Assembly (NCBI GenBank): GCA_000010565.1
Contig: AP009389.1
Coordinates: 1,302,001 to 1,366,000, forward strand
Direction: 5' to 3'
DNA length: 64,000 nucleotides
From: Pelotomaculum thermopropionicum SI
Lineage (GTDB): Bacteria > Bacillota > Desulfotomaculia > Desulfotomaculales > Pelotomaculaceae
Below the pieces are notes generated by a model. That model saw nothing but the letters and a program-made list of their open reading frames with translations, was not told the DNA's origin and made no database searches. Of the stretch, positions 1 through 64,000 are shown piece by piece. Positions within the stretch are counted from its first letter, which is position 1; the number at the start of each line of letters is the position of its first letter. The position numbers and the translations under genes are program-made.

Positions 1-812
1 ACATTCATTTTGACTACCGCCTGGCGCTGGAGGCCATTAAGGCGGGAGTGGACGGGCTGCGGATCAACCCGGGCAACATTGGCGGCCGGAACCGGGTTGA
101 GGCAGTTGCGGCGGCCGCGCGGGAACGCGGCATTCCCATCCGCATCGGGGTAAACGCCGGCTCACTTGAGAAAAGGCTTCTTGAAAAGTACGGCGGCGTT
201 ACTCCTCTTGCCATGGTCGAGAGCGCCTTGAACCATATTAAGATTTTAGAGGACCTTAATTTCGATAATATTAAAGTATCACTGAAAGCATCAAATTTAC
301 GTTTAATGATCGAAGCCTACCGTTTATTGTCGGAAAAGGTGGATTATCCGCTGCATGTCGGTGTCACCGAGGCCGGCACACTATGCTACGGAACTGTCAA
401 ATCCGCCCTGGGAATAGGCATTCTTTTAAATGAAGGGATTGGGGATACCATCAGGGTTTCCCTTACCGGGCACCCTCGCCACGAGGTAAGGGTGGGCTAT
501 GACATCTTAAAGGCCCTTGGATTGCGCCGCAGGGGGGTGGAGGTAATTTCCTGCCCTACCTGCGGCCGCACCCAGATCGACCTGATCAGGATAGCCGAAG
601 AGGTTGAAGAAAGGCTTCGGCGGCTGGATAAGCCGCTGAAGGTGGCCGTAATGGGATGTGCCGTCAATGGTCCCGGGGAGGCCAGGGAGGCTGATGTGGG
701 AATAGCCGGGGGAAAAGGGGAAGGCCTTCTTTTCCGCAAGGGCAGGGTAATCCGGAAGGTGCCGCAGGACAGGCTGGTAGACGAGCTTATAAAGGAAATC
801 CAAACATTTTGA
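1..812 (+). CDS. ispG: 4-hydroxy-3-methylbut-2-enyl-diphosphate synthase (IspG/GcpE), 5'-truncated by window edge
   Basis: The reading frame is open from base 3 and has no start inside the window, so the N-terminus lies upstream. IspG is the iron-sulfur enzyme that converts methylerythritol cyclodiphosphate to HMBPP in the MEP isoprenoid pathway. The visible part carries the RINPGNIG barrel signature near its left end. It also has the C-terminal cluster-binding motifs SCPTCGRT (around base 552) and [10 protein letters not shown] (around base 655), which supply the cysteines for the [4Fe-4S] centre. It ends 33 bases before proS, so the two are probably co-transcribed. The identification is secure; only the start is unseen. 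Confidence 0.95.
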
Positions 813-845
813 AATATTTATTTTTCATTAACTGGGAGGAGTTTC

Positions 846-2558
846 ATGCGAGCTTCAGAATTGTTTTCTCCTACATTAAGAGAGGTGCCTGCCGAAGCGG
901 AGGTGGTAAGCCACCAGCTTTTGCTGCGGGCCGGTTTCATCAGGCGGGCGGCGGCGGGGGTTTACACTTACCTGCCTCTGGCAATGCGCGTAATAAAAAA
1001 GATCGAGCAGATCGTCAGGGAGGAAATGGACCGGCAGGGCGGCCAGGAACTGCTGATGCCGATAATTCAGCCGGCGGAAATATGGCAGGAGTCAGGCCGC
1101 TGGGACGTGTACGGCCCGGAGCTCTTCCGCCTGAAGGACAGGCACGATCGCGATTTTGCCCTTGGTCCTACCCACGAAGAGATCATCACGGTCCTGGTGC
1201 GGGGCGAGGTCAGTTCGTACAAACAACTGCCCCTGTTGCTTTACCAGATCCAGAACAAGTACCGCGATGAGCGGCGCCCCCGGTTCGGGCTAATGCGCGG
1301 CCGGGAGTTTATCATGAAGGATCTGTATTCTTTCGACCGGGACGAAGAAGGTTTGAATGTCAGCTACATGAAAATGTACGAGGCCTACACCAGGGTCTTT
1401 CAGCGCTGTGGTCTGCACTTCAGGCCTGTGGAAGCCGATTCAGGGGCCATAGGCGGCAGTGATACCCATGAGTTTATGGTCCTAGCCGAATCGGGCGAGG
1501 CTACGGTGCTTTATTGCGATGGAAACGGCTGTGATTATGCCGCCAACGTGGAAAAGGCCGCCCTGCCTTTTAAAGAACGCAGGACGGAGGAGGAGATGAG
1601 GCCGGTTGCTGCCAGGGAGACGCCGGGATGCCGCTCTGTGGAAGAGGTTTGTGGGTTTTTGGGAGTGCCGGCCAGGAAAATTATCAAGACGCTCATTTAC
1701 AGGACGGAAAAAGAGGTGCTGGCAGCCCTGGTCAGGGGAGACAGGGACGTAAACGAGGTTAAGCTGCTGAACGCATCCGGTGCCCTTCGCCTGGAGCTGG
1801 CCGGGGCAGACACCGTAAAGAGCATTACCGGCGCCTCCGTCGGGTATGCCGGCCCGGTAGGTTTAAAAGGTGTAAGGATCATAGCCGATCCGGAGGCAGC
1901 GGCCGCGGTTAACGCGGTAACGGGGGCGAACAGGGATGATACCCACCTTATAAACGTCAATCCGGGCAGGGACTTTAAAATCGATCTTGTTGCCGACATA
2001 AGGATGGTTCAGGCCGGAGAGCCCTGCCCGCGGTGCGGCGCCGGCCTGAAAGAGGCAAAGGGAATTGAAGTTGGCCAGATTTTTAAACTGGGCGATAAAT
2101 ACAGCAGGGCGCTGGGGGCCAGCTACCTGGACGAAAAAGGACAAAGCAGGCCGGTAATCATGGGCTGCTACGGAATTGGCATCACCAGGACCATGGCAGC
2201 GGCAATAGAACAGAACCATGACCGGGACGGAATAATCTGGCCGGCATCGATAGCTCCTTTCCATGTTGTGGTTATACCTGTCAACGTCAAAGACGGCGGC
2301 CAGTATGCCATGGCCGAAGAAGTTTACAGCCGCCTGTGGGCGGCTGGCATAGAAGCGGTGCTGGATGACCGGACCGAACGGGCCGGGGTCAAGTTCAAAG
2401 ATGCCGATTTAATTGGCTATCCCCTGCGGATTACAATTGGAGCTAAAGCGGTAGAGGAAAAACTGGTTGAAATACGCATTCGCAAAAACGGAGAAACCGT
2501 CTTTGTCCCGATGAATGAATTAGAAGAAAAAGTGGAGGATATGCTGAAGGAGCTTTAG
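846..2558 (+). CDS. proS: Prolyl-tRNA synthetase
   Basis: This class II aminoacyl-tRNA synthetase charges tRNA-Pro in the cytoplasm. Its 570 residues match the long bacterial form that has an editing insertion. Motif 2 is visible as [17 protein letters not shown] at about residues 138-154. The YbaK-like insertion that hydrolyses Ala-tRNA-Pro lies at roughly 225-400, and motif 3 is in GCYGIGITR near residue 440. The anticodon-binding domain fills the C-terminal 100 residues. An ATG preceded by GGGAGGAG (about 834-841) sets the start. It follows ispG closely in an apparent operon. Confidence 0.96.
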
Positions 2559-2640
2559 CTTCCGGCGTTTGCACGAAATCAAATTTCACTGAAGTTTGCA
2601 GTGAAAGAAGGTATGGGAAATAGGGAAATTCAAGAAGGTT

Positions 2641-3750
2641 TTGATCCTGTCCGTCACCGTTGGAGCGGGGCACATGCGCTCTGCGGAGGCGCTTAAAAAA
2701 GCAGCCGGCATCCTTTACCCGGAGGCCGAGGTAGACATCCTGGACACCTTTCGCTATGCCAGCCCGTTTCTGGAAAAAGTGGTGGTAGGCACTTACATGG
2801 AAATACTTAAGATGAGCCCGGTAGTTTACGGTTATCTCTACCGCCAGGCCGAGCGCGGCCAGCCTCTGTCCGGAAGGGGTAAAATGGAATTTAACAGGAT
2901 ATTGAGCATACTGACCGCACCGAGGCTCGAAAATTACATTAATAAATTCCGCCCCGAAGCAATAATTTGCACCCACCCTTTTCCGCTGGGAGTTATATCT
3001 TTTATGAAAAAGAGGGGGGCTTACCGGGGGCCTCTTCATGCCGTTATCACGGACTTTACCGTTCACTCTTTCTGGATTTTTCCGGAGGTTGACCGTTACT
3101 TTGTCGGGGCGGAACCTTTAACCAAACAGTGTGAAGAATTCGGGATCGGGCCGGAACGCGTAAGCGCTACCGGAATACCTATTGACCCTGCTTTCAATGC
3201 CACATACGATAAGCATGAACTGAAGAAGCAGCTTGGGCTCGACCCTGTTATGCCGGTGGCTTTGATCATGGGCGGAGGGCTTGGAATGGGCCCCCTCGCC
3301 TCGGCGGTAAAAAATCTGGGTAAGAACATAAGCGGCTTGCAGCTTATTGTTGTGGCCGGAACCAATAAAGCGCTCCAGGAAAAACTGCTCAAAATGACTC
3401 CTGAGCTGGCATTAAACGTGAAAATTTTCGGTTTTGTTGATAACATTCATCACCTGATGGCAGTTGCCGACTTAATGGTGGGCAAGGCCGGGGGGCTGAC
3501 CTGTGCCGAGGCCCTGGCCATGGGGCTGCCCTTGTTTATAGTAGATCCGCTGCCCGGCCAGGAGGAAAGAAATGCCGAATTCATCACCGCCGCAGGGGCG
3601 GGCATAAAGGTTGACGGTGGAAAACTGGCTGAAACGGTGCGGTTTTACTTCGAAAATACGGACAAGCTGCAGGAGATGACCAGGGCTGCAGCAGCACTGG
3701 GCAAACCCAGCGCAGCCTTCGACGTATGGGTCAGGCTTAATGATTCTTAA
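2641..3750 (+). CDS. UgtP/MGDG-synthase-like glycosyltransferase (GT28/MurG fold)
   Basis: This is a predicted membrane-associated glycosyltransferase that transfers a sugar from a nucleotide sugar to diacylglycerol or another lipid acceptor. Evidence is the N-terminal LILSVTVGAGH loop of the MGDG-synthase N-terminal domain. There is also a MurG-type C-terminal donor site with GKAGGLTCAEALAMGLP at about residues 281-297. The length of 369 aa fits the family. The start is unclear: the frame opens after a stop at 2602, and its only common start codon before the conserved strand is TTG 2641, with a crowded SD (AAGAAGG). An ATA at 2620 is better spaced from GAAGG (2607-2611). The acceptor specificity cannot be read from sequence. 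Confidence 0.8.
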   Translation: MILSVTVGAGHMRSAEALKKAAGILYPEAEVDILDTFRYASPFLEKVVVGTYMEILKMSPVVYGYLYRQAERGQPLSGRGKMEFNRILSILTAPRLENYINKFRPEAIICTHPFPLGVISFMKKRGAYRGPLHAVITDFTVHSFWIFPEVDRYFVGAEPLTKQCEEFGIGPERVSATGIPIDPAFNATYDKHELKKQLGLDPVMPVALIMGGGLGMGPLASAVKNLGKNISGLQLIVVAGTNKALQEKLLKMTPELALNVKIFGFVDNIHHLMAVADLMVGKAGGLTCAEALAMGLPLFIVDPLPGQEERNAEFITAAGAGIKVDGGKLAETVRFYFENTDKLQEMTRAAAALGKPSAAFDVWVRLNDS

Positions 3751-3800
3751 AATTTTTTCTGGTGGAAAGCTTATCAGGCGGTGCTCCGCCAAAATGGCCC

Positions 3801-3829
3801 TTGTCAACTATTGTCTTCTATGGTATACT
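3801..3829 (+). promoter_or_regulatory. Sigma-A type promoter of the rimP-nusA-infB operon
   Basis: A -35 box TTGTCA (3801-3806) and a -10 box TATACT (3824-3829) are separated by 17 bases. They sit 149 bases upstream of rimP. The match to the housekeeping consensus is close, and the position fits the start of the long translation-factor operon. The 120-base leader between promoter and rimP holds no convincing gene. Confidence 0.75.
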
Positions 3830-3977
3830 AACTTTGGTTTGCGGCAAGGGAGAATTTTTGAGATTTTCTCAAGGAGTGGGTAAACCCCACTCTTTCGTCT
3901 TATCACGGATACGAAGTATCTATTTAGAAAACCATAAGAATACATTAAAATAATGTTTTCTTTAAGGAGGTTTCCCT

Positions 3978-4439
3978 TTGGCCAGGGAAAAAGTTCTGGA
4001 ACTAGTTAAAAGAGTGACGCTACCTGTCGTTCAGGAAGCAGGCCTGGAACTTGTTGACGTTGAGTATGCGAAAGAAGGCGGCCGGTACTACCTCCGCATT
4101 TTTATAGATAAGCCCGGCGGTGTCAGGATTGAGGACTGCCAGCATGTATCTGAAAAAATTGACAGGTTGCTGGATGAACTGGATCCAATTCCACAGTCGT
4201 ATTTTCTCGAAGTATCATCGCCCGGGATCGACAGGCCCCTGAAAAAGGCCGGTGACTACATCCGTTTTGCCGGCAGGTTGGCTAGGGTCAAGACTTTTTC
4301 ACCGGTGGAAGGCAGGAGGAAGTTTACCGGCCGCATTGTCGGAATGCACGGTGAAGACGTCGTGATGCAGGTAGAGGGGAAAGAAATGTCCATACCCTTT
4401 AAGCAGATTGCTTCGGCGCGGCTGGAAGTGGAATTTTAA
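3978..4439 (+). CDS. rimP: Ribosome maturation factor RimP
   Basis: RimP assists 30S subunit maturation and acts in the cytoplasm. The 153-residue product has the family's N-terminal alpha/beta domain, with ELVDVEY followed by YLRIFIDKPGGV. The central SSPGIDRPLK motif is followed by the C-terminal SH3-like domain. The TTG start at 3978 is chosen because AAGGAGG (about 3965-3971) lies at ideal spacing. It is the first gene of the nusA operon, as in most Bacillota. Confidence 0.95.
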   Translation: MAREKVLELVKRVTLPVVQEAGLELVDVEYAKEGGRYYLRIFIDKPGGVRIEDCQHVSEKIDRLLDELDPIPQSYFLEVSSPGIDRPLKKAGDYIRFAGRLARVKTFSPVEGRRKFTGRIVGMHGEDVVMQVEGKEMSIPFKQIASARLEVEF

Positions 4440-4460
4440 ATTTTTCAGGGAGGAAGGAGT

Positions 4461-5543
4461 ATGAACACCGAATTTTTGGAAGCCCTGAAGGACCTGGAAA
4501 GGGAGAAGGGCATAGCAGTCGATGTCCTGCTAGAAGCTATAGAAGCTGCTCTTCTCTCTGCTTACAAAAGGAATTTCGGGTCCCTCCAGAACGCCCGGGT
4601 CCACATAGATCGCGAAACCGGAGAATTTAAAGTTTACACCCAGCGGACGGTTAGTGAGCACGTTGAGGATCCCCGCCAGGAAATAGACATAAAAGAGGCA
4701 AGGGCGATAAATCCGAACTACGCGCCGGGGGACATTGTGGAAAGCGAGGTTACCCCTAGAGACTTTGGCCGCATAGCTGCCCAGACGGCCAAACAGGTTG
4801 TGGTACAGCGAATCAGGGAAGCGGAAAGAAATATTATCTATGAAGAGTTTGCCAACCGCGAAGGGGATATAGTAACCGGCATTGTCCAGCGGGTTGAACA
4901 GAAGAACGTGTACATCGAACTAGGAAAGACAGAAGCCATTTTGGCGCCTTCCGAACAGATTCCCGGTGAGGAATACCGTCAGGGGGACAGGATTAAGACT
5001 TACATTGTTGAAGTCAGAAAGACGACAAAGGGGCCCCAGATTTTGGTTTCCCGCACCCACCCCGGCCTTTTGAAAAGGCTTCTCGAGATGGAAGTCCCGG
5101 AGCTTCAGGAGGGTATTGTTGAGCTGAAGGGTATTGCCCGGGAGGCCGGGGCGCGATCGAAAATAGCCGTATATTCTAAGGATGAAAATGTTGATCCGGT
5201 TGGCGCCTGTGTAGGGCCGAAAGGAATGAGGGTACAAAATATTGTAAGCGAGTTAAACGGCGAAAAAATTGATATTATAAAGTGGAATCCGGATCCGTCC
5301 AAATTTGTGGCGAGTTCGCTAAGCCCCGCCAAAGTCATAGCGGTGGAAATATGGGAAGAGGAAAAAGTTGCCAGAGTAATAGTTCCGGATTATCAGCTTT
5401 CCCTGGCTATCGGCAAGGAGGGGCAGAACGCCCGCCTGGCGGCGAAACTTACCGGGTGGAAGATCGATATAAAGAGCGAGACGCAAATGAGGGAAATTTA
5501 TCCTGAAGAATACAATGAACTTTTTAGCGATGAGTATGAATAG
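4461..5543 (+). CDS. nusA: Transcription termination/antitermination protein NusA
   Basis: NusA binds RNA polymerase and nascent RNA to modulate pausing, termination and antitermination. The 360 residues show the N-terminal polymerase-binding domain (1-125). An S1 domain follows at about 130-200 (GDIVTGIVQRVEQKNVYIELG), then two KH domains at about 225-345, with GACVGPKGMRVQ and the second KH loop IGKEGQNARLAAKLTGW. The length matches the short Gram-positive form that lacks the extra C-terminal acidic repeats of E. coli. ATG with GGAGGAAGGAG upstream. Confidence 0.97.
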   Translation: MNTEFLEALKDLEREKGIAVDVLLEAIEAALLSAYKRNFGSLQNARVHIDRETGEFKVYTQRTVSEHVEDPRQEIDIKEARAINPNYAPGDIVESEVTPRDFGRIAAQTAKQVVVQRIREAERNIIYEEFANREGDIVTGIVQRVEQKNVYIELGKTEAILAPSEQIPGEEYRQGDRIKTYIVEVRKTTKGPQILVSRTHPGLLKRLLEMEVPELQEGIVELKGIAREAGARSKIAVYSKDENVDPVGACVGPKGMRVQNIVSELNGEKIDIIKWNPDPSKFVASSLSPAKVIAVEIWEEEKVARVIVPDYQLSLAIGKEGQNARLAAKLTGWKIDIKSETQMREIYPEEYNELFSDEYE

Positions 5544-5554
5544 GAGGAAGAACG

Positions 5555-5821
5555 GTGCCCAGGGTTAAGAAGATACCCCAGCGGATGTGCGTCGGGTGCC
5601 AGGAAATGAAGCCTAAAAGGCAGTTAATCAGGATAGTACGGACGCCCGAGGAAAAAATAGAGATTGATCCTACTGGAAAACGTTCCGGGCGCGGCGCTTA
5701 TATCTGTCCCGAAATGGAGTGTTTTAATAAGGCAATTAAAGGAAAGCGCCTTGAAAAGGCGCTGCAAAGGCCGATAGCCCAGGAAGTGCTTGAAGCTCTT
5801 AGGCAGGGACTGGTGAAATAG
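5555..5821 (+). CDS. ylxR: YlxR/RnpM family RNA-binding protein
   Basis: This small basic protein of 88 residues is the conserved partner of nusA and infB. In Bacillus the family (RnpM) has been linked to modulation of RNase P. Family features are the N-terminal PQRMCVGCQEMKPKRQLIRIVR stretch with its CxxC pair, and the SGRGAYICPEMECF motif that completes the RNA-binding face. The GTG start follows AGGAGGAA (about 5541-5548). It lies 11 bases after nusA and two bases before the next gene, so translation is probably coupled. Confidence 0.92.
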   Translation: MPRVKKIPQRMCVGCQEMKPKRQLIRIVRTPEEKIEIDPTGKRSGRGAYICPEMECFNKAIKGKRLEKALQRPIAQEVLEALRQGLVK

Positions 5822-5822
5822 T

Positions 5823-6156
5823 TTGGAACTGGGCAGGATGATCGGTTTGGGAATGCGCGCCGGCAGTGTGGTATCGGGTGATATGGCAGTTAAAAGTGCG
5901 CTGGATAGAGGCAAAGTTAAAACTCCTGGTAATTGCGCAAAATGCTTCCGAACGGACGCGTAATAAACTGATCAGGCTTGCCGGCATGAAGAATGTTCCC
6001 ATGGTATTTTTTGGCTCAAAAGAGGAGCTGGGCCGGCTGATCGGAAAGACTGAGCGCTCCTCGGTGGCTTTTACCGATAAAAAAATGGCTGAGGGTATTC
6101 TCAGGGCTTTGGAAGGGGGAGGGGTCAACCGTACAGAGATAAAACCCTGGAGGTGA
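5823..6156 (+). CDS. ylxQ: YlxQ-like L7Ae-family RNA-binding protein, reading frame interrupted by an apparent +1 frameshift
   Basis: L7Ae-fold proteins bind kink-turn RNA, and this one sits in the usual nusA-ylxR-ylxQ-infB position. The expected N-terminus ([18 protein letters not shown]..., from TTG 5823) is read in one frame, but the continuation [15 protein letters not shown]... is read in another. The switch falls in GTTAAAACTCC at about 5916-5926, where one A fewer would join the halves. The first frame runs into TAA at 5961-5963. The second frame alone, with a GTG at 5866, would lack the first strand and helix. The cause may be a true mutation, a sequencing error in the A run, or recoding. 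The fold assignment is confident; whether the gene is intact is open. Confidence 0.75.
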
Positions 6157-6161
6157 TGCAT

Positions 6162-9083
6162 ATGGTTAAAAAACGTGTACACGAACTTGCCAAAGAACTT
6201 AAGATAGAAAGCAAAGAAATTATAAACAGGTTAAACCAGATGGGGATTAACGTCAAATCCCATATGAGCACGCTGGAAGACGGCGTGGTGGAACGCTTGC
6301 ACCAGCTTTACAGACCGGACCAGGAAGAAGTAAAACCTGCTGCGGCAAAGCCTCCTGCAGCAGGCCAGACAATAAAGCCCGAAGAGGTTGCTCCTCAGGC
6401 TCAGCCGGAAAGCAGGAAAAAAGATGCTGCTATGCTAGATTCTCAAAAGCCTGACCGGGACAGGGTCCAGAAAAACGGCCGGGAAAGGGCGGGCAAGGCA
6501 ACAAGGGCAGACCATTATAAAGGAGCAGGTCTGGTCGAGCGGGTACCTTCGCGCCCGCCGGACAGGCGCTTTCAGGAAAGGCCCAAGCAGTCTGACAAGG
6601 CAAGGCCGTGGGGTCAGCCCCGGGCAGATCAGGGGGCAAGGTTGAAAACGGCTGACTTTGTGCAGGAACGGACAAGAAGTGCCAGGGCCGGTCAGGATTA
6701 TTCCCAACCGGAAAAGGTACAGCAGGAAAGAGTGCAGGACCGTCAGCAAAAAGAACGCCCGCCTTTTGAAAAAGCCCAGCAGCCCAGGCCGCAGCACGAA
6801 CACAAACCTCAGGATTCCGTTAAGGAGAGACCTCATCCGGAGCGGGCGTCGAGAGAGGCTGATAATGCCAAGCGCGCCGAGCGCCTGGATAAAGGTGCCG
6901 GAAAGACTGCCGAAATAGCCTATAAATCAGGCCTTAAGGCATTAGAAAAAGCCCAGGTGGGAACCAAACCGCAGCGGGCCGGGGAGCGGGGGGCGCGCCC
7001 GGGCGGTTTACACGAAACAAAACCCAAAAAAAACCTTGCTCCCGGAGATGCGGGTTATGCAAAACTTTGGCAGGAACAAACTCCTGTAATACCGCAGAAG
7101 CTTCTGGATGACAGAAGGCGGCAGACAGAGGAAAAAGTAAAGGTTACGGAAAAGCAAAAGCAGCAGGCCAAGAGCCAGAAACTCGTTAAAAGCCGTGAAA
7201 AGCGCAATGCCATGGCAGAACTGGCTGAAGAGAGACTGCGGCCTAGGCCGGCTGTTGCCGGCTCCCGCAAAAAAGGAGCGGCCAAGCCGCAAGAACAGGC
7301 TCAGAAGCCAGCCCAGCCGCTGGAGAAAAAGCCGATTGTGCTGGGCGAGTCCACCACTGTACAGGAACTGGCGCTCAAAATGCACAAAAGCCCGGCCGAA
7401 CTGATTAAAAAGCTGATGCAGCTGGGCGTCATGGCTACGATCAACCAGGAGATAGATACCGATACTGCTACTATTCTGGCCGGGGAATTCGGATATGAAG
7501 TTGAAGTTAAACTGCCTGTGGATATCGAAGCGATGCTAATGCAGGAGCCTGAGGATGATCCGGTCAGCCTGCAAGACAGGCCATGCGTGGTTACGGTGAT
7601 GGGTCACGTTGACCACGGAAAAACCTCGCTGCTTGACGCTATCAGGGAAACAAATGTAACCGCTACGGAAGCGGGCGGGATTACCCAGCATATTGGTGCC
7701 TACCAGGTTGAACATAATGGCAAAAAAATAACCTTTCTGGATACTCCCGGCCATGAAGCCTTTACGGCCATGCGGGCGCGCGGTGCCAGGGTAACCGACA
7801 TTGCCATTCTGGTGGTGGCGGCCGACGACGGGGTAATGCCCCAGACGGTTGAGGCCATAAACCACGCTAAGGAGGCAAAGGTGCCGATTATCGTGGCCAT
7901 CAATAAAATAGATAAACCCGGGGCAAATCCCGACCGGGTGAAACAGCAGCTTACCGAGCACGGTCTGGTGGCCGAGGAATGGGGCGGAGATACCATTTGC
8001 GTTAATGTTTCCGCCCTGAAAAAAGAAGGCCTGAAAGATCTTTTGGAGATGATCCTGCTTGTGGCCGAGATGTCCGAATTAAAAGCAAACCCGAACCGGC
8101 CGGCCAGAGGCACCGTAATTGAAGCCGAACTGGATAAAGGGCGCGGTCCTGTTGCCAATGTCCTGGTACAAAACGGAACGCTTAACGTGGGCGACACCTT
8201 AATAGCCGGAGCGGCGTTCGGGCGGGTAAGAGCGATGATGGATGATAAAGGACGCCGGATTAAGAAAGCAGGCCCGTCAACGCCGGTTGAAGTGCTCGGT
8301 TTTTCGGAAGTTCCGCAGGCTGGCGACATTTTTGTTGTCGTCGAGGACGAAAAGCTGGCCAGAACCATCGTAGCCCGCAGGCAGGCCAGGAAGCGCGAAG
8401 AGGAACTGAAGTCCACGGCCAGGGTATCGTTGGCAGATTTGTTCAAGCATATTCAGGAAGGCCAGATTAAGGAACTGGGAATAATTATTAAGGCCGATGT
8501 TCAGGGGTCGGTCGAGGCTTTGCGGCAAGCTCTGGAAAGGTTAAGCACGGACGAGGTGAGGGTTAACATTATTCACGGCGGCGTGGGTGCGATAACCGAG
8601 ACAGATGTTATGTTGGCCTCCGCGTCAAACGCCATTATTATCGGGTTTAACGTGCGTCCCGACGTAAATGCCCGTAAGGCTGCCGAAAATGAAAAGGTGG
8701 ACGTCCGCCTTTACCGGGTAATCTACGACGCCATTGAAGACGTAAAGGCGGCTATGAGCGGCCTGCTGGAACCCGAATACCGCGAGGTAACCCTCGGCCG
8801 GGCAGAAATACGCAAGATTTTCAGGTCCTCCAAGATTGGAAACATTGCCGGCTGCTATGTTCTGGAAGGCAAAATTGAGAGAGATGCCAGTGTCAGGGTT
8901 ATACGTGACGGAATTGTTGTTCACGAGGGCAAACTGGAATCACTGAAAAGGTTTAAAGACGATGTCAGGGAAGTGGTACAGGGGTATGAGTGCGGCATTG
9001 CCCTGGAGAAGTTCAATGAGATCCAGGAAGGGGATATTATCGAAGCCTTTACGGTTGAGGCTATAAAGCGGCAGTTAACCTGA
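6162..9083 (+). CDS. infB: Translation initiation factor IF-2
   Basis: This GTPase delivers fMet-tRNA to the 30S initiation complex. The ~973-residue protein has an N-terminal IF2_N domain ([16 protein letters not shown]). A roughly 330-residue charged Lys/Arg/Gln-rich linker follows, then a second IF2_N module near residue 400. The GTPase domain has G1 GHVDHGKT at about 481, G3 DTPGHEAF and G4 NKID at about 578. Domains II-IV lie at the C-terminus. ATG 6162 is preferred because GGAGGTGATGCAT precedes it; in-frame GTG 6153 and ATG 6156 lie inside that SD region. The linker is low-complexity and makes several false overlapping frames. Confidence 0.97.
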
Positions 9084-9227
9084 TTTTCCGTTAGGGCAGG
9101 TCCGGGCTGATTGTATATAAAGATATGGATGCCGTATTTGCTGTGGGCTATGAATTCACGGTGGAAATATGTCGCCACCTGCTCGTTAAAAGGCGGCAGG
9201 GTTACTAATCTTGGAGGTGTCTGGGCT

Positions 9228-9587
9228 ATGTCATTCCGCTCTGAAAGAGTGGCTGAAGCTATAAAGAAAGAAGTTTCAGACATGCTTAGAAATGAGTTAA
9301 AAGATCCACGGATTGGCTTTGTGACAATAACATCTGTAGAAGTATCCAAGGACCTGAGATATGCCAACATTTACGCAAGTGTTTTCGGAAGCCCGGACGA
9401 TCAGAAAGAAACTATTGAAGCCCTTAAGAAGGCGCAGGGATTTATTCGCGGAGAACTGGGAAAAAGGATTAGGTTGCGTTATACCCCTGAAATAACCTTT
9501 AAGCTCGATCAATCCATAGGCAGGGGCTCAAGAGTGCTGGCGCTTATGGAAGAGGTCCGGGAAAAGGGTGGCGGCCAGGATGAGTAG
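9228..9587 (+). CDS. rbfA: Ribosome-binding factor A
   Basis: RbfA is a KH-fold factor needed for late 30S maturation and cold adaptation. The 119-residue product carries the family strand [19 protein letters not shown] and ends with [11 protein letters not shown]. The frame is open further upstream to 9111, but that part is unlike the family. ATG 9228 follows TTGGAGGTG at good spacing and gives the normal length. Its 3' end overlaps nrnA by eight bases. Confidence 0.95.
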
Positions 9588-10560
9588 CCTGGCAGTCATT
9601 GCGGAAGTTATAAAGCGTGCTGGCAATGTCCTGATATGCGGCCATATCATGCCTGACGGGGATTGTCTGGGGTCGGTTCTGGCCCTGGGACTGGCATTGG
9701 AAAAGATTGGTATAAAGGCAACCATGGCCGGCCCCGACCCTGTTCCAGCAGTATACGCTTTTTTGCCCGGAGCTGAAAAATTTGTTTCTGGCGATCCGCC
9801 TGAAGGCAATTACGATACTTTGATCATTCTCGACTGCTCAGTTCCCGAAAGGCTGGGCAAAGGCTACAGGGAACTGGCGGAAAAAAAAGATCTTACCGTA
9901 ATTAATATCGACCATCACCACGGGTACAATCCTTTCGGTCGTTACAGGTATATCGACCCGTCGGCAGCAGCGGTGGGTGAAATTGTTTTTGACCTTTTGC
10001 ACCTGATGCAGGTGCGGATTGATTCTGCCATCGCAACCTGTCTTTACACGGCAATAATTACCGACACAGGGTCGTTTCAATATAACAATACCACCCCTAA
10101 TACTCACCGCCGGGTGGCGGAGCTTCTTGAGTGCGGGGCTCCCGCGGCGCAGGTCAACATCCGGCTTTATGAGGAAAAGCCCAGAGCTGCCCTGCTGTTG
10201 TTGGGCAAGGCATTGAATTCCCTTAAAATAAGTACCTGTGGAAGGGTTTCCTGGATGACGGTAACCCTGGAAGATTTAAAAAGTGCTGGTGCGGTGGACG
10301 AGCATGCGGATGGGCTGGTTAATTATGCCAGATCGGTTATGGGAGTTGAAGTGGGTATGCTGTTCCGGGAGGTGTCCGAAGGGAAGTACAAGGTAAGCTT
10401 CAGGTCGAAGAAGGCTGTCGACGTAAACCGCCTGGCTGCGCTATTTGGCGGCGGGGGGCATCCGCGTGCTGCAGGCTGTGTCATACAAGGGGAGTTGGAG
10501 GATTTAAAGGAAAAAATTGTGTCGGCTGCAATTCTGGCGGCCGGGGGAAGCAGTTTATGA
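9580..10560 (+). CDS. nrnA: DHH-family nanoRNase/pAp phosphatase NrnA
   Basis: NrnA degrades very short oligoribonucleotides and dephosphorylates pAp in Gram-positives. The DHH phosphoesterase metal-site motifs are present: DGDCLGS near residue 23, DCSVPERLG near 85, and [10 protein letters not shown] near 107. The C-terminal DHHA1 domain ends with [13 protein letters not shown] 9580 overlaps the end of rbfA; an earlier in-frame GTG at 9568 has no better ribosome site. The last four bases overlap the truB start (ATGA), indicating translational coupling. Confidence 0.93.
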
Positions 10561-11507
10561 ACGGCATTGTTAATGTGTTAAAACCTCCGGGCATGTCTTC
10601 ACACGATGTGGTTGACAGGATCCGCCGCATTTTTGGAGTAAAAAAAGCAGGTCACACAGGTACGCTAGATCCCGGCGCGGCAGGCGTACTGGTGGTTTGC
10701 CTGGGAGTTGCCACCAGACTGGCGCGGTTCCTGCTAGGCGAAGATAAAGAATACCGCGTGGAAATAACATTTGGAATGAGCACCTCAACCGGCGATTCTT
10801 ATGGGGAAATAACGGATCAAAGGGATGCTTCATTTCTAAAGGAGCATGACATTATCCGTGTTTTACCCGAGTTCACCGGAGAAGTCAGGCAGGTGCCGCC
10901 GATGACCTCTGCGATTAAATGGCGGGGCAAAAAACTGTACGAACTTGCCAGGGAAGGTCTGGTCGTGGAGCGTCAGGAAAGAGCCGTTTACATAAAGTCT
11001 CTGGAATTTATCCGGGGAAGCGGTTGGGGCACCCCCAGTCCGAGGGCGCTTATGCACTTATCCTGCTCCAAGGGGACGTATGTCAGGTCGCTTTGCCACG
11101 ATATGGGCAGCCGCCTGGGCTGCGGAGCGCATATGTCCTTTTTGGTAAGAACCAGGGCAGGTCCATTTAAGATTGCCGATTCGGTTACCCTGGAAGAGCT
11201 TCAAGCAGCAGCATCGAAGGGGGTGCTGGAGCGGAAAATTATTGAAATGGACAGGGCGGTATCGGAGTATCCAGAAGTGATTGTAAAAAGCAGTGCAGTT
11301 AAAGCTGTTGCAGCAGGTTCGAAATTATACATACCGGGAGTCGCCAGAATGCCCCTGGATCTGGATTGCGGCAAACTGGTTCGCCTGACCGGGCCGGATG
11401 GACTGCTGGCGATAGCGGAGGCCGGACGCGAGCCATTTGATAAAGAAAAGCTTTTTTTTAAACCGGTTTGCGTTCTGGCGAGGCAGGCAGGGAGGTCGTC
11501 GAATTGA
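10557..11507 (+). CDS. truB: tRNA pseudouridine(55) synthase TruB
   Basis: TruB makes pseudouridine at position 55 in the T-loop of tRNAs. The catalytic motif GHTGTLDPGAAGVL places the nucleophilic aspartate at residue 38. KGTYVRSLCHDMG near residue 180 is the second family signature, and a PUA-like C-terminal domain follows. The 316 residues fit the family. It starts within the nrnA stop and its own stop overlaps the ribF start. Confidence 0.95.
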   Translation: MNGIVNVLKPPGMSSHDVVDRIRRIFGVKKAGHTGTLDPGAAGVLVVCLGVATRLARFLLGEDKEYRVEITFGMSTSTGDSYGEITDQRDASFLKEHDIIRVLPEFTGEVRQVPPMTSAIKWRGKKLYELAREGLVVERQERAVYIKSLEFIRGSGWGTPSPRALMHLSCSKGTYVRSLCHDMGSRLGCGAHMSFLVRTRAGPFKIADSVTLEELQAAASKGVLERKIIEMDRAVSEYPEVIVKSSAVKAVAAGSKLYIPGVARMPLDLDCGKLVRLTGPDGLLAIAEAGREPFDKEKLFFKPVCVLARQAGRSSN

Positions 11508-12442
11508 TTGTTCATCACCACTGGAAGGATCTCAGGGAGGAGTATTATCACAGGCTTGTAATCGGCCTAGGCAATTTTGACGGAGTACATTTGGGCCACC
11601 AGAAGCTTATTTCTGAACTAGTATCAATGGGTAAGGAACTGGAAGGGACAACAGCCGTTTTTACGTTTCATCCGCATCCTCTGGCAGTTCTAGACCCGGA
11701 AAATTGCCCTCCTCTTCTTTTAACGCAGGAATCAAAGCAGAAACTTATAGCCAGGATGGGGGTAGAAGTACTTTTTCAGGTGCCTTTTGACTTAAAACTG
11801 GCCAATATTTCTCCTGAGGACTTTATTAGGATTGTCTTGTATGAAGAACTGGGGGTAATTGGAGTTGTGGTCGGCTACAATTATACCTTCGGGCATAAAG
11901 GCAAGGGTACTCCTGATTTGCTAGAAAAATTCTCCGGCAGGTACGGCTACCGGCTCAAGGTTGTTCCGCCGGTTACAGTAGAAGGCCAGGTGGTAAGCAG
12001 CACACTGATCAGAGGCCTGTTGCTAAAAGGGGAAGTTGCGGAAGCATCGAGGTACCTCGGATATTATCCTTTTGTAGAGGGTACGGTGGTAGCCGGTGAC
12101 AGGCGCGGGAGCAAGCTTGGCTTTCCTACCGCTAATCTGGACATAGATCAAAATCTTTTAGTTCCCTCCAACGGCGTGTATTCAGCTATGGTAAACGTTG
12201 ACGGCGATTCTTATTATGGTCTGGCCAACATTGGCACCAAGCCGACTTTCCAGGGGAAAAAAAGAAATATAGAAGTTCATTTGCTGGACTTTTACCGAGA
12301 TTTGTACGGAAAGCATATAAAAGTCAGTTTTACCAGGCGTCTGAGGGAAGAAAAAAAATTTAAGACACCGGCAGACCTGGTTAAACAAATAGAGCGCGAT
12401 ATACGTCAGGCCAGGAATGAATGGTCGAATCTGATAGAATAA
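11504..12442 (+). CDS. ribF: Bifunctional riboflavin kinase/FAD synthetase
   Basis: RibF phosphorylates riboflavin to FMN and adenylates FMN to FAD. The N-terminal nucleotidyltransferase domain shows GNFDGVHLGHQ near residue 20 and a HPHPL motif. The C-terminal kinase domain shows GDRRGSKLGFPTANL near residue 200. TTG 11504 is chosen because GGGAGG (about 11491-11496) precedes it and it overlaps the truB stop. An in-frame ATG at 11468 lies inside truB and would add unrelated residues. It is the last recognisable gene of the operon. Confidence 0.93.
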   Translation: MIVHHHWKDLREEYYHRLVIGLGNFDGVHLGHQKLISELVSMGKELEGTTAVFTFHPHPLAVLDPENCPPLLLTQESKQKLIARMGVEVLFQVPFDLKLANISPEDFIRIVLYEELGVIGVVVGYNYTFGHKGKGTPDLLEKFSGRYGYRLKVVPPVTVEGQVVSSTLIRGLLLKGEVAEASRYLGYYPFVEGTVVAGDRRGSKLGFPTANLDIDQNLLVPSNGVYSAMVNVDGDSYYGLANIGTKPTFQGKKRNIEVHLLDFYRDLYGKHIKVSFTRRLREEKKFKTPADLVKQIERDIRQARNEWSNLIE

Positions 12443-12478
12443 ATAAAATTAGGGGTAAATATAATTTTACAGGCAGCG

Positions 12479-12507
12479 TTTACATCAGTATCAGATTATG
12501 CTAAAAT
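12479..12507 (+). promoter_or_regulatory. Putative promoter for the two small genes after ribF
   Basis: TTTACA (12479-12484) and TAAAAT (12502-12507) are 17 bases apart, each one mismatch from consensus. The site lies in the gap after ribF and would drive the small genes at 12599 and 12875, and perhaps rpsO. Confidence 0.5.
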
Positions 12508-12598
12508 GAACACGTTAAACGTCCCGCAATAATAGTAAGGCCTTAAACTAAAAGTTGGGACGGTGTGCTTTTCCGGCCCCGGCCGGCAAAATGTCCCC

Positions 12599-12859
12599 AT
12601 GGCTTTTTGTGAAGGGAAGACGTTAACCGTGGGAGTTCCAAAATTCGATTCGAGTGAAGAAGAAATAAAAAAATGGCTTAATCATATTGCCTTAATTTGT
12701 TTGAGCGAAGAATTCCAGTCTTTAAAGAGTGAGCTGGAAGCCATTTATAGCGAGTCGAATATAGAAAATTTCCGGTTGACGGCCTTCCAGGATGCCCTGT
12801 ATGCCTTTCTCGCCCAGGAGGAAGAAGAACGGGCAAATCAATCATCCAGCACTTTTTAG
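12599..12859 (+). CDS. Small acidic protein of unknown function
   Basis: I do not recognise this product. It is about 86 residues, acidic and rich in Glu and Ser, and predicted mostly helical (SSEEEIKKWLNHIALICLS, then NFRLTAFQDALYAFLAQEEEE). No signal peptide or membrane segment is visible. The start is uncertain: ATG 12599 has no SD, GTG 12629 follows GAAGGGA, and a GTG at 12563 also lies in frame. It is followed 15 bases later by a small basic protein, an arrangement that resembles an antitoxin-toxin pair but is not proof of one. Confidence 0.5.
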   Translation: MAFCEGKTLTVGVPKFDSSEEEIKKWLNHIALICLSEEFQSLKSELEAIYSESNIENFRLTAFQDALYAFLAQEEEERANQSSSTF

Positions 12860-12874
12860 GCTTACAGGCCGGCG

Positions 12875-13096
12875 ATGAAAGTAATAATTACCGAGCACGC
12901 CCGAAAGCGCTTGCGGGACATGAGACAGGAAAAAATTACGATTGCGGATATTATCAACGCTGCCAGCGGCATACCGGGGCGCATTCCGACCGCCACCCGG
13001 TTTCGCGGGTTCTTTGCAAAATCGGGCCGGGTTTTTGATCTGGTTGCAAAGGATATACCAGGCGGGCGCCTGGTTATAACTATAATCGGGAAGTAA
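12875..13096 (+). CDS. Small basic DUF4258-like protein
   Basis: The 73-residue basic protein has an N-terminal TEHARKRLRDM helix and a two-strand C-terminus (FDLVAKDIPGGRLVITII). That layout resembles DUF4258 and distantly RelE-like small proteins, which often act as toxins or nucleases. No catalytic residues can be assigned. It begins 15 bases after an acidic small gene and ends 86 bases before rpsO. The start ATG lacks a strong SD. Function unknown; the family suggestion is from pattern only. Confidence 0.55.
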   Translation: MKVIITEHARKRLRDMRQEKITIADIINAASGIPGRIPTATRFRGFFAKSGRVFDLVAKDIPGGRLVITIIGK

Positions 13097-13182
13097 TTTA
13101 TTCCGGAACTGCAGGCTAGGGAATACGTTCTCCGGCGGTTAACTTGGCTTGCAGCGATTTGAGGGAAAAAGGAGGTGACGGC

Positions 13183-13452
13183 ATGGCCCTGACATCAGAA
13201 CAGAAAAAGAATGTTATTTCCAGATACAAACTTCACGATAACGATACGGGTTCACCGGAAGTGCAGGTAGCGATACTGACGGAGAGGATTAATTCATTAA
13301 CCGAGCACTTGAAGCTGCACAAAGGCGATCACCACTCCCGCCGGGGGTTGTTGAAAATGGTTGGCCAGCGTAGGGCTTTGCTCAATTATTTACGTGATCG
13401 CCATTATGAGCGTTACCGTGCCTTAATTGACAAACTTGGCTTGAGGAAGTAA
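13183..13452 (+). CDS. rpsO: 30S ribosomal protein S15
   Basis: S15 is a primary 16S rRNA-binding protein of the small subunit platform. The 89-residue product shows the full family pattern, including [31 protein letters not shown] and [12 protein letters not shown] 13183 follows AAAGGAGGTGACGGC; an upstream in-frame start at 13144 only adds leader sequence. A terminator follows directly before pnp, the usual rpsO-pnp layout. Confidence 0.97.
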
Positions 13453-13461
13453 AATTTATGA

Positions 13462-13486
13462 AGCGGGTTTTACGCCCGCTTTTTAT
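13462..13486 (+). terminator. Intrinsic terminator between rpsO and pnp
   Basis: The stem AGCGGG/CCCGCT (13462-13467 with 13475-13480) has a 7-base loop and is followed by a T run. It probably lowers read-through from rpsO into pnp. Confidence 0.75.
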
Positions 13487-13602
13487 CGTATTCCAGGCTT
13501 TCAGTATTTTTTCAAAGAAAAGAAGGAAATAATATTATAATGTTGAATAATACAAAGTTTGTTAAATTTGCTTTAACCATGAACAGGAGGTATAACCCCT
13601 TA

Positions 13603-15807
13603 ATGGCGGATCGTTCTATTTTGACAAGGGAAATTATTGTCGGCGGCCGGCCGATGATCCTGGAAACAGGAAGGCTGGCAAACCAGGCCAGCGGAGCGGT
13701 TTTCGTCCGTTACGGAGATACGGCCGTTCTGGTTACCGCTACCGTAGCCCCTACTGTCAGGGCGGGAATTGATTTCTTCCCCCTGACAGTTGATTATGAA
13801 GAAAGGTTTTACGCGGTAGGGAAAATTCCAGGAGGGTTTATTAAAAGGGAAAGCCGGCCGAGCGAGAAGGCTATCCTTTCTGGAAGGCTGATTGACAGGC
13901 CCATCCGACCCCTCTTCCCCAAGGAAATGAGAAATGAGGTTCAGGTAATAGCCACAATCCTGTCGGTTGACCAGGATAACGCCCCTGAAATAGCGGCCAT
14001 GGTGGGTGCGTCAGCGGCGCTGCACATATCAGAAATCCCGCTCAAGTTTCCTATTGGGGGCGTAATTGTCGGGCGGGTGGACGGACGGTTTGTAATAAAC
14101 CCGGTATTGGCACAGGCCGAGAAAAGCGATATGCATCTGGTAGTTGCCGGAACCAAAGACGCCGTAATGATGGTGGAGGCAGGCGCCAAGGAAGTGCCTG
14201 AAGAGGTTATCCTCGAAGCAATTTCTTTCGGCCATGAAACGGTAAAAGAAATCGTTGCGTTCATTGAAAGGTACCGCGAAGAGGCGCTGGAGATGGGGCT
14301 GGCCAAGGAAAAAATGGTAATTGAAGTGGCCGAGCCTGATCCAGTGCTGGTCGAAGCTGTTACCGGTCCGGCTACCGAAAAGCTGGATGGCGTGTTGCGC
14401 CGCTGCGTTAATGAAAGGCTTTCCAAGCAGGAAAGGGATTCCCTGCTGAACAACATTAAGGATGAACTGATGCAGAAGTTTCTGGCCGATTACCCCGAAC
14501 AGGAAAGTTTGATTAAGGATCTGTTGGATTCAATAGAGAAAAAGCTGGTAAGGCGGATGATTACGGAAGAAGGGCTGCGCATTGACGGGCGCGCTTTAAA
14601 CGAAGTCCGGCCCATATCGGTGGAAGTGGGCGTTCTGCCGCGGCCGCATGGTTCGGGTCTTTTCACCCGCGGTCAGACCCAGATTTTATCCGTTGTCACT
14701 CTAGGCACCGTATCCGAAGAACAGATTCTGGACGGACTCGGCGTAGAAGAATCAAAGCGCTTTATGCACCATTACAACTTTCCGCCTTACAGCACCGGTG
14801 AAACCAGACCGCTTCGCTCCCCCGGACGGCGTGAAATCGGCCACGGGGCGCTGGCAGAAAGGGCGCTGGCAGCAGTAATTCCGGGCGAAGAGGAATTTCC
14901 CTACACCATTAGAATCGTCTCGGAGGCGCTGGAATCCAACGGCTCAACCTCGATGGGCAGCGTTTGCGGCAGCACCCTTGCCCTGATGGATGCGGGCGTT
15001 CCAATTAGCGCGCCGGTAGCCGGCGTGGCGATGGGGTTAATTAAAGAGGGGGACAATTTTACCGTTCTTACCGACATTCAGGGTTTTGAGGACCACCTGG
15101 GCGACATGGACTTCAAAGTAGCAGGCACGGCCAAAGGCATTACCGCTCTTCAGATGGACATTAAAATACCGGGTATAACCAGGGAAGTGTTTGAAAAGGC
15201 CCTGGCACAGGCATATGAGGGCAGGATGCATATTTTAAACAAAATGCTGGAGGTCCTTCCTGCCCCCAGGCCGGAACTGTCCCCGCACGCTCCCAGAATT
15301 ATACACATTACCATCGACCCTGATAAAATACGCGATGTTATCGGCCCTGGCGGCAAGGTCATAAAGAAGATTGTCGAAGAAACCGGGGCAGAAATAGATA
15401 TCGAAGATGACGGCCGGGTTTTCATAGCTGCCGTTGACCAGGAAAAAGGTAGGAAGGCCCAGGAGATAATTGAAACCTTAACCAAGGAAGTGCAGACCGG
15501 TGAGATATATACCGGCAGGGTGACCAGAATAACCGACTTCGGGTGCTTCGTGGAAATTATCCCGGGAGTTCTGGGGATGCAGGGCAAAGAGGGCCTTGTA
15601 CACATTTCCCAGCTTGCCCACCACCGGGTTAACAGGGTGGAGGACGTTGTCAAGGAGGGTGATGTTATACTGGTTAAGGTAACCGGTTACGACAGCCAGG
15701 GACGCCTCAAGCTGTCAAAAAAGGAGGCCACTCCGCCGCCGGAAAGCACAGCGATGAAAGAAGGGCGGGCCCACCGGCCGTCCAGGCGCAGGGAATCGGC
15801 CCGCTAA
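13603..15807 (+). CDS. pnp: Polyribonucleotide nucleotidyltransferase (PNPase)
   Basis: PNPase is the phosphorolytic 3'-to-5' exoribonuclease of RNA decay. The 734 residues hold two RNase PH domains (about 10-230 and 320-550, with [15 protein letters not shown] in the second). A KH domain is at about 560-620 ([13 protein letters not shown]), and an S1 domain at about 625-695 ([20 protein letters not shown]). ATG 13603 after AGGAGG (13585-13590) gives the usual N-terminus; an in-frame ATG at 13540 would add 21 atypical residues. Followed by a terminator. Confidence 0.97.
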
Positions 15808-15823
15808 AATTTATTAACTCTCA

Positions 15824-15850
15824 AACCTCTACAGAAAGAGGTTTTTTTAT
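15824..15850 (+). terminator. Intrinsic terminator after pnp
   Basis: AACCTCT pairs with AGAGGTT across a 6-base loop, followed by seven T residues. It closes the rpsO-pnp unit before the deacetylase gene. Confidence 0.85.
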
Positions 15851-15918
15851 TCTAATATAATTTACCCCCCTTTAACATAAAATTTTTTGAGATAACTTTA
15901 CCGGGGGGAGCAGGCCTG

Positions 15919-16671
15919 ATGTATTTTTTTACATTTACACTTAAAAAGAAAAGGATAAAATTATTTTTTCTGTTACTTGTTTTTTTATCCGTGAGCGGTT
16001 TCTTTTTAAATTGCTGGAGCGGCATTCTGCCGGAAGAAGCTATGGCCCCCGTTTATCATGGCAGCACCCGGGAAAAAAAGATAGCACTTACATTTAATGT
16101 AGTATGGGGCGAAGAATACATCAGGCAGTTGCTTGACTGCCTGAATGAAGAAAATGTTAAGGCCACTTTTTTTATTGGGGGTCAATGGGCCGAGGACTTT
16201 CCGGAACTGACCAGAGAAATTGCCGGAAACGGCCATGAAATAGGCAACCACGGTTATTCCCACCCGCATCCGGACAGGCTCTCACTTTCTGCAAATAAAG
16301 GGGAAATTAAGAAAACTGAAGATGTCCTGTTCAGGGTTGCAGCGGTAAAAACTGTCCTTTTTGCCCCGCCCTATGGCGAGCGGGGAAATGCAGTTCTCCG
16401 GGCAGCCGAGGAGGCCGGTTACACAACGGTGCTGTGGAGCATAGATACAATTGACTGGCAGCGCCCGAACCCGTCAGTTATTGTGCGAAGAGTGGCGGAA
16501 GGGGCCCATAACGGCGCTATAGTGCTGATGCACCCGACCGCACCGACCGTTCATGCTCTTCCCCTGATAATAAGAAATCTCAAAGAGCAGGGCTATGAAC
16601 TTGTGAAAGTTTCCGCCCTTATTGAGGGGCTTAAAAAAGAAGAAGCTGTTGAGGAGAAAACAGGCGCCTAA
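15919..16671 (+). CDS. Polysaccharide deacetylase, YlxY/PdaB-like
   Basis: This carbohydrate-esterase-4 protein is predicted to act on cell-wall or spore-cortex glycan. A signal/anchor segment at residues 14-33 exports it. The NodB domain has ALTFNVVWGEE in place of the classical TFDD start, as in PdaB/YlxY proteins. GNHGYSHPHPDRLS supplies the metal histidines, APPYGERG is motif 3, and VLMHPT is motif 5. The loss of the first Asp leaves it uncertain whether the enzyme is active. Its place between pnp and an M16 peptidase gene copies the Bacillus pnpA-ylxY-mlpA order. Confidence 0.85.
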   Translation: MYFFTFTLKKKRIKLFFLLLVFLSVSGFFLNCWSGILPEEAMAPVYHGSTREKKIALTFNVVWGEEYIRQLLDCLNEENVKATFFIGGQWAEDFPELTREIAGNGHEIGNHGYSHPHPDRLSLSANKGEIKKTEDVLFRVAAVKTVLFAPPYGERGNAVLRAAEEAGYTTVLWSIDTIDWQRPNPSVIVRRVAEGAHNGAIVLMHPTAPTVHALPLIIRNLKEQGYELVKVSALIEGLKKEEAVEEKTGA

Positions 16672-16779
16672 AAAGCCGGGGCATGAAGTTTCTTCGGAAC
16701 GGCAGTAACAGGCCTCTTTAGCAGTAAATAATATGGGTTGAAAGCGGGAAACCTTCTAAGGGAAAAGGAGGAGTTAACA

Positions 16780-17925
16780 TTGCAGCGTTCACCCGGGACA
16801 TTAAGTTATCTTGCCGCAGTAGTGCTACTTGCAATGTATTTTTCCTGTGCTCAGCCTGTTCATTCGGAAGAATTGTCTGAAACAGGGGCATTTTTTATTA
16901 CTGCCGATGCTGCAGTGCTGATGGATGCCCGCACAGGACAGATCCTTTATGAAAAAAATGCGAGGCAAAAGAGGCCGCCAGCCAGCACTACAAAAATCAT
17001 GACTGCCCTGCTGGCTTTGGAAGGGGGAGATCTCCAGCAGATTGTAACGGTCAGCCCCAATGCGGCTTCAACCGGCGAGGCCAGCCTGGACCTCAGGCCC
17101 GGTGAAAAGCTTACTCTCGAAGAACTGATTTACGGGGCAATGCTTGAATCAGGGAACGATGCCTGTGTGGCTATTGCCGAACACATCAGCGGTACAGAAG
17201 AGAACTTTGTGCTCTTGATGAACCAGAAGGCAAAAATGATTGGCGCTGAGGATACCAGCTTTAAAAACTCAAACGGGCTGCCTGCTGCCGGGCACTGCAC
17301 AACGGCACGCGATTTGGCCGTCATAACAAGATATGCCCTGCGTAACGACATCTTCAGAAAAGTGGTCAGCACCAGGGGCAGAGCAGTAGGAGGGGAAAAA
17401 TGCCGTTACCTGAGCAACACCAACCGCCTTTTGTGGAGCTACGCCTGGGCGGACGGGGTTAAGACGGGAACTACCGGCGAAGCAGGTAACTGCCTGGTGG
17501 CATCGGCTACTAAAGACGGCAGGCAATTGATAAGTGTGGTGCTGCACAGCGATGACCGATGGCTGGACTCTGTCAAGCTGATGGAATTCGGGTTTGAGAA
17601 TTTTAATTTAGTTCAAGCGGTAGGCAGGGGGGAACCGATTGCCAGGGTTACTGTAAAGGAAGGCACAGAAAAAGAAGTTAAGGCTGTGGCGGGTGCCGGG
17701 ATAGATGCCGTTGTGCCCAAAAATGGGCGAGAGCGGCCAGAAAAAGCAGTTGAGATAAAAAAGGATGTTATTGCTCCGGTGCAGAAAGGCCAGTATTTAG
17801 GCCGGGTGACCATTCTGGTTAAAGGAGAGGTTATCGGGAGTGCAGATCTGGTAGCTGACAGAAGTGTTGAGAGGGAAAATGCTCTTAGAGTTTTTTTAAA
17901 AAAGGCAGGAGGTTATTTTAAATAA
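16780..17925 (+). CDS. D-alanyl-D-alanine carboxypeptidase (DacF/PBP5-like)
   Basis: This low-molecular-weight penicillin-binding protein trims the terminal D-Ala of peptidoglycan stems; relatives are sporulation-specific in Bacillus. After a signal peptide (residues 8-30) the S11 peptidase motifs appear: STTK (about residue 70), SGND (about 128) and KTGTTGE (about 228). A C-terminal PBP5_C beta domain follows. TTG 16780 is preferred because AAAGGAGGAG precedes it; a TTG at 16738 is in frame but lies before that SD. An AT-only 9-bp inverted repeat covers the stop. Confidence 0.9.
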   Translation: MQRSPGTLSYLAAVVLLAMYFSCAQPVHSEELSETGAFFITADAAVLMDARTGQILYEKNARQKRPPASTTKIMTALLALEGGDLQQIVTVSPNAASTGEASLDLRPGEKLTLEELIYGAMLESGNDACVAIAEHISGTEENFVLLMNQKAKMIGAEDTSFKNSNGLPAAGHCTTARDLAVITRYALRNDIFRKVVSTRGRAVGGEKCRYLSNTNRLLWSYAWADGVKTGTTGEAGNCLVASATKDGRQLISVVLHSDDRWLDSVKLMEFGFENFNLVQAVGRGEPIARVTVKEGTEKEVKAVAGAGIDAVVPKNGRERPEKAVEIKKDVIAPVQKGQYLGRVTILVKGEVIGSADLVADRSVERENALRVFLKKAGGYFK

Positions 17926-18023
17926 TTTAAAGAAATTATTTAAAAAATCTTTTTTAAAAACCAACAAAAAATTCTGTTAAACTAATTAACCTCGACAGCT
18001 AGCCTTGAGGAGGTTGCCAATGA

Positions 18024-19298
18024 ATGTATCAAAAAGTTACCCTTGACAACGGTGTGCACATTCTTACAGAAGATGTTCCCCACGTCCGCTCGGTTGCTGT
18101 GGGATACTGGGTCGATGTTGGCTCGCGTGATGAAAATCCTGAAATTAACGGCATCTCTCACTTTATCGAGCACCTGATGTTTAAGGGAACCGAAAAGCGG
18201 ACGGCAAAGGATATTGCTGAAGCTCTCGATGCCGTGGGGGGGCAGTTGAATGCATTTACAACCAAGGAATACACCTGTTACTATGCCAGGGTCCTTGACG
18301 AGCATTTCGATCTGGCTGTCGACCTTTTAAGCGACATGCTTTTCAGTTCAAAGTTTGCAGCTCATGACATAGAACGGGAGAGGAATGTAATTATTGAAGA
18401 AATTAAAATGTATGAGGACGCTCCGGACGAACTGGTGCACGACATCTTTGCCGGTTCGTTATGGCAGGGGCATGCCCTGGGGAGGCCTATTATAGGCACT
18501 TCGGAAGTAATAGCCAGGCTATCCAGGGATGATATCGTTAATTTTTACAACACCCATTACAAACCGGGTAAAATTGTGGTGGCCGTGGCCGGGAACATCA
18601 GGCATGAAGAGGTTGTGAAAAAGCTCCGCCCGATTTTTGAGTCAAGGGAGGGCAGCGTGCAGTCCAGGGAAATGACTTCCCCTGCGCCGAGTTGTGAAGT
18701 AACCTGCCGCAACAAGGATACCGAACAGGTGCACTTATGTGTCGGCACTCCCGGCTTAAGCCTTGATCATGAAAAGATTTACGTTTTTCAGGTGATAAAC
18801 ACAGTTCTGGGCGGTGGCTTAAGCTCAAGGCTGTTTCAGGAAATCAGGGAGAAGCGGGGTCTGGTTTACTCGGTTTATTCATATCATACCTCCTATCACG
18901 ATACGGGACTCTTCTGCATTTATGCCGGTTTGAGCAGACATAATGTTGATGAGGTTCTTGAACTGATCTTCAAGCAGGTCGAGGACATCCAGAAAAACGG
19001 CGTGAAGGAAGAAGAACTGCAAAGGGCAAAGGACCAACTTAAGGGGAATTTGTACTTAAGTCTGGAAAATGTCAGCACAAGAATGAGCAGGCTTGGGAAG
19101 TCCCAGCTTTACCTGGGAAAGGTAGTTCCCCCGGAAGAAATTGTGGCCAGGGTGAACATGGTTACTGCTGATGAGGTTCAGGAACTGGCCGGTAAAATGT
19201 TAAAGCCGGAATACTTCTCGCTGGCGGCAATTGGCCCATGGCAAGGCTGCAGTTGCCTGGAAAAATTCAGGAACAGAAACGGGAAAACTGGTGGTTAA
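18024..19298 (+). CDS. M16-family zinc peptidase (MlpA/YmxG-like)
   Basis: This is a cytoplasmic processing-peptidase-like metallopeptidase. The inverted zinc motif HFIEH lies at about residues 48-52 (GISHFIEHLMFKGT). The downstream glutamate is in ERNVIIEEI near 120-130, and the C-terminal half has the family's GLVYSVYSYH region. The 424 residues fit the subfamily. Its position downstream of pnp and ylxY is the conserved one of the Bacillus mlpA gene. ATG is preceded by GAGGAGG. Confidence 0.9.
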   Translation: MYQKVTLDNGVHILTEDVPHVRSVAVGYWVDVGSRDENPEINGISHFIEHLMFKGTEKRTAKDIAEALDAVGGQLNAFTTKEYTCYYARVLDEHFDLAVDLLSDMLFSSKFAAHDIERERNVIIEEIKMYEDAPDELVHDIFAGSLWQGHALGRPIIGTSEVIARLSRDDIVNFYNTHYKPGKIVVAVAGNIRHEEVVKKLRPIFESREGSVQSREMTSPAPSCEVTCRNKDTEQVHLCVGTPGLSLDHEKIYVFQVINTVLGGGLSSRLFQEIREKRGLVYSVYSYHTSYHDTGLFCIYAGLSRHNVDEVLELIFKQVEDIQKNGVKEEELQRAKDQLKGNLYLSLENVSTRMSRLGKSQLYLGKVVPPEEIVARVNMVTADEVQELAGKMLKPEYFSLAAIGPWQGCSCLEKFRNRNGKTGG

Positions 19299-19312
19299 AA
19301 ATCCTACTGTTG

Positions 19313-19342
19313 TTGAGGATTTATTTATTTTTAAGTTATAAT
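19313..19342 (+). promoter_or_regulatory. Possible promoter upstream of dut
   Basis: TTGAGG (19313-19318) and TATAAT (19337-19342) are separated by 18 bases in an AT-rich gap, 63 bases before dut. The -10 is perfect and the -35 has two mismatches. Confidence 0.5.
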
Positions 19343-19404
19343 TAAATTTTATTATAAAAGATAATTAAAGATAATGTAGAGGGTTCATTTTTGGAGGTGC
19401 ACCG

Positions 19405-19869
19405 TTGGATTTTTCAATTGTGGTAAGGGTAAAAAAACTTTCGGGAAGAATTGGAGATGCCATTTCACTGCCTCGCTACGCCACAGATGGATCAGCCGGC
19501 CTTGATCTGCCGGCCTGCCTGGATGAACCGCTGGCGGTTCCGCCGGGAGCGAGGGTAAAGGTGCCTACAGGCATAGCAATTGAAATACCTCACAGAAATA
19601 TTGCCGGCCTGGTTTTCCCGCGCAGCGGCCTGGCTTCAAAGCACGGTATTTCACTTGCCAACGCGGTTGGAGTCATTGACAGCGATTATAAGGGGGAAAT
19701 CGTAATTGCTGTTTTCAATCAAAGCGATCAGGAGTATTTGATTAAGCCAGGTGAGAGAGTGGCCCAGCTTGTCTTTGTTCCCGTTTTTACGGCAACCCTG
19801 GACGTTGTGGAAAATTTAAATTGTTCATCCAGAGGGGAAGGAGGATTTGGCTCTACGGGCAGGATTTAA
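19405..19869 (+). CDS. dut: Deoxyuridine 5'-triphosphate nucleotidohydrolase (dUTPase)
   Basis: dUTPase hydrolyses dUTP to dUMP and pyrophosphate, keeping uracil out of DNA. Five trimeric dUTPase motifs are visible in 154 residues: GSAGLDLPA, PRSGLASKHGI, GVIDSDYKGEI, GERVAQLVFVP and the C-terminal arm GEGGFGSTG. The TTG start follows TTGGAGGTG. It is followed by a strong terminator. Confidence 0.95.
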   Translation: MDFSIVVRVKKLSGRIGDAISLPRYATDGSAGLDLPACLDEPLAVPPGARVKVPTGIAIEIPHRNIAGLVFPRSGLASKHGISLANAVGVIDSDYKGEIVIAVFNQSDQEYLIKPGERVAQLVFVPVFTATLDVVENLNCSSRGEGGFGSTGRI

Positions 19870-19907
19870 CTGATTTAAAGGTGTACAGCCGCGCCGGGAT
19901 GTAGATG

Positions 19908-19942
19908 CCCCGCTCTTCAAAAATGTTGAGCGGGGTTTTTTA
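19908..19942 (+). terminator. Intrinsic terminator after dut
   Basis: CCCCGCTC pairs with GAGCGGGG around a 12-base loop, followed by six T residues. Confidence 0.85.
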
Positions 19943-19999
19943 GCGGCTGGAATATTTTCTGCCTGTCCAAAATAGTATTTAACAGCGGGGGTGTGGACA

Positions 20000-20332
20000 A
20001 TGTCCGCTGTGGCAGTTGGTATCGTTATTCTTTTGCTGGTGACTCTGTCGGTACGCGAGAGGATCCGCATCCAGATGCAGCGGGAAAAGGACTGGAGCTT
20101 TATCGGTGAGGCGAAGCCCAGCCCGCTTTCTCAGGCTCTGGCAAACCTGGTAGGGGTAGCAGGGGGCGTTTACCTTTCAATGGTGGTATTGGCTACTTTT
20201 CTTGAAATACAGCTTCCGGAGCGGGTGCAGATGGGAAATTTTGCCTTCGAGCCCCTGGCTGCGCTGTCCATCCTGCTTGCTCTGATGCAGCCTTTCCTGC
20301 AGAGGGCTATTGATGCCTGGCGGCGTTTTTAA
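20000..20332 (+). CDS. Small membrane protein of unknown function
   Basis: The ~110-residue product has three probable membrane segments: the N-terminus (VAVGIVILLLVTLSV), about 45-65 and about 78-95. A basic loop (RERIRIQMQREKDW) follows the first. I recognise no family. ATG 20000 follows GGGGGTG; an in-frame GTG at 19991 lies in the SD. It lies between the dut terminator and a ylmC/ymxH-type gene. Confidence 0.65.
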   Translation: MSAVAVGIVILLLVTLSVRERIRIQMQREKDWSFIGEAKPSPLSQALANLVGVAGGVYLSMVVLATFLEIQLPERVQMGNFAFEPLAALSILLALMQPFLQRAIDAWRRF

Positions 20333-20364
20333 ATAGTTTTAAATAAAAATTGGGAGGCAAGATT

Positions 20365-20634
20365 ATGAGAATGTGCGACCTGGTGGGGAAAGAAATAGTA
20401 AATATGTTTAACGGGGCCCGTCTGGGCGTGGTTGGCGAGTCCGATATGGCCATAGACCTGGAATCGGGCCAGATCAGGTCGATAATCCTGCCCAGAAAAG
20501 GCGGCTTTATCAACCTCTGGCTAGAGAGACAGCAACTGGTCATACCGTGGGAGTCGGTGCGGAAGATAGGCTCCGAGGTAATCATAGTCGAACTGGATCA
20601 AACCAGTCCGTATTACCGGCGACAATTATTTTAA
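20365..20634 (+). CDS. YlmC/YmxH family PRC-barrel sporulation protein
   Basis: These ~85-residue PRC-barrel proteins are conserved in spore formers; their molecular role is not well defined. Here the start MRMCDLVGKEIVN, the central GRIRSIILP-like strand (GQIRSIILPRKG) and the terminal strand IPWESVRKIGSEVIIVEL match the family. ATG 20365 after GGGAGGC is better than the earlier in-frame start at 20350. A terminator follows. In Bacillus, ymxH follows ymxG (mlpA), so the neighbourhood is conserved. Confidence 0.8.
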   Translation: MRMCDLVGKEIVNMFNGARLGVVGESDMAIDLESGQIRSIILPRKGGFINLWLERQQLVIPWESVRKIGSEVIIVELDQTSPYYRRQLF

Positions 20635-20650
20635 GCGGTTTGGGATTAAA

Positions 20651-20681
20651 AACTCCGGAGAAAAACCGGAGTTTATTTTTA
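20651..20681 (+). terminator. Intrinsic terminator after the ylmC/ymxH-type gene
   Basis: AACTCCGG pairs with CCGGAGTT across a 7-base A-rich loop, followed by TTATTTTTAT. Confidence 0.8.
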
Positions 20682-20798
20682 TAGCTGTTGCGGGCGCAGG
20701 CTGTTCGCGCTTCTAATATTTTTTTGTTCTTTAAAATGTAATTAATGCAGTTTGCTGCAGACATAATATAAAAAGGATTTCAGGAACGGAGGCTGATC

Positions 20799-21785
20799 AT
20801 GTCCCGTCAGCACAGAGTTGAGCTGATTAAAAAAATCGCCGAACTCAGGGGGTCGGCGGTACTTTGTTATATTACTGGCGATCGGGAAAATGTCAATACA
20901 AGAATAGCCCCCGACGTGACCCAGGTTTTTTTCAGGCACCTGGAAATGTTCGGGGAGTGCCGCCAACTGGACCTTTTTATCTACACGCGAGGCGGAGACG
21001 TGTTGACGCCGTGGCGGCTGGTCCATTTGATCCGTGAATACGCCTCCCGCTTTGCTGTAATGGTGCCCTTCCGCTGTTACAGCGCAGGGACGCTGCTGTG
21101 TCTGGGGGCAGATGAAATTGTTATGGGTAAAATGGGGGAACTAGGCCCTATCGACCCGGTGGTGGTAAATGCATTTAACCCGCAGGACCCAAACAATCCG
21201 GCCGCCAGAATTCCTGTAAACATTGAGGATGTATATTCTTACCTGGCGCTTGCCGGGGAGAAGGCCGGTGTGTGCAGCAACGACCAGCAGGTGAGGGCCT
21301 TTACCCTGCTGGTGGAACGCGTTCACCCCCTCGCTCTCGGGAATGTTCACCGCAATTATATGCTGATTAGATCACTGGCCAAAAAATTGCTTGCCATGCA
21401 CCAGCAGCCTTTGAGAGAAGGGCGGATCGAGCACATTGTGGACAATCTGACCGAAAAGCTTTACGCCCACAATCATATGATTTCCAGGCGGGAGGCAATT
21501 GAGGAGATCAATCTGGCCGTTCGCATACCAGACGGCACACTCGAAAAATTAATGTGGTCCCTTTACCAGCGCTATGCTGAAGAGTTAAAGCTGGCCGACC
21601 CGTTTAACCCTGCCGAGCAGTTGCGCGGCAGCAAAAGCGAGTTTGAGGTAATGAGCGGCATAGTGGAGTCCGTTTACGGTTTGGATGCCTTTATTTTTTC
21701 AGGGGCCGTTGAGAGGAGGGATTTTCCGGAGCCAGGCAAGGTGAATGTAAGCATTCTAAAACAGGGATGGAAAACAATAATTTGA
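20799..21785 (+). CDS. SDH/ClpP-fold serine protease family protein
   Basis: The 328-residue protein belongs to the SDH_sah family (serine dehydrogenase proteinase), a ClpP/crotonase-fold group. The oxyanion region FIYTRGGDVLTPWRLVHLI is followed by a candidate nucleophile in RCYSAGTLLCLGADEIVMG. GELGPIDPVVV then follows; this is the family pattern. No signal peptide is seen, so it is probably cytoplasmic or membrane-associated on the inside. Substrates are unknown. ATG with GGAGGC upstream. It lies alone after a terminator. Confidence 0.82.
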   Translation: MSRQHRVELIKKIAELRGSAVLCYITGDRENVNTRIAPDVTQVFFRHLEMFGECRQLDLFIYTRGGDVLTPWRLVHLIREYASRFAVMVPFRCYSAGTLLCLGADEIVMGKMGELGPIDPVVVNAFNPQDPNNPAARIPVNIEDVYSYLALAGEKAGVCSNDQQVRAFTLLVERVHPLALGNVHRNYMLIRSLAKKLLAMHQQPLREGRIEHIVDNLTEKLYAHNHMISRREAIEEINLAVRIPDGTLEKLMWSLYQRYAEELKLADPFNPAEQLRGSKSEFEVMSGIVESVYGLDAFIFSGAVERRDFPEPGKVNVSILKQGWKTII

Positions 21786-21823
21786 AAAATAATAGCCTGA
21801 TTTTGGAGGAGGATTGGCGTAGA

Positions 21824-22063
21824 ATGGAGGAAAAAGATAAAAACTTTAACGGCGAAAAATTGTTTTTCAGCTACCAGGAAGGCGAGAAAAAATACTATTT
21901 CTTGACCGGCAGTTCGGGTTACCCGCTGGCCGATTATGATTTCCCGGGCCTGCCGGCCTGCAAAGCAAATGGAATTGTCGTTGTGGAGGTCAGGCCGAAA
22001 ACGGCAGGCGTGCTGCCCGGTTTCGATGCCGGTACGGCAAGCTCTTCCGGGCTGGTTGGCTGA
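21824..22063 (+). CDS. Small protein of unknown function
   Basis: The product is about 79 residues, with a beta-rich core (KLFFSYQEGEKKYYFLTGSSGYPLADYD) and a Gly/Ala/Ser-rich tail. I recognise no family. ATG 21824 is favoured by a strong GGAGGAGG (21805-21812) 11 bases upstream. An in-frame ATG at 21767 would overlap the preceding gene by 19 bases and has only a crowded SD. Confidence 0.45.
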   Translation: MEEKDKNFNGEKLFFSYQEGEKKYYFLTGSSGYPLADYDFPGLPACKANGIVVVEVRPKTAGVLPGFDAGTASSSGLVG

Positions 22064-22283
22064 AACGATGCTGCAGGCCTTGTCCGCACCCTTCGGCATA
22101 ATACCGGCATTTTCGGAAATCTATCATTAACATTGGTCTAAATCTTTGACAATTTTAGGAATGTAATTACTTACATTGAATGCCGGTCAACCCCGGCCTC
22201 GCCAAAATTCGCCAAACGATGCCAAGCCAACAGGGCAGCGCCTTCAGCTGGTGGCTTTTCAGGACGGTTTGTCTTCAGTCTGA

Positions 22284-22312
22284 GCAAGGCTGCAGGCCTT
22301 GCTTTTATTTTG
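22284..22312 (+). terminator. Intrinsic terminator in the gap before dapB
   Basis: GCAAGGC pairs with GCCTTGC around a 5-base loop, followed by TTTTATTTT. Confidence 0.75.
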
Positions 22313-22472
22313 CGGGAAAGTTTTAATTGGTTCTTCATGCCGGTATGTGCCGGCTAAAGTTTTTGACTCAAGAAGAAAGGCGCTGGGTTCAGGATAATTA
22401 TTCCATAATTCGTCCAATACTTCAAAATTATTGACATATCTGGTTATATATAAGAAAATTAACTTTATAAGT

Positions 22473-22490
22473 CGGGCTTTGCCCGTTTTC
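22473..22490 (+). promoter_or_regulatory. Small hairpin just upstream of the dapB ribosome site
   Basis: CGGGC and GCCCG flank a TTT loop and are followed by TTTTC, 27 bases before the dapB start. It could act as a weak terminator or attenuator in the dapB leader, or simply shape the ribosome site. Confidence 0.4.
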
Positions 22491-22516
22491 GTTATCTAAT
22501 ACAAGGAGGTGGAAGC

Positions 22517-23323
22517 TTGATCAGGGTTGTTGTTAGCGGAGCTTATGGACGCATGGGGCGGGAGGTTGTAAAGGCCGTTTGTAAAACGGAAGACATGGAG
22601 CTGGTGGGAGCCGCCGACAAAAAGGGTGAGGGCCTGGATGCGGGCTCTGTGGCGGAAGCGGGCATTACCGGAATAATTATCGAGAACGACCTGGAAAAAG
22701 TGCTGGCCAGAACCAGACCGGATGTTGCGGTGGACTTTACAGGGCCTCAGGCCGCTTATCACAACGCGATTTCGTGCATAAACCACAGGGTCAGGCCGGT
22801 TGTCGGCACTACAGGAATGAATCCCGACCAAATCCAGAAAATCATTGAGCTGTCGGAGACAGCAGGCATTGGCGGGCTGATTGCGCCGAATTTTGCCATT
22901 GGAGCCTTGTTAATGATGAAATTTGCCGCTGAGGCAGCACGCCATTTTCCCAATGTAGAAATTATCGAACTGCATCATGACCAGAAGCTGGATGCTCCCT
23001 CCGGCACGGCCATCAAGACGGCCGAGGTGATTATGGAGCAAAGGGAAGGCAAGTCTTTCCAGGAGCCGGTTTCGGAGTATGAAAAGATACCCGGTGCAAG
23101 GGGCGGTGAATTCGAGGGAGGAATCCGCATTCACAGCGTCAGGTTACCCGGTTTGGTGGCGCACCAGGAGGTAATATTCGGTGGGCTTGGCCAGACCCTC
23201 ACCATAAGGCATGATTCCTTATCCCGGGAGTCCTTTATGCCCGGCGTGCTGCTGGGGATCCGCAAAGCAATGCGCCTGGAGAAGGTGGTATATGGTTTAG
23301 AGAAAATCATGTTTGAGCAGTAG
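22517..23323 (+). CDS. dapB: 4-hydroxy-tetrahydrodipicolinate reductase
   Basis: DapB reduces the DapA product to tetrahydrodipicolinate in the lysine/diaminopimelate pathway. The N-terminal dinucleotide site GAYGRMGREV is followed by GTTGMNPDQI. The catalytic loop ELHHDQKLDAPSGTA carries the His and Lys residues at about 157-163. The 268 residues fit. The TTG start has AAGGAGGTGG upstream. Its product is the branch point between cell-wall diaminopimelate and spore dipicolinate. Confidence 0.96.
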   Translation: MIRVVVSGAYGRMGREVVKAVCKTEDMELVGAADKKGEGLDAGSVAEAGITGIIIENDLEKVLARTRPDVAVDFTGPQAAYHNAISCINHRVRPVVGTTGMNPDQIQKIIELSETAGIGGLIAPNFAIGALLMMKFAAEAARHFPNVEIIELHHDQKLDAPSGTAIKTAEVIMEQREGKSFQEPVSEYEKIPGARGGEFEGGIRIHSVRLPGLVAHQEVIFGGLGQTLTIRHDSLSRESFMPGVLLGIRKAMRLEKVVYGLEKIMFEQ

Positions 23324-23340
23324 TGCAATTTAATACATGC

Positions 23341-23368
23341 ACCTCCATTTTTTAAAGCTCATATTATG
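23341..23368 (+). promoter_or_regulatory. Possible SigK-type promoter upstream of dpaA
   Basis: AC at 23341-23342 is followed by 17 bases and then CATATTATG (23360-23368). The Bacillus mother-cell sigma-K pattern is AC-N16/17-CATANNNTA, so only the last base differs. The site lies 42 bases before dpaA, whose Bacillus counterpart is SigK-controlled. This is a pattern match only. Confidence 0.45.
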
Positions 23369-23409
23369 TTGGTAGTGAGACAAAGGTCGCAGGGAGGTTT
23401 CGGGCGATC

Positions 23410-24300
23410 ATGCTGCCAGCACTGGAGGGTACCAGAGTTGCCGTCATCGGAGGAGATGCCAGGGAACTGGTTCTGGTTGAGGAACTGGTTAAGTCGGGGG
23501 CACAGGTAAATGTTGCCGGCCTTCCGGCAGGAGAGATAAAAGGGGTGTGCCATTTCAGCGCTGCCGGGGATTGTCTTGGTGGTATAAAAGCATTAATCCT
23601 CCCGGTTCCAGGCATTGACGAGAATGGCCGGGTTTACAGTGCTTTTGCGGAAAAGTCCCCGGTTCTTACCGATGAAGTGATGGCAGAGGTCCCGCCCGGA
23701 GCTCTTGTTTTTACAGGAGTGGCAAGGCCGCTGCTGAGCCGGATGGTTTCCCGGAGGGGGTTGCGTTTAATTGAACTGATGAAGCTTAACGAGGTGGCCA
23801 TTTTAAACTCAATCCCCTCTGCAGAAGGTGCAATTCAGATGGCAATGGAAATGCTGCCTGTAACCATTCACGGCATTACGGCTTATGTTTTGGGCTTCGG
23901 CCGCACCGGGATGACCCTGGCCCGCCTTCTTGGAGCAATGGGCGCCCGGACCAGGGTAGTTGCCAGAAAACCCGAGCACCTGGCCCGGATTTTCGAAATG
24001 AACCTTATTCCCGTGCCGCTTCAACACATGGCCGATTGCCTTGGTGAAGCGGAAGTTATTTTTAACACCATACCGGCACTGGTGTTAACCCGGGAAGTGC
24101 TAATGAAGCTTTCCCCCGGCACCGTTATTATCGATATTGCCTCGGCACCGGGTGGTACGGACTTCCGTGCGGCGGAAAGTCTGGGTATTAAAGCTTGCCT
24201 GGCACCGGGCCTTCCCGGCAAGGTGGCGCCAAAAACGGCCGGCCGTATTCTGGCCAGGGTTATTTCAAGGATTATTGCAGAGGAAACGGCAGGCGGTTAA
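23410..24300 (+). CDS. dpaA: Dipicolinate synthase subunit A
   Basis: Subunit A of dipicolinate synthase (SpoVFA) is the NAD(P)-dependent partner that oxidises the DapA-derived intermediate to dipicolinate in the mother cell. The 296 residues show an N-terminal region beginning GTRVAVIGGDARELVLVEEL. A Rossmann nucleotide site YVLGFGRTGMTLARLLGAMGA lies at about residues 158-178. It is followed 29 bases later by dpaB, as in all spoVF operons. Confidence 0.93.
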   Translation: MLPALEGTRVAVIGGDARELVLVEELVKSGAQVNVAGLPAGEIKGVCHFSAAGDCLGGIKALILPVPGIDENGRVYSAFAEKSPVLTDEVMAEVPPGALVFTGVARPLLSRMVSRRGLRLIELMKLNEVAILNSIPSAEGAIQMAMEMLPVTIHGITAYVLGFGRTGMTLARLLGAMGARTRVVARKPEHLARIFEMNLIPVPLQHMADCLGEAEVIFNTIPALVLTREVLMKLSPGTVIIDIASAPGGTDFRAAESLGIKACLAPGLPGKVAPKTAGRILARVISRIIAEETAGG

Positions 24301-24329
24301 TCTGGCTTTCGGTTATGGAGGTGCTTGCA

Positions 24330-24914
24330 ATGCAAATGAAAGGTATTAAAGTGGGCTTTGCCTTGACCGGTTCGCACTGCTGCCTGGAATATGTGATACC
24401 GCAAATACGCAATCTTGTTAGGGAGGGCGCTGAAGTAGTACCAATACTCAGCGATGCTGTTAATGCGACGGATACGAGGTACGGAACGGGCGACGGATGG
24501 AAGAACATTTTGAAAGAAATAACAGGCAGGGAGGCTATTACCACAATAACTGAGGCTGAACCGATAGGTCCTCAGAAACTGCTGGATGTGCTGGTTGTTG
24601 CTCCCTGCACCGGGAATACGCTGGCAAAGCTGGCCAACGGCATTACCGACACCGCTGTATTGATGTCCGCTAAGGCCCAGTTGAGAAACCGGCGACCGGT
24701 GGTACTGGCCCTCTCCACCAACGACGGGCTGGGCATGAATGCCAGAAACATTGGACTTCTTCTTAATACAAAAAACATTTACATGGTGCCTTTTGGACAG
24801 GATAACCCGACTGGCAAGCCGAACTCTTTAATGGCCAGGTGGGACCTGATTACGGAAACGGTGCTGGAGGCATTGAAGGGCAGGCAAATCCAGCCAGTTT
24901 TAATAACCCACTGA
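24330..24914 (+). CDS. dpaB: Dipicolinate synthase subunit B
   Basis: Subunit B (SpoVFB) is a flavoprotein-fold protein that works with DpaA to make the spore calcium chelator dipicolinate. The 194 residues show the family opening VGFALTGSHCCLEYVIPQI. The flavoprotein motif VVAPCTGNTLAKLANGITD lies near residues 90-108. ATG 24330 after GGAGGTG (24317-24323) is chosen; an in-frame ATG at 24195 lies inside dpaA and adds unrelated residues. Confidence 0.93.
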   Translation: MQMKGIKVGFALTGSHCCLEYVIPQIRNLVREGAEVVPILSDAVNATDTRYGTGDGWKNILKEITGREAITTITEAEPIGPQKLLDVLVVAPCTGNTLAKLANGITDTAVLMSAKAQLRNRRPVVLALSTNDGLGMNARNIGLLLNTKNIYMVPFGQDNPTGKPNSLMARWDLITETVLEALKGRQIQPVLITH

Positions 24915-25032
24915 CGGTTTCAGGCTCTTCGCTCCGGAAATTGCCCCAGCATTTTTGCAGGTTATTTCTTTTTCATCTAGTAATATTATTAGAACTTCAT
25001 GCGAATAAAAATTATACCGGAGGGATGAAACC

Positions 25033-26052
25033 TTGAAACATTTCAACGTAGTCATTGTAGGGGCGACCGGAGCGGTAGGACAGGAACTGATCAAGGTGCT
25101 CGAAGAGCGCAATTTCCCCGTGAAGGAGCTGAAGCTATGTGCCACTTCCCGGTCGGCAGGCAAGGTCCTGTTTTTCCGCGGCAGGCCGCATACGGTTGAA
25201 GTGACCACCCCCGATTCGTTTGAAGGCATGGACATAGCTCTTTTTGCCGGGGGGGCGGCCAGCAAGGAATTTGGTCCGGCTGCTGTTGAACGCGGTGCCG
25301 TGGTTGTGGACAACAGCAGCACTTTCAGAATGGACCCGGCCGTGCCTTTGATAGTGCCGGAAGTCAACCCGGAAGACGTAAAGTGGCATAAAGGCATTAT
25401 TGCCAATCCTAACTGCTCGACCATTCTGCTGGTGGTAGCTTTAAAACCGATTCATGATGCGGCAAGAATAAAAAGAGTGGTCGTGGCTACCTACCAGGCA
25501 GTATCAGGGGCCGGGCGGGAAGGAATAGACGAGCTTACCGCCCAGACAAAGGCTGTTCTGGAACAGCGCGAGGTTAAACCGGAAGTTTTCCCCTATCAGA
25601 TTGCTTTTAACCTGATTCCTCATATTGATGTTTTCATGGATCTCGATTATACCAAAGAAGAGTGGAAGATGGTTAAGGAGACTCAAAAAATAATGCACGA
25701 CGAATCAATTGCGGTAACGGCCACAACCGTAAGGGTGCCCGTTTACCGCAGCCACTCTGAGGCGGTAAACATCGAGACGGAGAGGAAGATCACTGCTGCG
25801 GAAGCAAGGCGGCTGCTCGGCGAGTTTCCCGGCATAGTGGTAATGGATGACCCGGCCGGAAAGAAATACCCCATGCCGCTCTTTACATCTCATCGCGATG
25901 AGGTTTTTGTAGGAAGGATCAGGGAGGATAACTCAATCCCCAACGGCTTAAACATCTGGGTGGTGGCCGATCAAATCCGTAAAGGGGCGGCCACAAATGC
26001 AGTTCAGATTGCGGAACTTGTTGTCAAGTACGGTTGCTTAGCCAGAGGATAA
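25033..26052 (+). CDS. asd: Aspartate-semialdehyde dehydrogenase
   Basis: Asd reduces aspartyl phosphate to aspartate semialdehyde, the shared precursor of lysine, threonine and dipicolinate. The nucleotide site GATGAVGQELI is near the N-terminus. The catalytic cysteine is in NPNCSTI at about residue 128, and the substrate His is within PVYRSHSEAV. The 339 residues fit. The TTG start follows GGAGGG. The order dpaA-dpaB-asd-dapG-dapA is the classic spore-former operon. Confidence 0.96.
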   Translation: MKHFNVVIVGATGAVGQELIKVLEERNFPVKELKLCATSRSAGKVLFFRGRPHTVEVTTPDSFEGMDIALFAGGAASKEFGPAAVERGAVVVDNSSTFRMDPAVPLIVPEVNPEDVKWHKGIIANPNCSTILLVVALKPIHDAARIKRVVVATYQAVSGAGREGIDELTAQTKAVLEQREVKPEVFPYQIAFNLIPHIDVFMDLDYTKEEWKMVKETQKIMHDESIAVTATTVRVPVYRSHSEAVNIETERKITAAEARRLLGEFPGIVVMDDPAGKKYPMPLFTSHRDEVFVGRIREDNSIPNGLNIWVVADQIRKGAATNAVQIAELVVKYGCLARG

Positions 26053-26132
26053 ATTTTATATTGAAAGAAACAGCCCCACTCCCTTTGAGTGCCAGGTGCC
26101 GCAAAGCAGGCTTTAAAAGGAGAACGGGCGTT

Positions 26133-27377
26133 ATGAAATTTATAGTTCAGAAGTTTGGCGGCACTTCGCTTGTAAATGACGAGACGCGAAGAATGGCTGC
26201 CAAAAAAGTCATTGAAGCTAAAAATAAAGGTTATTTACCGGTAGTAGTTGTATCCGCTATTGGACGGATGGGCGACCCTTACGCTACGGACACGCTTTTG
26301 AAGCTGGCCTGTGACGGCAACTGGGAACTTTCGCCCCGCGAGTCCGATCTATTGATGTCGTGCGGGGAAGTAATTTCAGGGGTAGTGATGGCGGCCACCA
26401 TCCAAAAAGAAGGCCACCCCGCCGTCTTTCTGACAGGTCTGCAGGCCGGGATAATTACCGACAATAATCATAATGATGCAAGGATTTTAAAGGTTAATCC
26501 CGAAAATATTATTAAGCACGCCCGTGACGGAAAGATAATAGTTGTGGCCGGCTTCCAGGGGGCAACGGAGAATGGCGAAATTACAACGCTGGGAAGGGGC
26601 GGGAGCGACACCACCGCCGCCGCGCTGGGAGTGGCCCTTGATGCTGAGTGGGTGGATATATATACCGATGTGGAGGGAATAATGACCGCCGATCCGCGGA
26701 TTGTCTCCGATGCCAGGCTGCTGGAGGTGGTCACGTACAACGAGATCTGCCAGCTTGCCCACGAAGGAGCAAAGGTTATTCATCCACGCGCCGTAGAGAT
26801 TGCCATGCAGAAAGATATCCCTTTAAGAATAAAATCAACTTTTAGCAGTGCACCGGGCACCCTGGTAACATCCCGCGGGGAGGCATACAAGGGGAGCATA
26901 GACATAACCAGAGATCGTACAATAACAGGGATCACCTATATTTCTGATATAACCCAGTTCAGGATACCTATGGATGGCTGCGGCGATACAGCCGGCCTGC
27001 AAAGGAGAATGTTTGAAGCCCTGGCCCTGGCCGGAATAAGCATCGATTTTATCAACGTACACCCGGATGTGGTTATTTTCACCGTAAAGAATTCTGTAGC
27101 CGCTAAAGCCGCGCAGATACTGGAGAATATGGGGCTCCGTCCCTCCATCCTGCCGGACTGCGCCAAGGTTGCGGCGGTCGGTGCAGGCATGACCGGTGTA
27201 CCTGGCGTTATGGCAAGAATAGTTGGGGCGCTTGCCGATGAAAAGGTTCAGATTTTACAGTCGTCCGATTCATATACGACCATTTGGGTGCTGGTAAAAA
27301 AGAAAGACATGGAGAAAAGCATCCGGGCTTTGCACCGCCAGTTCGGTCCGGGTGAAAAAGATATTGAAAGAAGGTGA
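26133..27377 (+). CDS. dapG: Aspartate kinase
   Basis: Aspartokinase phosphorylates aspartate at the head of the pathway. The kinase signature KFGGTSL is at residues 6-12, with [13 protein letters not shown] near 170. Two C-terminal ACT domains (from about 265) point to feedback control. The 414 residues and the gene order match the diaminopimelate-sensitive isozyme DapG of Bacillus. ATG 26133 follows AAAAGGAG; the frame is open back to 26034 but those residues are not family-like. The effector is inferred from synteny only. Confidence 0.92.
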
Positions 27378-27382
27378 CAAAC

Positions 27383-28267
27383 TTGATCAGCGATTTTGGC
27401 CGCCTTGTTACGGCTATGGTTACGCCTTTTAACAAGGACCTGAGCGTCAACTATAACCTGACCAGGAAACTTGCCCGCTATCTTGTTCAATCAGGTTCGG
27501 ACGGACTGGTGGTAGCCGGAACAACGGGTGAGTCCCCCACACTTTCAAGGGAAGAAAAGGTAGAGCTTTTCAGGGTTGTTGTTGATGAGGTTGGCGGCAG
27601 GGCGACGGTTATTGCAGGCACAGGCAGTAATTCAACATCTGAGAGCATCTCTCTCACTCAGGCAGCGCAAAAGGTTGGCGTGGATGCCGTGATGCTGGTG
27701 GTGCCGTACTACAACAAGCCATCCCAGGAAGGGCTGTACCGGCACTTCAAAGCCGTGGCGGAAAGCACCGATCTGCCCATTATGCTTTATAATGTTCCCG
27801 GCAGGACTTCAGTAAATATTCTGCCCCAGACGGTCGCCAGGCTGGCCGAAATTGACAACATTGTTGCTATCAAAGAGGCAGGCGGAAACATGGACCAGAT
27901 TAGCGAGATGCGCCGCCTCCTGCCGGACGGTTTCAACGTATACAGCGGCGATGATTCGCTTACCCTTCCCGTTTTGTCCCTGGGCGGCAAAGGAGTTGTA
28001 AGCGTAGTATCTCACCTGGTCGGGGGGCGCATTCAGGAAATGATTAATGCCTATACCTCGGGCAATACCACCCTGGCGACAGAAATTCATCTTGAGCTCT
28101 TTCCGCTTTTTAAAGGGATGTTTATAACAACCAATCCCGTTCCGGTGAAAACCGCACTGAGCTTGATGGGCTGGGAAGTCGGGGCGACCCGCCCGCCGTT
28201 AGCCGAAGCAAGCCCGGCAGAAAAAGAATCGATTAAGAATCTGCTGGAAAGCATGAAATTAATTTAA
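27383..28267 (+). CDS. dapA: 4-hydroxy-tetrahydrodipicolinate synthase
   Basis: DapA condenses pyruvate with aspartate semialdehyde. The class I aldolase-fold motifs are present: GTTGESPTL near residue 43, catalytic Tyr in YNVPGRT, and the Schiff-base Lys in VAIKEAGG near 160. TTG 27383 is chosen because GAAGG precedes it at good spacing. An earlier GTG at 27374 overlaps the dapG stop and the SD. The product feeds both dapB and dipicolinate synthase. Confidence 0.95.
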
Positions 28268-28283
28268 ATGAAAAAAGATATGC

Positions 28284-28309
28284 GGAGCCGTTTTTCAGGC
28301 TCCTTTTCA
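28284..28309 (+). terminator. Intrinsic terminator after dapA
   Basis: GGAGCC pairs with GGCTCC across an 8-base loop, followed by TTTTC. It separates the amino-acid genes from rnjB. Confidence 0.75.
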
Positions 28310-28347
28310 ATGTTTTTCAGGTTCTGCGCCGGTGTTTCTTAAATCAG

Positions 28348-28376
28348 TTGTCCCCGATTATAAAATAAAGTATAAT
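28348..28376 (+). promoter_or_regulatory. Promoter upstream of rnjB
   Basis: TTGTCC (28348-28353) and TATAAT (28371-28376) lie 17 bases apart. The -10 is perfect. The ~135-base leader that follows shows no obvious riboswitch. Confidence 0.65.
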
Positions 28377-28517
28377 TATGTGTGAGTTTAAGAGCGGCCT
28401 GATTTAAGCCCAACAGCCAACCGAATATAATCCCCACCTTCTCCTGAAATCATCTCACCATTTTAAATTAGCAGCATTATTTGTTTTTGAATTTTCTAAA
28501 GATTAGGAGGTGTGGAT

Positions 28518-30182
28518 TTGACAAAAGAACCCAAATTGTCCCTGATCCCCCTTGGGGGGCTCGGGGAAATCGGCAAGAACATGATGGTGGTGAGATTTGG
28601 GGAAAATATATTGCTGGTTGACTGCGGCTTAATGTTCCCGGAAGAGGAAATGCTCGGCATAGACATTGTTATCCCGGACATAAGCTACCTGCTTGAAAAC
28701 AGGGAAATAGTCCGGGGGATAGTGCTTACCCACGGGCATGAGGACCATATTGGAGCGCTTCCATATGTCTTGCGCCAGTTAAAAGTTCCCGTTTACGGAA
28801 CCAAGCTCACCCTTGGGCTTTTGCAGGGCAAGCTAAAAGAGCAGGGCATTTACGGAGAAGCGGCATTGCACACGGTAAAACCAAGGGATAGTGTTCAGAT
28901 CGGGCCTTTTAAGGTTGAATTTATCAGAGTTTCCCACAGTATCCCGGATGCGGTTGCCGTTGCCATACACACTCCCTTGGGCGTGGTGCTTCATACAGGC
29001 GACTTCAAGATCGACCAGACACCTGTTGACGGCCAGGTGACTGACTTTCAGCGTCTGGCCCAGCTAGGCGAAAAAGGTGTTCTGGTTTTGCTGTCTGATA
29101 GCACCAATGCGGAAAGACCGGGTTATACCATGTCCGAGCGGGTTGTAGGGAACACTTTCGACGAGACCTTCCGGCAGACGACGGACAGAATTATTATTGC
29201 CACTTTTGCCACTAACGTGCACAGGCTTCAGCAGGCCATCCAGGCAGCGTATAAACACAACCGGAAAGTTGCCGTGGTGGGCAGGAGCATGGTGAATGTG
29301 GTCAATATTGCCAATGAACTGGGGTACATGGATATACCGGAAGGGACCCTGGTTGAACTGGAGGAGGCCAACCGCCTGCCCAGAAGCAGAGTGGTCATTC
29401 TTACCACAGGCAGCCAGGGCGAGCCGATGTCTGCCCTGACCAGAATGGCGCTGGCCGACCACCGGCAGGTAGAGATTTTGCCGGGAGACACAATCATTAT
29501 ATCGGCTATTCCCATACCGGGCAATGAAAAGCTGGTGGCGCGGATCATTGACCAGCTTTTCAAGCAGGGAGCACGTGTAATTTATGAGCCTGTTTCCGGG
29601 ATACACGTTTCCGGCCACCCCAGCCAGGAAGAATTAAAGCTGATGATCAATCTGGTCCGGCCCAAGTTTTTTGTTCCGGTTCACGGCGAATACAGGATGC
29701 TGATCAAACATGCGGAACTGGCCAGGGACGTTGGAGTGCTGCCTGAAAATATTTTTGTGGCGGAAAACGGCCAGGTGCTCGAGTTTACTCGCCGATCGGG
29801 GCGGATAGTCGGCAGGGTGACGGCGGGCAAAGTGCTGGTGGACGGACTGGGTGTCGGAGATGTGGGCAATATCGTTTTAAGAGATCGCAAGCTGCTTTCC
29901 CAAGACGGCATTCTAATTGTGGTTGTCACCATAAACCGTGAAAGCGGGCTGATTATGGCCGGTCCGGATATTGTTTCCAGAGGGTTCGTATATGTGCGCG
30001 AATCGGAAGAACTGCTGGAGGAGGCTAAAATAAAGGTAAAAAGTGCCCTGGATAAATGCACCGAAAAGGGCATATCGGAATGGTCGTCCATTAAATCTCA
30101 GGTCAGGGATGCCCTGGGTAAATTTCTTTACGAAAAAACCAGGAGAAGGCCAATGATTTTGCCAATCATCATGGAGGTATGA
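28518..30182 (+). CDS. rnjB: Ribonuclease J
   Basis: RNase J is a metallo-beta-lactamase-fold RNase with 5' exonuclease and endonuclease activity in mRNA turnover. The metal motif HGHEDHIG lies near residue 75, with later ligands in VSHSIPDA, HTGDFKID and a beta-CASP domain (SDSTNAERPGYT). GIHVSGHPSQEELK and PVHGEYRML lie in the later core, followed by a C-terminal domain. TTG 28518 is favoured because AGGAGG (28505-28510) is seven bases away; GTG 28512 is crowded. The name rnjB follows its dapA-tepA position; whether this species has a second J enzyme is unknown. Confidence 0.92.
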   Translation: MTKEPKLSLIPLGGLGEIGKNMMVVRFGENILLVDCGLMFPEEEMLGIDIVIPDISYLLENREIVRGIVLTHGHEDHIGALPYVLRQLKVPVYGTKLTLGLLQGKLKEQGIYGEAALHTVKPRDSVQIGPFKVEFIRVSHSIPDAVAVAIHTPLGVVLHTGDFKIDQTPVDGQVTDFQRLAQLGEKGVLVLLSDSTNAERPGYTMSERVVGNTFDETFRQTTDRIIIATFATNVHRLQQAIQAAYKHNRKVAVVGRSMVNVVNIANELGYMDIPEGTLVELEEANRLPRSRVVILTTGSQGEPMSALTRMALADHRQVEILPGDTIIISAIPIPGNEKLVARIIDQLFKQGARVIYEPVSGIHVSGHPSQEELKLMINLVRPKFFVPVHGEYRMLIKHAELARDVGVLPENIFVAENGQVLEFTRRSGRIVGRVTAGKVLVDGLGVGDVGNIVLRDRKLLSQDGILIVVVTINRESGLIMAGPDIVSRGFVYVRESEELLEEAKIKVKSALDKCTEKGISEWSSIKSQVRDALGKFLYEKTRRRPMILPIIMEV

Positions 30183-30183
30183 A

Positions 30184-30217
30184 AATACACAGGAGAATGC
30201 TCCTGTGTATTTTTTTC
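30184..30217 (+). terminator. Strong intrinsic terminator after rnjB
   Basis: ATACACAGGAG pairs perfectly with CTCCTGTGTAT around AATG, followed by seven T residues. Confidence 0.93.
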
Positions 30218-30288
30218 GGGAATGTGCATAATAAAAGTGTTCATCAAAAATATAGCTGATAAATCTCGGCGGCAGCAGGAGTGAAAGC

Positions 30289-31149
30289 ATGAATTCCTTT
30301 TGTTTTGAGCCAGAGCCCGGCATTTTTCCGTATGAGCCGGAACCGGCCCCTTATCCTGAGATTGTGCCCGAGCCAGAGCGGCGGGTGGAGCCGGATCGCA
30401 TTGAAGAACCGGAACAGGTGCCCAAACCCACCAAAAGGGTTGCCGGCAAGGCCAAAGGTTCGCTGGAAGCCATGAAAGAAATAGGATCGACCAGCATGCC
30501 GGAAGTTAAAAGCAACATCCATTGCCTGACCATAGTCGGTCAGATTGAAGGACATCTGGTCCTACCGCCGCAAAATAAAACCACCAAGTACGAGCATGTA
30601 ATACCTCAACTGGTAGCCCTCGAGCAGGCCCCCGAAGTTGAGGGAATCTTAATTGTGCTCAATACGGTTGGCGGAGACGTAGAAGCAGGCCTGGCCATAG
30701 CAGAGGTTATTGCCAGCATATCCAAGCCCACCGTTTCGGTTGTTTTGGGCGGCGGGCACTCGATTGGAGTGCCGATTGCCGTTGGCGCGCAGTATTCATT
30801 TATTGCAGCCACGGCCAGCATGACAATTCATCCGATTCGCCTGAACGGCCTGGTAATCGGGGTGCCGCAGACCTACGAGTACCTGGACAAGATGCAGGAC
30901 AGGGTGGTCAGGTTTGTTGTGGAGCACTCAAAAATCAGCGAGGAAAAGTTCCGCGAGTTAATGTTCAGAACCGGCGAACTGGCCAGGGATATCGGAACTG
31001 TTTTAATCGGCCGGGAGGCAGTGGAAGTCGGTTTAATCGATGCTGTTGGAGGAGTAGGCGAAGCCGTGGCCAGGCTTAAAAATATGATCGAAGGGCAGAA
31101 AAAAGAGAGGTGTGCGCCTGGTGATTTTATATACACCGATGCAACTTGA
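30289..31149 (+). CDS. tepA: ClpP-fold protease-like protein TepA
   Basis: TepA (YmfB) is a cytoplasmic ClpP-like protein linked to protein export and spore development in Bacillus. The first ~55 residues here are an acidic Pro/Glu-rich tail (repeated EPEP/PEPE), longer than I expect for the family. The ClpP-like core follows: [17 protein letters not shown], and the nucleophile region [15 protein letters not shown] with Ser near 162. MTIHPIRL then aligns with the catalytic His region. It overlaps ylzJ by 38 bases and lies between rnjB and spoIIIE as expected. Confidence 0.88.
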
Positions 31150-31336
31150 ACTGGTGCTGGAAGGATTTGACCGGACGGAATACCCGGAATACAGGGAGAT
31201 CAATTACGATGGAGTACCGCTCCTGGTGGAAAGAACAGAACATGGCAAAAACAGGATTGTAAAGCTTCTGAGCACAAATCCATATGATTACTTAAGGGCT
31301 GAACTGGCTCCTGGAAATCTAATAGATTGCCAGTAA
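31112..31336 (+). CDS. ylzJ: YlzJ-like protein
   Basis: This is a 71-74-residue member of the YlzJ family of unknown function, conserved next to tepA in spore formers. The pattern [12 protein letters not shown] followed by [29 protein letters not shown] is typical. GTG 31112 follows AAAGAGAGG; GTG 31121 is an alternative that gives the more usual MILYT-like start. It overlaps the end of tepA, so translation is probably coupled. A terminator follows. Confidence 0.82.
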
Positions 31337-31375
31337 AAAATATTTTAAAAGCAAAGCACATAAAGTTATAAGTAC

Positions 31376-31400
31376 CTCCCGGCCTGCTGGGAGTTTTTTT
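31376..31400 (+). terminator. Intrinsic terminator after ylzJ
   Basis: CTCCC pairs with GGGAG across an 8-base loop, followed by seven T residues. Confidence 0.75.
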
Positions 31401-31470
31401 ATGGCCTTGCACATGTGAGGTCAAATATGTTTAGGCCGTGCTTTAAAGGCGGAAATGACAGGCCATGCTG

Positions 31471-31479
31471 TGCTATAAT
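31471..31479 (+). promoter_or_regulatory. Extended -10 promoter upstream of uppP
   Basis: TGC-TATAAT (TATAAT at 31474-31479) matches an extended -10 element. No fair -35 lies 17 bases upstream. It is 33 bases before the uppP start. Confidence 0.5.
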
Positions 31480-31511
31480 TACATTGTTGCATTTTTTAAG
31501 GAGGTGTTTGT

Positions 31512-32306
31512 TTGACAGTATTTCAAGCTCTGGTGCTGGGCATTATTCAGGGGTTAGGCGAGTTTTTGCCGATTTCCAGTTCGGCGCATCTGGTTCTAGT
31601 TCCCTGGCTTTTTGGCTGGCAGTACGCAGGATTGACGTTTGACGTGGCGTTGCATCTGGGTACACTTATATCAATAGCAGCCTTTTTCTGGAAAGAGTGG
31701 ATCGTTTTGATTGGCAGTGCCCTTAGGCGTAGGGGAACGCACGAAGCCAGGATGTTCTGGTATCTGGTTCTGGCAACAGTACCCGGTGCGGTAATGGGTT
31801 ACCTTTTGGAAGAACAAGCCGAAACGGTATTTCGCACCCCTCTGTTGATAGGGATTATGCTGATTGTCATGGGTATCTTCTTATACTGGGCGGATGCAAA
31901 AAAGCCTGCGGTTAAGGGTATGAGAGAGATATCCATGGCCGACAGCCTGTTAATAGGGCTTTCTCAAGCCTTTGCCATTATTCCCGGCGTGTCCCGTTCC
32001 GGGGTAACCATGACGGCCGGGCGGGCGCTGGGTTTAAGCCGCGAGACGGCCGCCAGATTTTCTTTTCTGCTCTCTACGCCGATAATAGTTGGCGCGGGTC
32101 TGTTCAAATTAAAAGATATTACTCCGGGCGACGTTAACACTGCTTTTATAACTGGTGTGGCATCATCCGCCCTGGTTGGCTTTATATCCATCAGTTTTCT
32201 CCTGAAGTACCTAACCGGACGGAGTTTTGCACTGTTTGTCTGGTACCGCCTGGTAGCCGGCCTTGCCGTCATCGTCCTGGCGGCGGCAAGGCAGTTCGGG
32301 TTTTAA
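31512..32306 (+). CDS. uppP: Undecaprenyl-diphosphatase (UppP/BacA)
   Basis: UppP is a membrane enzyme that dephosphorylates undecaprenyl pyrophosphate to recycle the lipid carrier for peptidoglycan. The 264 residues are mostly membrane helices. Both signature regions are present: LGIIQGLGEFLPISSSAHL at residues 9-27 and IPGVSRSGVTMTAGRALGLSR near 157-177. The TTG start has AAGGAGG upstream. It has its own promoter and sits between ylzJ and spoIIIE, which are usually adjacent or separated by other genes. Confidence 0.95.
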   Translation: MTVFQALVLGIIQGLGEFLPISSSAHLVLVPWLFGWQYAGLTFDVALHLGTLISIAAFFWKEWIVLIGSALRRRGTHEARMFWYLVLATVPGAVMGYLLEEQAETVFRTPLLIGIMLIVMGIFLYWADAKKPAVKGMREISMADSLLIGLSQAFAIIPGVSRSGVTMTAGRALGLSRETAARFSFLLSTPIIVGAGLFKLKDITPGDVNTAFITGVASSALVGFISISFLLKYLTGRSFALFVWYRLVAGLAVIVLAAARQFGF

Positions 32307-32316
32307 CCGGTTAAAA
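32301..32316. repeat. 16-bp perfect palindrome over the uppP stop
   Basis: TTTTAACCGGTTAAAA is perfectly self-complementary and covers the uppP stop codon. With G-U pairing the RNA stem extends four more bases each side. It has no T run, so it is not a normal terminator. Confidence 0.5.
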
Positions 32317-32409
32317 TCCGGCCTCCCGGTGCTTGTAAAAAGCTAATTTTTACCCGTTTACAAGGATTTTAGCCTTACCTGTGGTATATTATTTCTGGGA
32401 GGGAAAAAC

Positions 32410-34641
32410 ATGGGTGCACGGCGCCAGCTCAGAGAGGAGCTCAAATACGAGATTTCCGGCATTGCCCTCATTGCCCTGGGCATTCTGTCAGTAGTAAGCC
32501 TTTTTTCCCCTTCCTCCGGTTTTGTCAGCGAATTTGTGGACAAGGCCTTGAAGAGCATTGCAGGTGAAGGAAGGTATATTTTCCCTCTAATATTAGTTTT
32601 AAGCGGAATCAGGCTCGTCCAGAGGCGCAACCGTGCCAAGCTTTCCGAAAGAGTGTACGGAGCCATGCTGTTATTCCTGGTTGTGCTAGCCTTCTTCCAC
32701 CTGATAATCCCGGTGGATGATTCATTTAAGGCGGGCATTGCCGGTGACGGCGGGGGGCTTCTGGGAGCGGTGCTGAGCTATGTATTCAGAAAAGCCTTTG
32801 GCATAACCGGCACATACATTATTTTAGTTGCAGCGGCACTGGTGGCTCTTTTATTTTTAACCAATCTTTCCCTGGTTGCACTGGCCAGGGGTTTTGCGGC
32901 CAGGGCCGTAGGTGTTTTTAAAAAAGGTTCCGGGGCTTTGACCAGTTTTCTTTTCACCGAGGTGGAAGAAGAAAAGGCTGACACCAGGAGCACGCCTGTA
33001 ATCATTGACGGCGGGCAGGTTGCCGTTGTAGAGCCGCCGGCTGCCGGAAAGAGGCAGCCTGATGAGGAGGCAACTGGTAAAGATGTGCCGCCCACGAAAA
33101 AGAAAAGCGAGCCCTCTTTCGAGGAAACGGCAGGGCTGGAGGAAGAAGAGCCAAAAGATGGAAGTGAAGTTAAAGCAGCCTTTGCCGTTGACCTCCAGCC
33201 GGGAGAACCGGCTTACAGGTTGCCCCCCCTGTCATTGCTTTCGCGCCCGTTAAAAGTAAAAAACGTTCGCTTAAGCAAGGACATTAGCGAGAATATACGC
33301 ATTCTTGAGGAAACGCTGGAAAGTTTCGGCGTAAAGGCCAAGGTAACACAGGTATCAAGAGGGCCGGCCATAACCCGCTACGAGATACAGCCGCCATCAG
33401 GGGTTAAGGTAAGCCGCATAGTCAGCCTTGCCGACGACATAGCCCTTTCCATGGCGGCCCCCGGCGTAAGGATTGAAGCGCCCATTCCTGGTAAAGCGGC
33501 CGTTGGCATAGAAGTTCCCAACAAGGAGGTTTCTATGGTTCACCTGCGGGAGTTGCTGGAGACCCAGGAGTTTATTCAATCCAGGTCAAAACTGACAATG
33601 GCCTTAGGTAAAGACATTGCAGGAAACCCTGTAGTAGCCGATCTGGCCAAAATGCACCATCTCCTTATTGCAGGAGCTACGGGGTCGGGTAAAAGTGTAT
33701 GCCTGAACACGCTGATTGCCAGCGTACTGTTTAAGGCCACCCCGGATGAAGTGAAGTTTTTGATGATAGACCCCAAAATGGTTGAACTTGCCACATACAA
33801 TGGCATTCCTCATCTGGTTTCCCCTGTGGTGACCGATTCCAGGAAGGCAGCGGCCGCATTGCGCTGGGCGGTTAAAGAGATGGAGCAGCGCTATGAATTA
33901 TTTGCTGCGGCGGGAGTCCGCGATATCGCCCGGTACAACAGAGCCGTAAAAGCAAAAGGAACGGATTCAGGCGCAAGAATGTTGCCGCTGGTTGTGGTGA
34001 TTATTGATGAGCTGGCCGACTTGATGATGGTGGCGCCGGCCGATGTTGAAGACGCGGTCTGCAGGCTGGCGCAAATGGCCAGGGCCGCCGGCATCCATCT
34101 GCTGGTGGCGACCCAGCGTCCCTCGGTTGATGTCATAACAGGCCTGATTAAGGCAAACATACCATCGCGCATTTCATTTGCCGTATCATCGCAAATTGAC
34201 TCCCGCACCATTCTTGACATGGCCGGTGCAGAGAAACTCCTGGGCAAGGGCGATATGCTCTTTTTCCCGGTGGGAGCCTCAAAACCCATAAGAGTTCAGG
34301 GCGCGTACCTGTCCGACCGGGAGGTGGAAGACCTGGTAGGCTACCTGAAAAAGCAGGCGGAGCCGGTATACGATGAAAAAGTTCTCGCGGAACCTCCTGA
34401 AGAGGAAGCATCGCCGGAGATGGAGGACGAGCTTTTGCCCCAGGCCGTAAGAATTCTTATTGAAAGCGGCCACGCCTCCATCTCCATGCTGCAGAGGAGG
34501 CTGCACATAGGATATGCCAGGGCGGCGCGGCTCATCGACATTATGGAGAAAAGGGGCATTGTAGGGGGTTATGAAGGAAGCAAACCCCGGGCAATTTTCA
34601 TGACAATGGAGCAGTACAACCAGGTTTTTAAAAAAAGATAA
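32410..34641 (+). CDS. spoIIIE: DNA translocase SpoIIIE/FtsK
   Basis: This septal DNA pump moves the chromosome into the forespore or clears DNA from the division plane. The 743-residue protein has four predicted N-terminal membrane helices (to about residue 170) and a variable acidic linker (about 185-260). The RecA-like motor has Walker A GATGSGKS at about 423 and Walker [13 protein letters not shown] at about 532. A C-terminal gamma winged-helix domain ([18 protein letters not shown]) reads KOPS/SRS-like sequences. The tepA neighbourhood favours SpoIIIE over a separate FtsK. Confidence 0.94.
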
Positions 34642-34653
34642 CACAGGCTTTTG

Positions 34654-34682
34654 TTGACACCACCTGGCAGGTGTTATATATT
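34654..34682 (+). promoter_or_regulatory. Promoter of mnmH with a palindrome in the spacer
   Basis: TTGACA (34654-34659) and TATATT (34677-34682) are 17 bases apart. The spacer holds CACCTG-G-CAGGTG (34661-34673), a perfect 6-bp inverted repeat. A protein bound there would cover the polymerase site, so it is a candidate operator. Confidence 0.7.
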
Positions 34683-34740
34683 TGGTGAAATAAGGAGAAC
34701 CTAAAAAAGATGCTTTTGGTGCCGGAAGGTGCATCCGTTA

Positions 34741-35823
34741 ATGTATAAGGAAGCCACTGTGAAAGAAATCCTTGACATGGACGAGGCCCTGCTGATAGAC
34801 GTGCGTTCGGAGGAGGAATATGCGGAGGCCACTATTCCCGGAGCCATTAACATACCGCTCCTGAATAACGATGAAAGAGCTGCCGTCGGCACAGTGTACC
34901 GCCGGGAGGGTCCCGACACGGCCAGGAGGCTGGGCTTGAAACTGGTGTCGCCGAAACTGCCGGAAAAGGTGGCGGTAGCGGACGGCCTGGCAGGCAACCG
35001 GAAAAAAATTGCCGTTTTTTGCTGGCGCGGCGGCCTGCGAAGCCAGTTCATGGCTTCGCTGCTGGCCGCCATGGGCTATGATGTTTACCGTATGGTTGGC
35101 GGTTATAAGGCCTACCGGCGTTATGTTAATGAGTACCTGGCGCGGGACGAGCTGGGCCAGAAGGCGGTTGTCTTGTACGGCCTTACTGGTGTCGGGAAGA
35201 CCGATGTGTTGAACCGGTTGGGCCAAATGGGCTTGCCGGTGTTGGACCTGGAAGGTCTGGCCAGACACAGGGGATCGGTGTACGGCAAAATCGGCCTGCC
35301 GCCATCGCCGACACAAAAGGCTTTTGAGAGCAGTATAGTGCATTTTTTAACCGGTATCGGCGAGGAAGGTGTGTTTATCGTGGAGTGTGAGAGCAGGCGC
35401 ATAGGCAACCTTATGGTGCCCACCCCGGTAATGAGTTCGATTAAAAAAGGGCACCGGGTACTTTTATATGCCTCCTTGGAAAACAGGGTGAGGCGGATAC
35501 GCCAGGTTTACACCAGCGGGCCCGGAGAAAATGTGAAACAGTTACAGGAAGCTACCATGTCGCTGGCAAAAAGAATTGGTAAGAACAAAGTGGAAGAGTT
35601 AAATAAAATGCTTGAAGACAGAAAATTTGATTGTGTTTTTGCTTATCTTTTAAAAAAGTATTATGATCCATTATATAAATATCCCGAGGGGCCTAGCGAG
35701 GAGTACGATTTGTCTGTAGATGCAACTGATATCGAAGAAGCTGCAAAAAAAATATTTAACTTTGTGACGGCCTTGCCCGAATATAAGAACTGGTACGATG
35801 GGAGGGGAAGAAAATGGAGATAG
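34741..35823 (+). CDS. mnmH: tRNA 2-selenouridine synthase
   Basis: MnmH (SelU/YbbB) exchanges sulfur for selenium in 2-thiouridine at tRNA wobble position 34, using selenophosphate and a geranylated intermediate. The rhodanese domain ends with the catalytic cysteine in FCWRGGLRSQ (about residue 93). A P-loop GLTGVGKT near 141 and the VECESRRIG motif follow. ATG 34741 is chosen with GGAAGGTG 11 bases upstream; an in-frame GTG at 34729 abuts that SD. Its presence implies a selenophosphate supply outside this window. It overlaps the rodZ-like gene by ten bases. Confidence 0.92.
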   Translation: MYKEATVKEILDMDEALLIDVRSEEEYAEATIPGAINIPLLNNDERAAVGTVYRREGPDTARRLGLKLVSPKLPEKVAVADGLAGNRKKIAVFCWRGGLRSQFMASLLAAMGYDVYRMVGGYKAYRRYVNEYLARDELGQKAVVLYGLTGVGKTDVLNRLGQMGLPVLDLEGLARHRGSVYGKIGLPPSPTQKAFESSIVHFLTGIGEEGVFIVECESRRIGNLMVPTPVMSSIKKGHRVLLYASLENRVRRIRQVYTSGPGENVKQLQEATMSLAKRIGKNKVEELNKMLEDRKFDCVFAYLLKKYYDPLYKYPEGPSEEYDLSVDATDIEEAAKKIFNFVTALPEYKNWYDGRGRKWR

Positions 35824-36590
35824 GCAAAAAATTAAGGGAAACCAGGGAAAACCGGGGGCTTACACTGGAAGCTGTGGAAGAAGAAACCAAGATCAGGCGC
35901 AAATACCTTCACGCAATGGAGGAGGAAAAGTTTCATATTCTTCCCGGACCGGTTTACGCCAGGGCTTTTTTAAAAAACTACGCCCGCTTTCTTAACCTGA
36001 ACGTAGAGGAAATAATGGAACTATACAAGCAGCGGTTTGAAGCAATTCCGGAAAAAGCTGACGAACCTTCTGAAAAACCTGCGGAAAAACGTACCAGAGA
36101 CCGGGAACCGGCCAAGCCGCGTTACTGGCTTTATTTGGCGGCAGCGGCAGTAATCGTAAGTATTGTTGCTGCTTTATATTACGGAACGGCAGGTTTTGAC
36201 CAAAAACGCACTGTGGACTACGCTGGAGAAGAGGCTGGAAAGAGTGAGACCGCCCCCCCTTCCCTGCAAACAGACGAACCTTTGCAGACACCTGGCGGCC
36301 AGCAGCAGACGGCCGGCCAGGAACCGGCAGGCCAGGCGGCAGGGGTTGACCTGGTCCTGAACATCAAGGATAGCAGAAGCTGGATAGCCGTCGATGTGGA
36401 CGGAGTTAATGCTTTTGAAGGGGAATTGTCTGCCGGCCAGTCCAAGGCATTTCAGGCAAAGGAGAGAATATCGGTTACCCTCGGCAATGCCGGGGTGGTA
36501 GAAGTGATTTATAACGGGAGAAATCTCGGCTTTCTCGGAGGTGTCGGCTCTGTAGTAAGCAGGGAATTTAAAGCGCAGCCCCAAGGATGA
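35814..36590 (+). CDS. RodZ-like membrane-anchored helix-turn-helix protein
   Basis: RodZ-family proteins link the cytoskeleton to wall synthesis. An N-terminal XRE-type HTH domain (residues 4-68: GKKLRETRENRGLTLEAVEEETKIRRKYL) is followed by a charged linker. One membrane segment lies at about 104-124 (YWLYLAAAAVIVSIVAALYYG). Outside are a Gln/Pro/Gly-rich spacer and a beta domain of the DUF4115 type (about 185-255). ATG has GGGAGGGGAAG upstream and overlaps mnmH. The Bacillus YmfM gene lies near this place too. Confidence 0.87.
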   Translation: MEIGKKLRETRENRGLTLEAVEEETKIRRKYLHAMEEEKFHILPGPVYARAFLKNYARFLNLNVEEIMELYKQRFEAIPEKADEPSEKPAEKRTRDREPAKPRYWLYLAAAAVIVSIVAALYYGTAGFDQKRTVDYAGEEAGKSETAPPSLQTDEPLQTPGGQQQTAGQEPAGQAAGVDLVLNIKDSRSWIAVDVDGVNAFEGELSAGQSKAFQAKERISVTLGNAGVVEVIYNGRNLGFLGGVGSVVSREFKAQPQG

Positions 36591-36725
36591 TCAGGGGGAT
36601 TGATTAAAAAAAAAGAGGCGAGACCGTCCCGCTTGAACCGCAGCTTATTAATATTAATAAAGACAATCTCCACCCTTGTACCGGAAAGCTTTTATAAGCC
36701 CGTTTGGAAAAATCGCATTAAAAAC

Positions 36726-36757
36726 TGGGCCGGCTTGGAAGTCAGCCCATTTTGTTT
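36726..36757 (+). terminator. Intrinsic terminator after the rodZ-like gene
   Basis: TGGGC pairs with GCCCA, with an inner GGCT/AGTC helix (one wobble) and a 4-base loop. TTTTGTTTGT follows. Confidence 0.7.
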
Positions 36758-36782
36758 GTGCATATCAAGACGCGCCTGCTGA

Positions 36783-36920
36783 GTGCTGAAGGCCGGTCCC
36801 CTTGAGGAGGCATCAATAAAACAGCAGGGGGACGAGATAAAACTCATCCTGAACCTTGTCGTTTTCCTGATCGCAGGTATTTATTATTTCTTGTTGCTGG
36901 TCCTGGCTGTTCATTATTAG
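36783..36920 (+). CDS. Possible 45-residue single-span membrane peptide
   Basis: From GTG 36783 a 45-codon frame ends in a clear membrane helix (IKLILNLVVFLIAGIYYFLLLVLAVHY). No SD precedes the GTG. A strong GAGGAGG (36804-36810) lies inside the frame, with ATA 36816 five bases on, so the real start may be a non-standard codon. The SD sits in the loop of a 9-bp hairpin (GTCCCCTTG/CAGGGGGAC). The coding call rests on the hydrophobic run and the SD and is weak. Confidence 0.35.
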   Translation: MLKAGPLEEASIKQQGDEIKLILNLVVFLIAGIYYFLLLVLAVHY

Positions 36921-37121
36921 ACCTCCCGGCGGTAGAATAATTATATCATGTATTATATGCAAGTAAATCTATTTTTGTGCAAAAATTTTAATTTTTATTA
37001 AAAATAAAGAATATAAATAGATAAATAAATATTAATTTTTAAGTATTAATTTGGGGTCATCGAAGCGGGTTCAGTTTTAAAAAAGTTAAACACGTTTTAT
37101 TTTATAAAGGGGCTTTTAATT
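36921..37121. other. AT-rich intergenic region before rimO
   Basis: About 200 bases of AT-rich sequence with no gene or clear promoter pair. It probably carries the rimO promoter, but I cannot assign one. Confidence 0.5.
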
Positions 37122-38456
37122 ATGGGCATTAAGATAGGGCTTGTGAGTCTGGGGTGTCCAAAAAACCTGGTGGACTCCGAAATTATGTTGGGGATTTTAA
37201 AGAAGGCCGGGTATGAGATTACCGCCCGGGAAAAAGAGGCAGACGTGTTGATTGTAAACACCTGTTCTTTTATAAACGATGCCAAGGAAGAGTCCATAAG
37301 AACCATTATCGAATTGGCCAGGAACAAAATCAACGGGAGGTGCCGTGCCATTCTGGTGGCCGGTTGCCTGGCCCAGCGCTACCCCGCGGAGCTTATGGCC
37401 GAAATGCCTGAAATTGACGGACTGGTAGGTACCGGGCAGGTGCCGGAAATTGCCAGGGCGGTCCGGCGGGTTCTGGAAGGGGGCAAGGTTTTGTTGACGG
37501 GCTCGCCGGGTTATTTACACGATGCCTACTTCCCGAAAGTTCTGGCTACTCCTCCCTATACCGCATATTTAAAAATTGCGGAGGGCTGTGATAACCGCTG
37601 CTCTTACTGCGTAATTCCCGCTGTGAGAGGGCCCTTCAGGAGCAGGCGGATGGAAGATATAATGAGCGAGGCTGAGGAACTGGCAAATAAGGGAGTAAAA
37701 GAACTGATCATAGTGGCCCAGGATACCACCAGGTACGGAATCGACCTTTACGGCAAGCCTATGCTTGATGCCTTGCTGGAGGGGCTGACCGGCATAAAAG
37801 GGCCGGTCTGGTTAAGGCTGCTTTATACTTACCCGTCTTTAATTACCGATGACTTAATTTACTTGATGGCCAAGAGCAGGAAAATATGCCGTTACCTGGA
37901 TATCCCGTTCCAGCATGCCAGCAATAGGGTTTTACAGCTGATGAACAGGAGGGGCAGCAAGGAAGAAGCCGCAAGGCTGGTGGCAAAGCTGCGGGCTGAT
38001 ATACCGGGCATTGTCCTGCGCACCACATTCATAGTCGGGTTTCCGGGCGAAACAGAAGAGGACTTTCAAGAGTTGCTGGATTTTATGGCAGAGGCAAAAT
38101 TTGACCGGGCAGGAGTTTTTACCTATTCCAGGGAAGAGGGCACGGCTGCAGCCGAAATGCCGGGACAGGTGCCGGAGGAGGTTAAGCTTTTAAGGCGGGA
38201 AAGGGCCATGATGCTTCAGCAGGAAATTTCCTTGCAGAAAAACCTCAAGCGGGTAGGAGAGGTTATAGAAGTACTGGTTGAAGGCAAAAGCCTGAAAGGG
38301 AGGGGTATGTATACCGGCAGAAGTGAGGGTGACGCCCCCGGCATAGACGGCAAGGTGTTCTTTAAGTCCGGCTTTAATTTGCAGCCTGGTGATTTTGCCA
38401 GAGTTTTAATAAAAGGGGGAACAGAATACGATTTGACTGGGGAAACTGTTTTATGA
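37122..38456 (+). CDS. rimO: Ribosomal protein S12 methylthiotransferase RimO
   Basis: RimO is a radical-SAM enzyme with two iron-sulfur clusters that methylthiolates an aspartate of ribosomal protein S12. The N-terminal domain starts GLVSLGCPKNLVDSE with cysteines at about 12, 48 and 82. The radical-SAM CxxxCxxC is in CDNRCSYCVIP (about 157-164), and a TRAM domain closes the protein. LVSLGCPKNLVDSE distinguishes it from MiaB. It overlaps pgsA by four bases. Confidence 0.95.
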   Translation: MGIKIGLVSLGCPKNLVDSEIMLGILKKAGYEITAREKEADVLIVNTCSFINDAKEESIRTIIELARNKINGRCRAILVAGCLAQRYPAELMAEMPEIDGLVGTGQVPEIARAVRRVLEGGKVLLTGSPGYLHDAYFPKVLATPPYTAYLKIAEGCDNRCSYCVIPAVRGPFRSRRMEDIMSEAEELANKGVKELIIVAQDTTRYGIDLYGKPMLDALLEGLTGIKGPVWLRLLYTYPSLITDDLIYLMAKSRKICRYLDIPFQHASNRVLQLMNRRGSKEEAARLVAKLRADIPGIVLRTTFIVGFPGETEEDFQELLDFMAEAKFDRAGVFTYSREEGTAAAEMPGQVPEEVKLLRRERAMMLQQEISLQKNLKRVGEVIEVLVEGKSLKGRGMYTGRSEGDAPGIDGKVFFKSGFNLQPGDFARVLIKGGTEYDLTGETVL

Positions 38457-38998
38457 ACCTGCCCAATAAGCTGACCTTAGCGAGGTTTTTGATGATCCCC
38501 GTGTTTTTGGTGATTGTTTCAACCGGTTGGCGGTACAACAATTACCTGGCCGCGGCGGTCTTTCTTCTTGGAGCTGTTACCGACGGCCTGGACGGCTATA
38601 TTGCGCGGAAGAGGGGTCAGGTAACGCTTGCCGGAAAACTTATGGATCCGCTGGCCGATAAGGTTCTGGTGGCGGCGGCGCTTATTGCCCTGGTGGAATT
38701 GGAACGTCTGCCAGGCTGGATAGCAGTGGTGATTATCAGCAGGGAATTTGCGGTAACCGGGCTCAGGGCTACCGCCGCAGCCGGCGGGGTAATTGTGCCG
38801 GCCAGCAGGCTGGGCAAATTCAAAATGATCGCCCAGGCCATTGCAATTGTGGCCCTGTTTGTCAACAGTTTACCGTTTAGTTTTGAACGGCCGGCCTTTA
38901 GCACCATTGCCGTGGCGGCGGCGCTGGTGCTAACAGTTTGGTCTGGTTTTGATTATTTTTTAAAGACATGGCAGCAACTGGTGGCGGAAAAAAAATAA
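38453..38998 (+). CDS. pgsA: CDP-diacylglycerol-glycerol-3-phosphate 3-phosphatidyltransferase
   Basis: PgsA makes phosphatidylglycerol phosphate in the membrane. The CDP-alcohol phosphotransferase motif is visible as DGLDGYIARKRGQVTLAGKLMDPLADK, given here in parts: DGLDG at about residues 44-48 and DPLADK at about 64-69. Several membrane helices fill the 181 residues. ATG 38453 overlaps the rimO stop. Confidence 0.94.
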   Translation: MNLPNKLTLARFLMIPVFLVIVSTGWRYNNYLAAAVFLLGAVTDGLDGYIARKRGQVTLAGKLMDPLADKVLVAAALIALVELERLPGWIAVVIISREFAVTGLRATAAAGGVIVPASRLGKFKMIAQAIAIVALFVNSLPFSFERPAFSTIAVAAALVLTVWSGFDYFLKTWQQLVAEKK

Positions 38999-38999
38999 G

Positions 39000-39040
39000 A
39001 CCGGCATGCCAGGGGTAACCGGCGCCGGTGTTTTCTTTTT
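39000..39040 (+). terminator. Probable terminator after pgsA
   Basis: ACCGGC (39000-39005) can pair with GCCGGT (39024-39029), followed by GTTTTCTTTTT. The right arm is also part of a 12-bp palindrome ACCGGCGCCGGT. Confidence 0.55.
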
Positions 39041-39078
39041 AACCAGGCATTTACTAGGGAAAAGCCATAACCTTTTAT

Positions 39079-39087
39079 GCTATAATA
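39079..39087 (+). promoter_or_regulatory. Extended -10 promoter before the FtsH-like pair
   Basis: TGC-TATAAT (TATAAT at 39082-39087) without a recognisable -35, 44 bases before the membrane protein start. Confidence 0.5.
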
Positions 39088-39130
39088 ATTGGGCAGATTG
39101 CACTTTCTGCAGTTAGAAAGGATGAACGGC

Positions 39131-39706
39131 ATGCACTGGCATGGCTTAAGGATACATGTAATAATTCTTTCTCTTTTGGCCGGGATTGCCTTAATTTTCA
39201 GTATCCAGTGGCTATACCAGAAATATTTTTTGCTAGAACCTCTTGCTTCCATTTTGAAAGGCAATAAGAGCATAGAATTTTTTGAAGTGTACAATGAGGG
39301 TCGTGTAATGGAGGTCCACGTGTCCGTAAGCCAGGAGGCAGATCTGATGCAGACCTATAAAGAAATCAGGAGAGATCTTTCACGCCTGCTGGGCCGGCGC
39401 GCTTACCAGCTTGTCCTGAAAGACAGCCGCGACAGCACCTTAAGCCAGGTTTGGTATAATTGCCAGTATGCGGTTTACCAGGCCGTTACACAGGGAAGTT
39501 ACCAGGATATGGCAGCAACGGTAAACCGTGAAGCGCAGGCCGCAGGTGTTGAATCTAAGATCTATATTGATCAGGAAAATATTTATATAAGGTTGAAACA
39601 TCAGGGGCATACCCTTGACGAAGTTATTCCCCGTGGTACCAGTCGGCCTGCCGTCAGTGCGCCGGAGCCTGTCGCCGGAGGTGGAGCCAGTGCTGAGAGA
39701 AATTAG
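39131..39706 (+). CDS. Membrane-anchored protein of unknown function, partner of the FtsH-like protease
   Basis: The ~191-residue product has one N-terminal membrane segment (about residues 7-27, IHVIILSLLAGIALIFSIQWLY) and a soluble alpha/beta domain. The tail is Pro/Gly/Ala-rich. I recognise no family. ATG 39131 is chosen for its spacing from GAAAGG; ATG 39122 abuts the SD. The last 17 bases overlap the FtsH-like gene, implying coupled expression. Its extended -10 promoter is at 39082-39087. A role in substrate or complex assembly for the protease is inference from gene order. Confidence 0.7.
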   Translation: MHWHGLRIHVIILSLLAGIALIFSIQWLYQKYFLLEPLASILKGNKSIEFFEVYNEGRVMEVHVSVSQEADLMQTYKEIRRDLSRLLGRRAYQLVLKDSRDSTLSQVWYNCQYAVYQAVTQGSYQDMAATVNREAQAAGVESKIYIDQENIYIRLKHQGHTLDEVIPRGTSRPAVSAPEPVAGGGASAERN

Positions 39707-41204
39707 CATTGGGGCCGGACTGGCCGTAGTGATTTCCCTGACCGCGATGGGTTATGATACCATTCCCTTATTATTTTTAATTGGAGCCGGGGTTGGCTTG
39801 TATTACCTTGCCAGAATGAAAGGCTTTGTCGGCACCGGCAACTTTGCCGCCGTTAAATTTGCCGGGCGCCGGGAGGTCACTTTTGACGACATAGGCGGCC
39901 AGTCCTTTGCCATTCAGGAGCTTAAAGAAGCACTTGATTTTATAAAAAACCACCAGGACATAAAGCGCCTGGGCATACGGCCGCTGAAAGGCATCCTTCT
40001 GACGGGCCCGCCCGGCACGGGCAAAACATTAATGGCCAAGGCCGCCGCCTGTTATACCGACGCAGCCTTCATTTCCTCCTCCGGATCGGAATTTATCGAG
40101 ATGTATGCCGGGGTGGGGGCTCAAAGAGTAAGAAAATTATTTCAGAAGGCCAGGGAGTCTGCCCTGCGCGCCGGCAAGCGCAACGCCCTGATTTTTATTG
40201 ATGAAATTGAAATTCTGGGCGGGAAAAGGGGCAAGACGACCAGTCACCTGGAATATGATCAGACTTTAAACCAGTTGCTGGTGGAAATGGACGGCCTTAA
40301 AGTGGATGATCAGGTCAGAATATTGCTTGTTGCGGCCACCAACCGGGCTGATATGCTGGACCCGGCCCTCCTTAGGCCTGGCAGGTTTGACCGGTGCGTG
40401 AAAGTCGATCTTCCCGATAAGGAAGGGAGAATTGAAATTTTAAAGCTGCACACCAGAAACAAGCCTCTGGCAGGAGATGTTAAACTGGATTTAATTGCCA
40501 AGGAAACCTTCGGCTTTTCCGGAGCGCACCTGGAAAGCCTTGCTAATGAGGCAGCAATTCTGGCCATGCGGGAAGGGTGCAGGGAAATTTCCCAGCGCCA
40601 TTTTAACGAATCAATTGATAAAGTAATGATGGGCGGAAAGCTGGATAAAAGGCCGTCGGAGGCCGAGATGGAAAGGATAGCCGTTCACGAGTCGGGGCAT
40701 GCCCTGCTCAGCGAAATAGTCCGCCCCGGATCGGTTTCCACCCTAACTATTACCCCTCGAGGCGAGGCGCTGGGTTACATGCGCCAGATTCCGGAAGACG
40801 ACACCTACCTTTATACGAAAGACTACCTGGAAAACCAGATTGCTGTTTTACTGGCCGGGGCGCTGGCGGAAGAAATCGTTCTGGGCAGCCGGAGCACCGG
40901 CTCTTCAGGGGATTTTGAGCAGGCGTTGCGCACTGCAGAGACCATGATCCGCTCGGGCATGTCGGAACTGGGCGTGGTCTGTCTTGAGAGCCTGCCCCAG
41001 GATTTAAAGCACCAGACCCTTGCCGGGATAATAAAAAAACAGGAAGAAAGGGTAAAAGCCCATATCGCCGGTTCAAAACATATAATTTCAGAAGTCGTAA
41101 AAGCTTTGCTGGAAAAGGAAAAGATATCCGGCGAACAGTTCCGTTTCATCCTGCAAAACAAAAAAGAGATGCAGCCTGAAAAAGCCGCCGTGCAGGGGCA
41201 GTAA
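39690..41204 (+). CDS. Short FtsH-like membrane AAA+ zinc protease
   Basis: This 504-residue protein has two tight membrane segments (about 5-21 and 24-41). An AAA+ module follows with Walker A GPPGTGKT at 106-113, Walker B ALIFIDEIE near 170, and an arginine-finger region LLRPGRFDR. The M41-type zinc motif HESGH is at about 333-337. It lacks the ~70-residue periplasmic domain between the helices that normal FtsH has. GTG 39690 follows CGGAGGTGG; the frame extends back to 39615 inside the upstream gene. It may be a specialised protease paired with the preceding membrane protein. Confidence 0.87.
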   Translation: MLREISIGAGLAVVISLTAMGYDTIPLLFLIGAGVGLYYLARMKGFVGTGNFAAVKFAGRREVTFDDIGGQSFAIQELKEALDFIKNHQDIKRLGIRPLKGILLTGPPGTGKTLMAKAAACYTDAAFISSSGSEFIEMYAGVGAQRVRKLFQKARESALRAGKRNALIFIDEIEILGGKRGKTTSHLEYDQTLNQLLVEMDGLKVDDQVRILLVAATNRADMLDPALLRPGRFDRCVKVDLPDKEGRIEILKLHTRNKPLAGDVKLDLIAKETFGFSGAHLESLANEAAILAMREGCREISQRHFNESIDKVMMGGKLDKRPSEAEMERIAVHESGHALLSEIVRPGSVSTLTITPRGEALGYMRQIPEDDTYLYTKDYLENQIAVLLAGALAEEIVLGSRSTGSSGDFEQALRTAETMIRSGMSELGVVCLESLPQDLKHQTLAGIIKKQEERVKAHIAGSKHIISEVVKALLEKEKISGEQFRFILQNKKEMQPEKAAVQGQ

Positions 41205-41266
41205 ACAGGGCCTCCCGGCGGTTGTTTTATTTATCCTTAAAAATCCTGTGATATGACGGGCACTTA

Positions 41267-41275
41267 TGTTATAAT
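41267..41275 (+). promoter_or_regulatory. Extended -10 promoter upstream of cinA
   Basis: TGT-TATAAT (TATAAT at 41270-41275) lies 35 bases before cinA. No good -35 is seen at 17 bases. Confidence 0.45.
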
Positions 41276-41310
41276 TCATACATATAGGGATGGGAAGTGA
41301 GCTTTAATTT

Positions 41311-42555
41311 ATGAAGGCAGAGTTAATTTTTACCGGCACGGAATTACTGCTCGGCCATATTTTAAACAGCCATGCCCAGTACTTAGGAATGCAACTGTCC
41401 GGAATGGGCATCGAAGTGGTCCTGCATACGACGGTTGGTGACGACCGGGAGAGGATGAGCCGGGCATTCAGGGAGGCAATAGAGCGCTCCGACCTGATCA
41501 TTATAACCGGCGGGCTGGGTCCAACCACCGACGATCTTACAATGGAAACAGTGGCAAGCGTGCTCGGCCTGCCGCTGGTACTTGATGAAAGGTCGCTGGC
41601 TGCAATTGAGGAGGTTTACCAAAGGCGCGGGCTGGCCTTAACGGAAGGTGCAAAAAAACAGGCTTATTTTCCTGAAGGCGCCGCTGTCCTGCCCAATACC
41701 AGGGGAACGGCCCCGGGCGCGCTTATCGAAAAAGATGGCAAAATAATATTGATCCTTCCTGGCCCCCCCCACGAGCTCACGGCAATGTTTGAGAACTCGG
41801 CTCTCCCCTTTCTTTCTGAAAAAGCGGGAAAGGGGGCGGTAATGAGGTACAAGGTTTTTAAACTGACCGGCATCACCGAGTCAATGGTGCAAGAAAAATT
41901 AAAAGATTTAGGCGGCCAGGGTAACCCGGAAATAGCATACATGGCCAAGCCGGGCGAGATCCAGGTGAGGATTCAGGCGCGGGCGGGGAATTCAGAACTG
42001 GCTCAAAAAATGGTGGATGAACTGGCAGACAAAATAAGGCCACGCCTGGAAGAATACATTTTCGGCTGCGGCGAGGAAACGCTGGAGGGCGTGGTAGGAA
42101 AGCTTCTTCTGGAAAAAAGACTTTCGCTAAGCGTGGCGGAATCATGCACGGGAGGCCTGATAGCGGCGAGGTTAACGGATATTCCCGGCAGCTCGGAGTA
42201 TTTCAAAGGAGGGGTGGTTGCTTACAGCAACGAAATGAAGAAGGAGATCCTGGGCGTGCCGCAGGATATCCTTGATCAGCACGGGGCCGTCAGCAGAGAA
42301 ACTGCCGTGGCCATGGCGGAGGGGATGCGCAGGATGGCCGGTTCCGACCTGAGTATTGGAGTTACGGGCATAGCCGGGCCCGGGGGAGGCACCGAAAAAA
42401 AGCCAAGAGGTCTTGTTTACATTTCCCTTTCCTATGCCGGCGGGGCGGTGTGTCATGAATACCTTTTTTCCGGAGAAAGGCGGTCGGTAAGGCAGTTTAC
42501 CGCAAATACAGCGATGAATATTTTAAGGCGTTATTTGTTGACCAAACCGGATTAG
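41311..42555 (+). CDS. cinA: CinA-like NMN amidohydrolase/ADP-ribose pyrophosphatase
   Basis: CinA proteins combine an N-terminal MoCF-like COG1058 domain with a C-terminal NMN deamidase domain for pyridine nucleotide recycling. The N-terminal part shows [11 protein letters not shown] and [15 protein letters not shown]. The C-terminal part shows [21 protein letters not shown] near residue 275 and [12 protein letters not shown]. The 414 residues match the full two-domain form. It lies just before recA, as in many Bacillota. Confidence 0.94.
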
Positions 42556-42626
42556 GGGAAGCTATAGCTGCTTTGTCGCACCGGCCACGCTGCCCTGACA
42601 GGCAATTACACTGATGGGCGGGGTAG

Positions 42627-42656
42627 AAGCAGGTTTTTTTGATAACCTGCTTTTTT
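42627..42656 (+). terminator. Intrinsic terminator after cinA
   Basis: AAGCAGGTT pairs with AACCTGCTT around an 8-base loop, followed by a T run. recA is therefore likely a separate unit. Confidence 0.85.
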
Positions 42657-42708
42657 GGTTAATTGATTGGAAAATTTGTAATATTTTATTTTTCATGGTT
42701 TTTTTAAG

Positions 42709-42738
42709 TTGACACAAGCCACAAATAACCATTATAAT
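42709..42738 (+). promoter_or_regulatory. recA promoter
   Basis: TTGACA (42709-42714) and TATAAT (42733-42738), both perfect, are spaced by 18 bases, 55 bases before recA. Confidence 0.85.
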
Positions 42739-42749
42739 TAAAGCAATGC

Positions 42750-42763
42750 CGAACAAGTGTTTC
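42750..42763. promoter_or_regulatory. LexA (SOS) box in the recA leader
   Basis: CGAACAAGTGTTTC fits the Gram-positive LexA consensus CGAACRNRYGTTYC at every position. It lies 12 bases downstream of the -10, where bound LexA would block initiation. DNA damage induction of recA is the expected consequence. Confidence 0.85.
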
Positions 42764-42793
42764 ATTTTTTCTGCAAAAAGGGGAGTGATATTT

Positions 42794-43822
42794 TTGTCGG
42801 ACAGGCAAAAGGCCCTGGAACTGGCGCTGATGCAGATCGAGCGGCAATTCGGAAAAGGTTCCATCATGAAGCTCGGCGAGGCATCGGCCAAGTTAAATGT
42901 TGAGGTAATACCAACCGGAGCTCTTGCCCTGGATATAGCCCTAGGCGTGGGAGGGGTGCCCCGCGGCAGGGTAATCGAGATATTCGGACCGGAGTCGTCC
43001 GGGAAAACCACGGTCGCCCTCCATGTTATAGCCGAAGCTCAGAAAATGGGCGGAACGGCGGCTTTTGTGGATGCCGAGCATGCCCTCGATCCGGTTTACG
43101 CCAAAAATTTGGGAGTAGATATTGAAAACTTGCTGGTGTCTCAGCCGGATACGGGCGAGCAGGCGCTGGAGATTGCGGAAGCCCTGGTCCGCAGCGGGGC
43201 GGTGGATGTTATTGTGGTGGACAGCGTGGCTGCCCTGGTGCCGCGCGCTGAGATCGAAGGAGAGATGGGGGATGCTCACGTCGGGCTGCAAGCCCGCCTG
43301 ATGTCGCAGGCCTTGCGCAAGCTTACCGGGGCGATCAGCAAGTCAAGAACCACCGTGATTTTTATCAACCAGATCAGGGAAAAAGTAGGTGTGGTGTATG
43401 GTTCGCCGGAGACCACCACAGGCGGACGAGCCCTGAAGTTCTACGCTTCTATCAGGCTGGAGGTGCGGAAACAGGAAAACATCAAACAGGGGACCGACAT
43501 TATAGGCAGCCGCACCAGGGTAAAGGTGGTAAAAAATAAGGTTGCCCCTCCTTTTAAGCAGGCCGACTTCGATATCATGTACGGAACGGGAATATCCAAA
43601 GAGGGAAGCATCCTGGATATGGCAACGGAATTGAACATTGTCGAAAAAAGCGGGGCCTGGTATTCCTTTGGGGAGGAAAGGCTGGGCCAGGGCCGGGAAA
43701 ATGTCAAGGAGTACCTGAGAGAGCATCCTGAAATTACAAGGGAAATTGAGCGCAAGGTGCGCCAGGCCCTTAACGTGGGCGGTTTTAAGGCGCCTGCCGC
43801 GACTGTTTCCGAAGAGGGCTGA
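42794..43822 (+). CDS. recA: Recombinase RecA
   Basis: RecA forms filaments on single-stranded DNA, drives strand exchange and triggers LexA cleavage. The 342 residues include Walker A GPESSGKT at about 66-73, DAEHALDP and the L2 region [24 protein letters not shown] 42794 is chosen because AAGGGGAG precedes it. The frame continues up to 42746, but that stretch contains the LexA box and is unlike RecA. No intein is present. Confidence 0.96.
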
Positions 43823-43856
43823 ACTTTCCGGCCGGAAGGGAAAAAAGGGTTAAACC

Positions 43857-43885
43857 TTGACAGCCGGTAAAATAAACTGTACAAT
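43857..43885 (+). promoter_or_regulatory. Promoter of the 6S-like RNA
   Basis: TTGACA (43857-43862) and TACAAT (43880-43885) are 17 bases apart. The predicted start near 43892 coincides with the 5' end of the structured region. Confidence 0.75.
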
Positions 43886-43891
43886 AGGGGT

Positions 43892-44100
43892 TGGGAGAAA
43901 ATAGAATTAGATACTACTTATAAGGGTTTTATAATAGATAAAATCCAATAGTTTCGGAGGTAGGAATTTGGCCGGAAGCCAGCCGGCCGGATTATTAGGT
44001 TAGTGCCCGTTTTGCAGGGGCCATTTTCTTACCATGATCTGGACAAGTATAAAGGTAGTATCTGTTCGTTTTCTACCGAGGTTCAACTCGGTTATTTTTT
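43892..44100 (+). ncRNA. Structured ~200-nt RNA with 6S-like architecture
   Basis: The 5' and 3' ends pair in a long stem. 43896-43901 pairs with 44069-44074, 43904-43906 with 44065-44067, and 43909-43917 with 44055-44063. Inside is an asymmetric bubble whose left side holds a 9-bp hairpin (43924-43932 with 43938-43946). An inner helix (43959-43966 with 44026-44033) leads to two apical hairpins. The unit has its own promoter and terminator and a length near 180-200 nt. Closing stem, central bubble and terminal stem are the hallmarks of 6S RNA. A rny leader element is the main alternative. Confidence 0.55.
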
Positions 44101-44101
44101 T
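44075..44101 (+). terminator. Intrinsic terminator of the 6S-like RNA
   Basis: ACCGAG pairs with CTCGGT around a 6-base loop, followed by TATTTTTTT. It ends 41 bases before rny. Confidence 0.85.
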
Positions 44102-44141
44102 GTAATACAAAAAAGAAATTTTTTAAGGGAGGTGAATTGCA

Positions 44142-45680
<1,539 letters not shown>

Positions 45681-45817
45681 GTGGAAGGCGGCTTAAAGGC
45701 CGTCTTCTGCCGCTTATGGGAAGATTTTTTTAGGGGTTGCGGCAGGAAATAAAGCAGGAATAATGTATGCGATACAGAATTTCTACACATTCAACAGGTT
45801 TGAGGAAGGTGGCGGCA

Positions 45818-46339
45818 GTGGGGGTAAAATGTAAAATTAACAGGAATAACGTAACAGACAGCGTTGGCCTGTTGATCTCGATTTTGGTGCGTTATCCGGA
45901 AGTGGCTATGGTTAACTTTGATCCGGATAACCAGTTGTTGAAGTTCACTTTTATGTACTCCAGGGTGCTAGAGGACAATGAGATTAATAAAATAAAAGAG
46001 GAACTGTTAAACAGCATAGAAGTGTATAACCTGCTGGAGGGTAAGAAAACCAGGCTTGTCTCCGTTGGTCATCAGATTTACGAGAATTTGACCATGATAG
46101 AAGTGCAAAGGGATGTCGATACCCTGGCTCAGGAAGAAATAACGCTCATCGTGGAGTTTTTTAACCAGCAGGTCAATTCGTGCCTGGTTACCGAGGACAG
46201 CGAGCATTTTATCGAAGAAGACCTCCTAGTTCAGGAAGAAATAATAGATCATATGCTTGAAAGCATAAAGTCCACCGCGCAGGATAAATATCTTTTGGCT
46301 TTCCGCGAAGAGGGAAGGGTCTTGGTATTCAACAAGTAA
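45818..46339 (+). CDS. Protein of unknown function between rny and ymdB
   Basis: I do not recognise this ~173-residue product. It is acidic in its C-terminal half, has no signal or membrane segment, and looks alpha/beta. An N-terminal strand pair (MVNFDPDNQLLKFTFMY) is followed by long helices. GTG 45818 after GAGGAAGG is preferred; ATG 45767 would add 17 residues with a crowded SD. It ends 16 bases before ymdB, so the two are likely co-expressed. Confidence 0.65.
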   Translation: MGVKCKINRNNVTDSVGLLISILVRYPEVAMVNFDPDNQLLKFTFMYSRVLEDNEINKIKEELLNSIEVYNLLEGKKTRLVSVGHQIYENLTMIEVQRDVDTLAQEEITLIVEFFNQQVNSCLVTEDSEHFIEEDLLVQEEIIDHMLESIKSTAQDKYLLAFREEGRVLVFNK

Positions 46340-46355
46340 TTAGGAGGTAAAATAT

Positions 46356-47135
46356 TTGCGCCTGCTCATGATTGGAGATGTTGTCGGCCGTTCAGGCCGG
46401 CGGGCCGTAAAGGCCAACTTGAGCTGCCTGAAAAAAGAATTCGGGCTGGATCTGGTAATTGCCAACGGTGAAAACGCTGCAGGCGGTAAAGGTATTACCA
46501 GAGATGTGGCACAGGAACTTTTTTCGGCAGGAGTGGATGTCCTGACCATGGGCAACCACGTCTGGAGCAAGAAAGAGGCTATTGATTACATAAACCGGGA
46601 AACAAGAATATTAAGGCCGGCCAACTACCCTTCCGGGACACCCGGAATTGGCTCAAATATTTTCGAGACCAGCAGGAAGATAAAAGTTGGGGTTGTAAAC
46701 CTGGCTGGTAGGGTCTTTCTGCAGGCCATTGACTGCCCTTTCCGCAAAGCGGATGAGATAGTGAACAGGCTAAAAGAAAAAGTTCGCATTATAGTGGTGG
46801 ATTTTCATGCGGAGGCTACTTCCGAAAAGGTGGCAATGGGCTGGCATCTGGCAGGAAAGGTGTCGGCTGTAGCAGGTACCCATACCCATGTGCAAACTGC
46901 CGATGAGCGCATTCTGCCTGGGGGTACTGCCTACATAACCGACTTGGGTATGACCGGACCGCGAAATTCTGTTATAGGGGTTAAGACGGAAATTGTTCTG
47001 GAAAAGTTTATAACCCAACTGCCCCAGCATTTTGAGGTAGCCACAGGCCCTTACCAGTTCAACGCAGCAGTAATAGACATAAACGATGAAACAGGCGAAG
47101 CTCTTTCCATTGAGCGAATACAAAATTACGAATGA
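46356..47135 (+). CDS. ymdB: YmdB-family metallophosphodiesterase
   Basis: This TIGR00282-type phosphoesterase hydrolyses 2',3'-cyclic nucleotides in Bacillus and influences biofilm and cell-fate decisions. The metal motifs are clear: MIGDVVGRSGR at the N-terminus, NGENAAGG, MGNHVWSKKE, VDFHAEATSEK and GTHTHVQTAD. The 259 residues match. The TTG start follows TTAGGAGGT. The order rny-x-ymdB-spoVS reflects the Bacillus rny-ymdB-spoVS block. Confidence 0.94.
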   Translation: MRLLMIGDVVGRSGRRAVKANLSCLKKEFGLDLVIANGENAAGGKGITRDVAQELFSAGVDVLTMGNHVWSKKEAIDYINRETRILRPANYPSGTPGIGSNIFETSRKIKVGVVNLAGRVFLQAIDCPFRKADEIVNRLKEKVRIIVVDFHAEATSEKVAMGWHLAGKVSAVAGTHTHVQTADERILPGGTAYITDLGMTGPRNSVIGVKTEIVLEKFITQLPQHFEVATGPYQFNAAVIDINDETGEALSIERIQNYE

Positions 47136-47190
47136 AAAGTTTCAGAGGTATAAATATTAAAATTATTTAGTAGATTTTCAGAATTATAAA

Positions 47191-47217
47191 AAAGGAATTT
47201 TCCAGCCTTTAGCGAAT
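47191..47217 (+). promoter_or_regulatory. SigH-type promoter of spoVS
   Basis: AAAGGAATT (47191-47199), 11 bases, then AGCGAAT (47211-47217) fits the sigma-H pattern RNAGGAWWW-N11/12-RNNGAAT at every fixed position. It lies 64 bases before spoVS, whose Bacillus counterpart is SigH-dependent. Confidence 0.7.
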
Positions 47218-47280
47218 ATATTCTAATACAGGGAGTTCAGGATAATAAGTTTTTTCATAGTAATAAAGGAGGTTGCTTAA

Positions 47281-47541
47281 ATGGAGGTCTTAAAAGTTTC
47301 AGCAAAGTCCAACCCAAATTCTGTAGCTGGCGCCCTGGCAGGTGTGCTCCGTGAGCGCGGATGTGCCGAAATACAGGCCATTGGTGCAGGAGCCCTTAAC
47401 CAGGCAGTAAAGGCAGTAGCGATTGCAAGAGGATTTGTAGCGCCGAGCGGAGTAGACCTGATCTGTATTCCCGCCTTTACCGACATCATTATCGATGGAG
47501 AAGAAAGGACTGCAATCAAGCTAATTGTCGAACCCAGATAG
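47281..47541 (+). CDS. spoVS: Stage V sporulation protein S
   Basis: SpoVS is a small Alba-like protein needed for progression to stage V of sporulation. The 86-residue product is highly typical: EVLKVSAKSNPNSVAGALAGV, IGAGALNQAVKAVAIARGFVAPSG and the end EERTAIKLIVEPR. ATG follows AAAGGAGGTTG. It has its own SigH-like promoter and a terminator. Confidence 0.97.
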   Translation: MEVLKVSAKSNPNSVAGALAGVLRERGCAEIQAIGAGALNQAVKAVAIARGFVAPSGVDLICIPAFTDIIIDGEERTAIKLIVEPR

Positions 47542-47573
47542 GCTTGCAGGACATTGGCTATAATTCGCTACAC

Positions 47574-47612
47574 ACCTGTTTATTCTGTAGGATAAACAGG
47601 TTTTGTTTTTCC
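47574..47612 (+). terminator. Intrinsic terminator after spoVS
   Basis: ACCTGTTTAT pairs perfectly with ATAAACAGGT around an 8-base loop, followed by TTTGTTTTT. Confidence 0.9.
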
Positions 47613-47635
47613 TTTGTGCCGGGAGGTAGAGCTAA

Positions 47636-48616
47636 ATGAAATATAATCCGGCCTTCAGAGCGGCACTGCTCCACCAGGAGAGCATCGTAGTGGATGCCCA
47701 CTGCGACACGCTGACCGTCCTGTTAGATCGGCAAAAGCGCTTAAGCAGTTGCAGCGACGGGCATCTTGATCTGCCCCGCCTGAAGACAGGCGGGGTTGAT
47801 TTGCAGTTTTTCGCCGCCTTTATTTCTCCGGAGTACAGGTCCCGGCCTGTGGAGAGAGCCCTTGATTTAATCGGCTGTTTTTACCGGGAAATAGAGGACA
47901 ATAAAGATTTAATAATGCATGTGAGGAATCAAAACGAAGTGGACCTGGCCTTTGCGTCCGGCAAAATAGCCGCATTGCTTTCCGTAGAGGGCGGTGAGGC
48001 GCTCGGCGGAAGCCTCGGAACGCTGAGGATGCTTTACGGCCTGGGTGTGCGCTGCCTTACGCTGACCTGGAACGGACGCAATGAGCTTGGTTGTGGCGCA
48101 GGAGAAGGGGGGGCGGAGAGCGGCTTAACCGAATTCGGCCGGGCGGTGGTGCGGGAAATGAACCGTCTGGGCATGCTGGTGGACGTTTCACATTTATCGG
48201 AAAAAGGTTTCTGGGAAGTGATGAAACTCACCAAACAGCCGGTTATAGCTTCTCATTCCAATTGCATGGCCTTATGCAGCCACCCGCGCAATTTAAGCGA
48301 CAGACAAATCCGGGCGCTGGCAGAACAGGGGGGAGTGGTGGGGATTACATTTGTCCCCGCTTTTCTGGGCAGTGGGCATTCCTCTGTTAATAATGTTCTA
48401 GATCACATAGAATATGCAATATCGGTGGGAGGAGTAGAATGCGTGGGGCTGGGATCGGACTTTGACGGTACAGAAGAGCTGCCTGAGGGGTTGGAGGATT
48501 GCACCTGTTTTCCTGCCATTGCAAATGGCCTGATTAAAAGGGGATACAGCAGCGAGGCCGTGATAAAGGTTATGGGAGAAAATTTTTTAAGGGTAATTGG
48601 GCAGGTTTTGAAATAA
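47636..48616 (+). CDS. Membrane-dipeptidase-type zinc peptidase (M19)
   Basis: M19 dipeptidases cleave dipeptides, including D-residue ones. The zinc ligands are visible as VVDAHCDT (HxD-like) near residue 22, the bridging glutamate in LLSVEGGEALGG near 117, VDVSHLSEKG and PVIASHSN. The C-terminal GLGSDFDGTEELPEGLED segment is diagnostic. No signal peptide is seen, so it is probably cytoplasmic. The 326 residues fit the bacterial family. Confidence 0.91.
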   Translation: MKYNPAFRAALLHQESIVVDAHCDTLTVLLDRQKRLSSCSDGHLDLPRLKTGGVDLQFFAAFISPEYRSRPVERALDLIGCFYREIEDNKDLIMHVRNQNEVDLAFASGKIAALLSVEGGEALGGSLGTLRMLYGLGVRCLTLTWNGRNELGCGAGEGGAESGLTEFGRAVVREMNRLGMLVDVSHLSEKGFWEVMKLTKQPVIASHSNCMALCSHPRNLSDRQIRALAEQGGVVGITFVPAFLGSGHSSVNNVLDHIEYAISVGGVECVGLGSDFDGTEELPEGLEDCTCFPAIANGLIKRGYSSEAVIKVMGENFLRVIGQVLK

Positions 48617-48647
48617 GAAATGTCGAAGGTAAAAATAAGGTGGTTTT

Positions 48648-49472
48648 ATGCCGGTTGACCTACATGTTCATACTACCGCTTCGGACGGTACTGACAGCCC
48701 TGCCGAGGTGGTTTTAAAGGCGAAAGCCATCGGGCTTTCAGCCATAGCAATAACAGATCATGATACCTTGGAGGGGGTGGAGCCCGCTTTTGAGGCCGGA
48801 CAGCTTGAAAAGCTCGAAATTGTTCCGGGGATAGAACTAGGTTCGGAATATATGGGTGAAGAGGTCCACCTTCTCGGGTATTATATAGAGCTGCACAACG
48901 ACCTGCTTCATAGCAGGCTGAAATACCTGCGCAGCAGCAGAATTACCCGCATGGAAAAAATGGTTTCAAAGCTTAAAGAGCTCGGCATTCCGCTGGATCT
49001 GGACATGGTCATGACCATGTCAGGCTCCGGTTCGGTGGGCAGGCCCCACCTGGCTGCAGCAATGGTTGAAATAGGGGCGGTCAAGAGCGTTTCTGAAGCT
49101 TTTGATTTGTATATTGGTTCCGGGCGGCCTGCCTATGTGCCCAGATATAAACTCAAACCGGCGGAAGCCGTGTGCTTGATTCGCCATGCCGGGGGCGTGC
49201 CGGTTCTGGCCCACCCCGGGTTAAACAGCATTGCTGCCTTTATCGGGGAATTGAAAGAGGCCGGTCTTGCCGGCCTGGAAGCTTACCACCCGGCTCATTC
49301 CAGGGAACAGTCGGCTTTTTACGAGAGGCTGGCAGAAAAGCACGGCCTGATCGTAACAGGCGGTTCCGACTATCACGGCCCCGCCCATAAAGCCGGCAGA
49401 AGGCTTGGCCTGGAAACCGTTCCGTACAGCGCGCTGGAGATGTTAAAGAAAACGAGGGAACATTTAAAGTAG
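48648..49472 (+). CDS. PHP-domain phosphoesterase (TrpH/RNase AM-like)
   Basis: The N-terminal DLHVHTTASDGTDSP and AITDHDTLEGV carry the PHP metal residues. GIELGSEYMGEEVHLLGYYI, VLAHPGLN and GGSDYHGP complete the site. YciV/TrpH relatives remove nucleotides from the 5' end of RNA or hydrolyse nucleotide 3',5'-bisphosphates. The 274 residues fit. The exact substrate is inferred from the family. It lies 31 bases after the dipeptidase gene. Confidence 0.88.
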   Translation: MPVDLHVHTTASDGTDSPAEVVLKAKAIGLSAIAITDHDTLEGVEPAFEAGQLEKLEIVPGIELGSEYMGEEVHLLGYYIELHNDLLHSRLKYLRSSRITRMEKMVSKLKELGIPLDLDMVMTMSGSGSVGRPHLAAAMVEIGAVKSVSEAFDLYIGSGRPAYVPRYKLKPAEAVCLIRHAGGVPVLAHPGLNSIAAFIGELKEAGLAGLEAYHPAHSREQSAFYERLAEKHGLIVTGGSDYHGPAHKAGRRLGLETVPYSALEMLKKTREHLK

Positions 49473-49544
49473 AGAAACTGGCGTCAATTTCAGGTATGCC
49501 GGGGTGAGCGCTGCTGTAAACTTTTCTTTTACGGGGAGGAAAAC

Positions 49545-50711
49545 ATGAAAAAGGCTAAACGCATGGAAAGGTTTTCTTCGGGAATTTTTAGCGAAATGGA
49601 AGAAGCAAAAAAAAAGGTGGAATCGAGGGGAATAAAGGTAATTAACCTTGGCGTGGGAAGTCCGGACCTTCCGCCGGCGCCTCATATAATTGAAGCATTG
49701 CGCAGATCTGTAGAAAAACCGGAAAATTATTCATATCCCGTGACGGCCCTAAAAAGGCTTTACGAAGCGGTAGCCGGCTGGTACAAAAGGCGGTTTAATG
49801 TTGATCTTGATCCTGCTAATGAAGTACTGGTTTTAATGGGCTCTCAAGATGGACTGGCTCATCTGGCCATGGCCTATGTCGATCCGGGGGATATCGCCCT
49901 GGTACCGGATCCCGGTTATCCTATATACAGCTTCAGCATTTTAATGGCCCAGGGGGAAATATTCCCGATGCCGCTCCTGGCGGAAAAGCGCTTTCTTCCT
50001 GACTTTAAAGAAATCCCGGAGGATGTTGCAAAAAAAGCGAAGCTGATGTGGCTTAATTACCCCAACAACCCGGTTGCTGCCATGGCGGACAGGAAATTCT
50101 TTGAGCAGGCGGTAGAATTTGCCCGGCATTACGATATTTTGATCTGCCATGATGTGGCCTATGCCGAACTGGCTTACGACGGTTATAAACCCGTGAGCTT
50201 TTTGGAAGTGCCTGGCGCCAAAGAGGTCGGGATAGAATTTTATTCCCTTTCCAAAACGTACAATATGGCAGGCTGCAGAATTGGCTTTGCTGTTGGGAAC
50301 AGCGATGTCCTGTCCTCCCTGGCTACGATCAAATCAAACATCGACTACGGGGTGTTTTATGCCGTTCAGGAGGCAGGGATAGCAGCGCTGACCGGCCCGC
50401 AGGAGTATGTGGCAGAAACCTCCCGCACCTACCAGAGAAGGCGTGATGTTCTGATAGAAGGCCTGAAGGAATTGGGCTGGGAGATTCCCAAACCAAGCGC
50501 CTCCATGTTTGTCTGGGCCCCCCTGCCGCCGGGCTACAGCTCTTCAATGGCTTTTGCCAGAGAGCTTCTTGAGAAGGCGGGGGTAATAGTAACCCCTGGT
50601 GTGGCTTTTGGCAGCAGAGGGGAAGGCTATGTCCGGATTGCTCTAGTGAGGGACGAATCTACACTGGGCGAAGTCGTACAGAGAATAGGCCGCAGTTTTG
50701 TATTCCGTTAA
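49545..50711 (+). CDS. Class I aminotransferase, LL-diaminopimelate aminotransferase-like
   Basis: This PLP-dependent fold-type I aminotransferase has NLGVGSPDLPPAPHII at the N-terminus and LNYPNNPVAA near residue 170. The PLP lysine is in YSLSKTYNMAGCRIG near residue 233. The 388 residues and NLGVGSPDLPP style resemble DapL-type enzymes, which convert tetrahydrodipicolinate directly to LL-diaminopimelate. dapA and dapB are present, and no succinylase/acetylase branch is seen in this window. Other aromatic or alanine-type specificities cannot be excluded. Confidence 0.82.
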   Translation: MKKAKRMERFSSGIFSEMEEAKKKVESRGIKVINLGVGSPDLPPAPHIIEALRRSVEKPENYSYPVTALKRLYEAVAGWYKRRFNVDLDPANEVLVLMGSQDGLAHLAMAYVDPGDIALVPDPGYPIYSFSILMAQGEIFPMPLLAEKRFLPDFKEIPEDVAKKAKLMWLNYPNNPVAAMADRKFFEQAVEFARHYDILICHDVAYAELAYDGYKPVSFLEVPGAKEVGIEFYSLSKTYNMAGCRIGFAVGNSDVLSSLATIKSNIDYGVFYAVQEAGIAALTGPQEYVAETSRTYQRRRDVLIEGLKELGWEIPKPSASMFVWAPLPPGYSSSMAFARELLEKAGVIVTPGVAFGSRGEGYVRIALVRDESTLGEVVQRIGRSFVFR

Positions 50712-50722
50712 ACGCAGGCACT

Positions 50723-51073
50723 TTGGAAACCAAATTGAGTCTACAGGAACCCTCGCCGGCATATACTATGATTGAAATGCCTGGAGAGGTGGTTTTGGTG
50801 GAAGAACTGGCAGAAATCAGCTACCTCAGGAGGAGAATACAGGAGCTTGAGGAAAAGGTGGAGCAGTTGCGGCTCAGCCGGAGGGTTCTGATGAATCTTA
50901 TCGAGAAAATTGAGAGAGAAAAAAATGGTTTTCTAAGCCGCCTGGAAAGAGAGAACCGCAAGCTTCATCAAGACAATTATCGCTACGCCCGGAGGCTGCT
51001 CCGGAAAAACCGACAGATCGTGGAACTGGAGTCAAAATTGGAGGCGGTTTTACCGGTTAATAAGGGCAATTGA
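50723..51073 (+). CDS. Small coiled-coil protein of unknown function
   Basis: The ~116-residue product is nearly all coiled coil from residue 28 onward (YLRRRIQELEEKVEQLRLSR, then long Arg/Glu/Leu heptads), without membrane segment or known domain. The TTG start has a weak SD. ATG 50768 and GTG 50798 (after GGAGAGG) are in-frame alternatives. It begins 11 bases after the aminotransferase gene. Confidence 0.55.
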   Translation: METKLSLQEPSPAYTMIEMPGEVVLVEELAEISYLRRRIQELEEKVEQLRLSRRVLMNLIEKIEREKNGFLSRLERENRKLHQDNYRYARRLLRKNRQIVELESKLEAVLPVNKGN

Positions 51074-51161
51074 TATGTTTATCCACAAGATTATACACAG
51101 AATGGCATTAACTGTTAATATTATTATTTTATGACAAATCCATCTCATTATCGACAGGACT

Positions 51162-51185
51162 AAGCCCCAAAGGGCTTTTTTTTCT
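51162..51185 (+). terminator. Intrinsic terminator before the DUF3842 gene
   Basis: AAGCCC pairs with GGGCTT around CAAA, followed by a T run. It ends the aminotransferase/coiled-coil unit. Confidence 0.85.
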
Positions 51186-51194
51186 TCCTGAATG

Positions 51195-51203
51195 TGCTAT
51201 AAT
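51195..51203 (+). promoter_or_regulatory. Extended -10 promoter of the DUF3842 gene
   Basis: TGC-TATAAT (TATAAT at 51198-51203) lies just after the terminator, 53 bases before the gene. The -35 position overlaps the terminator T run. Confidence 0.5.
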
Positions 51204-51256
51204 GCACTATGTAACGAGTCAACTGCGGGAAAACCAGGCGAAAAAGGCGGTGGATT

Positions 51257-51685
51257 ATGCGAATAGCAGTTGTTGACGGCCAGGGCGGAGGAATCGGCAA
51301 GCACATAATGGAAAAGCTGAGGCGGGAATTGCCTGAGCACGTGGAATTCCTTGCCCTCGGGACAAATGCCATGGCCACGTCGGTTATGCTGCGCGCCGGG
51401 GCAAACGAAGGGGCAACAGGGGAAAATGCTGTCATTTATAACGCCGGGCGGGTGGACTTAATCGTCGGGCCGATTAGCATCCTTTTTCCCAACGCCATGC
51501 TAGGCGAACTCTCGCCCAAAATGGCCGAGGCAATTGCCGCCAGCCCGGCGCGGAAAGTGCTTTTACCGCTAAGCCGGGCCGGAATCGACATTGTCGGGCT
51601 GAAGTCCGAACCGCTGCCGCATCTGATAGAAGAAATGGTGAGAAAAGTTAAAGAAATTATAGGAGAAAAAACGAAACAGGGATAA
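51257..51685 (+). CDS. DUF3842 family protein
   Basis: The 142-residue product has the strongly conserved family opening RIAVVDGQGGGIGKHIMEKL, resembling a nucleotide-binding loop. GTNAMATSVMLRAGANEGATGENAV and GPISILFPNAMLGELSP follow. Function is unknown; the Gly-rich loop and alpha/beta pattern suggest a Rossmann-like fold. ATG is preceded by AAAGGCGG. It stands alone between terminator and cob genes. Confidence 0.85.
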   Translation: MRIAVVDGQGGGIGKHIMEKLRRELPEHVEFLALGTNAMATSVMLRAGANEGATGENAVIYNAGRVDLIVGPISILFPNAMLGELSPKMAEAIAASPARKVLLPLSRAGIDIVGLKSEPLPHLIEEMVRKVKEIIGEKTKQG

Positions 51686-51783
51686 AAGTGCTTTTTAGGG
51701 AGGAATTTCTAGCAAATTAAAGAATTAAGCCTTAATTAGAAGTGTTCATGTTCTTTATTTCAACTTAAACGGCTGGTGAACTG

Positions 51784-52359
51784 ATGAAGGGAAGGCTTAT
51801 TCTAACGCTGGGCGGTTCTCGCAGCGGCAAGAGCGAGTTTGCCGAAAAGATAGCAGGCCTGCTGGGGGAACGGGTTGTGTATATTGCCACTGCAGCAGTG
51901 CTGGACGGAGAAATGGCCGAGCGGGTGCGGCTGCACCGTGCCAGGCGTCCGCTGACCTGGGAAACGGTAGAGGAGGAGAAAAACATCCTGGATGTGCTGG
52001 AAAGGGGACGGGAGGGGGATGTTTTTCTGATCGACTGTGCCGCCGTCTGGATTACAAACCTTTTGCTCGATCGGGATTTGCCCAGGCCCGGCGCGGGGTG
52101 GGGCGAAAAGGAAGTTTATATCACGGAGCAGCTCAATAGCCTGGCAGATGCGGTGAAAAAAGGTGTGCACCTAGTAATAGTGTCGAGCGAAGCAGGCATG
52201 GGCATAGTGCCAGAACATCCCTTCGGGAGGCTGTTCAGGGATGTTCTGGGAAAAGCAAACCAGTTGCTTGCTGCTAAAGCTGATCGGGTTTTTTTTGTTG
52301 TGGCCGGGCTTCCCCTGGAGCTGAAGTCTTTGAGTGAGGTAATGCTCAAAGACAGGTAA
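51784..52359 (+). CDS. cobU: Adenosylcobinamide kinase/adenosylcobinamide-phosphate guanylyltransferase
   Basis: CobU phosphorylates adenosylcobinamide and transfers GMP to it in lower-ligand loop assembly. The P-loop LTLGGSRSGKSEFAEK is at residues 6-21, with VYIATAAVLDGEMAERVRLHRARRP next; its HRARRP carries the guanylylated histidine. DCAAVWITNLL is the Walker B region. It opens the five-gene cobalamin cluster. Confidence 0.94.
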   Translation: MKGRLILTLGGSRSGKSEFAEKIAGLLGERVVYIATAAVLDGEMAERVRLHRARRPLTWETVEEEKNILDVLERGREGDVFLIDCAAVWITNLLLDRDLPRPGAGWGEKEVYITEQLNSLADAVKKGVHLVIVSSEAGMGIVPEHPFGRLFRDVLGKANQLLAAKADRVFFVVAGLPLELKSLSEVMLKDR

Positions 52360-52536
52360 GCCGGTTTAAGGGGTTGTCCCATATTTTTAAGATCTCCTCA
52401 TATATCAATTTACTGCCCAACGATGCCAGTAAGACTTTAAAAGGCTGGCAGAAACGGTCAGGGGCAACCTCGATATGGACAGGATATATAAAACAATGGG
52501 CCTTTAGCGGTCCTGCGGGAGAACGGAAGACAGAAA

Positions 52537-53502
52537 ATGCTGGAGAATTACGCAATCCAGGTTTTTCTTGCCTATCTTGTGGACCTGGCGGTGGGCGACC
52601 CCAGATGGTTGCCGCACCCGGTGGTTGTTATGGGCAAGATAATAACTTTTCTGGAAAAGCTGACGCGCCGCTTTTTAAAAAGCCCGCTCGCCCTGCTGGC
52701 GGCCGGCATGCTGATGGCGGTTGCGCTTCCGGCAGGAAGCTGGTACTTTACTTCACTCCTGTTGGACTGGGCTTTTAATCTAAACCGGTGGGCGGGCTAT
52801 TTTCTTTCAATCTGGCTTATGTCGACCACCATAGCCGGACGGGGGCTGGCCGGGGCGGCCATGAAAGTTCATTCTCTCCTCAATAAAGGGGATCTGGCCG
52901 GAGCCCGCCGGGAAGTAGGCATGATTGTCGGCAGGGATACCGACAGAATGGATAAAAAGGAGGTAACGCGGGCCGCGGTGGAAACGGTGGCCGAGAATGT
53001 TGTTGACGCTGTGGTGGCGCCCGTATTTTACGCTTTTCTGGGCGGCGCCCCTTTGGCTATGGCCTACCGTACGGTAAATACCCTGGATTCCATGGTCGGC
53101 TATAAAAACGAAAAGTATATTAACTTCGGGATGGCCTCGGCCCGCCTGGACGACCTGGCCAACTTTATTCCGGCACGCATAACTGGAGCAGCACTGGTAA
53201 TAGCTGCATTAATTCTCAGGATGAGCCCCAAAAGGACGTTTATGTCAATTTTACGGGATGCGCCGGCCCATCCCAGCCCCAACAGCGGTATTCCCGAATC
53301 GGCAGTGGCCGGTGCCCTGGGGGTGCGCCTGGGGGGAATAAACTACTACAACGGACGGGAATCATTCAGACCTTACATGGGTGATGAGGTGGTGCGGCTC
53401 GAACCGTACCACATAAAGCAAACGGTCGGTCTAATGCGTTTAACATCTGCCATGGTGGTGGTACTGGGAGTTATCATTGCAGCACTCCCGAAGTATTTCT
53501 GA
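52537..53502 (+). CDS. cbiB: Adenosylcobinamide-phosphate synthase (CbiB/CobD type)
   Basis: CbiB attaches (R)-1-amino-2-propanol phosphate to adenosylcobyric acid in the membrane. The 321 residues include several membrane helices. The family motifs are present: LAYLVDLAVGDPRWLPHPVVVMG at the N-terminus, VGRDTDRMDKKEVTRAAVETVAENVVD near 135-158, and HPSPNSGIPESAVAGALGVRLGG near 245. ATG 52537 has GGGAGAACGG upstream. The 177-base gap after cobU shows no separate gene. Confidence 0.94.
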   Translation: MLENYAIQVFLAYLVDLAVGDPRWLPHPVVVMGKIITFLEKLTRRFLKSPLALLAAGMLMAVALPAGSWYFTSLLLDWAFNLNRWAGYFLSIWLMSTTIAGRGLAGAAMKVHSLLNKGDLAGARREVGMIVGRDTDRMDKKEVTRAAVETVAENVVDAVVAPVFYAFLGGAPLAMAYRTVNTLDSMVGYKNEKYINFGMASARLDDLANFIPARITGAALVIAALILRMSPKRTFMSILRDAPAHPSPNSGIPESAVAGALGVRLGGINYYNGRESFRPYMGDEVVRLEPYHIKQTVGLMRLTSAMVVVLGVIIAALPKYF

Positions 53503-53567
53503 AAGCTTTGGCCGCCGGTCGTTTACCGTCAACATTTCACGGCAAAAATTATGAAGGAGGACGGTTT

Positions 53568-54317
53568 TTGAAAAGTTTTTTATTTGCCCTTTACCAGTTG
53601 ACCAGGCTGCCTCTGCCTGCAGTGGCCTATGATGAAGTTTCCTGCGGCCGGGCCACAGCCTATTTCCCCTTGGTTGGGCTTTTTTTGGGAACTGTGCTGG
53701 CAGCTCTCCTGTGGGCGGCAAAATGGCTTTTCCCGGCCCAGGTGCAGGCATCCCTCCTTATAGCCGGAATGGTTGTTCTCACCGGCGGAATGCACCTTGA
53801 CGGGTTTATGGACAGCCTTGACGGTCTTTTCGGCGGGCGCTCGCGCGAAAAAAAACTGGAGATAATGCGTGATAGCCGGGCCGGTTCCTTTGGCGTGATT
53901 GGAGTTTTCAGCCTTTTAATTTTAAAATACAGCCTTTTCCTGGAAATGCCTGAGCAAACTCTGATGAGAGTTCTACCGGTGGTTCCGGCCTTAAGCCGCT
54001 GGGGCATTTCCCTGGCCGTTTCGGCATTCCCCTACGCCAGGCAGGAAGGATTGGGGAAGGTATATGCAGCATTTTCAGGTTTGAGGGAGCTGATTCTGGC
54101 CACCGTTATTGCCGCCGTTGCGGCCGGGGCGGCTTTAGGACCGCAGGGTTTATGGCTTATGGGGCTGGGAGGAGTGATAACCTGCCTTCTCGGCCAAAGA
54201 ATCTGCAGGGAATTGGGCGGGCTTACAGGCGATATTTACGGCTTTATTTGCGAACTGCTCGAGGTGTTGCTTCTTCTTGCGGTTTATCCGCTGTCAAAAA
54301 TTAGCAGCACTGTTTAA
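53568..54317 (+). CDS. cobS: Adenosylcobinamide-GDP ribazoletransferase
   Basis: CobS joins adenosylcobinamide-GDP with alpha-ribazole (phosphate) in the membrane. The 249 residues carry YQLTRLPLP at the N-terminus, GRATAYFPLVGLFLG, and the hallmark GGMHLDGFMDSLDGLFGGRSREKKLEIMRDSRAG region, which is rich in Asp. Multiple membrane helices follow. TTG 53568 after AAGGAGG fits; the in-frame start at 53508 is not family-like. Confidence 0.93.
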   Translation: MKSFLFALYQLTRLPLPAVAYDEVSCGRATAYFPLVGLFLGTVLAALLWAAKWLFPAQVQASLLIAGMVVLTGGMHLDGFMDSLDGLFGGRSREKKLEIMRDSRAGSFGVIGVFSLLILKYSLFLEMPEQTLMRVLPVVPALSRWGISLAVSAFPYARQEGLGKVYAAFSGLRELILATVIAAVAAGAALGPQGLWLMGLGGVITCLLGQRICRELGGLTGDIYGFICELLEVLLLLAVYPLSKISSTV

Positions 54318-54353
54318 AAAACATTTTATTTTTCAACCGGTTAACCATTCAGG

Positions 54354-55475
54354 ATGGGGAAGGAGCTAAAAAATTTGCAGCACCCGGAACATATTCACGG
54401 AGGCGACATATACCGGGCTTCAGAGAAATATGGTTTAGCAAAGGATAAAATCATTGACTTCAGCGCCAACATCAACCCTTTAGGGCCTTCCCAGGGCGTG
54501 GTAAACGCAGTTGTAAAGAATCTGGGATTGATCGCCAGTTACCCGGATCCCGAATGCAAGGAGTTAAGAAAAGAATTAGCAGCCTACCTAGGGATTCCCA
54601 TGAGCCATCTGTTAGTCGGCAACGGTACGGCAGAGCTGATTTATCTGCTCGTCCGGGCTTCCGGGAAAAACAGGGCCTTAATACCTGTACCCACTTTCAG
54701 TGAGTACGGCCTTTCTGTTTTAAGCCAGGGCGGCAATATAACCGAAATTGCCATGAGAGAAGAAAAAGGCTTTGCCCTGCCGGTAAGTGAGATACTGGAA
54801 AAACTACCCGGTGCAGACCTTCTGTTCCTATGCAATCCAAACAATCCTACGGGCAGGCTGGCCGGTAAAAAGGCCATGCAGGTCATTATAGACGAGGCCC
54901 TGCTGCACGGCGTGCTGGTGGTCGTCGATGAGGCATTTATGGATTTTGTGCCTGATAAAAGCAGGTATACAGTTATGCCCCTGGTCAGTGAAAGGCCGAA
55001 TCTTGCCGTGCTTTATTCAATGACGAAATTTTTTGGTATTCCCGGCCTTCGCCTGGGTGCCGTTGCAGCGCCCGAAGAACTGGTAATGAAAATGAATGCT
55101 TTAAGACACCCCTGGAGTGTCAATATTCTGGCCCAGGTTGCAGGAGTGGCGGGTCTGAGGGAAAAAGGATACATGGAACAAACAAACCGCCTGGTGCAGG
55201 AGGAAAAGAGGTTTCTTTACCGTGAGTTGTCTGCCCTGCCAGGCTTAAGACCCCTGCCCGGGGCGGCTAATTTTCTTCTTGTGGATGTTTCCTGCAGCGG
55301 TCTGACATCAGGCGAAGTGGCGGACATGCTTGGAAAGCACGGCATTATGGTAAGAGACTGCAGGGGATTTGCCGGGCTGGAAGGCCGCTACATCAGGCTG
55401 GCGGTAAGAACCCGCCCAGAAAATGAGGCTCTTCTGCGCGTTCTCAGGTTAATACTGGAGGTGAAGGGAGAATAA
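54354..55475 (+). CDS. cobD: Threonine-phosphate decarboxylase (CobD)
   Basis: CobD makes (R)-1-amino-2-propanol phosphate from threonine phosphate with PLP for the cobamide side chain. The 373 residues are of the HisC-like aminotransferase fold. HGGDIYRASEKYG and DFSANINPLGPS mark the cobD subfamily near the N-terminus. CNPNNPTG lies near 160, and the PLP lysine is in YSMTKFFGIPGLRLG near 227. Clustering with cbiB, cobS and cobC supports the call over histidinol-phosphate aminotransferase. Confidence 0.93.
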   Translation: MGKELKNLQHPEHIHGGDIYRASEKYGLAKDKIIDFSANINPLGPSQGVVNAVVKNLGLIASYPDPECKELRKELAAYLGIPMSHLLVGNGTAELIYLLVRASGKNRALIPVPTFSEYGLSVLSQGGNITEIAMREEKGFALPVSEILEKLPGADLLFLCNPNNPTGRLAGKKAMQVIIDEALLHGVLVVVDEAFMDFVPDKSRYTVMPLVSERPNLAVLYSMTKFFGIPGLRLGAVAAPEELVMKMNALRHPWSVNILAQVAGVAGLREKGYMEQTNRLVQEEKRFLYRELSALPGLRPLPGAANFLLVDVSCSGLTSGEVADMLGKHGIMVRDCRGFAGLEGRYIRLAVRTRPENEALLRVLRLILEVKGE

Positions 55476-56129
55476 ATGAACTGCCGTATTTTCCTGGTAA
55501 GACACGGTGAGACGGAATGGAATGCATTGATGAAATACCAGGGGCAAACCGATGTGCCCCTGTCAGAAAAAGGACGCCAGCAGGCCGAGCTTATTGGCAG
55601 GCGCCTGGCGGCTGAGAAGCTGCACGGAGTTTATTCTAGCGATCTTAAAAGGGCCTACGAAACAGCTGAATATATCTCCAAATATCACGGGCTGAACGTC
55701 AATACGGTACCCGAGTTAAGAGAGCTTAACTTCGGGGCTTGGGAAGGCCTGACCAGCAAAGATATAAGCAGGCTTTATGCAAACGAGATAAGCAGGTGGT
55801 GGGAGAGCCCATTAACCACAAGAATACCGGGGGGCGAAACCCTTGGTGAAATGGTGGAGAGGAGTGTAGCCGCCATAAAAAAAATCGTAAGCCTTCACCA
55901 GGGAGAAAATGTGGCGGTTGTTTCTCACGGCGGGGCAATCAGGAGCATAGTGGGAAACCTGCTGGGAATGGATTTAAACAAATACTGGCGTCTCCGCCTG
56001 GATAACGCATGCCTGAGCATTTTAGATTTCCCGGAGTGGGAAAAGGGAGTTCTTGTGCTTTTTAACGACTGTTCCCATCTGAGCACAAACAATCACTTTT
56101 CTAAAACTGTCCTTCCCGCCGGAAAATAG
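55476..56129 (+). CDS. cobC: Alpha-ribazole phosphatase/histidine phosphatase family protein
   Basis: CobC removes the phosphate from alpha-ribazole phosphate or adenosylcobalamin phosphate. The histidine-phosphatase site LVRHGETEWN is at residues 7-16, with VYSSDLKRAYETAE, and VVSHGGAIRSIVG carries the second histidine. The 217 residues fit. It starts directly after the cobD stop, so it belongs to the cluster. A generic phosphoglycerate-mutase-like role is the alternative. Confidence 0.87.
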   Translation: MNCRIFLVRHGETEWNALMKYQGQTDVPLSEKGRQQAELIGRRLAAEKLHGVYSSDLKRAYETAEYISKYHGLNVNTVPELRELNFGAWEGLTSKDISRLYANEISRWWESPLTTRIPGGETLGEMVERSVAAIKKIVSLHQGENVAVVSHGGAIRSIVGNLLGMDLNKYWRLRLDNACLSILDFPEWEKGVLVLFNDCSHLSTNNHFSKTVLPAGK

Positions 56130-56449
56130 TCCTGCCTGCGGCAATTACCAGACAAGGATTCATTTCGTGATCAAGCAAACCAGCCCGGTATCGAAGCGGT
56201 TAGGTTATATGCCTTAAGTCAGCCTGTGGCCTTATGTGCTTCGGCAAAGGTTGCCCCTGAATGGTGTCGTCCCGCCTGTCAACAGATGTTTGACAAGGCT
56301 TTTTGTGATTGTCTTTCCCAGGTAACAGGAGGAATAGGGCCAGCTTCAGCCGGCTTTTACAATATTCTTAAACTAGCCCCTGCAGGAAATTTAAGTTTTT
56401 TGTGGAAGTTAGTCTATAATCAGTGAGGATGAATTGCAGGGGGCAGGAA
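56130..56449. other. Gap without a convincing gene after cobC
   Basis: A 66-codon frame at 56226-56426 lacks a ribosome site and looks non-coding. I see no clear promoter, terminator or riboswitch. A string near 56262 resembles a cobalamin-riboswitch fragment but the expected order of elements is absent. Confidence 0.4.
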
Positions 56450-56851
56450 ATGGACAACGAACAATTCCAAAGGCTTGTGCTTGAACAGCTAAAAATGCTC
56501 ATAGATGGGCAAAAGGCCCTTGAGCAAGGGCAAAAAGCGCTTGCAGATAGGCAGAAGGCCCTTGAGCAAGGGCAAAAAGCGCTTGCAGATAGGCAGAAAG
56601 CCCTTGAGCAAGGGCAAAAAGCGCTTGCAGATGGGCAAAAGGCCCTTGAACAGAGGCAAATAGCTCTCGAAGAAGGCCAAAGAGCACTTGGAGAAAGCCT
56701 GAAAGCGCTTGAACAAGGCCAGAAAATACTTGAGCAGGGCCAGAAGGAAATAAGAAATGAACTGAAATTCATTTGGGAGGATATCAAAAAGATTGATAAA
56801 CGGCTTTCTGCTCAGGAAGAAGAATTAGTTATCCTGAAACGCCTGAAGTAA
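56450..56851 (+). CDS. Repetitive heptad coiled-coil protein
   Basis: The ~133-residue protein is an almost continuous coiled coil. It has about ten heptads of the type QKALEQG and QKALADR between residues 18 and 105, then a charged C-terminus (KFIWEDIKKIDKRLSAQEEELVILKRLK). No other domain is visible. ATG 56450 after GGGGGCAGG is chosen; ATG 56423/56429 are in frame. The DNA contains three 42-bp repeats, so length may vary between strains. Function unknown. Confidence 0.65.
   Translation: MDNEQFQRLVLEQLKMLIDGQKALEQGQKALADRQKALEQGQKALADRQKALEQGQKALADGQKALEQRQIALEEGQRALGESLKALEQGQKILEQGQKEIRNELKFIWEDIKKIDKRLSAQEEELVILKRLK
56508..56633 (+). repeat. Three tandem 42-bp coding repeats
   Basis: Copies at 56508-56549, 56550-56591 and 56592-56633 differ at only a few bases. 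A degenerate partial copy follows to about 56653. Each encodes two heptads. Repeats are in frame, so copy-number change keeps the reading frame. Confidence 0.9.
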
Positions 56852-56943
56852 ATCAGTAAATATGTTCATACCTGGTTTTACCGGTATTCGTTTAGCCGTA
56901 ATGTGCAAAAATATTTAAAAGCCACAAGAAGAAGGGGGTTATT

Positions 56944-57177
56944 ATGGACGGCAGCGATTCCTTTGTTCAGAGCCGGGTCCCGTGGAGCAGCGAGCCCAGC
57001 TTAAAGGAAATGGCCGATGAAGTGGGAATAGACTTTGACCGGCTAATTGAAGGAATTAAGGAAAACAAAAGCGATGCTGCCTTGGCAGAGGAATTCGACG
57101 TTCCGGAAAAACTGGTGTATCACCTGCGGGATCATTTTTATTCTCACGGCGTCCACTCTATTATGGGACAGGATTAA
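56944..57177 (+). CDS. Small helix-turn-helix-like protein of unknown function
   Basis: The 77-residue product has a probable helix-turn-helix (AALAEEFDVPEKLVYHLRDHFYSHG) after an acidic helix (LKEMADEVGIDFDRLIEGIKEN). This suggests nucleic-acid binding, but no family is identified. ATG follows AAGAAGGGGG. A terminator follows the stop. Confidence 0.7.
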   Translation: MDGSDSFVQSRVPWSSEPSLKEMADEVGIDFDRLIEGIKENKSDAALAEEFDVPEKLVYHLRDHFYSHGVHSIMGQD

Positions 57178-57182
57178 AGTTT

Positions 57183-57205
57183 GAGGCTAAAAGCCTCTTT
57201 TTTTA
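57183..57205 (+). terminator. Intrinsic terminator before guaB
   Basis: GAGGCT pairs with AGCCTC around a 3-base loop, followed by a T run. Confidence 0.85.
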
Positions 57206-57250
57206 GTATTTTTTTAAAAATTAGATTTCCGTGCGCCCCGGCAAGATATG

Positions 57251-57259
57251 TGCTATAAT
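57251..57259 (+). promoter_or_regulatory. Extended -10 promoter of guaB
   Basis: TGC-TATAAT (TATAAT at 57254-57259) lies 55 bases before guaB. The hexamer 17 bases upstream (GTGCGC) is not a -35. Confidence 0.55.
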
Positions 57260-57280
57260 AAAAAAATATAAATTTTATAA

Positions 57281-58780
<1,500 letters not shown>

Positions 58781-58797
58781 TAAAAACAAGAAAGACA

Positions 58798-58840
58798 AAA
58801 AAGCCTGCCGTGCATCAAGCATAGCAGGCTTTATTTGTCG
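58798..58840. terminator. Bidirectional terminator between guaB and acuA
   Basis: AAGCCTGC (58801-58808) pairs with GCAGGCTT (58824-58831). There are A residues on the left and TTATTTG on the right, so it can stop both the + strand guaB transcript and the - strand acuA transcript. Confidence 0.8.
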
Positions 58841-58859
58841 TTTTTATTATTTAAAAAGC

Positions 58860-59474
58860 TCAATTCTTTTCGAACAGCATGCTTTCAAAAAGTATTATAT
58901 CTTCCTTGCCGACGTTTCTGCCAGGCCGTGCCATCAGAACGTTTGCCGGGTGTTCTGTAACATCTGGATCATCGGTAGCCTGCTTGACCAGACCTACCGA
59001 CCCAAACAGCTTTGTCAGCATGGAACGGTATTCAAACATCTCCAACCCGGAGTTTTTCAGGTCCCAGTGCCAGCACAGCTCTATCGTAACTACAATATAG
59101 TTCTCCAGGGCTGGATTTGAAAATGCTTCTTTAAGCAGTGCCGCTCCAATCCCGTTATTGCGCCAGTCAGGGCTGATTTCAATACAGCCCAGTTCAAGAA
59201 CCCGGGGGTGCCTGCTCCACCTGCTGTATCCATCCGGATAGTGAAAAGTAATGTAGCCTATTATCTCGGAATTGCATCTGGCAATGTAAACCATACCTTC
59301 GGGCAGTTTCGATATCGATATAAGGGCTTCTTTTTGCCTGGCCGGCGGGCGGAAAGCATTTAGTCTTCCGTTCATGTAATAGCCTTCCAGTTCTTCAGCC
59401 TCCACCGGTCCTTCGATAAGCACTTCGTTCAGGTAATTTTTTAAAGGTGCTACCTGACAACAGGCAACGGCCAT
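58860..59474 (-). CDS. acuA: AcuA-type GNAT protein acetyltransferase
   Basis: AcuA acetylates and inactivates acetyl-CoA synthetase in Bacillus. The 204-residue product follows the Bacillus protein through most of its length: LIEGPVEAEELEGY, AFRPPARQKEAL, LPEGMVYIAR, IIGYITFHYPDGYSRWS, ELGCIEISPDWRNNGIGAAL (acetyl-CoA site), ENYIVVTIELCWHWDLK, and HPANVLMARPGRNV. The minus-strand ATG is preceded by GGAGGGGG. acuB and acuC are not next to it, so it stands alone here. Substrate inferred from family. Confidence 0.88.
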   Translation of the reverse strand: MAVACCQVAPLKNYLNEVLIEGPVEAEELEGYYMNGRLNAFRPPARQKEALISISKLPEGMVYIARCNSEIIGYITFHYPDGYSRWSRHPRVLELGCIEISPDWRNNGIGAALLKEAFSNPALENYIVVTIELCWHWDLKNSGLEMFEYRSMLTKLFGSVGLVKQATDDPDVTEHPANVLMARPGRNVGKEDIILFESMLFEKN

Positions 59475-59814
59475 ACCGGTTACCCCCTCCAGGCGGGTTG
59501 TTTTAACCGTTAAGGTTTAAATATCTACCGCTCGCCGTGCAAGTGAGCGGCACGACTTTCTTTATTCGGAAAGGAAAATTCCTCTCAAGCTTAAATATCG
59601 ACCGTTCGCCCCTGTTATTTTACCGCTCACAATAATTATATTGCAGCTAAAGGGCAATAATCAATATTAATTTTTGCTTGTCTAGGTTTTTGGAAAATAT
59701 AAAAAAAAATGTTGAAAAATAATGGAAATTATTTACTAATATGGATAAGGAAAAAAAAGGAATTTTATGTTACGGGAATGAATAGATAGAAGAGGCCTAA
59801 TCAATATTTCAAGG
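59475..59814. promoter_or_regulatory. Divergent regulatory region upstream of acuA with direct repeats
   Basis: Two 20-bp direct repeats lie at 59517-59536 and 59591-59610 (18 of 20 bases alike, core TTAAATATC-ACCG-TCGCC). A CCGCTC/GAGCGG inverted pair is at 59528-59533 and 59545-59550, and a further CCGCTC copy lies near 59624. They are upstream of acuA and could bind a regulator. The right half is AT-rich and probably serves the + strand gene at 59815. No gene is seen. Confidence 0.55.
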
Positions 59815-61215
59815 ATGGTGAACTGCAAAAAAATGAGCGGGAAATTAAATTCCCTTACCGATGTCTTAAAAAAAACATTGTTTTTTTTCGAGGCCCTTTC
59901 AGTATCCGAGTTGGCTCCCCATGTCCAGAGAAAGATGCTTAAGGACTATACCTTGCCGCAGGTGGAAGAAAAGATAAGGCTATGCCTCAGCCAAAACGGG
60001 TGCTTTTATAAAGAGAAGGACAACTGGCGCTTAAATCTGGAGGGAAATAAAGAAAACGACCAGTTTTATTCCCTTCTCCTTAAAAAAGGACAGCCCCTTA
60101 ACTTGCGCGAAGTTTTAAAAAATATGAACTCAAAGAAAAAAAAGGTCAAAAAACTTCTCTCCGAGGAGGCCAGCCTCATTTCGGACGGCAGGTTTATTCA
60201 ACTGGACAGCGGTTACTGGGGCCTTACTGAGTGGGAAGTTGAAACAAGCCATTACTCGCTTAAAAACCTGATTATTAAAGCCCTTAAAATGTACCCGGGC
60301 GGCCTTTCCGTCCAACAACTTCATCAACTGATTAATTCCTGGAGGAAAACCGATGTAAAAACGCTGGAAGGGGTTTTGAAAAAATTTCCTTACTTCGAAA
60401 TGGCAGGGGAGGGAGTATGGAGCTACAATCCTGCCGTAAGGGTTGCATATGAAGGTCTTCTGAAAAGGTTCATGGCGGTGATCAACAGGCAAAAGATCCG
60501 CTGGCACCGTGATAGAGCATGCTGGAAAAGCAAGATAGAGGCTTTGCAAAGAAATTTACAGGAAGCGGTAGCCGGTCAAAAGGAAGCTGCTGCCGCACTG
60601 GCCGAAAAAGTGGAGATGGCTGGCCAGCATGAATACCTGATGACCCAGATGGCAGAAAAGGACCTGCTTTTGGCTTTAAGAAAGAGGGAGATAATCAGAT
60701 ACAGGGAACACCTGAACAAGCTTGAGGCTAAGGCAAATAGCATTCTGTACCAGTGCCGCCTCTGGGTAAAGCGGGCAAGGGAAGCCCAGGAGGAAATAGC
60801 GCGGCTTAAAGATTTGCTGGGGAAGAACCAGGCAAGCCTGGAAAGTCTATTTACAAAACTGCAGCAATATAAGGAAAAAGACCGGGAAAACAAAGCCCGG
60901 CTGGCGGAGCTCAAAGAACAGCACAGCATAAAAGTGGCCGAACTGCAAAATGAAATTGTCGAGCTCAAACAAAAAATGGAGAGGGAAAGGGCTGCTGCTG
61001 CGCTGGAGGAAAGGCGTCTGAAAGAAGAAATAGGCGCGCTCACCAACGAGTTGAAAAAGGCCTTGAAGGTAGAAGAAGAACAGCAGCGCTCTTATCTTAT
61101 GGCCCAGCAAGAGCTGGCCGCTGCCAGAGAAGAGCTGAGGAGCCTGGAAAAGCAGCTAAAAAACCCTTTTATACGAATTGTATTAAAACTGCGTTCAATT
61201 TTTGGTAAAATATAA
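59815..61215 (+). CDS. Protein with tandem winged-helix domains and a long coiled coil
   Basis: The 466-residue product starts with what look like three winged-helix (HARE/RpoE-delta-like) units. These are at about residues 20-75 (ending NWRLNL), about 85-145 (ending GYWGLTEW) and about 155-210 (GGLSVQQLHQLI...GVWSYNP). A continuous coiled coil runs from about 220 to 445, and the end is a basic amphipathic helix (NPFIRIVLKLRSIFGKI). No catalytic domain is visible. The start is uncertain: ATG 59815 abuts AAGG, and ATG 59833 is an alternative. I propose a DNA- or polymerase-binding scaffold as inference. Confidence 0.65.
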   Translation: MVNCKKMSGKLNSLTDVLKKTLFFFEALSVSELAPHVQRKMLKDYTLPQVEEKIRLCLSQNGCFYKEKDNWRLNLEGNKENDQFYSLLLKKGQPLNLREVLKNMNSKKKKVKKLLSEEASLISDGRFIQLDSGYWGLTEWEVETSHYSLKNLIIKALKMYPGGLSVQQLHQLINSWRKTDVKTLEGVLKKFPYFEMAGEGVWSYNPAVRVAYEGLLKRFMAVINRQKIRWHRDRACWKSKIEALQRNLQEAVAGQKEAAAALAEKVEMAGQHEYLMTQMAEKDLLLALRKREIIRYREHLNKLEAKANSILYQCRLWVKRAREAQEEIARLKDLLGKNQASLESLFTKLQQYKEKDRENKARLAELKEQHSIKVAELQNEIVELKQKMERERAAAALEERRLKEEIGALTNELKKALKVEEEQQRSYLMAQQELAAAREELRSLEKQLKNPFIRIVLKLRSIFGKI

Positions 61216-61237
61216 ACAAGCTTCCTAAATCGTCCTT

Positions 61238-61271
61238 AATGCCCGGAAAAGGGCATTTTTATTTTGGAAGA
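61238..61271 (+). terminator. Intrinsic terminator after the winged-helix/coiled-coil gene
   Basis: AATGCCC pairs with GGGCATT around a 6-base loop, followed by TTTTATTTT. Confidence 0.85.
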
Positions 61272-61429
61272 TTTGGCCGTTACCTCGTGTTTTAGAGCCA
61301 CAAGTAAGGGGCGGGTAACTCAATTAAAAAATATATAGTATAATCTGTTTAAAATATCTAGTATAATCTGTTTTTTCCGTGCTTTGTTCTTTTTTCTTCC
61401 CGGCGTCCAGCCGTTGAAAAGGTTTTTTT

Positions 61430-61888
61430 TCAGGTGAACTGATAAACTGGTGTACGGAAATTTTGATTAGGGCCGGGAAGGCCGTTTACCCTGATAAATC
61501 CTGCTTCTGCCGGTTTAAACCCGGCCTGCCAGCAAAGCTTTTTAACCTGGATAGCAGGGCTGGCAAAATGGTCAGGGAGCATTGTAAAAGCCGGCTTGTG
61601 CTCATAATGATGCTTAAACTGAAAAACGCCCGGGGCAACTTCTAAAAACCCGGAATTATCCGGCCAATTTGAGGGCTTCTGCGGTGCCGGCTTTTTCTGC
61701 GGGCTTACTTCTTTTGACGATTCCCCCGGACTGCTTGAGCAAAGGTTCTCTGATTGCCCTGCTGCGGAATCCTGAGTGCCTACCGCCCGGAGCTCACCAG
61801 ATGTGCTTTTTTCTCCTTCATCGGGGGACGTTGCCGGTAATTCCCGGTCAGGTGGCTGCCGGTGAATAAAATAATTCCTGTAAGTCAC
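61430..61888 (-). CDS. Pro/Ser-rich protein of unknown function, possibly spore-associated
   Basis: On the minus strand a 152-residue frame starts at GTG 61888, with GGAGGTG nine bases upstream. The frame continues to 61939 but that part has no SD. The first ~90 residues are polar, rich in Pro, Ser, Glu and Lys. The second half has FLEVAPGVFQFKHHYEHKPAFTMLPDHF and a Gly/Pro-rich end. No family is known to me. The gene is divergent from a Cys-rich coat-like gene. GCATAGTATA just before its SD resembles a mother-cell -10, but the -35 is poor. Two small + strand frames here (61463, 61669) are treated as shadows. Confidence 0.5.
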   Translation of the reverse strand: MTYRNYFIHRQPPDRELPATSPDEGEKSTSGELRAVGTQDSAAGQSENLCSSSPGESSKEVSPQKKPAPQKPSNWPDNSGFLEVAPGVFQFKHHYEHKPAFTMLPDHFASPAIQVKKLCWQAGFKPAEAGFIRVNGLPGPNQNFRTPVYQFT

Positions 61889-62066
61889 TGCCAGTATCAC
61901 CTCCTGAAGTATACTATGCAAAGCCTGCCGGTTAAGCAATCGGGCCGAAAAAATTTTTTAGAAGACTTACACTAATTTATATAATTTAACATAATTTGTA
62001 TAATGAAACGGTAATAACAGAAAGAACTGCTGTTATTAGCCAGATACAAATTAAGGAGGTAAACTT

Positions 62067-62645
62067 ATGGAAACCGAAAGCATTGCCTTTCCGAGGTTTG
62101 AGACCGTTTGCATTGAAGTTCCGAAGGTATACGACTTCTGCTTCCAGGCAGAGCACCGGGAGAACATCTGCACCCCGCTGAATGATTGCAACCCTCCGGA
62201 AGGAGCTACGGTGCGCTGCACCATTGACAGCACCAACTGCGCCGAAGTGAGCAGGACCACACCTAACAACCAGGGGCGGGCCAACGTAACTTTTGCCGTA
62301 ACGGTTTATTACACCCTGGAAGTGCTTGACTGCAGCAGCAATGTCGTGTGTACCTTCGCGAACCAGAGCTTCAGCTTTACCAAAACAGTTGTTCTCTGCG
62401 CCCCCGAGGGAACTTTCACGAACTGTGAAATTGTTAATGCCGCCTGCGGTCCCTGTCTGATTCTCGGCAATCAAATTTGCTGCACATTCGATCTCTGTAT
62501 TACCATTCAGTCCTTGGCAATTGTCAAGCTGCTAGTGCCGAGCTTTGGCTTCTGCACACCGGCGCTGTGCGAACAGGTCTCCCCGATCGGTCCGTTTGTA
62601 TGTCCGCCGCAACTGTTCCCGCCTCAATGCCCGCCGGCCGAATAA
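62067..62645 (+). CDS. Cysteine-rich protein, candidate spore coat or surface-layer component
   Basis: The 192-residue product has 19 cysteines, often in pairs (CGPC, ICC), and beta-rich strands (ANVTFAVTVYYTLEVLDC). It has a hydrophobic segment near 150-160 and a Pro/Cys tail (PFVCPPQLFPPQCPPAE). No signal peptide is visible. The middle resembles the SPOCS (DUF3794-type) domain of spore coat and morphogenesis proteins, though I cannot confirm it. ATG follows TTAAGGAGGT, a strong SD. Function as a disulfide-linked coat protein is inference. Confidence 0.65.
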   Translation: METESIAFPRFETVCIEVPKVYDFCFQAEHRENICTPLNDCNPPEGATVRCTIDSTNCAEVSRTTPNNQGRANVTFAVTVYYTLEVLDCSSNVVCTFANQSFSFTKTVVLCAPEGTFTNCEIVNAACGPCLILGNQICCTFDLCITIQSLAIVKLLVPSFGFCTPALCEQVSPIGPFVCPPQLFPPQCPPAE

Positions 62646-62713
62646 GTACGTGACCGGGGGTGGCGCCCGGCTGCCCCCTGTTAACCCTTCACCAGAATAT
62701 TTGAGGAGAAATC

Positions 62714-62971
62714 ATGCTGTCTTCGATATGCTATAAGATAACCGGCCTGAACAAAATCAGAGCAGGCAAGTTAAAAGATGTTATAATGTCCGTTGACGGC
62801 GTAAAGGAAGTCAATTTTTCAGCAGGTGAAAGAATTGTTGTAACCTATGATATTATGAAGGTTGCCGCAAACAAGATAACTGCATGCATTAAATCGCTGG
62901 GATTAAAAGTGTACCCGGAGCAGTTCGCGGCAGGCGCCGGACTGGTTGAAAAAAATCCTCACAGCGGATGA
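62714..62971 (+). CDS. HMA-like fold small protein lacking the metal CxxC
   Basis: The 85-residue product has the beta-alpha-beta-beta-alpha-beta pattern of heavy-metal-associated domains: YKITGLNKIRAGKLKDVIMSVDGVKEVNFSAGERIVVTYD, then NKITACIKSLGLKV. The usual GMxCxxC loop is replaced by GLNKIRA, so metal binding is unlikely by the standard route. ATG follows GAGGAG. A terminator follows. Role unknown. Confidence 0.7.
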   Translation: MLSSICYKITGLNKIRAGKLKDVIMSVDGVKEVNFSAGERIVVTYDIMKVAANKITACIKSLGLKVYPEQFAAGAGLVEKNPHSG

Positions 62972-63005
62972 AGGAACTGCTGAAAGCGGCAGTTGCTGCA
63001 TCAGC

Positions 63006-63037
63006 AAAAGGGCCTTTTTAAGGTCCTTTTTGTTTTA
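63006..63037 (+). terminator. Intrinsic terminator after the HMA-like gene
   Basis: AAAAGGGCC can pair with GGTCCTTTT (one G-U), followed by TGTTTTA. Confidence 0.7.
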
Positions 63038-63148
63038 CGGTGAAAAGAAATATATTACCATTAAACTTATATTTTAATTTTTTTTTAAAAAGATAATTTA
63101 AAAAAACCTTCTTTATAATTGCCGGCCTGTCCGGTTTACAGGAGCTTT

Positions 63149-63177
63149 TTGCACATTTGGGCCGGCAAGGATATAAT
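63149..63177 (+). promoter_or_regulatory. Promoter of the riboswitch/CAP-protein transcript
   Basis: TTGCAC (63149-63154) and TATAAT (63172-63177) are exactly 17 bases apart. The start would fall near 63184, at the 5' edge of the riboswitch. A 9-bp inverted repeat TTGCCGGCC/GGCCGGCAA (63119-63127 with 63160-63168) overlaps it. Confidence 0.7.
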
Positions 63178-63182
63178 TTTGC

Positions 63183-63331
63183 CTTAACAGGGGCAAAAAC
63201 AGCCGAATCCCGGAAAATTACCAACCGGGTACGGGGGAACCATTTTTTAGGGGTGAATCCCAACTCACATCTCACATCTCATAGGGTAGGATATCTTTTA
63301 CCGAACCCGTCAGCTAACCCCGGAGGCGAAA
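63183..63331 (+). promoter_or_regulatory. Cyclic di-AMP riboswitch (ydaO/yuaA type)
   Basis: The conserved ydaO strings appear in the correct order: AACAGGGGC and AGCCGAATCCCGG near the start, ACGGGGGAACCA (about 63231), AGGGGTGAATCCC (about 63249), TAGGGTAGGAT, then CCGAACCCGTCAGCTAACC (about 63302-63320). This class binds c-di-AMP and normally turns wall, osmotic and spore-germination genes off when the ligand is high. It sits between a promoter and a secreted CAP protein. I see no clear intrinsic terminator after it, so control may be at translation. Confidence 0.88.
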
Positions 63332-63349
63332 AAGAAAGGGGATGTGTTA

Positions 63350-63973
63350 ATGAGCACTAGAACCGCCCGTCTATTGCTAATGTTTGCTGCCTGCTTTTTG
63401 TTCATCATTGCCGCTGCGCCTGCGGCAGATGCCGCCACTCAGACGAACCCTTTGCAGTCATACTGGAACAGATACTATGGCGGCAAGGTGGTGAAACAGC
63501 GCGTAACAATACCTTCTCGTCCCGCGACTGTTCCTCCGCCTGTAAACCCGGTTCCTCCTGCGGACGCCGGCCAGCAGGATACTTCAAGGTTAAGCGTAGA
63601 TGAGAAGTTAATGTTCGACCTGGTCAACCAGGAAAGAGCAAAAAACGGCCTTGCAGGACTTGCGCTGGACATGCGCCTGGTGGAACTGGCCAGGCTGAAA
63701 AGCCAGGATATGTATCAAAACAGCTACTTCAGCCATACCTCTCCCACCTATGGCACTGCCTACGACATGGAGAGGAAGGCGGGCATAACGGCCAGGGTAA
63801 TGGGGGCGGAAAACATTGCCAAGGCTGCCACAACCCAGCGGGCACACGAACTTTTTATGAACAGTACAGGCCACAGGGCAAATATTTTAAATCCGCAGCA
63901 CGATACCATTGGCATTGGAATTTTTAAGACTCAAAACGGTGTGGTGGTAACTCAGTTGTTTACGGGCAATTAA
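63350..63973 (+). CDS. Secreted CAP/SCP-domain protein (YkwD-like)
   Basis: A signal peptide (residues 5-28, cut after AADA) is followed by a Pro-rich spacer and a CAP domain from about residue 85 to the end. Its hallmarks are MFDLVNQERAKNGLAGLALDMRLVELARLKSQDM, FSHTSPTYGTAYDM, GENIA and STGHRANILNPQHDTIGIG. Such YkwD-like proteins act at the cell surface or spore with unknown chemistry. ATG 63350 follows AAAGGGGATG; an in-frame GTG at 63344 is close by. Its c-di-AMP riboswitch ties it to wall or osmotic stress. Confidence 0.9.
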   Translation: MSTRTARLLLMFAACFLFIIAAAPAADAATQTNPLQSYWNRYYGGKVVKQRVTIPSRPATVPPPVNPVPPADAGQQDTSRLSVDEKLMFDLVNQERAKNGLAGLALDMRLVELARLKSQDMYQNSYFSHTSPTYGTAYDMERKAGITARVMGAENIAKAATTQRAHELFMNSTGHRANILNPQHDTIGIGIFKTQNGVVVTQLFTGN

Positions 63974-64000
63974 TTTAATTAATAGTATATAAAAAATATA

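Follow-up and report, generated by a model that had tools for sequence, protein, structure and literature searches.

The RNA encoded directly upstream of the RNase Y gene (rny) in Pelotomaculum thermopropionicum SI is, in our judgement, quite probably the 5′ leader and attenuator of that gene, and it belongs to a new RNA family found in Desulfotomaculum-type Firmicutes and in some lineages close to them. The analysis of the window, a stretch of 64,000 nucleotides of this genome, together with its homologues shows computationally a promoter, a closing stem (P1), an intrinsic terminator, the conservation of the element and its exclusive link to rny. A cis role for rny is well supported, and the leader probably controls how much RNase Y is made. 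A first-pass annotation made from the letters of the window had described the element as a stand-alone structured RNA with a 6S-like architecture; the 6S reading is mostly refuted by the results given below.

Results

Promoter, fold and closing stem of the leader

All features of the leader and of rny lie on the + strand and are numbered along the window. The sigma-A-type promoter TTGACA-17-TACAAT that had been claimed in the first-pass annotation is present at 43857-43885 and matches the consensus at 11 of 12 positions; the same score of 11/12 was obtained with 89 of 90 homologous leaders, and the spacer is 17 in 82 of the 90. In 74 of 90 homologues a near-invariant 5′ word begins 7 nt past the -10 box, and we set the transcript start of the window at the same distance, giving a predicted leader RNA that runs from its GGGAG start at 43893 to the U-tract ending at 44101 (covariance-model match 43893-44095, 199 bits). 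When the 245 nt from 43857 to 44101 were folded, as the annotation had proposed, the energy was -75.7 kcal/mol compared with -57.8 +/- 4.4 kcal/mol in dinucleotide shuffles (z -4.07), and none of 200 shuffles folded as well. The long closing stem was found as well: 43893-43917 (5′ strand) pairs with 44055-44077 (3′ strand), and the last bases of the latter, ACC, are common to P1 and the terminator.

Both strands of P1 are supported by covariation. In an alignment fitted to the covariance model, which leans toward that model, changes on both sides were observed at 8 of 8 pairs of upper P1, and the covariation score of the whole structure was 0.206, as against 0.097 with shuffled sequences and at most 0.042 when the structure was slid. 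Since one-base shifts spoilt the alignment of the joined P1 arms, we used an independent arm-swap test, in which the 5′ arms of 16 dissimilar representatives were paired with 3′ arms from other genomes. The mean duplex energy was -11.6 kcal/mol for the native arms and -6.2 kcal/mol for the swapped ones, and this was matched in 0 of 100,000 permutations; the native arms pair so much more strongly than the swapped ones that P1 has to be regarded as real, and the covariation of the closing stem, for which the annotation had suggested a check, is confirmed. Automatic RNAalifold runs on MAFFT alignments were uninformative because the leader interior does not align, and they were replaced by a hand-set structure and the covariance model.

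The interior of the leader is branched and variable. The left wall carries the 9-bp hairpin that had been claimed, P2 (GGGUUUUAUAAUAGAUAAAAUCC, 43924-43946), which is paired in 91% of cells of the model-fitted alignment; it is clear in the family of the window and its neighbours, and 47 of 91 leaders match a simple pattern for it. The inner domain (43953-44043) consists of P3, in which 43953-43966 pairs with 44026-44043, bearing the hairpins P4 (GGCCGG...CCGGCC, 43967-43992) and P5 (GUGCCC...GGGGCC, 44000-44023). P4 is seen in the centroid fold and has equivalent hairpins in homologues, and both the inner domain as a whole and P5 were recognized by homologue comparison. Thus an inner helix with branches, as annotated, exists, but its two apical hairpins lean on the homologues more than on the window sequence, because the minimum-energy and centroid structures of the window disagree in their apical details. 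The sequence and size of the inner domain differ strongly from family to family, and homologous leaders are between 127 and 367 nt long. P3, P4 and P5 are supported inside the family and are changed or lost elsewhere, so that the overall plan drawn in the first pass is a family-level detail and not the conserved core. When the aligned leaders were inspected by eye for a conserved leader peptide, no common start codon or reading frame was seen.

The terminator and read-through to rny

The intrinsic terminator is present at 44075-44101 as claimed: ACCGAG-6-CTCGGT (stem ACCGAG/CUCGGU) spans 44075-44092 and is followed by a T-rich stretch to 44101, the U-tract of the RNA. Its stem is paired in 100% of cells (86 sequences), and a median of 41 nt separates the terminator from the rny ribosome-binding site. 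In the window this site (GGGAGGTG, 44127-44134) aligns with that of the homologues, and rny extends over 44142-45680. The position of the ATG of relatives is occupied here by CTG (44142-44144), where we placed the start; TTG at 44138 runs into a stop, and the mechanical open reading frame begins only at TTG 44184.

A consensus scan of the homologous leaders for a promoter between the terminator and the ribosome-binding site gave scores equal to those of shuffled sequence. Since no better-than-chance promoter follows the terminator, rny must, as judged from the sequence, be transcribed through it, either from the leader promoter or from further upstream. Read-through control of rny, which the earlier annotation had mentioned as an additional possibility, is likely to be the very point of the RNA. 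In computed nascent folds that reach the first arm of the terminator, its CC pairs with the 5′ GG with a probability of ~1.0 in class members. As soon as the second arm has been transcribed, the terminator prevails, keeping 0.64 to 1.0 in the computed folds even with P1 formed. The overlap of P1 with the terminator is restricted to the outer GG:CC pairs and the terminator still wins in equilibrium folds, so the GG/CC overlap may have a modest effect only. Truncated folds revealed no antiterminator other than the 5′ GG.

These observations bear on the main alternative to autoregulation by RNase Y, a mechanism taken up in the Discussion. A metabolite or a protein could bind the conserved 5′ part (P1 with P2) and thereby set termination, RNase Y not being the signal. 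The terminator, the 5′ word and the P2 loop are conserved and P1 overlaps the terminator, which suits such a sensing attenuator, but a conserved aptamer-like core is lacking, the interior varies in sequence and size, and the 5′ GG is the only alternative antiterminator partner seen. We regard a ligand- or protein-sensing attenuator as unlikely, albeit the least unlikely of the competing explanations.

The leader is linked to rny and not to recA

Homologous DNA was found in all 24 other genomes of the same family that were searched, with best E-values of 3e-58 to 5e-21, a degree of conservation well above what chance would give. A covariance model built from ten genomes of the family was searched against 113 genomes, a set that here makes up both the order and the class, and exactly one copy was found in 86 of them; among the 27 genomes with no model match some are incomplete, and in others the leader may have disappeared or been altered. 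All checked copies in the class lie directly upstream of rny on the same strand. Fourteen loci at which no recA was found nearby nevertheless have the RNA in front of rny, so that rny, not recA, is the linked gene. The annotated placement between recA and rny therefore holds for the rny side, while the pairing with recA is incidental, the two not being adjacent in several families. In the window the stretch from recA to the leader (43823-43856) is free of genes; many relatives carry one there, probably recX. At two loci the leader looks interrupted or enlarged: at L152 (G047) a search of the 520 bases preceding rny did not find the 5′ word, and at L137 (G072) the leader measures 367 nt with a long extra segment. 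Weak matches at L121 and L244 were dismissed as chance.

The rny link was also obtained by an independent scan of ~85,000 species genomes for the promoter and the first 14 transcribed bases, in which rny was not used. Of the 62 places returned, 55 lie before rny and 6 are truncated by the end of a contig. The remaining place, in a Lachnospiraceae bin, is spurious, having neither a terminator nor rny; accordingly 55 of the 56 evaluable places precede rny. Carriers include Pelotomaculum, Desulforamulus, Desulfoscipio, Desulfofundulus, Desulfotruncus, Sporotomaculum, Desulfovirgula, Desulforudis and Ammonifex. Searches of the phylum found the same arrangement of leader and rny in further families outside the class, and bins of Thermincola ferriacetica carry the leader before rny with a variant of the word found outside the class. 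The label "stand-alone" has accordingly to be dropped, the element being tied to rny in every evaluable case except for chance matches.

A strong promoter and a terminator of its own, with a terminated product of ~200 nt to be expected, would also fit a trans-acting small RNA whose gene lies before rny by chance and is kept there by operon structure, rny being transcribed from elsewhere. Against this reading, the element stays with rny without exception in many families, though its other neighbour changes, each genome has a single copy, the interior is not conserved, and no promoter-like site that could serve rny lies past the terminator. We consider a trans-acting RNA improbable.

The element is not the 6S RNA of this genome

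A 6S RNA is ~200 nt long with a closing stem, a bubble, an inner helix and its own promoter and terminator, and this resemblance underlies the proposal that the element is a 6S RNA, or a second 6S paralogue, and as such would mimic an open promoter, bind RNA polymerase holoenzyme and template product RNAs. The Rfam 6S model, the check that had been suggested, gave no RF00013 match at E<=10 in 43600-44400, and in the leader region no Rfam family matched at gathering level and none meaningfully at E<=10. The canonical 6S RNA of this genome lies elsewhere (L001:1501-1686, that is G000:C1:1081845-1082030; 128.8 bits) and was the sole RF00013 locus in the whole-genome search. We read the gene directly upstream of it, from its sequence, as aspS; in B. 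subtilis, 6S-1 occupies the equivalent position. Altogether 39 of the 41 genomes searched, that of the window included, have a 6S RNA above the cut-off, separate from the rny leader. 6S paralogues do occur in the class, since G020, G026, G034, G035 and G039 have two or three matches each. The branched interior of the predicted folds and the leader lengths of 127 to 367 nt are also unlike the rod of 6S RNA, which has a closing stem, a central bubble and a single terminal stem and a nearly constant length of ~180-200 nt, and the location of the element is fixed before rny. Taken together, a 6S function is very hard to maintain for this RNA.

A near-invariant word at the 5′ end

The first transcribed bases form the near-invariant word GGGAGAAANUAGAAY (43893-43907). 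Over 91 distinct leaders nucleotide 9 is free, nucleotides 3, 13 and 15 vary in 3-8 leaders and the others in 0-1, frequencies that are partly selected because the leaders were collected by the presence of the word; two class members with a covariance-model match carry the variants GGGAGAAAATTGAATT and GGGAGAAAATACGATT. In 399 genomes of the phylum, an rny gene preceded by the word was found only in the class and in a small number of neighbouring families. Copies from outside the class retain the upper part of P1, and pairing in its lower part is poor; they nevertheless keep the 5′ word, which therefore does more than form P1. The -10-like TAGAAT at the 5′ end could suggest a sigma-dependent promoter-proximal pause, but this is not favoured, as the last T is C in 8 of the 91 leaders.

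5′-terminal stems stabilise mRNAs in Firmicutes, and in the predicted folds the 5′ end is covered by P1. The leader could accordingly be a passive stabiliser, whose closed 5′ end shields the mRNA against decay from that end and whose terminator only lowers basal expression, with no regulation involved. A stem alone, however, leaves unexplained both the near-fixed word, which is found on well-paired and poorly paired copies alike, and the strictly kept terminator. This explanation appears to us doubtful, if slightly less so than that of a trans-acting RNA.

Discussion

We infer that the terminator and the 5′ end of the leader together set the level of rny. As to the mechanism, we tentatively favour autoregulation, in which RNase Y itself acts on the 5′ end of the leader, although we would put its chance at somewhat below even. 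RNase Y of B. subtilis cleaves the mRNA that encodes it and so restrains its own production, the cuts in the 5′ UTR being strongest within the first 50 nt (PMC10303841). RNase Y has a preference for G|A where the RNA is AU-rich and weakly structured (PMC11780869), and a downstream hairpin aids cleavage by RNase Y of S. aureus (PMC11321564). Autoregulation is favoured because of this self-limitation, this preference and the UAG|AA contained in the 5′ word, but G|A sites are common and the match of the leader to the preference is therefore weak.

Under autoregulation, transcription would start at the GGGAG of 43893 and the leader would fold into the covarying P1 around a variable branched interior, with the terminator ~40 nt before the rny ribosome-binding site. 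The rny mRNA would arise by read-through, and the terminated product would be an RNA of ~200 nt. As long as the distal end of the leader has yet to be transcribed, the conserved 5′ end would remain single-stranded and present a G|A site in an AU-rich context (UAG|AAY). Idle RNase Y could cut there, exposing the transcript to 5′ decay and at the same time taking away the 5′ GG, which would otherwise be paired to CC in the terminator stem. With the enzyme scarce or occupied, P1 would retain the 5′ end, and more full-length rny mRNA would survive or read through. In a more specific and rather speculative form, less likely than a sensing attenuator, the RNA might gauge the free RNase Y capacity co-transcriptionally, the competition of the enzyme and of P1 formation for the 5′ end deciding terminator read-through.

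Leader-based control of this kind is already known, and the rny leader is a new family of it. We found no earlier description in the journals that the literature search covered, and no Rfam family. In T-boxes, riboswitches and ribosomal-protein leaders, as here, a promoter is followed by a structured leader, an intrinsic terminator and the gene, whereas the rny leader contains no Rfam aptamer and its terminator overlaps only with its own 5′ GG. A riboswitch proper also lies in the window, for c-di-AMP (RF00379), at 63191-63343 (87 bits). The 6S RNA (RF00013) shares with the leader its length, its own promoter and terminator and a closing stem with a bubble, but differs in the absence of a model match for the leader, in genomic place and in the branched and variable interior of the leader. 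Enterobacteria have a structured leader, rne5 (RF00040), on the mRNA of their main decay endonuclease, RNase E; the enzyme and the phylum are different, and the rny leader has no Rfam match and has an intrinsic terminator before the gene. The self-control systems of RNase E and RNase Y are contrasted in PMC10303841. A related system is found on the same gene, the B. subtilis rny 5′ UTR likewise being a long leader with a sigma-A promoter; it differs in its length of 164 nt, in its control by mRNA decay and in being cut also in the open reading frame, and no terminator or closing stem is mentioned in the sections of the description that were consulted (PMC10303841).

In many Firmicutes most mRNA decay is initiated by RNase Y, and a leader that is conserved throughout a class and also beyond it, and that has no counterpart in Rfam, gives a concrete, testable handle on how the level of this enzyme is set. 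Together with RNase E in enterobacteria and RNase Y in Bacillus, the different architecture seen here suggests that control of the main decay nuclease through a leader on its own mRNA is a recurrent solution.

Follow-up and report, generated by a model that had tools for sequence, protein, structure and literature searches.

What do two divergently transcribed genes near position 62,000 of the window encode, one a cysteine-rich protein and the other a proline- and serine-rich one, and do both products belong to the spore envelope? The window is the 64,000-base stretch analysed here, from the genome of Pelotomaculum thermopropionicum SI (a single contig of 3,025,375 bases). To our knowledge, little of the spore envelope has been mapped beyond the Bacillus and Clostridium models. 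The first-pass annotation, made from the letters alone, had taken the pair for likely surface or coat proteins and suggested that both could be undescribed components of the mother-cell coat. Its elementary statements hold: the first protein has 19 cysteines in 192 residues (9.9%) and a very strong Shine-Dalgarno sequence, the second is rich in proline and serine (about 12% and 9% in a 151-residue copy) and lies on the opposite strand, each gene has a good ribosome site, and neither N-terminus, judged by eye, looks like a signal peptide. The minus-strand open frame as given (61430-61939, 169 aa) is longer than the likely gene, for which the GTG codon at 61888 is the best start. We refer to the two genes as the coat gene and its partner; their features are collected in Table 1.

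Table 1. Features of the divergent pair and its downstream neighbours, in window coordinates
Feature	Position	Strand	Description
Partner gene	61430..61888	-	GTG start at 61888 behind AGGAGGTGA; 152-aa Pro/Ser-rich protein
Partner CATAGTATA element (-10-like)	61910..61918	-	GCATANNATA 26-31 bases before the start in 9/9 close copies
Coat-gene sigma-K-type promoter	61971..61993	+	-35 AC 61971-61972, 17 bases, -10 CATA 61990-61993; consensus elements from an excerpt of PMC3789822
Coat-gene Shine-Dalgarno AAGGAGGT	62053..62060	+	Strong ribosome site before ATG 62067
Coat gene	62067..62645	+	ATG start at 62067; 192-aa Cys-rich protein; related to BMQ_0737 spore-coat family
HMA-like protein gene	62714..62971	+	85 aa; sub-threshold HMA match; no CxxC; 68 bases 3' of coat gene
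CAP-domain (YkwD-type) protein gene	63344..63973	+	Domain scan

The Cys-rich protein has a recognizable relative. An NCBIfam scan at E <= 1 gave a single match, to NF052457 (BMQ_0737 family morphogenetic spore coat protein; 64.6 bits, E 1.3e-17), with residues 14-189 aligned to positions 1-194 of the 199 in the profile, that is, along the whole of it; a six-frame search with the same profile scored the protein at 63.0 bits. The scan score lies 6.4 bits below the curated cut-off of 71 bits, and by its sequence the protein is related to this family without being filed as a curated member. Pfam returned no match, and PHROGs matched neither this protein nor the partner. The first-pass annotation had proposed a comparison with SPOCS/DUF3794 (PF12673), and this assignment is ruled out by the absence of a Pfam match and by an hhalign probability of 0.6% against a 27-domain SPOCS profile. 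Homologues were found in 18 of 60 genomes by single-protein search (E <= 0.001, own genome counted) and in 31 of 113 genomes of the host's order by family-alignment search. Across the phylum, NF052457 matched 49 of 299 genomes at E <= 1e-4, just one of the 49 scoring above the cut-off, and it matched none of 14 control genomes. Searches with the window protein recovered no copies from the plasmid and phage collections, nor did a search of the plasmid collection with the coat protein of locus L049.

High cysteine content is a property of the family and sets it apart from its surroundings. The mean is 7.9% in coat homologues (n = 55) versus 1.2% in 432 other neighbouring open reading frames (ORFs) longer than 100 aa, just two of which reach 5%. 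In an alignment of 31 coat proteins, seven cysteines never vary (C15, C51, C58, C120, C127, C144 and C179), and five more (C25, C130, C139, C163 and C168) are conserved in 28-30 of the proteins. The gene is under purifying selection, with dN/dS of 0.07-0.19 in seven pairs (one with a dS of 2.6). An AlphaFold2 model (pLDDT 84.8) predicts an all-beta domain at about residues 13-158, made up of six long strands, followed by a Pro/Cys-rich tail (VCPPQLFPPQCPP) that is modelled with low confidence. Comparison of the model with solved structures gave a best E of 7.7e-3 (probability 0.30) in Foldseek and a best Z of 3.6 with VIA; because neither is a convincing fold match, the case for lattice formation is one of analogy. 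A PDB sequence search with the single protein listed three matches (best E 0.07). A PDB search with the family profile gave two leucine-rich-repeat matches over 34 positions (best E 0.0055), which we took to be chance.

The strongest evidence that the coat protein acts late in the mother cell is, on sequence grounds, the promoter signature of its gene. In the portion of PMC3789822 available to us, AC is given as the -35 mark of sigma-K and ATA as that of sigma-E, with mother-cell -10 boxes of the form CATATTAT or CATATAAT. The coat gene has a -35 AC and a CATA-type -10 element at sigma-K spacing, and the same arrangement, AC-N16/17-CATA, precedes 32 of 38 coat homologues (25 of 27 from the single-protein search and 7 of 11 from the phylum search with NF052457) and is absent from the other six. 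In a 31-homologue subset of these, 27 have the motif, 23 of them at a spacing of exactly 17; every other AC-CATA spacing from 10 to 23 was found 0-5 times, and shuffled upstream regions had the motif in 2.7 of 31 on average and in 8 at most. Being related to one another, these homologues do not count as independent cases. Across the named neighbourhoods, a set that overlaps with the 38 homologues, the motif precedes 44 of 54 coat genes (10 lack it) versus 23 of 346 other genes, and among loci not marked as overlapping it precedes 28 of 37 coat genes. This count dropped ORFs with fewer than 150 upstream bases, no Shine-Dalgarno-like stretch or a repeated upstream sequence. The genes around the coat gene mostly lack the motif: it precedes 1 of 24 CAP genes, 0 of 9 HMA-like genes and 0 of 10 SPOCS genes.

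A scan of the 42 window ORFs with a ribosome site found the motif at three: the coat gene, dpaA (dipicolinate synthase A, 23410-24300, +; AC-N17-CATA) and a start inside cinA. The last of these, at 41455 and within cinA, is a false positive. dpaA serves as a positive control for the sigma-K-like motif; it appears in the sigma-K regulon list of C. difficile in the same part of PMC3789822.

The gene for sigma-K itself appears to be split, at a site outside the window (G000:C1:1159500-1166000, L146). The TIGR02846 model matches two parts, scoring 181 and 168 bits and lying about 4.2 kb apart, each below the model's cut-off alone. The insert of 4,267 bases carries GTTTATGA, an 8-base repeat, at either end, and its flanks, once joined, form an open frame of 230 aa. 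Its cargo consists of a large serine recombinase, a TdeIII-type type II restriction enzyme and a DNA methyltransferase, so that it appears to be a skin-like element of very small size that encodes a restriction-modification system. A literature search gave, among the matches listed, no paper that names Pelotomaculum.

We compared the surroundings of the coat gene at 52 loci, 51 named ones and the window, grouping the neighbouring proteins by single-linkage clustering; some of the loci come from near relatives. The cluster that includes the window's CAP/YkwD protein occurs near the coat gene in 25 of the 52 neighbourhoods and a relative of the HMA-like protein downstream of it in 9, the window being included in both counts. 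SPOCS genes lie beside distant coat homologues in 5 of 52 (by profile, and by Pfam for one member scanned). The coat domain also occurs as the C-terminal part of larger proteins. It follows a YVTN beta-propeller in L017:526-2097 (E 1e-6) and L018:1453-3036 (E 1e-5), and a right-handed beta-helix in L090:260-1891 (E 6e-16) and, by a weak match, in L093:2263-4044 (E 9e-5). In such fusions the coat domain may act as a spore-surface anchor or lattice domain. Together with the family homology and the sigma-K-type signature, the SPOCS and CAP/YkwD neighbours give good support to the first-pass view of the Cys-rich protein as a mother-cell coat component.

Three further observations may be added. The window encodes, at 59815-61215 (+), a 466-aa protein with a weak HARE-HTH/RNA polymerase delta-like N-terminal match and a coiled-coil-like C-terminal part; in 8 of 52 neighbourhoods, window included, a protein of this type accompanies the coat locus. 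Two clusters, 8 and 14 (L094-L099, L105), are conserved opposite-strand neighbours of distant coat proteins, most of which are about 325 aa long; one scanned member of each gave no Pfam or NCBIfam match, and profile comparison showed no homology between cluster 14 and the partner. Finally, the protein encoded at G000:C1:83653-85673 contains three SPOCS domains and has an end that looks LysM-like by eye; it adjoins another SPOCS protein and, also by eye, a CAP-like reading frame.

The partner is a protein of a different character. It is mostly disordered by prediction, and its structural model is confident for one hairpin, at residues 80-90, with low confidence elsewhere. Two short motifs recur: a beta-hairpin motif, FLEVAPGVFQFK in the window copy (FxEVxPGVFxFK in the family), and TPVYQFT at the C-terminus (PVYxF in the family). 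In aligned partner copies, [FY]xx[VI]xxGx[FY]xF is found in 16 of 16, and P[VI][YF]xF near the C-terminus in 14 of 16. Distant copies share 15-31% similarity with the window copy, and dN/dS is 0.31-0.56 in six pairs (a seventh was saturated), again indicating purifying selection. The window copy matched nothing in Pfam, NCBIfam or PHROGs, and the copy at L065 contained no known domain in Pfam or NCBIfam. Using hhalign, we compared the partner cluster (cluster 5) with divergent-neighbour clusters of other genera and found them to be related, with probabilities of 96% with cluster 13 (over 16 columns) and 79% with cluster 41 (50 columns). Clusters 13 and 41 matched each other at 95% (60 columns), and an unrelated cluster scored below 1%.

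Wherever the partner was found, it is divergent from a coat gene. Homologues were found in 9 of 60 genomes (E <= 0.01, own genome counted), all nine divergent from the coat gene by their coordinates. A profile search of the host's order found the partner in 19 of 113 genomes, each of which also has a coat gene, and in all 19 the partner is divergent from a coat gene, with 364-683 bases between the matched parts. By counting alone, with phylogeny ignored, the probability of this co-occurrence is 8e-14. Because coat-gene neighbours had supplied the sequences for this profile, the informative part of this result is that no copy was found elsewhere genome-wide. In the host genome no second partner appeared at E <= 10, and in the phylum sample, with at most 20 candidates scored per genome, the window's own genome was the 1 of 299 with a partner. 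G001 and G011, both with a close coat gene, gave no partner match, nor did the ten genomes whose coat genes are distant; the partner is hence dispensable. The profile had one further match in the order: in G051, a weak partner-profile fragment containing a stop (C52:127771-127830, -; E 0.0035) lies upstream of the first of two coat genes and is perhaps a decayed second partner.

The partner promoter resembles that of the coat gene only in part. The GCATANNATA element conserved in the upstream regions of the close copies fits a mother-cell -10 box. An AC at sigma-K spacing before the CATA -10-like box is present in four of the nine, and the window copy, which has CATAGTATA and lacks an AC at N16/17, is not among them. 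The neighbourhood count gave the full sigma-K-type motif before 1 of 16 partner genes, an undercount, since the upstream slice cuts some elements. In clusters 13 and 41 the promoter-proximal sequence differs, with no GCATANNATA-type element. Because most partner promoters are not sigma-K-like, a coat role that is well supported for the coat gene is inferred for the partner. The first-pass proposal that the partner, too, is a coat protein thus keeps a plausible footing in its conserved linkage to the coat gene, but mostly without the full sigma-K signature.

Our best explanation, to which we assign a probability of roughly 0.7, is that 62067-62645 encodes a structural protein of the outer coat or exosporium that would form a disulfide-linked lattice, accompanied by a dedicated client or linker. 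Late in development, sigma-K RNA polymerase would transcribe the coat gene in the mother cell. The product would fold into one long-stranded beta domain and assemble as a layer on the forespore, where intermolecular disulfides through the conserved cysteines would lock it. In other genomes the domain, placed at the C-terminus, would serve again to anchor beta-propellers and beta-helices. The partner would be a small, mostly disordered client or linker, whose conserved FxEVxPGVFxFK hairpin and C-terminal PVYxF probably dock, through beta-strand addition, on the lattice protein or on a partner layer.

The more serious rival leaves the coat protein as described and makes the partner an assembly factor, inhibitor or regulator, restraining an aggregation-prone Cys-rich protein or timing its synthesis. 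We consider this possible, if on balance unlikely. In its favour, the partner stays close to the coat gene in 19 of 19 genomes, is mostly disordered by prediction, evolves faster than the coat gene and has a promoter unlike the one before that gene. On the other side, none of the domain scans, of the window copy or of the L065 copy, found a known domain in the partner, and a non-globular chain with short beta motifs seems more like a client or linker.

Two other readings question the genes themselves. One takes the Cys-rich protein not for a coat component but for a protein that binds metal or has a redox function, sharing a small operon with the downstream HMA-like gene; it is suggested by the 19 cysteines and by the HMA-like gene following in 9 of 52 neighbourhoods. 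We think this very improbable: the HMA-like protein lacks a CxxC metal site and scores below the HMA cut-off, a sigma-K-type promoter precedes the coat gene, the family that its product matches takes its name from a spore coat protein, and the propeller and beta-helix fusions and SPOCS neighbours fit a surface role. There is even less to recommend the idea that the minus-strand ORF arose by chance in the sequence upstream of the coat gene. It could draw on the low similarity of distant copies, the GTG start and the two close-coat genomes in which the partner is missing, but the dN/dS values, the [FY]xx[VI]xxGx[FY]xF motif in every aligned copy and the profile match between clusters 5 and 13, though it spans 16 columns only, argue against it. 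Homologues of both genes in the 60-genome search, with purifying selection on each, place the pair beyond chance.

Returning to the lattice protein and its client or linker, the coat protein adds a new branch to a kind already known, and what is new is the closely linked partner family. The first-pass suggestion that both proteins were undescribed thus stands for the partner, which is unnamed in Pfam, NCBIfam and PHROGs, but not wholly for the coat protein, because NCBI has a family model. Among titles and abstract openings in the open-licence literature, we found no description of the pair in the host's order. The locus provides a lattice-protein candidate for Pelotomaculum-type syntrophs, with a promoter signature that tells when the protein is made, and the pair offers a direct two-protein test of whether a Cys-rich spore layer binds an accessory protein. 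The coat-domain fusions, for their part, suggest a natural spore-display domain.

Among known systems, SPOCS/DUF3794 proteins (SipL, SafA-type) are of the same spore-envelope kind and adjoin distant coat homologues, but the coat domain has no sequence relation to them. CotY and ExsY of the B. cereus group are structural proteins of the exosporium basal layer (according to an excerpt of PMC9562818), Cys-rich and self-assembling (according to one of PMC7333573); unlike them, the window protein has no Pfam match and, at E <= 1, NF052457 as its sole NCBIfam match. The closest likeness in sequence is to BMQ_0737 of Bacillus megaterium QM B1551, with which the whole domain aligns and which shares the CI-x-x-x-KVYD start, LCAPEG and conserved cysteines. 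A BMQ_0737-GFP fusion was located in the outer layers of B. megaterium spores, as stated in the accessible text of PMC4656864. The BMQ_0737-type protein of L039, from the sole genome above the NF052457 cut-off, also has the promoter motif upstream, there as AC-N16-CATA, but at 238 aa and 14 cysteines it is longer and has fewer cysteines than the window protein. Unlike the BMQ_0737 family at large, the window coat gene has a divergent partner, found in the phylum sample in its own genome only, at the search depth given above. In gene arrangement, the best parallel is CsxA of Clostridium sporogenes, described in the excerpt of PMC7333573 as a Cys-rich, self-assembling exosporium protein of about 33 kDa whose gene has a highly conserved divergent ORF, retained even where other genes of the cluster are lost. 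The window pair likewise combines a Cys-rich protein, a presumed self-assembling layer and a divergent ORF, a likeness of description and gene arrangement only. As a tentative generalization, which we hold to be somewhat doubtful, the coat domain could be a general spore-surface lattice across Bacillota, used alone or as an anchor for propellers and beta-helices, to which one order adds a dedicated disordered clip docking through FxEVxPGVFxFK and PVYxF; the csxA-divergent ORF would then be the same arrangement in Clostridium.
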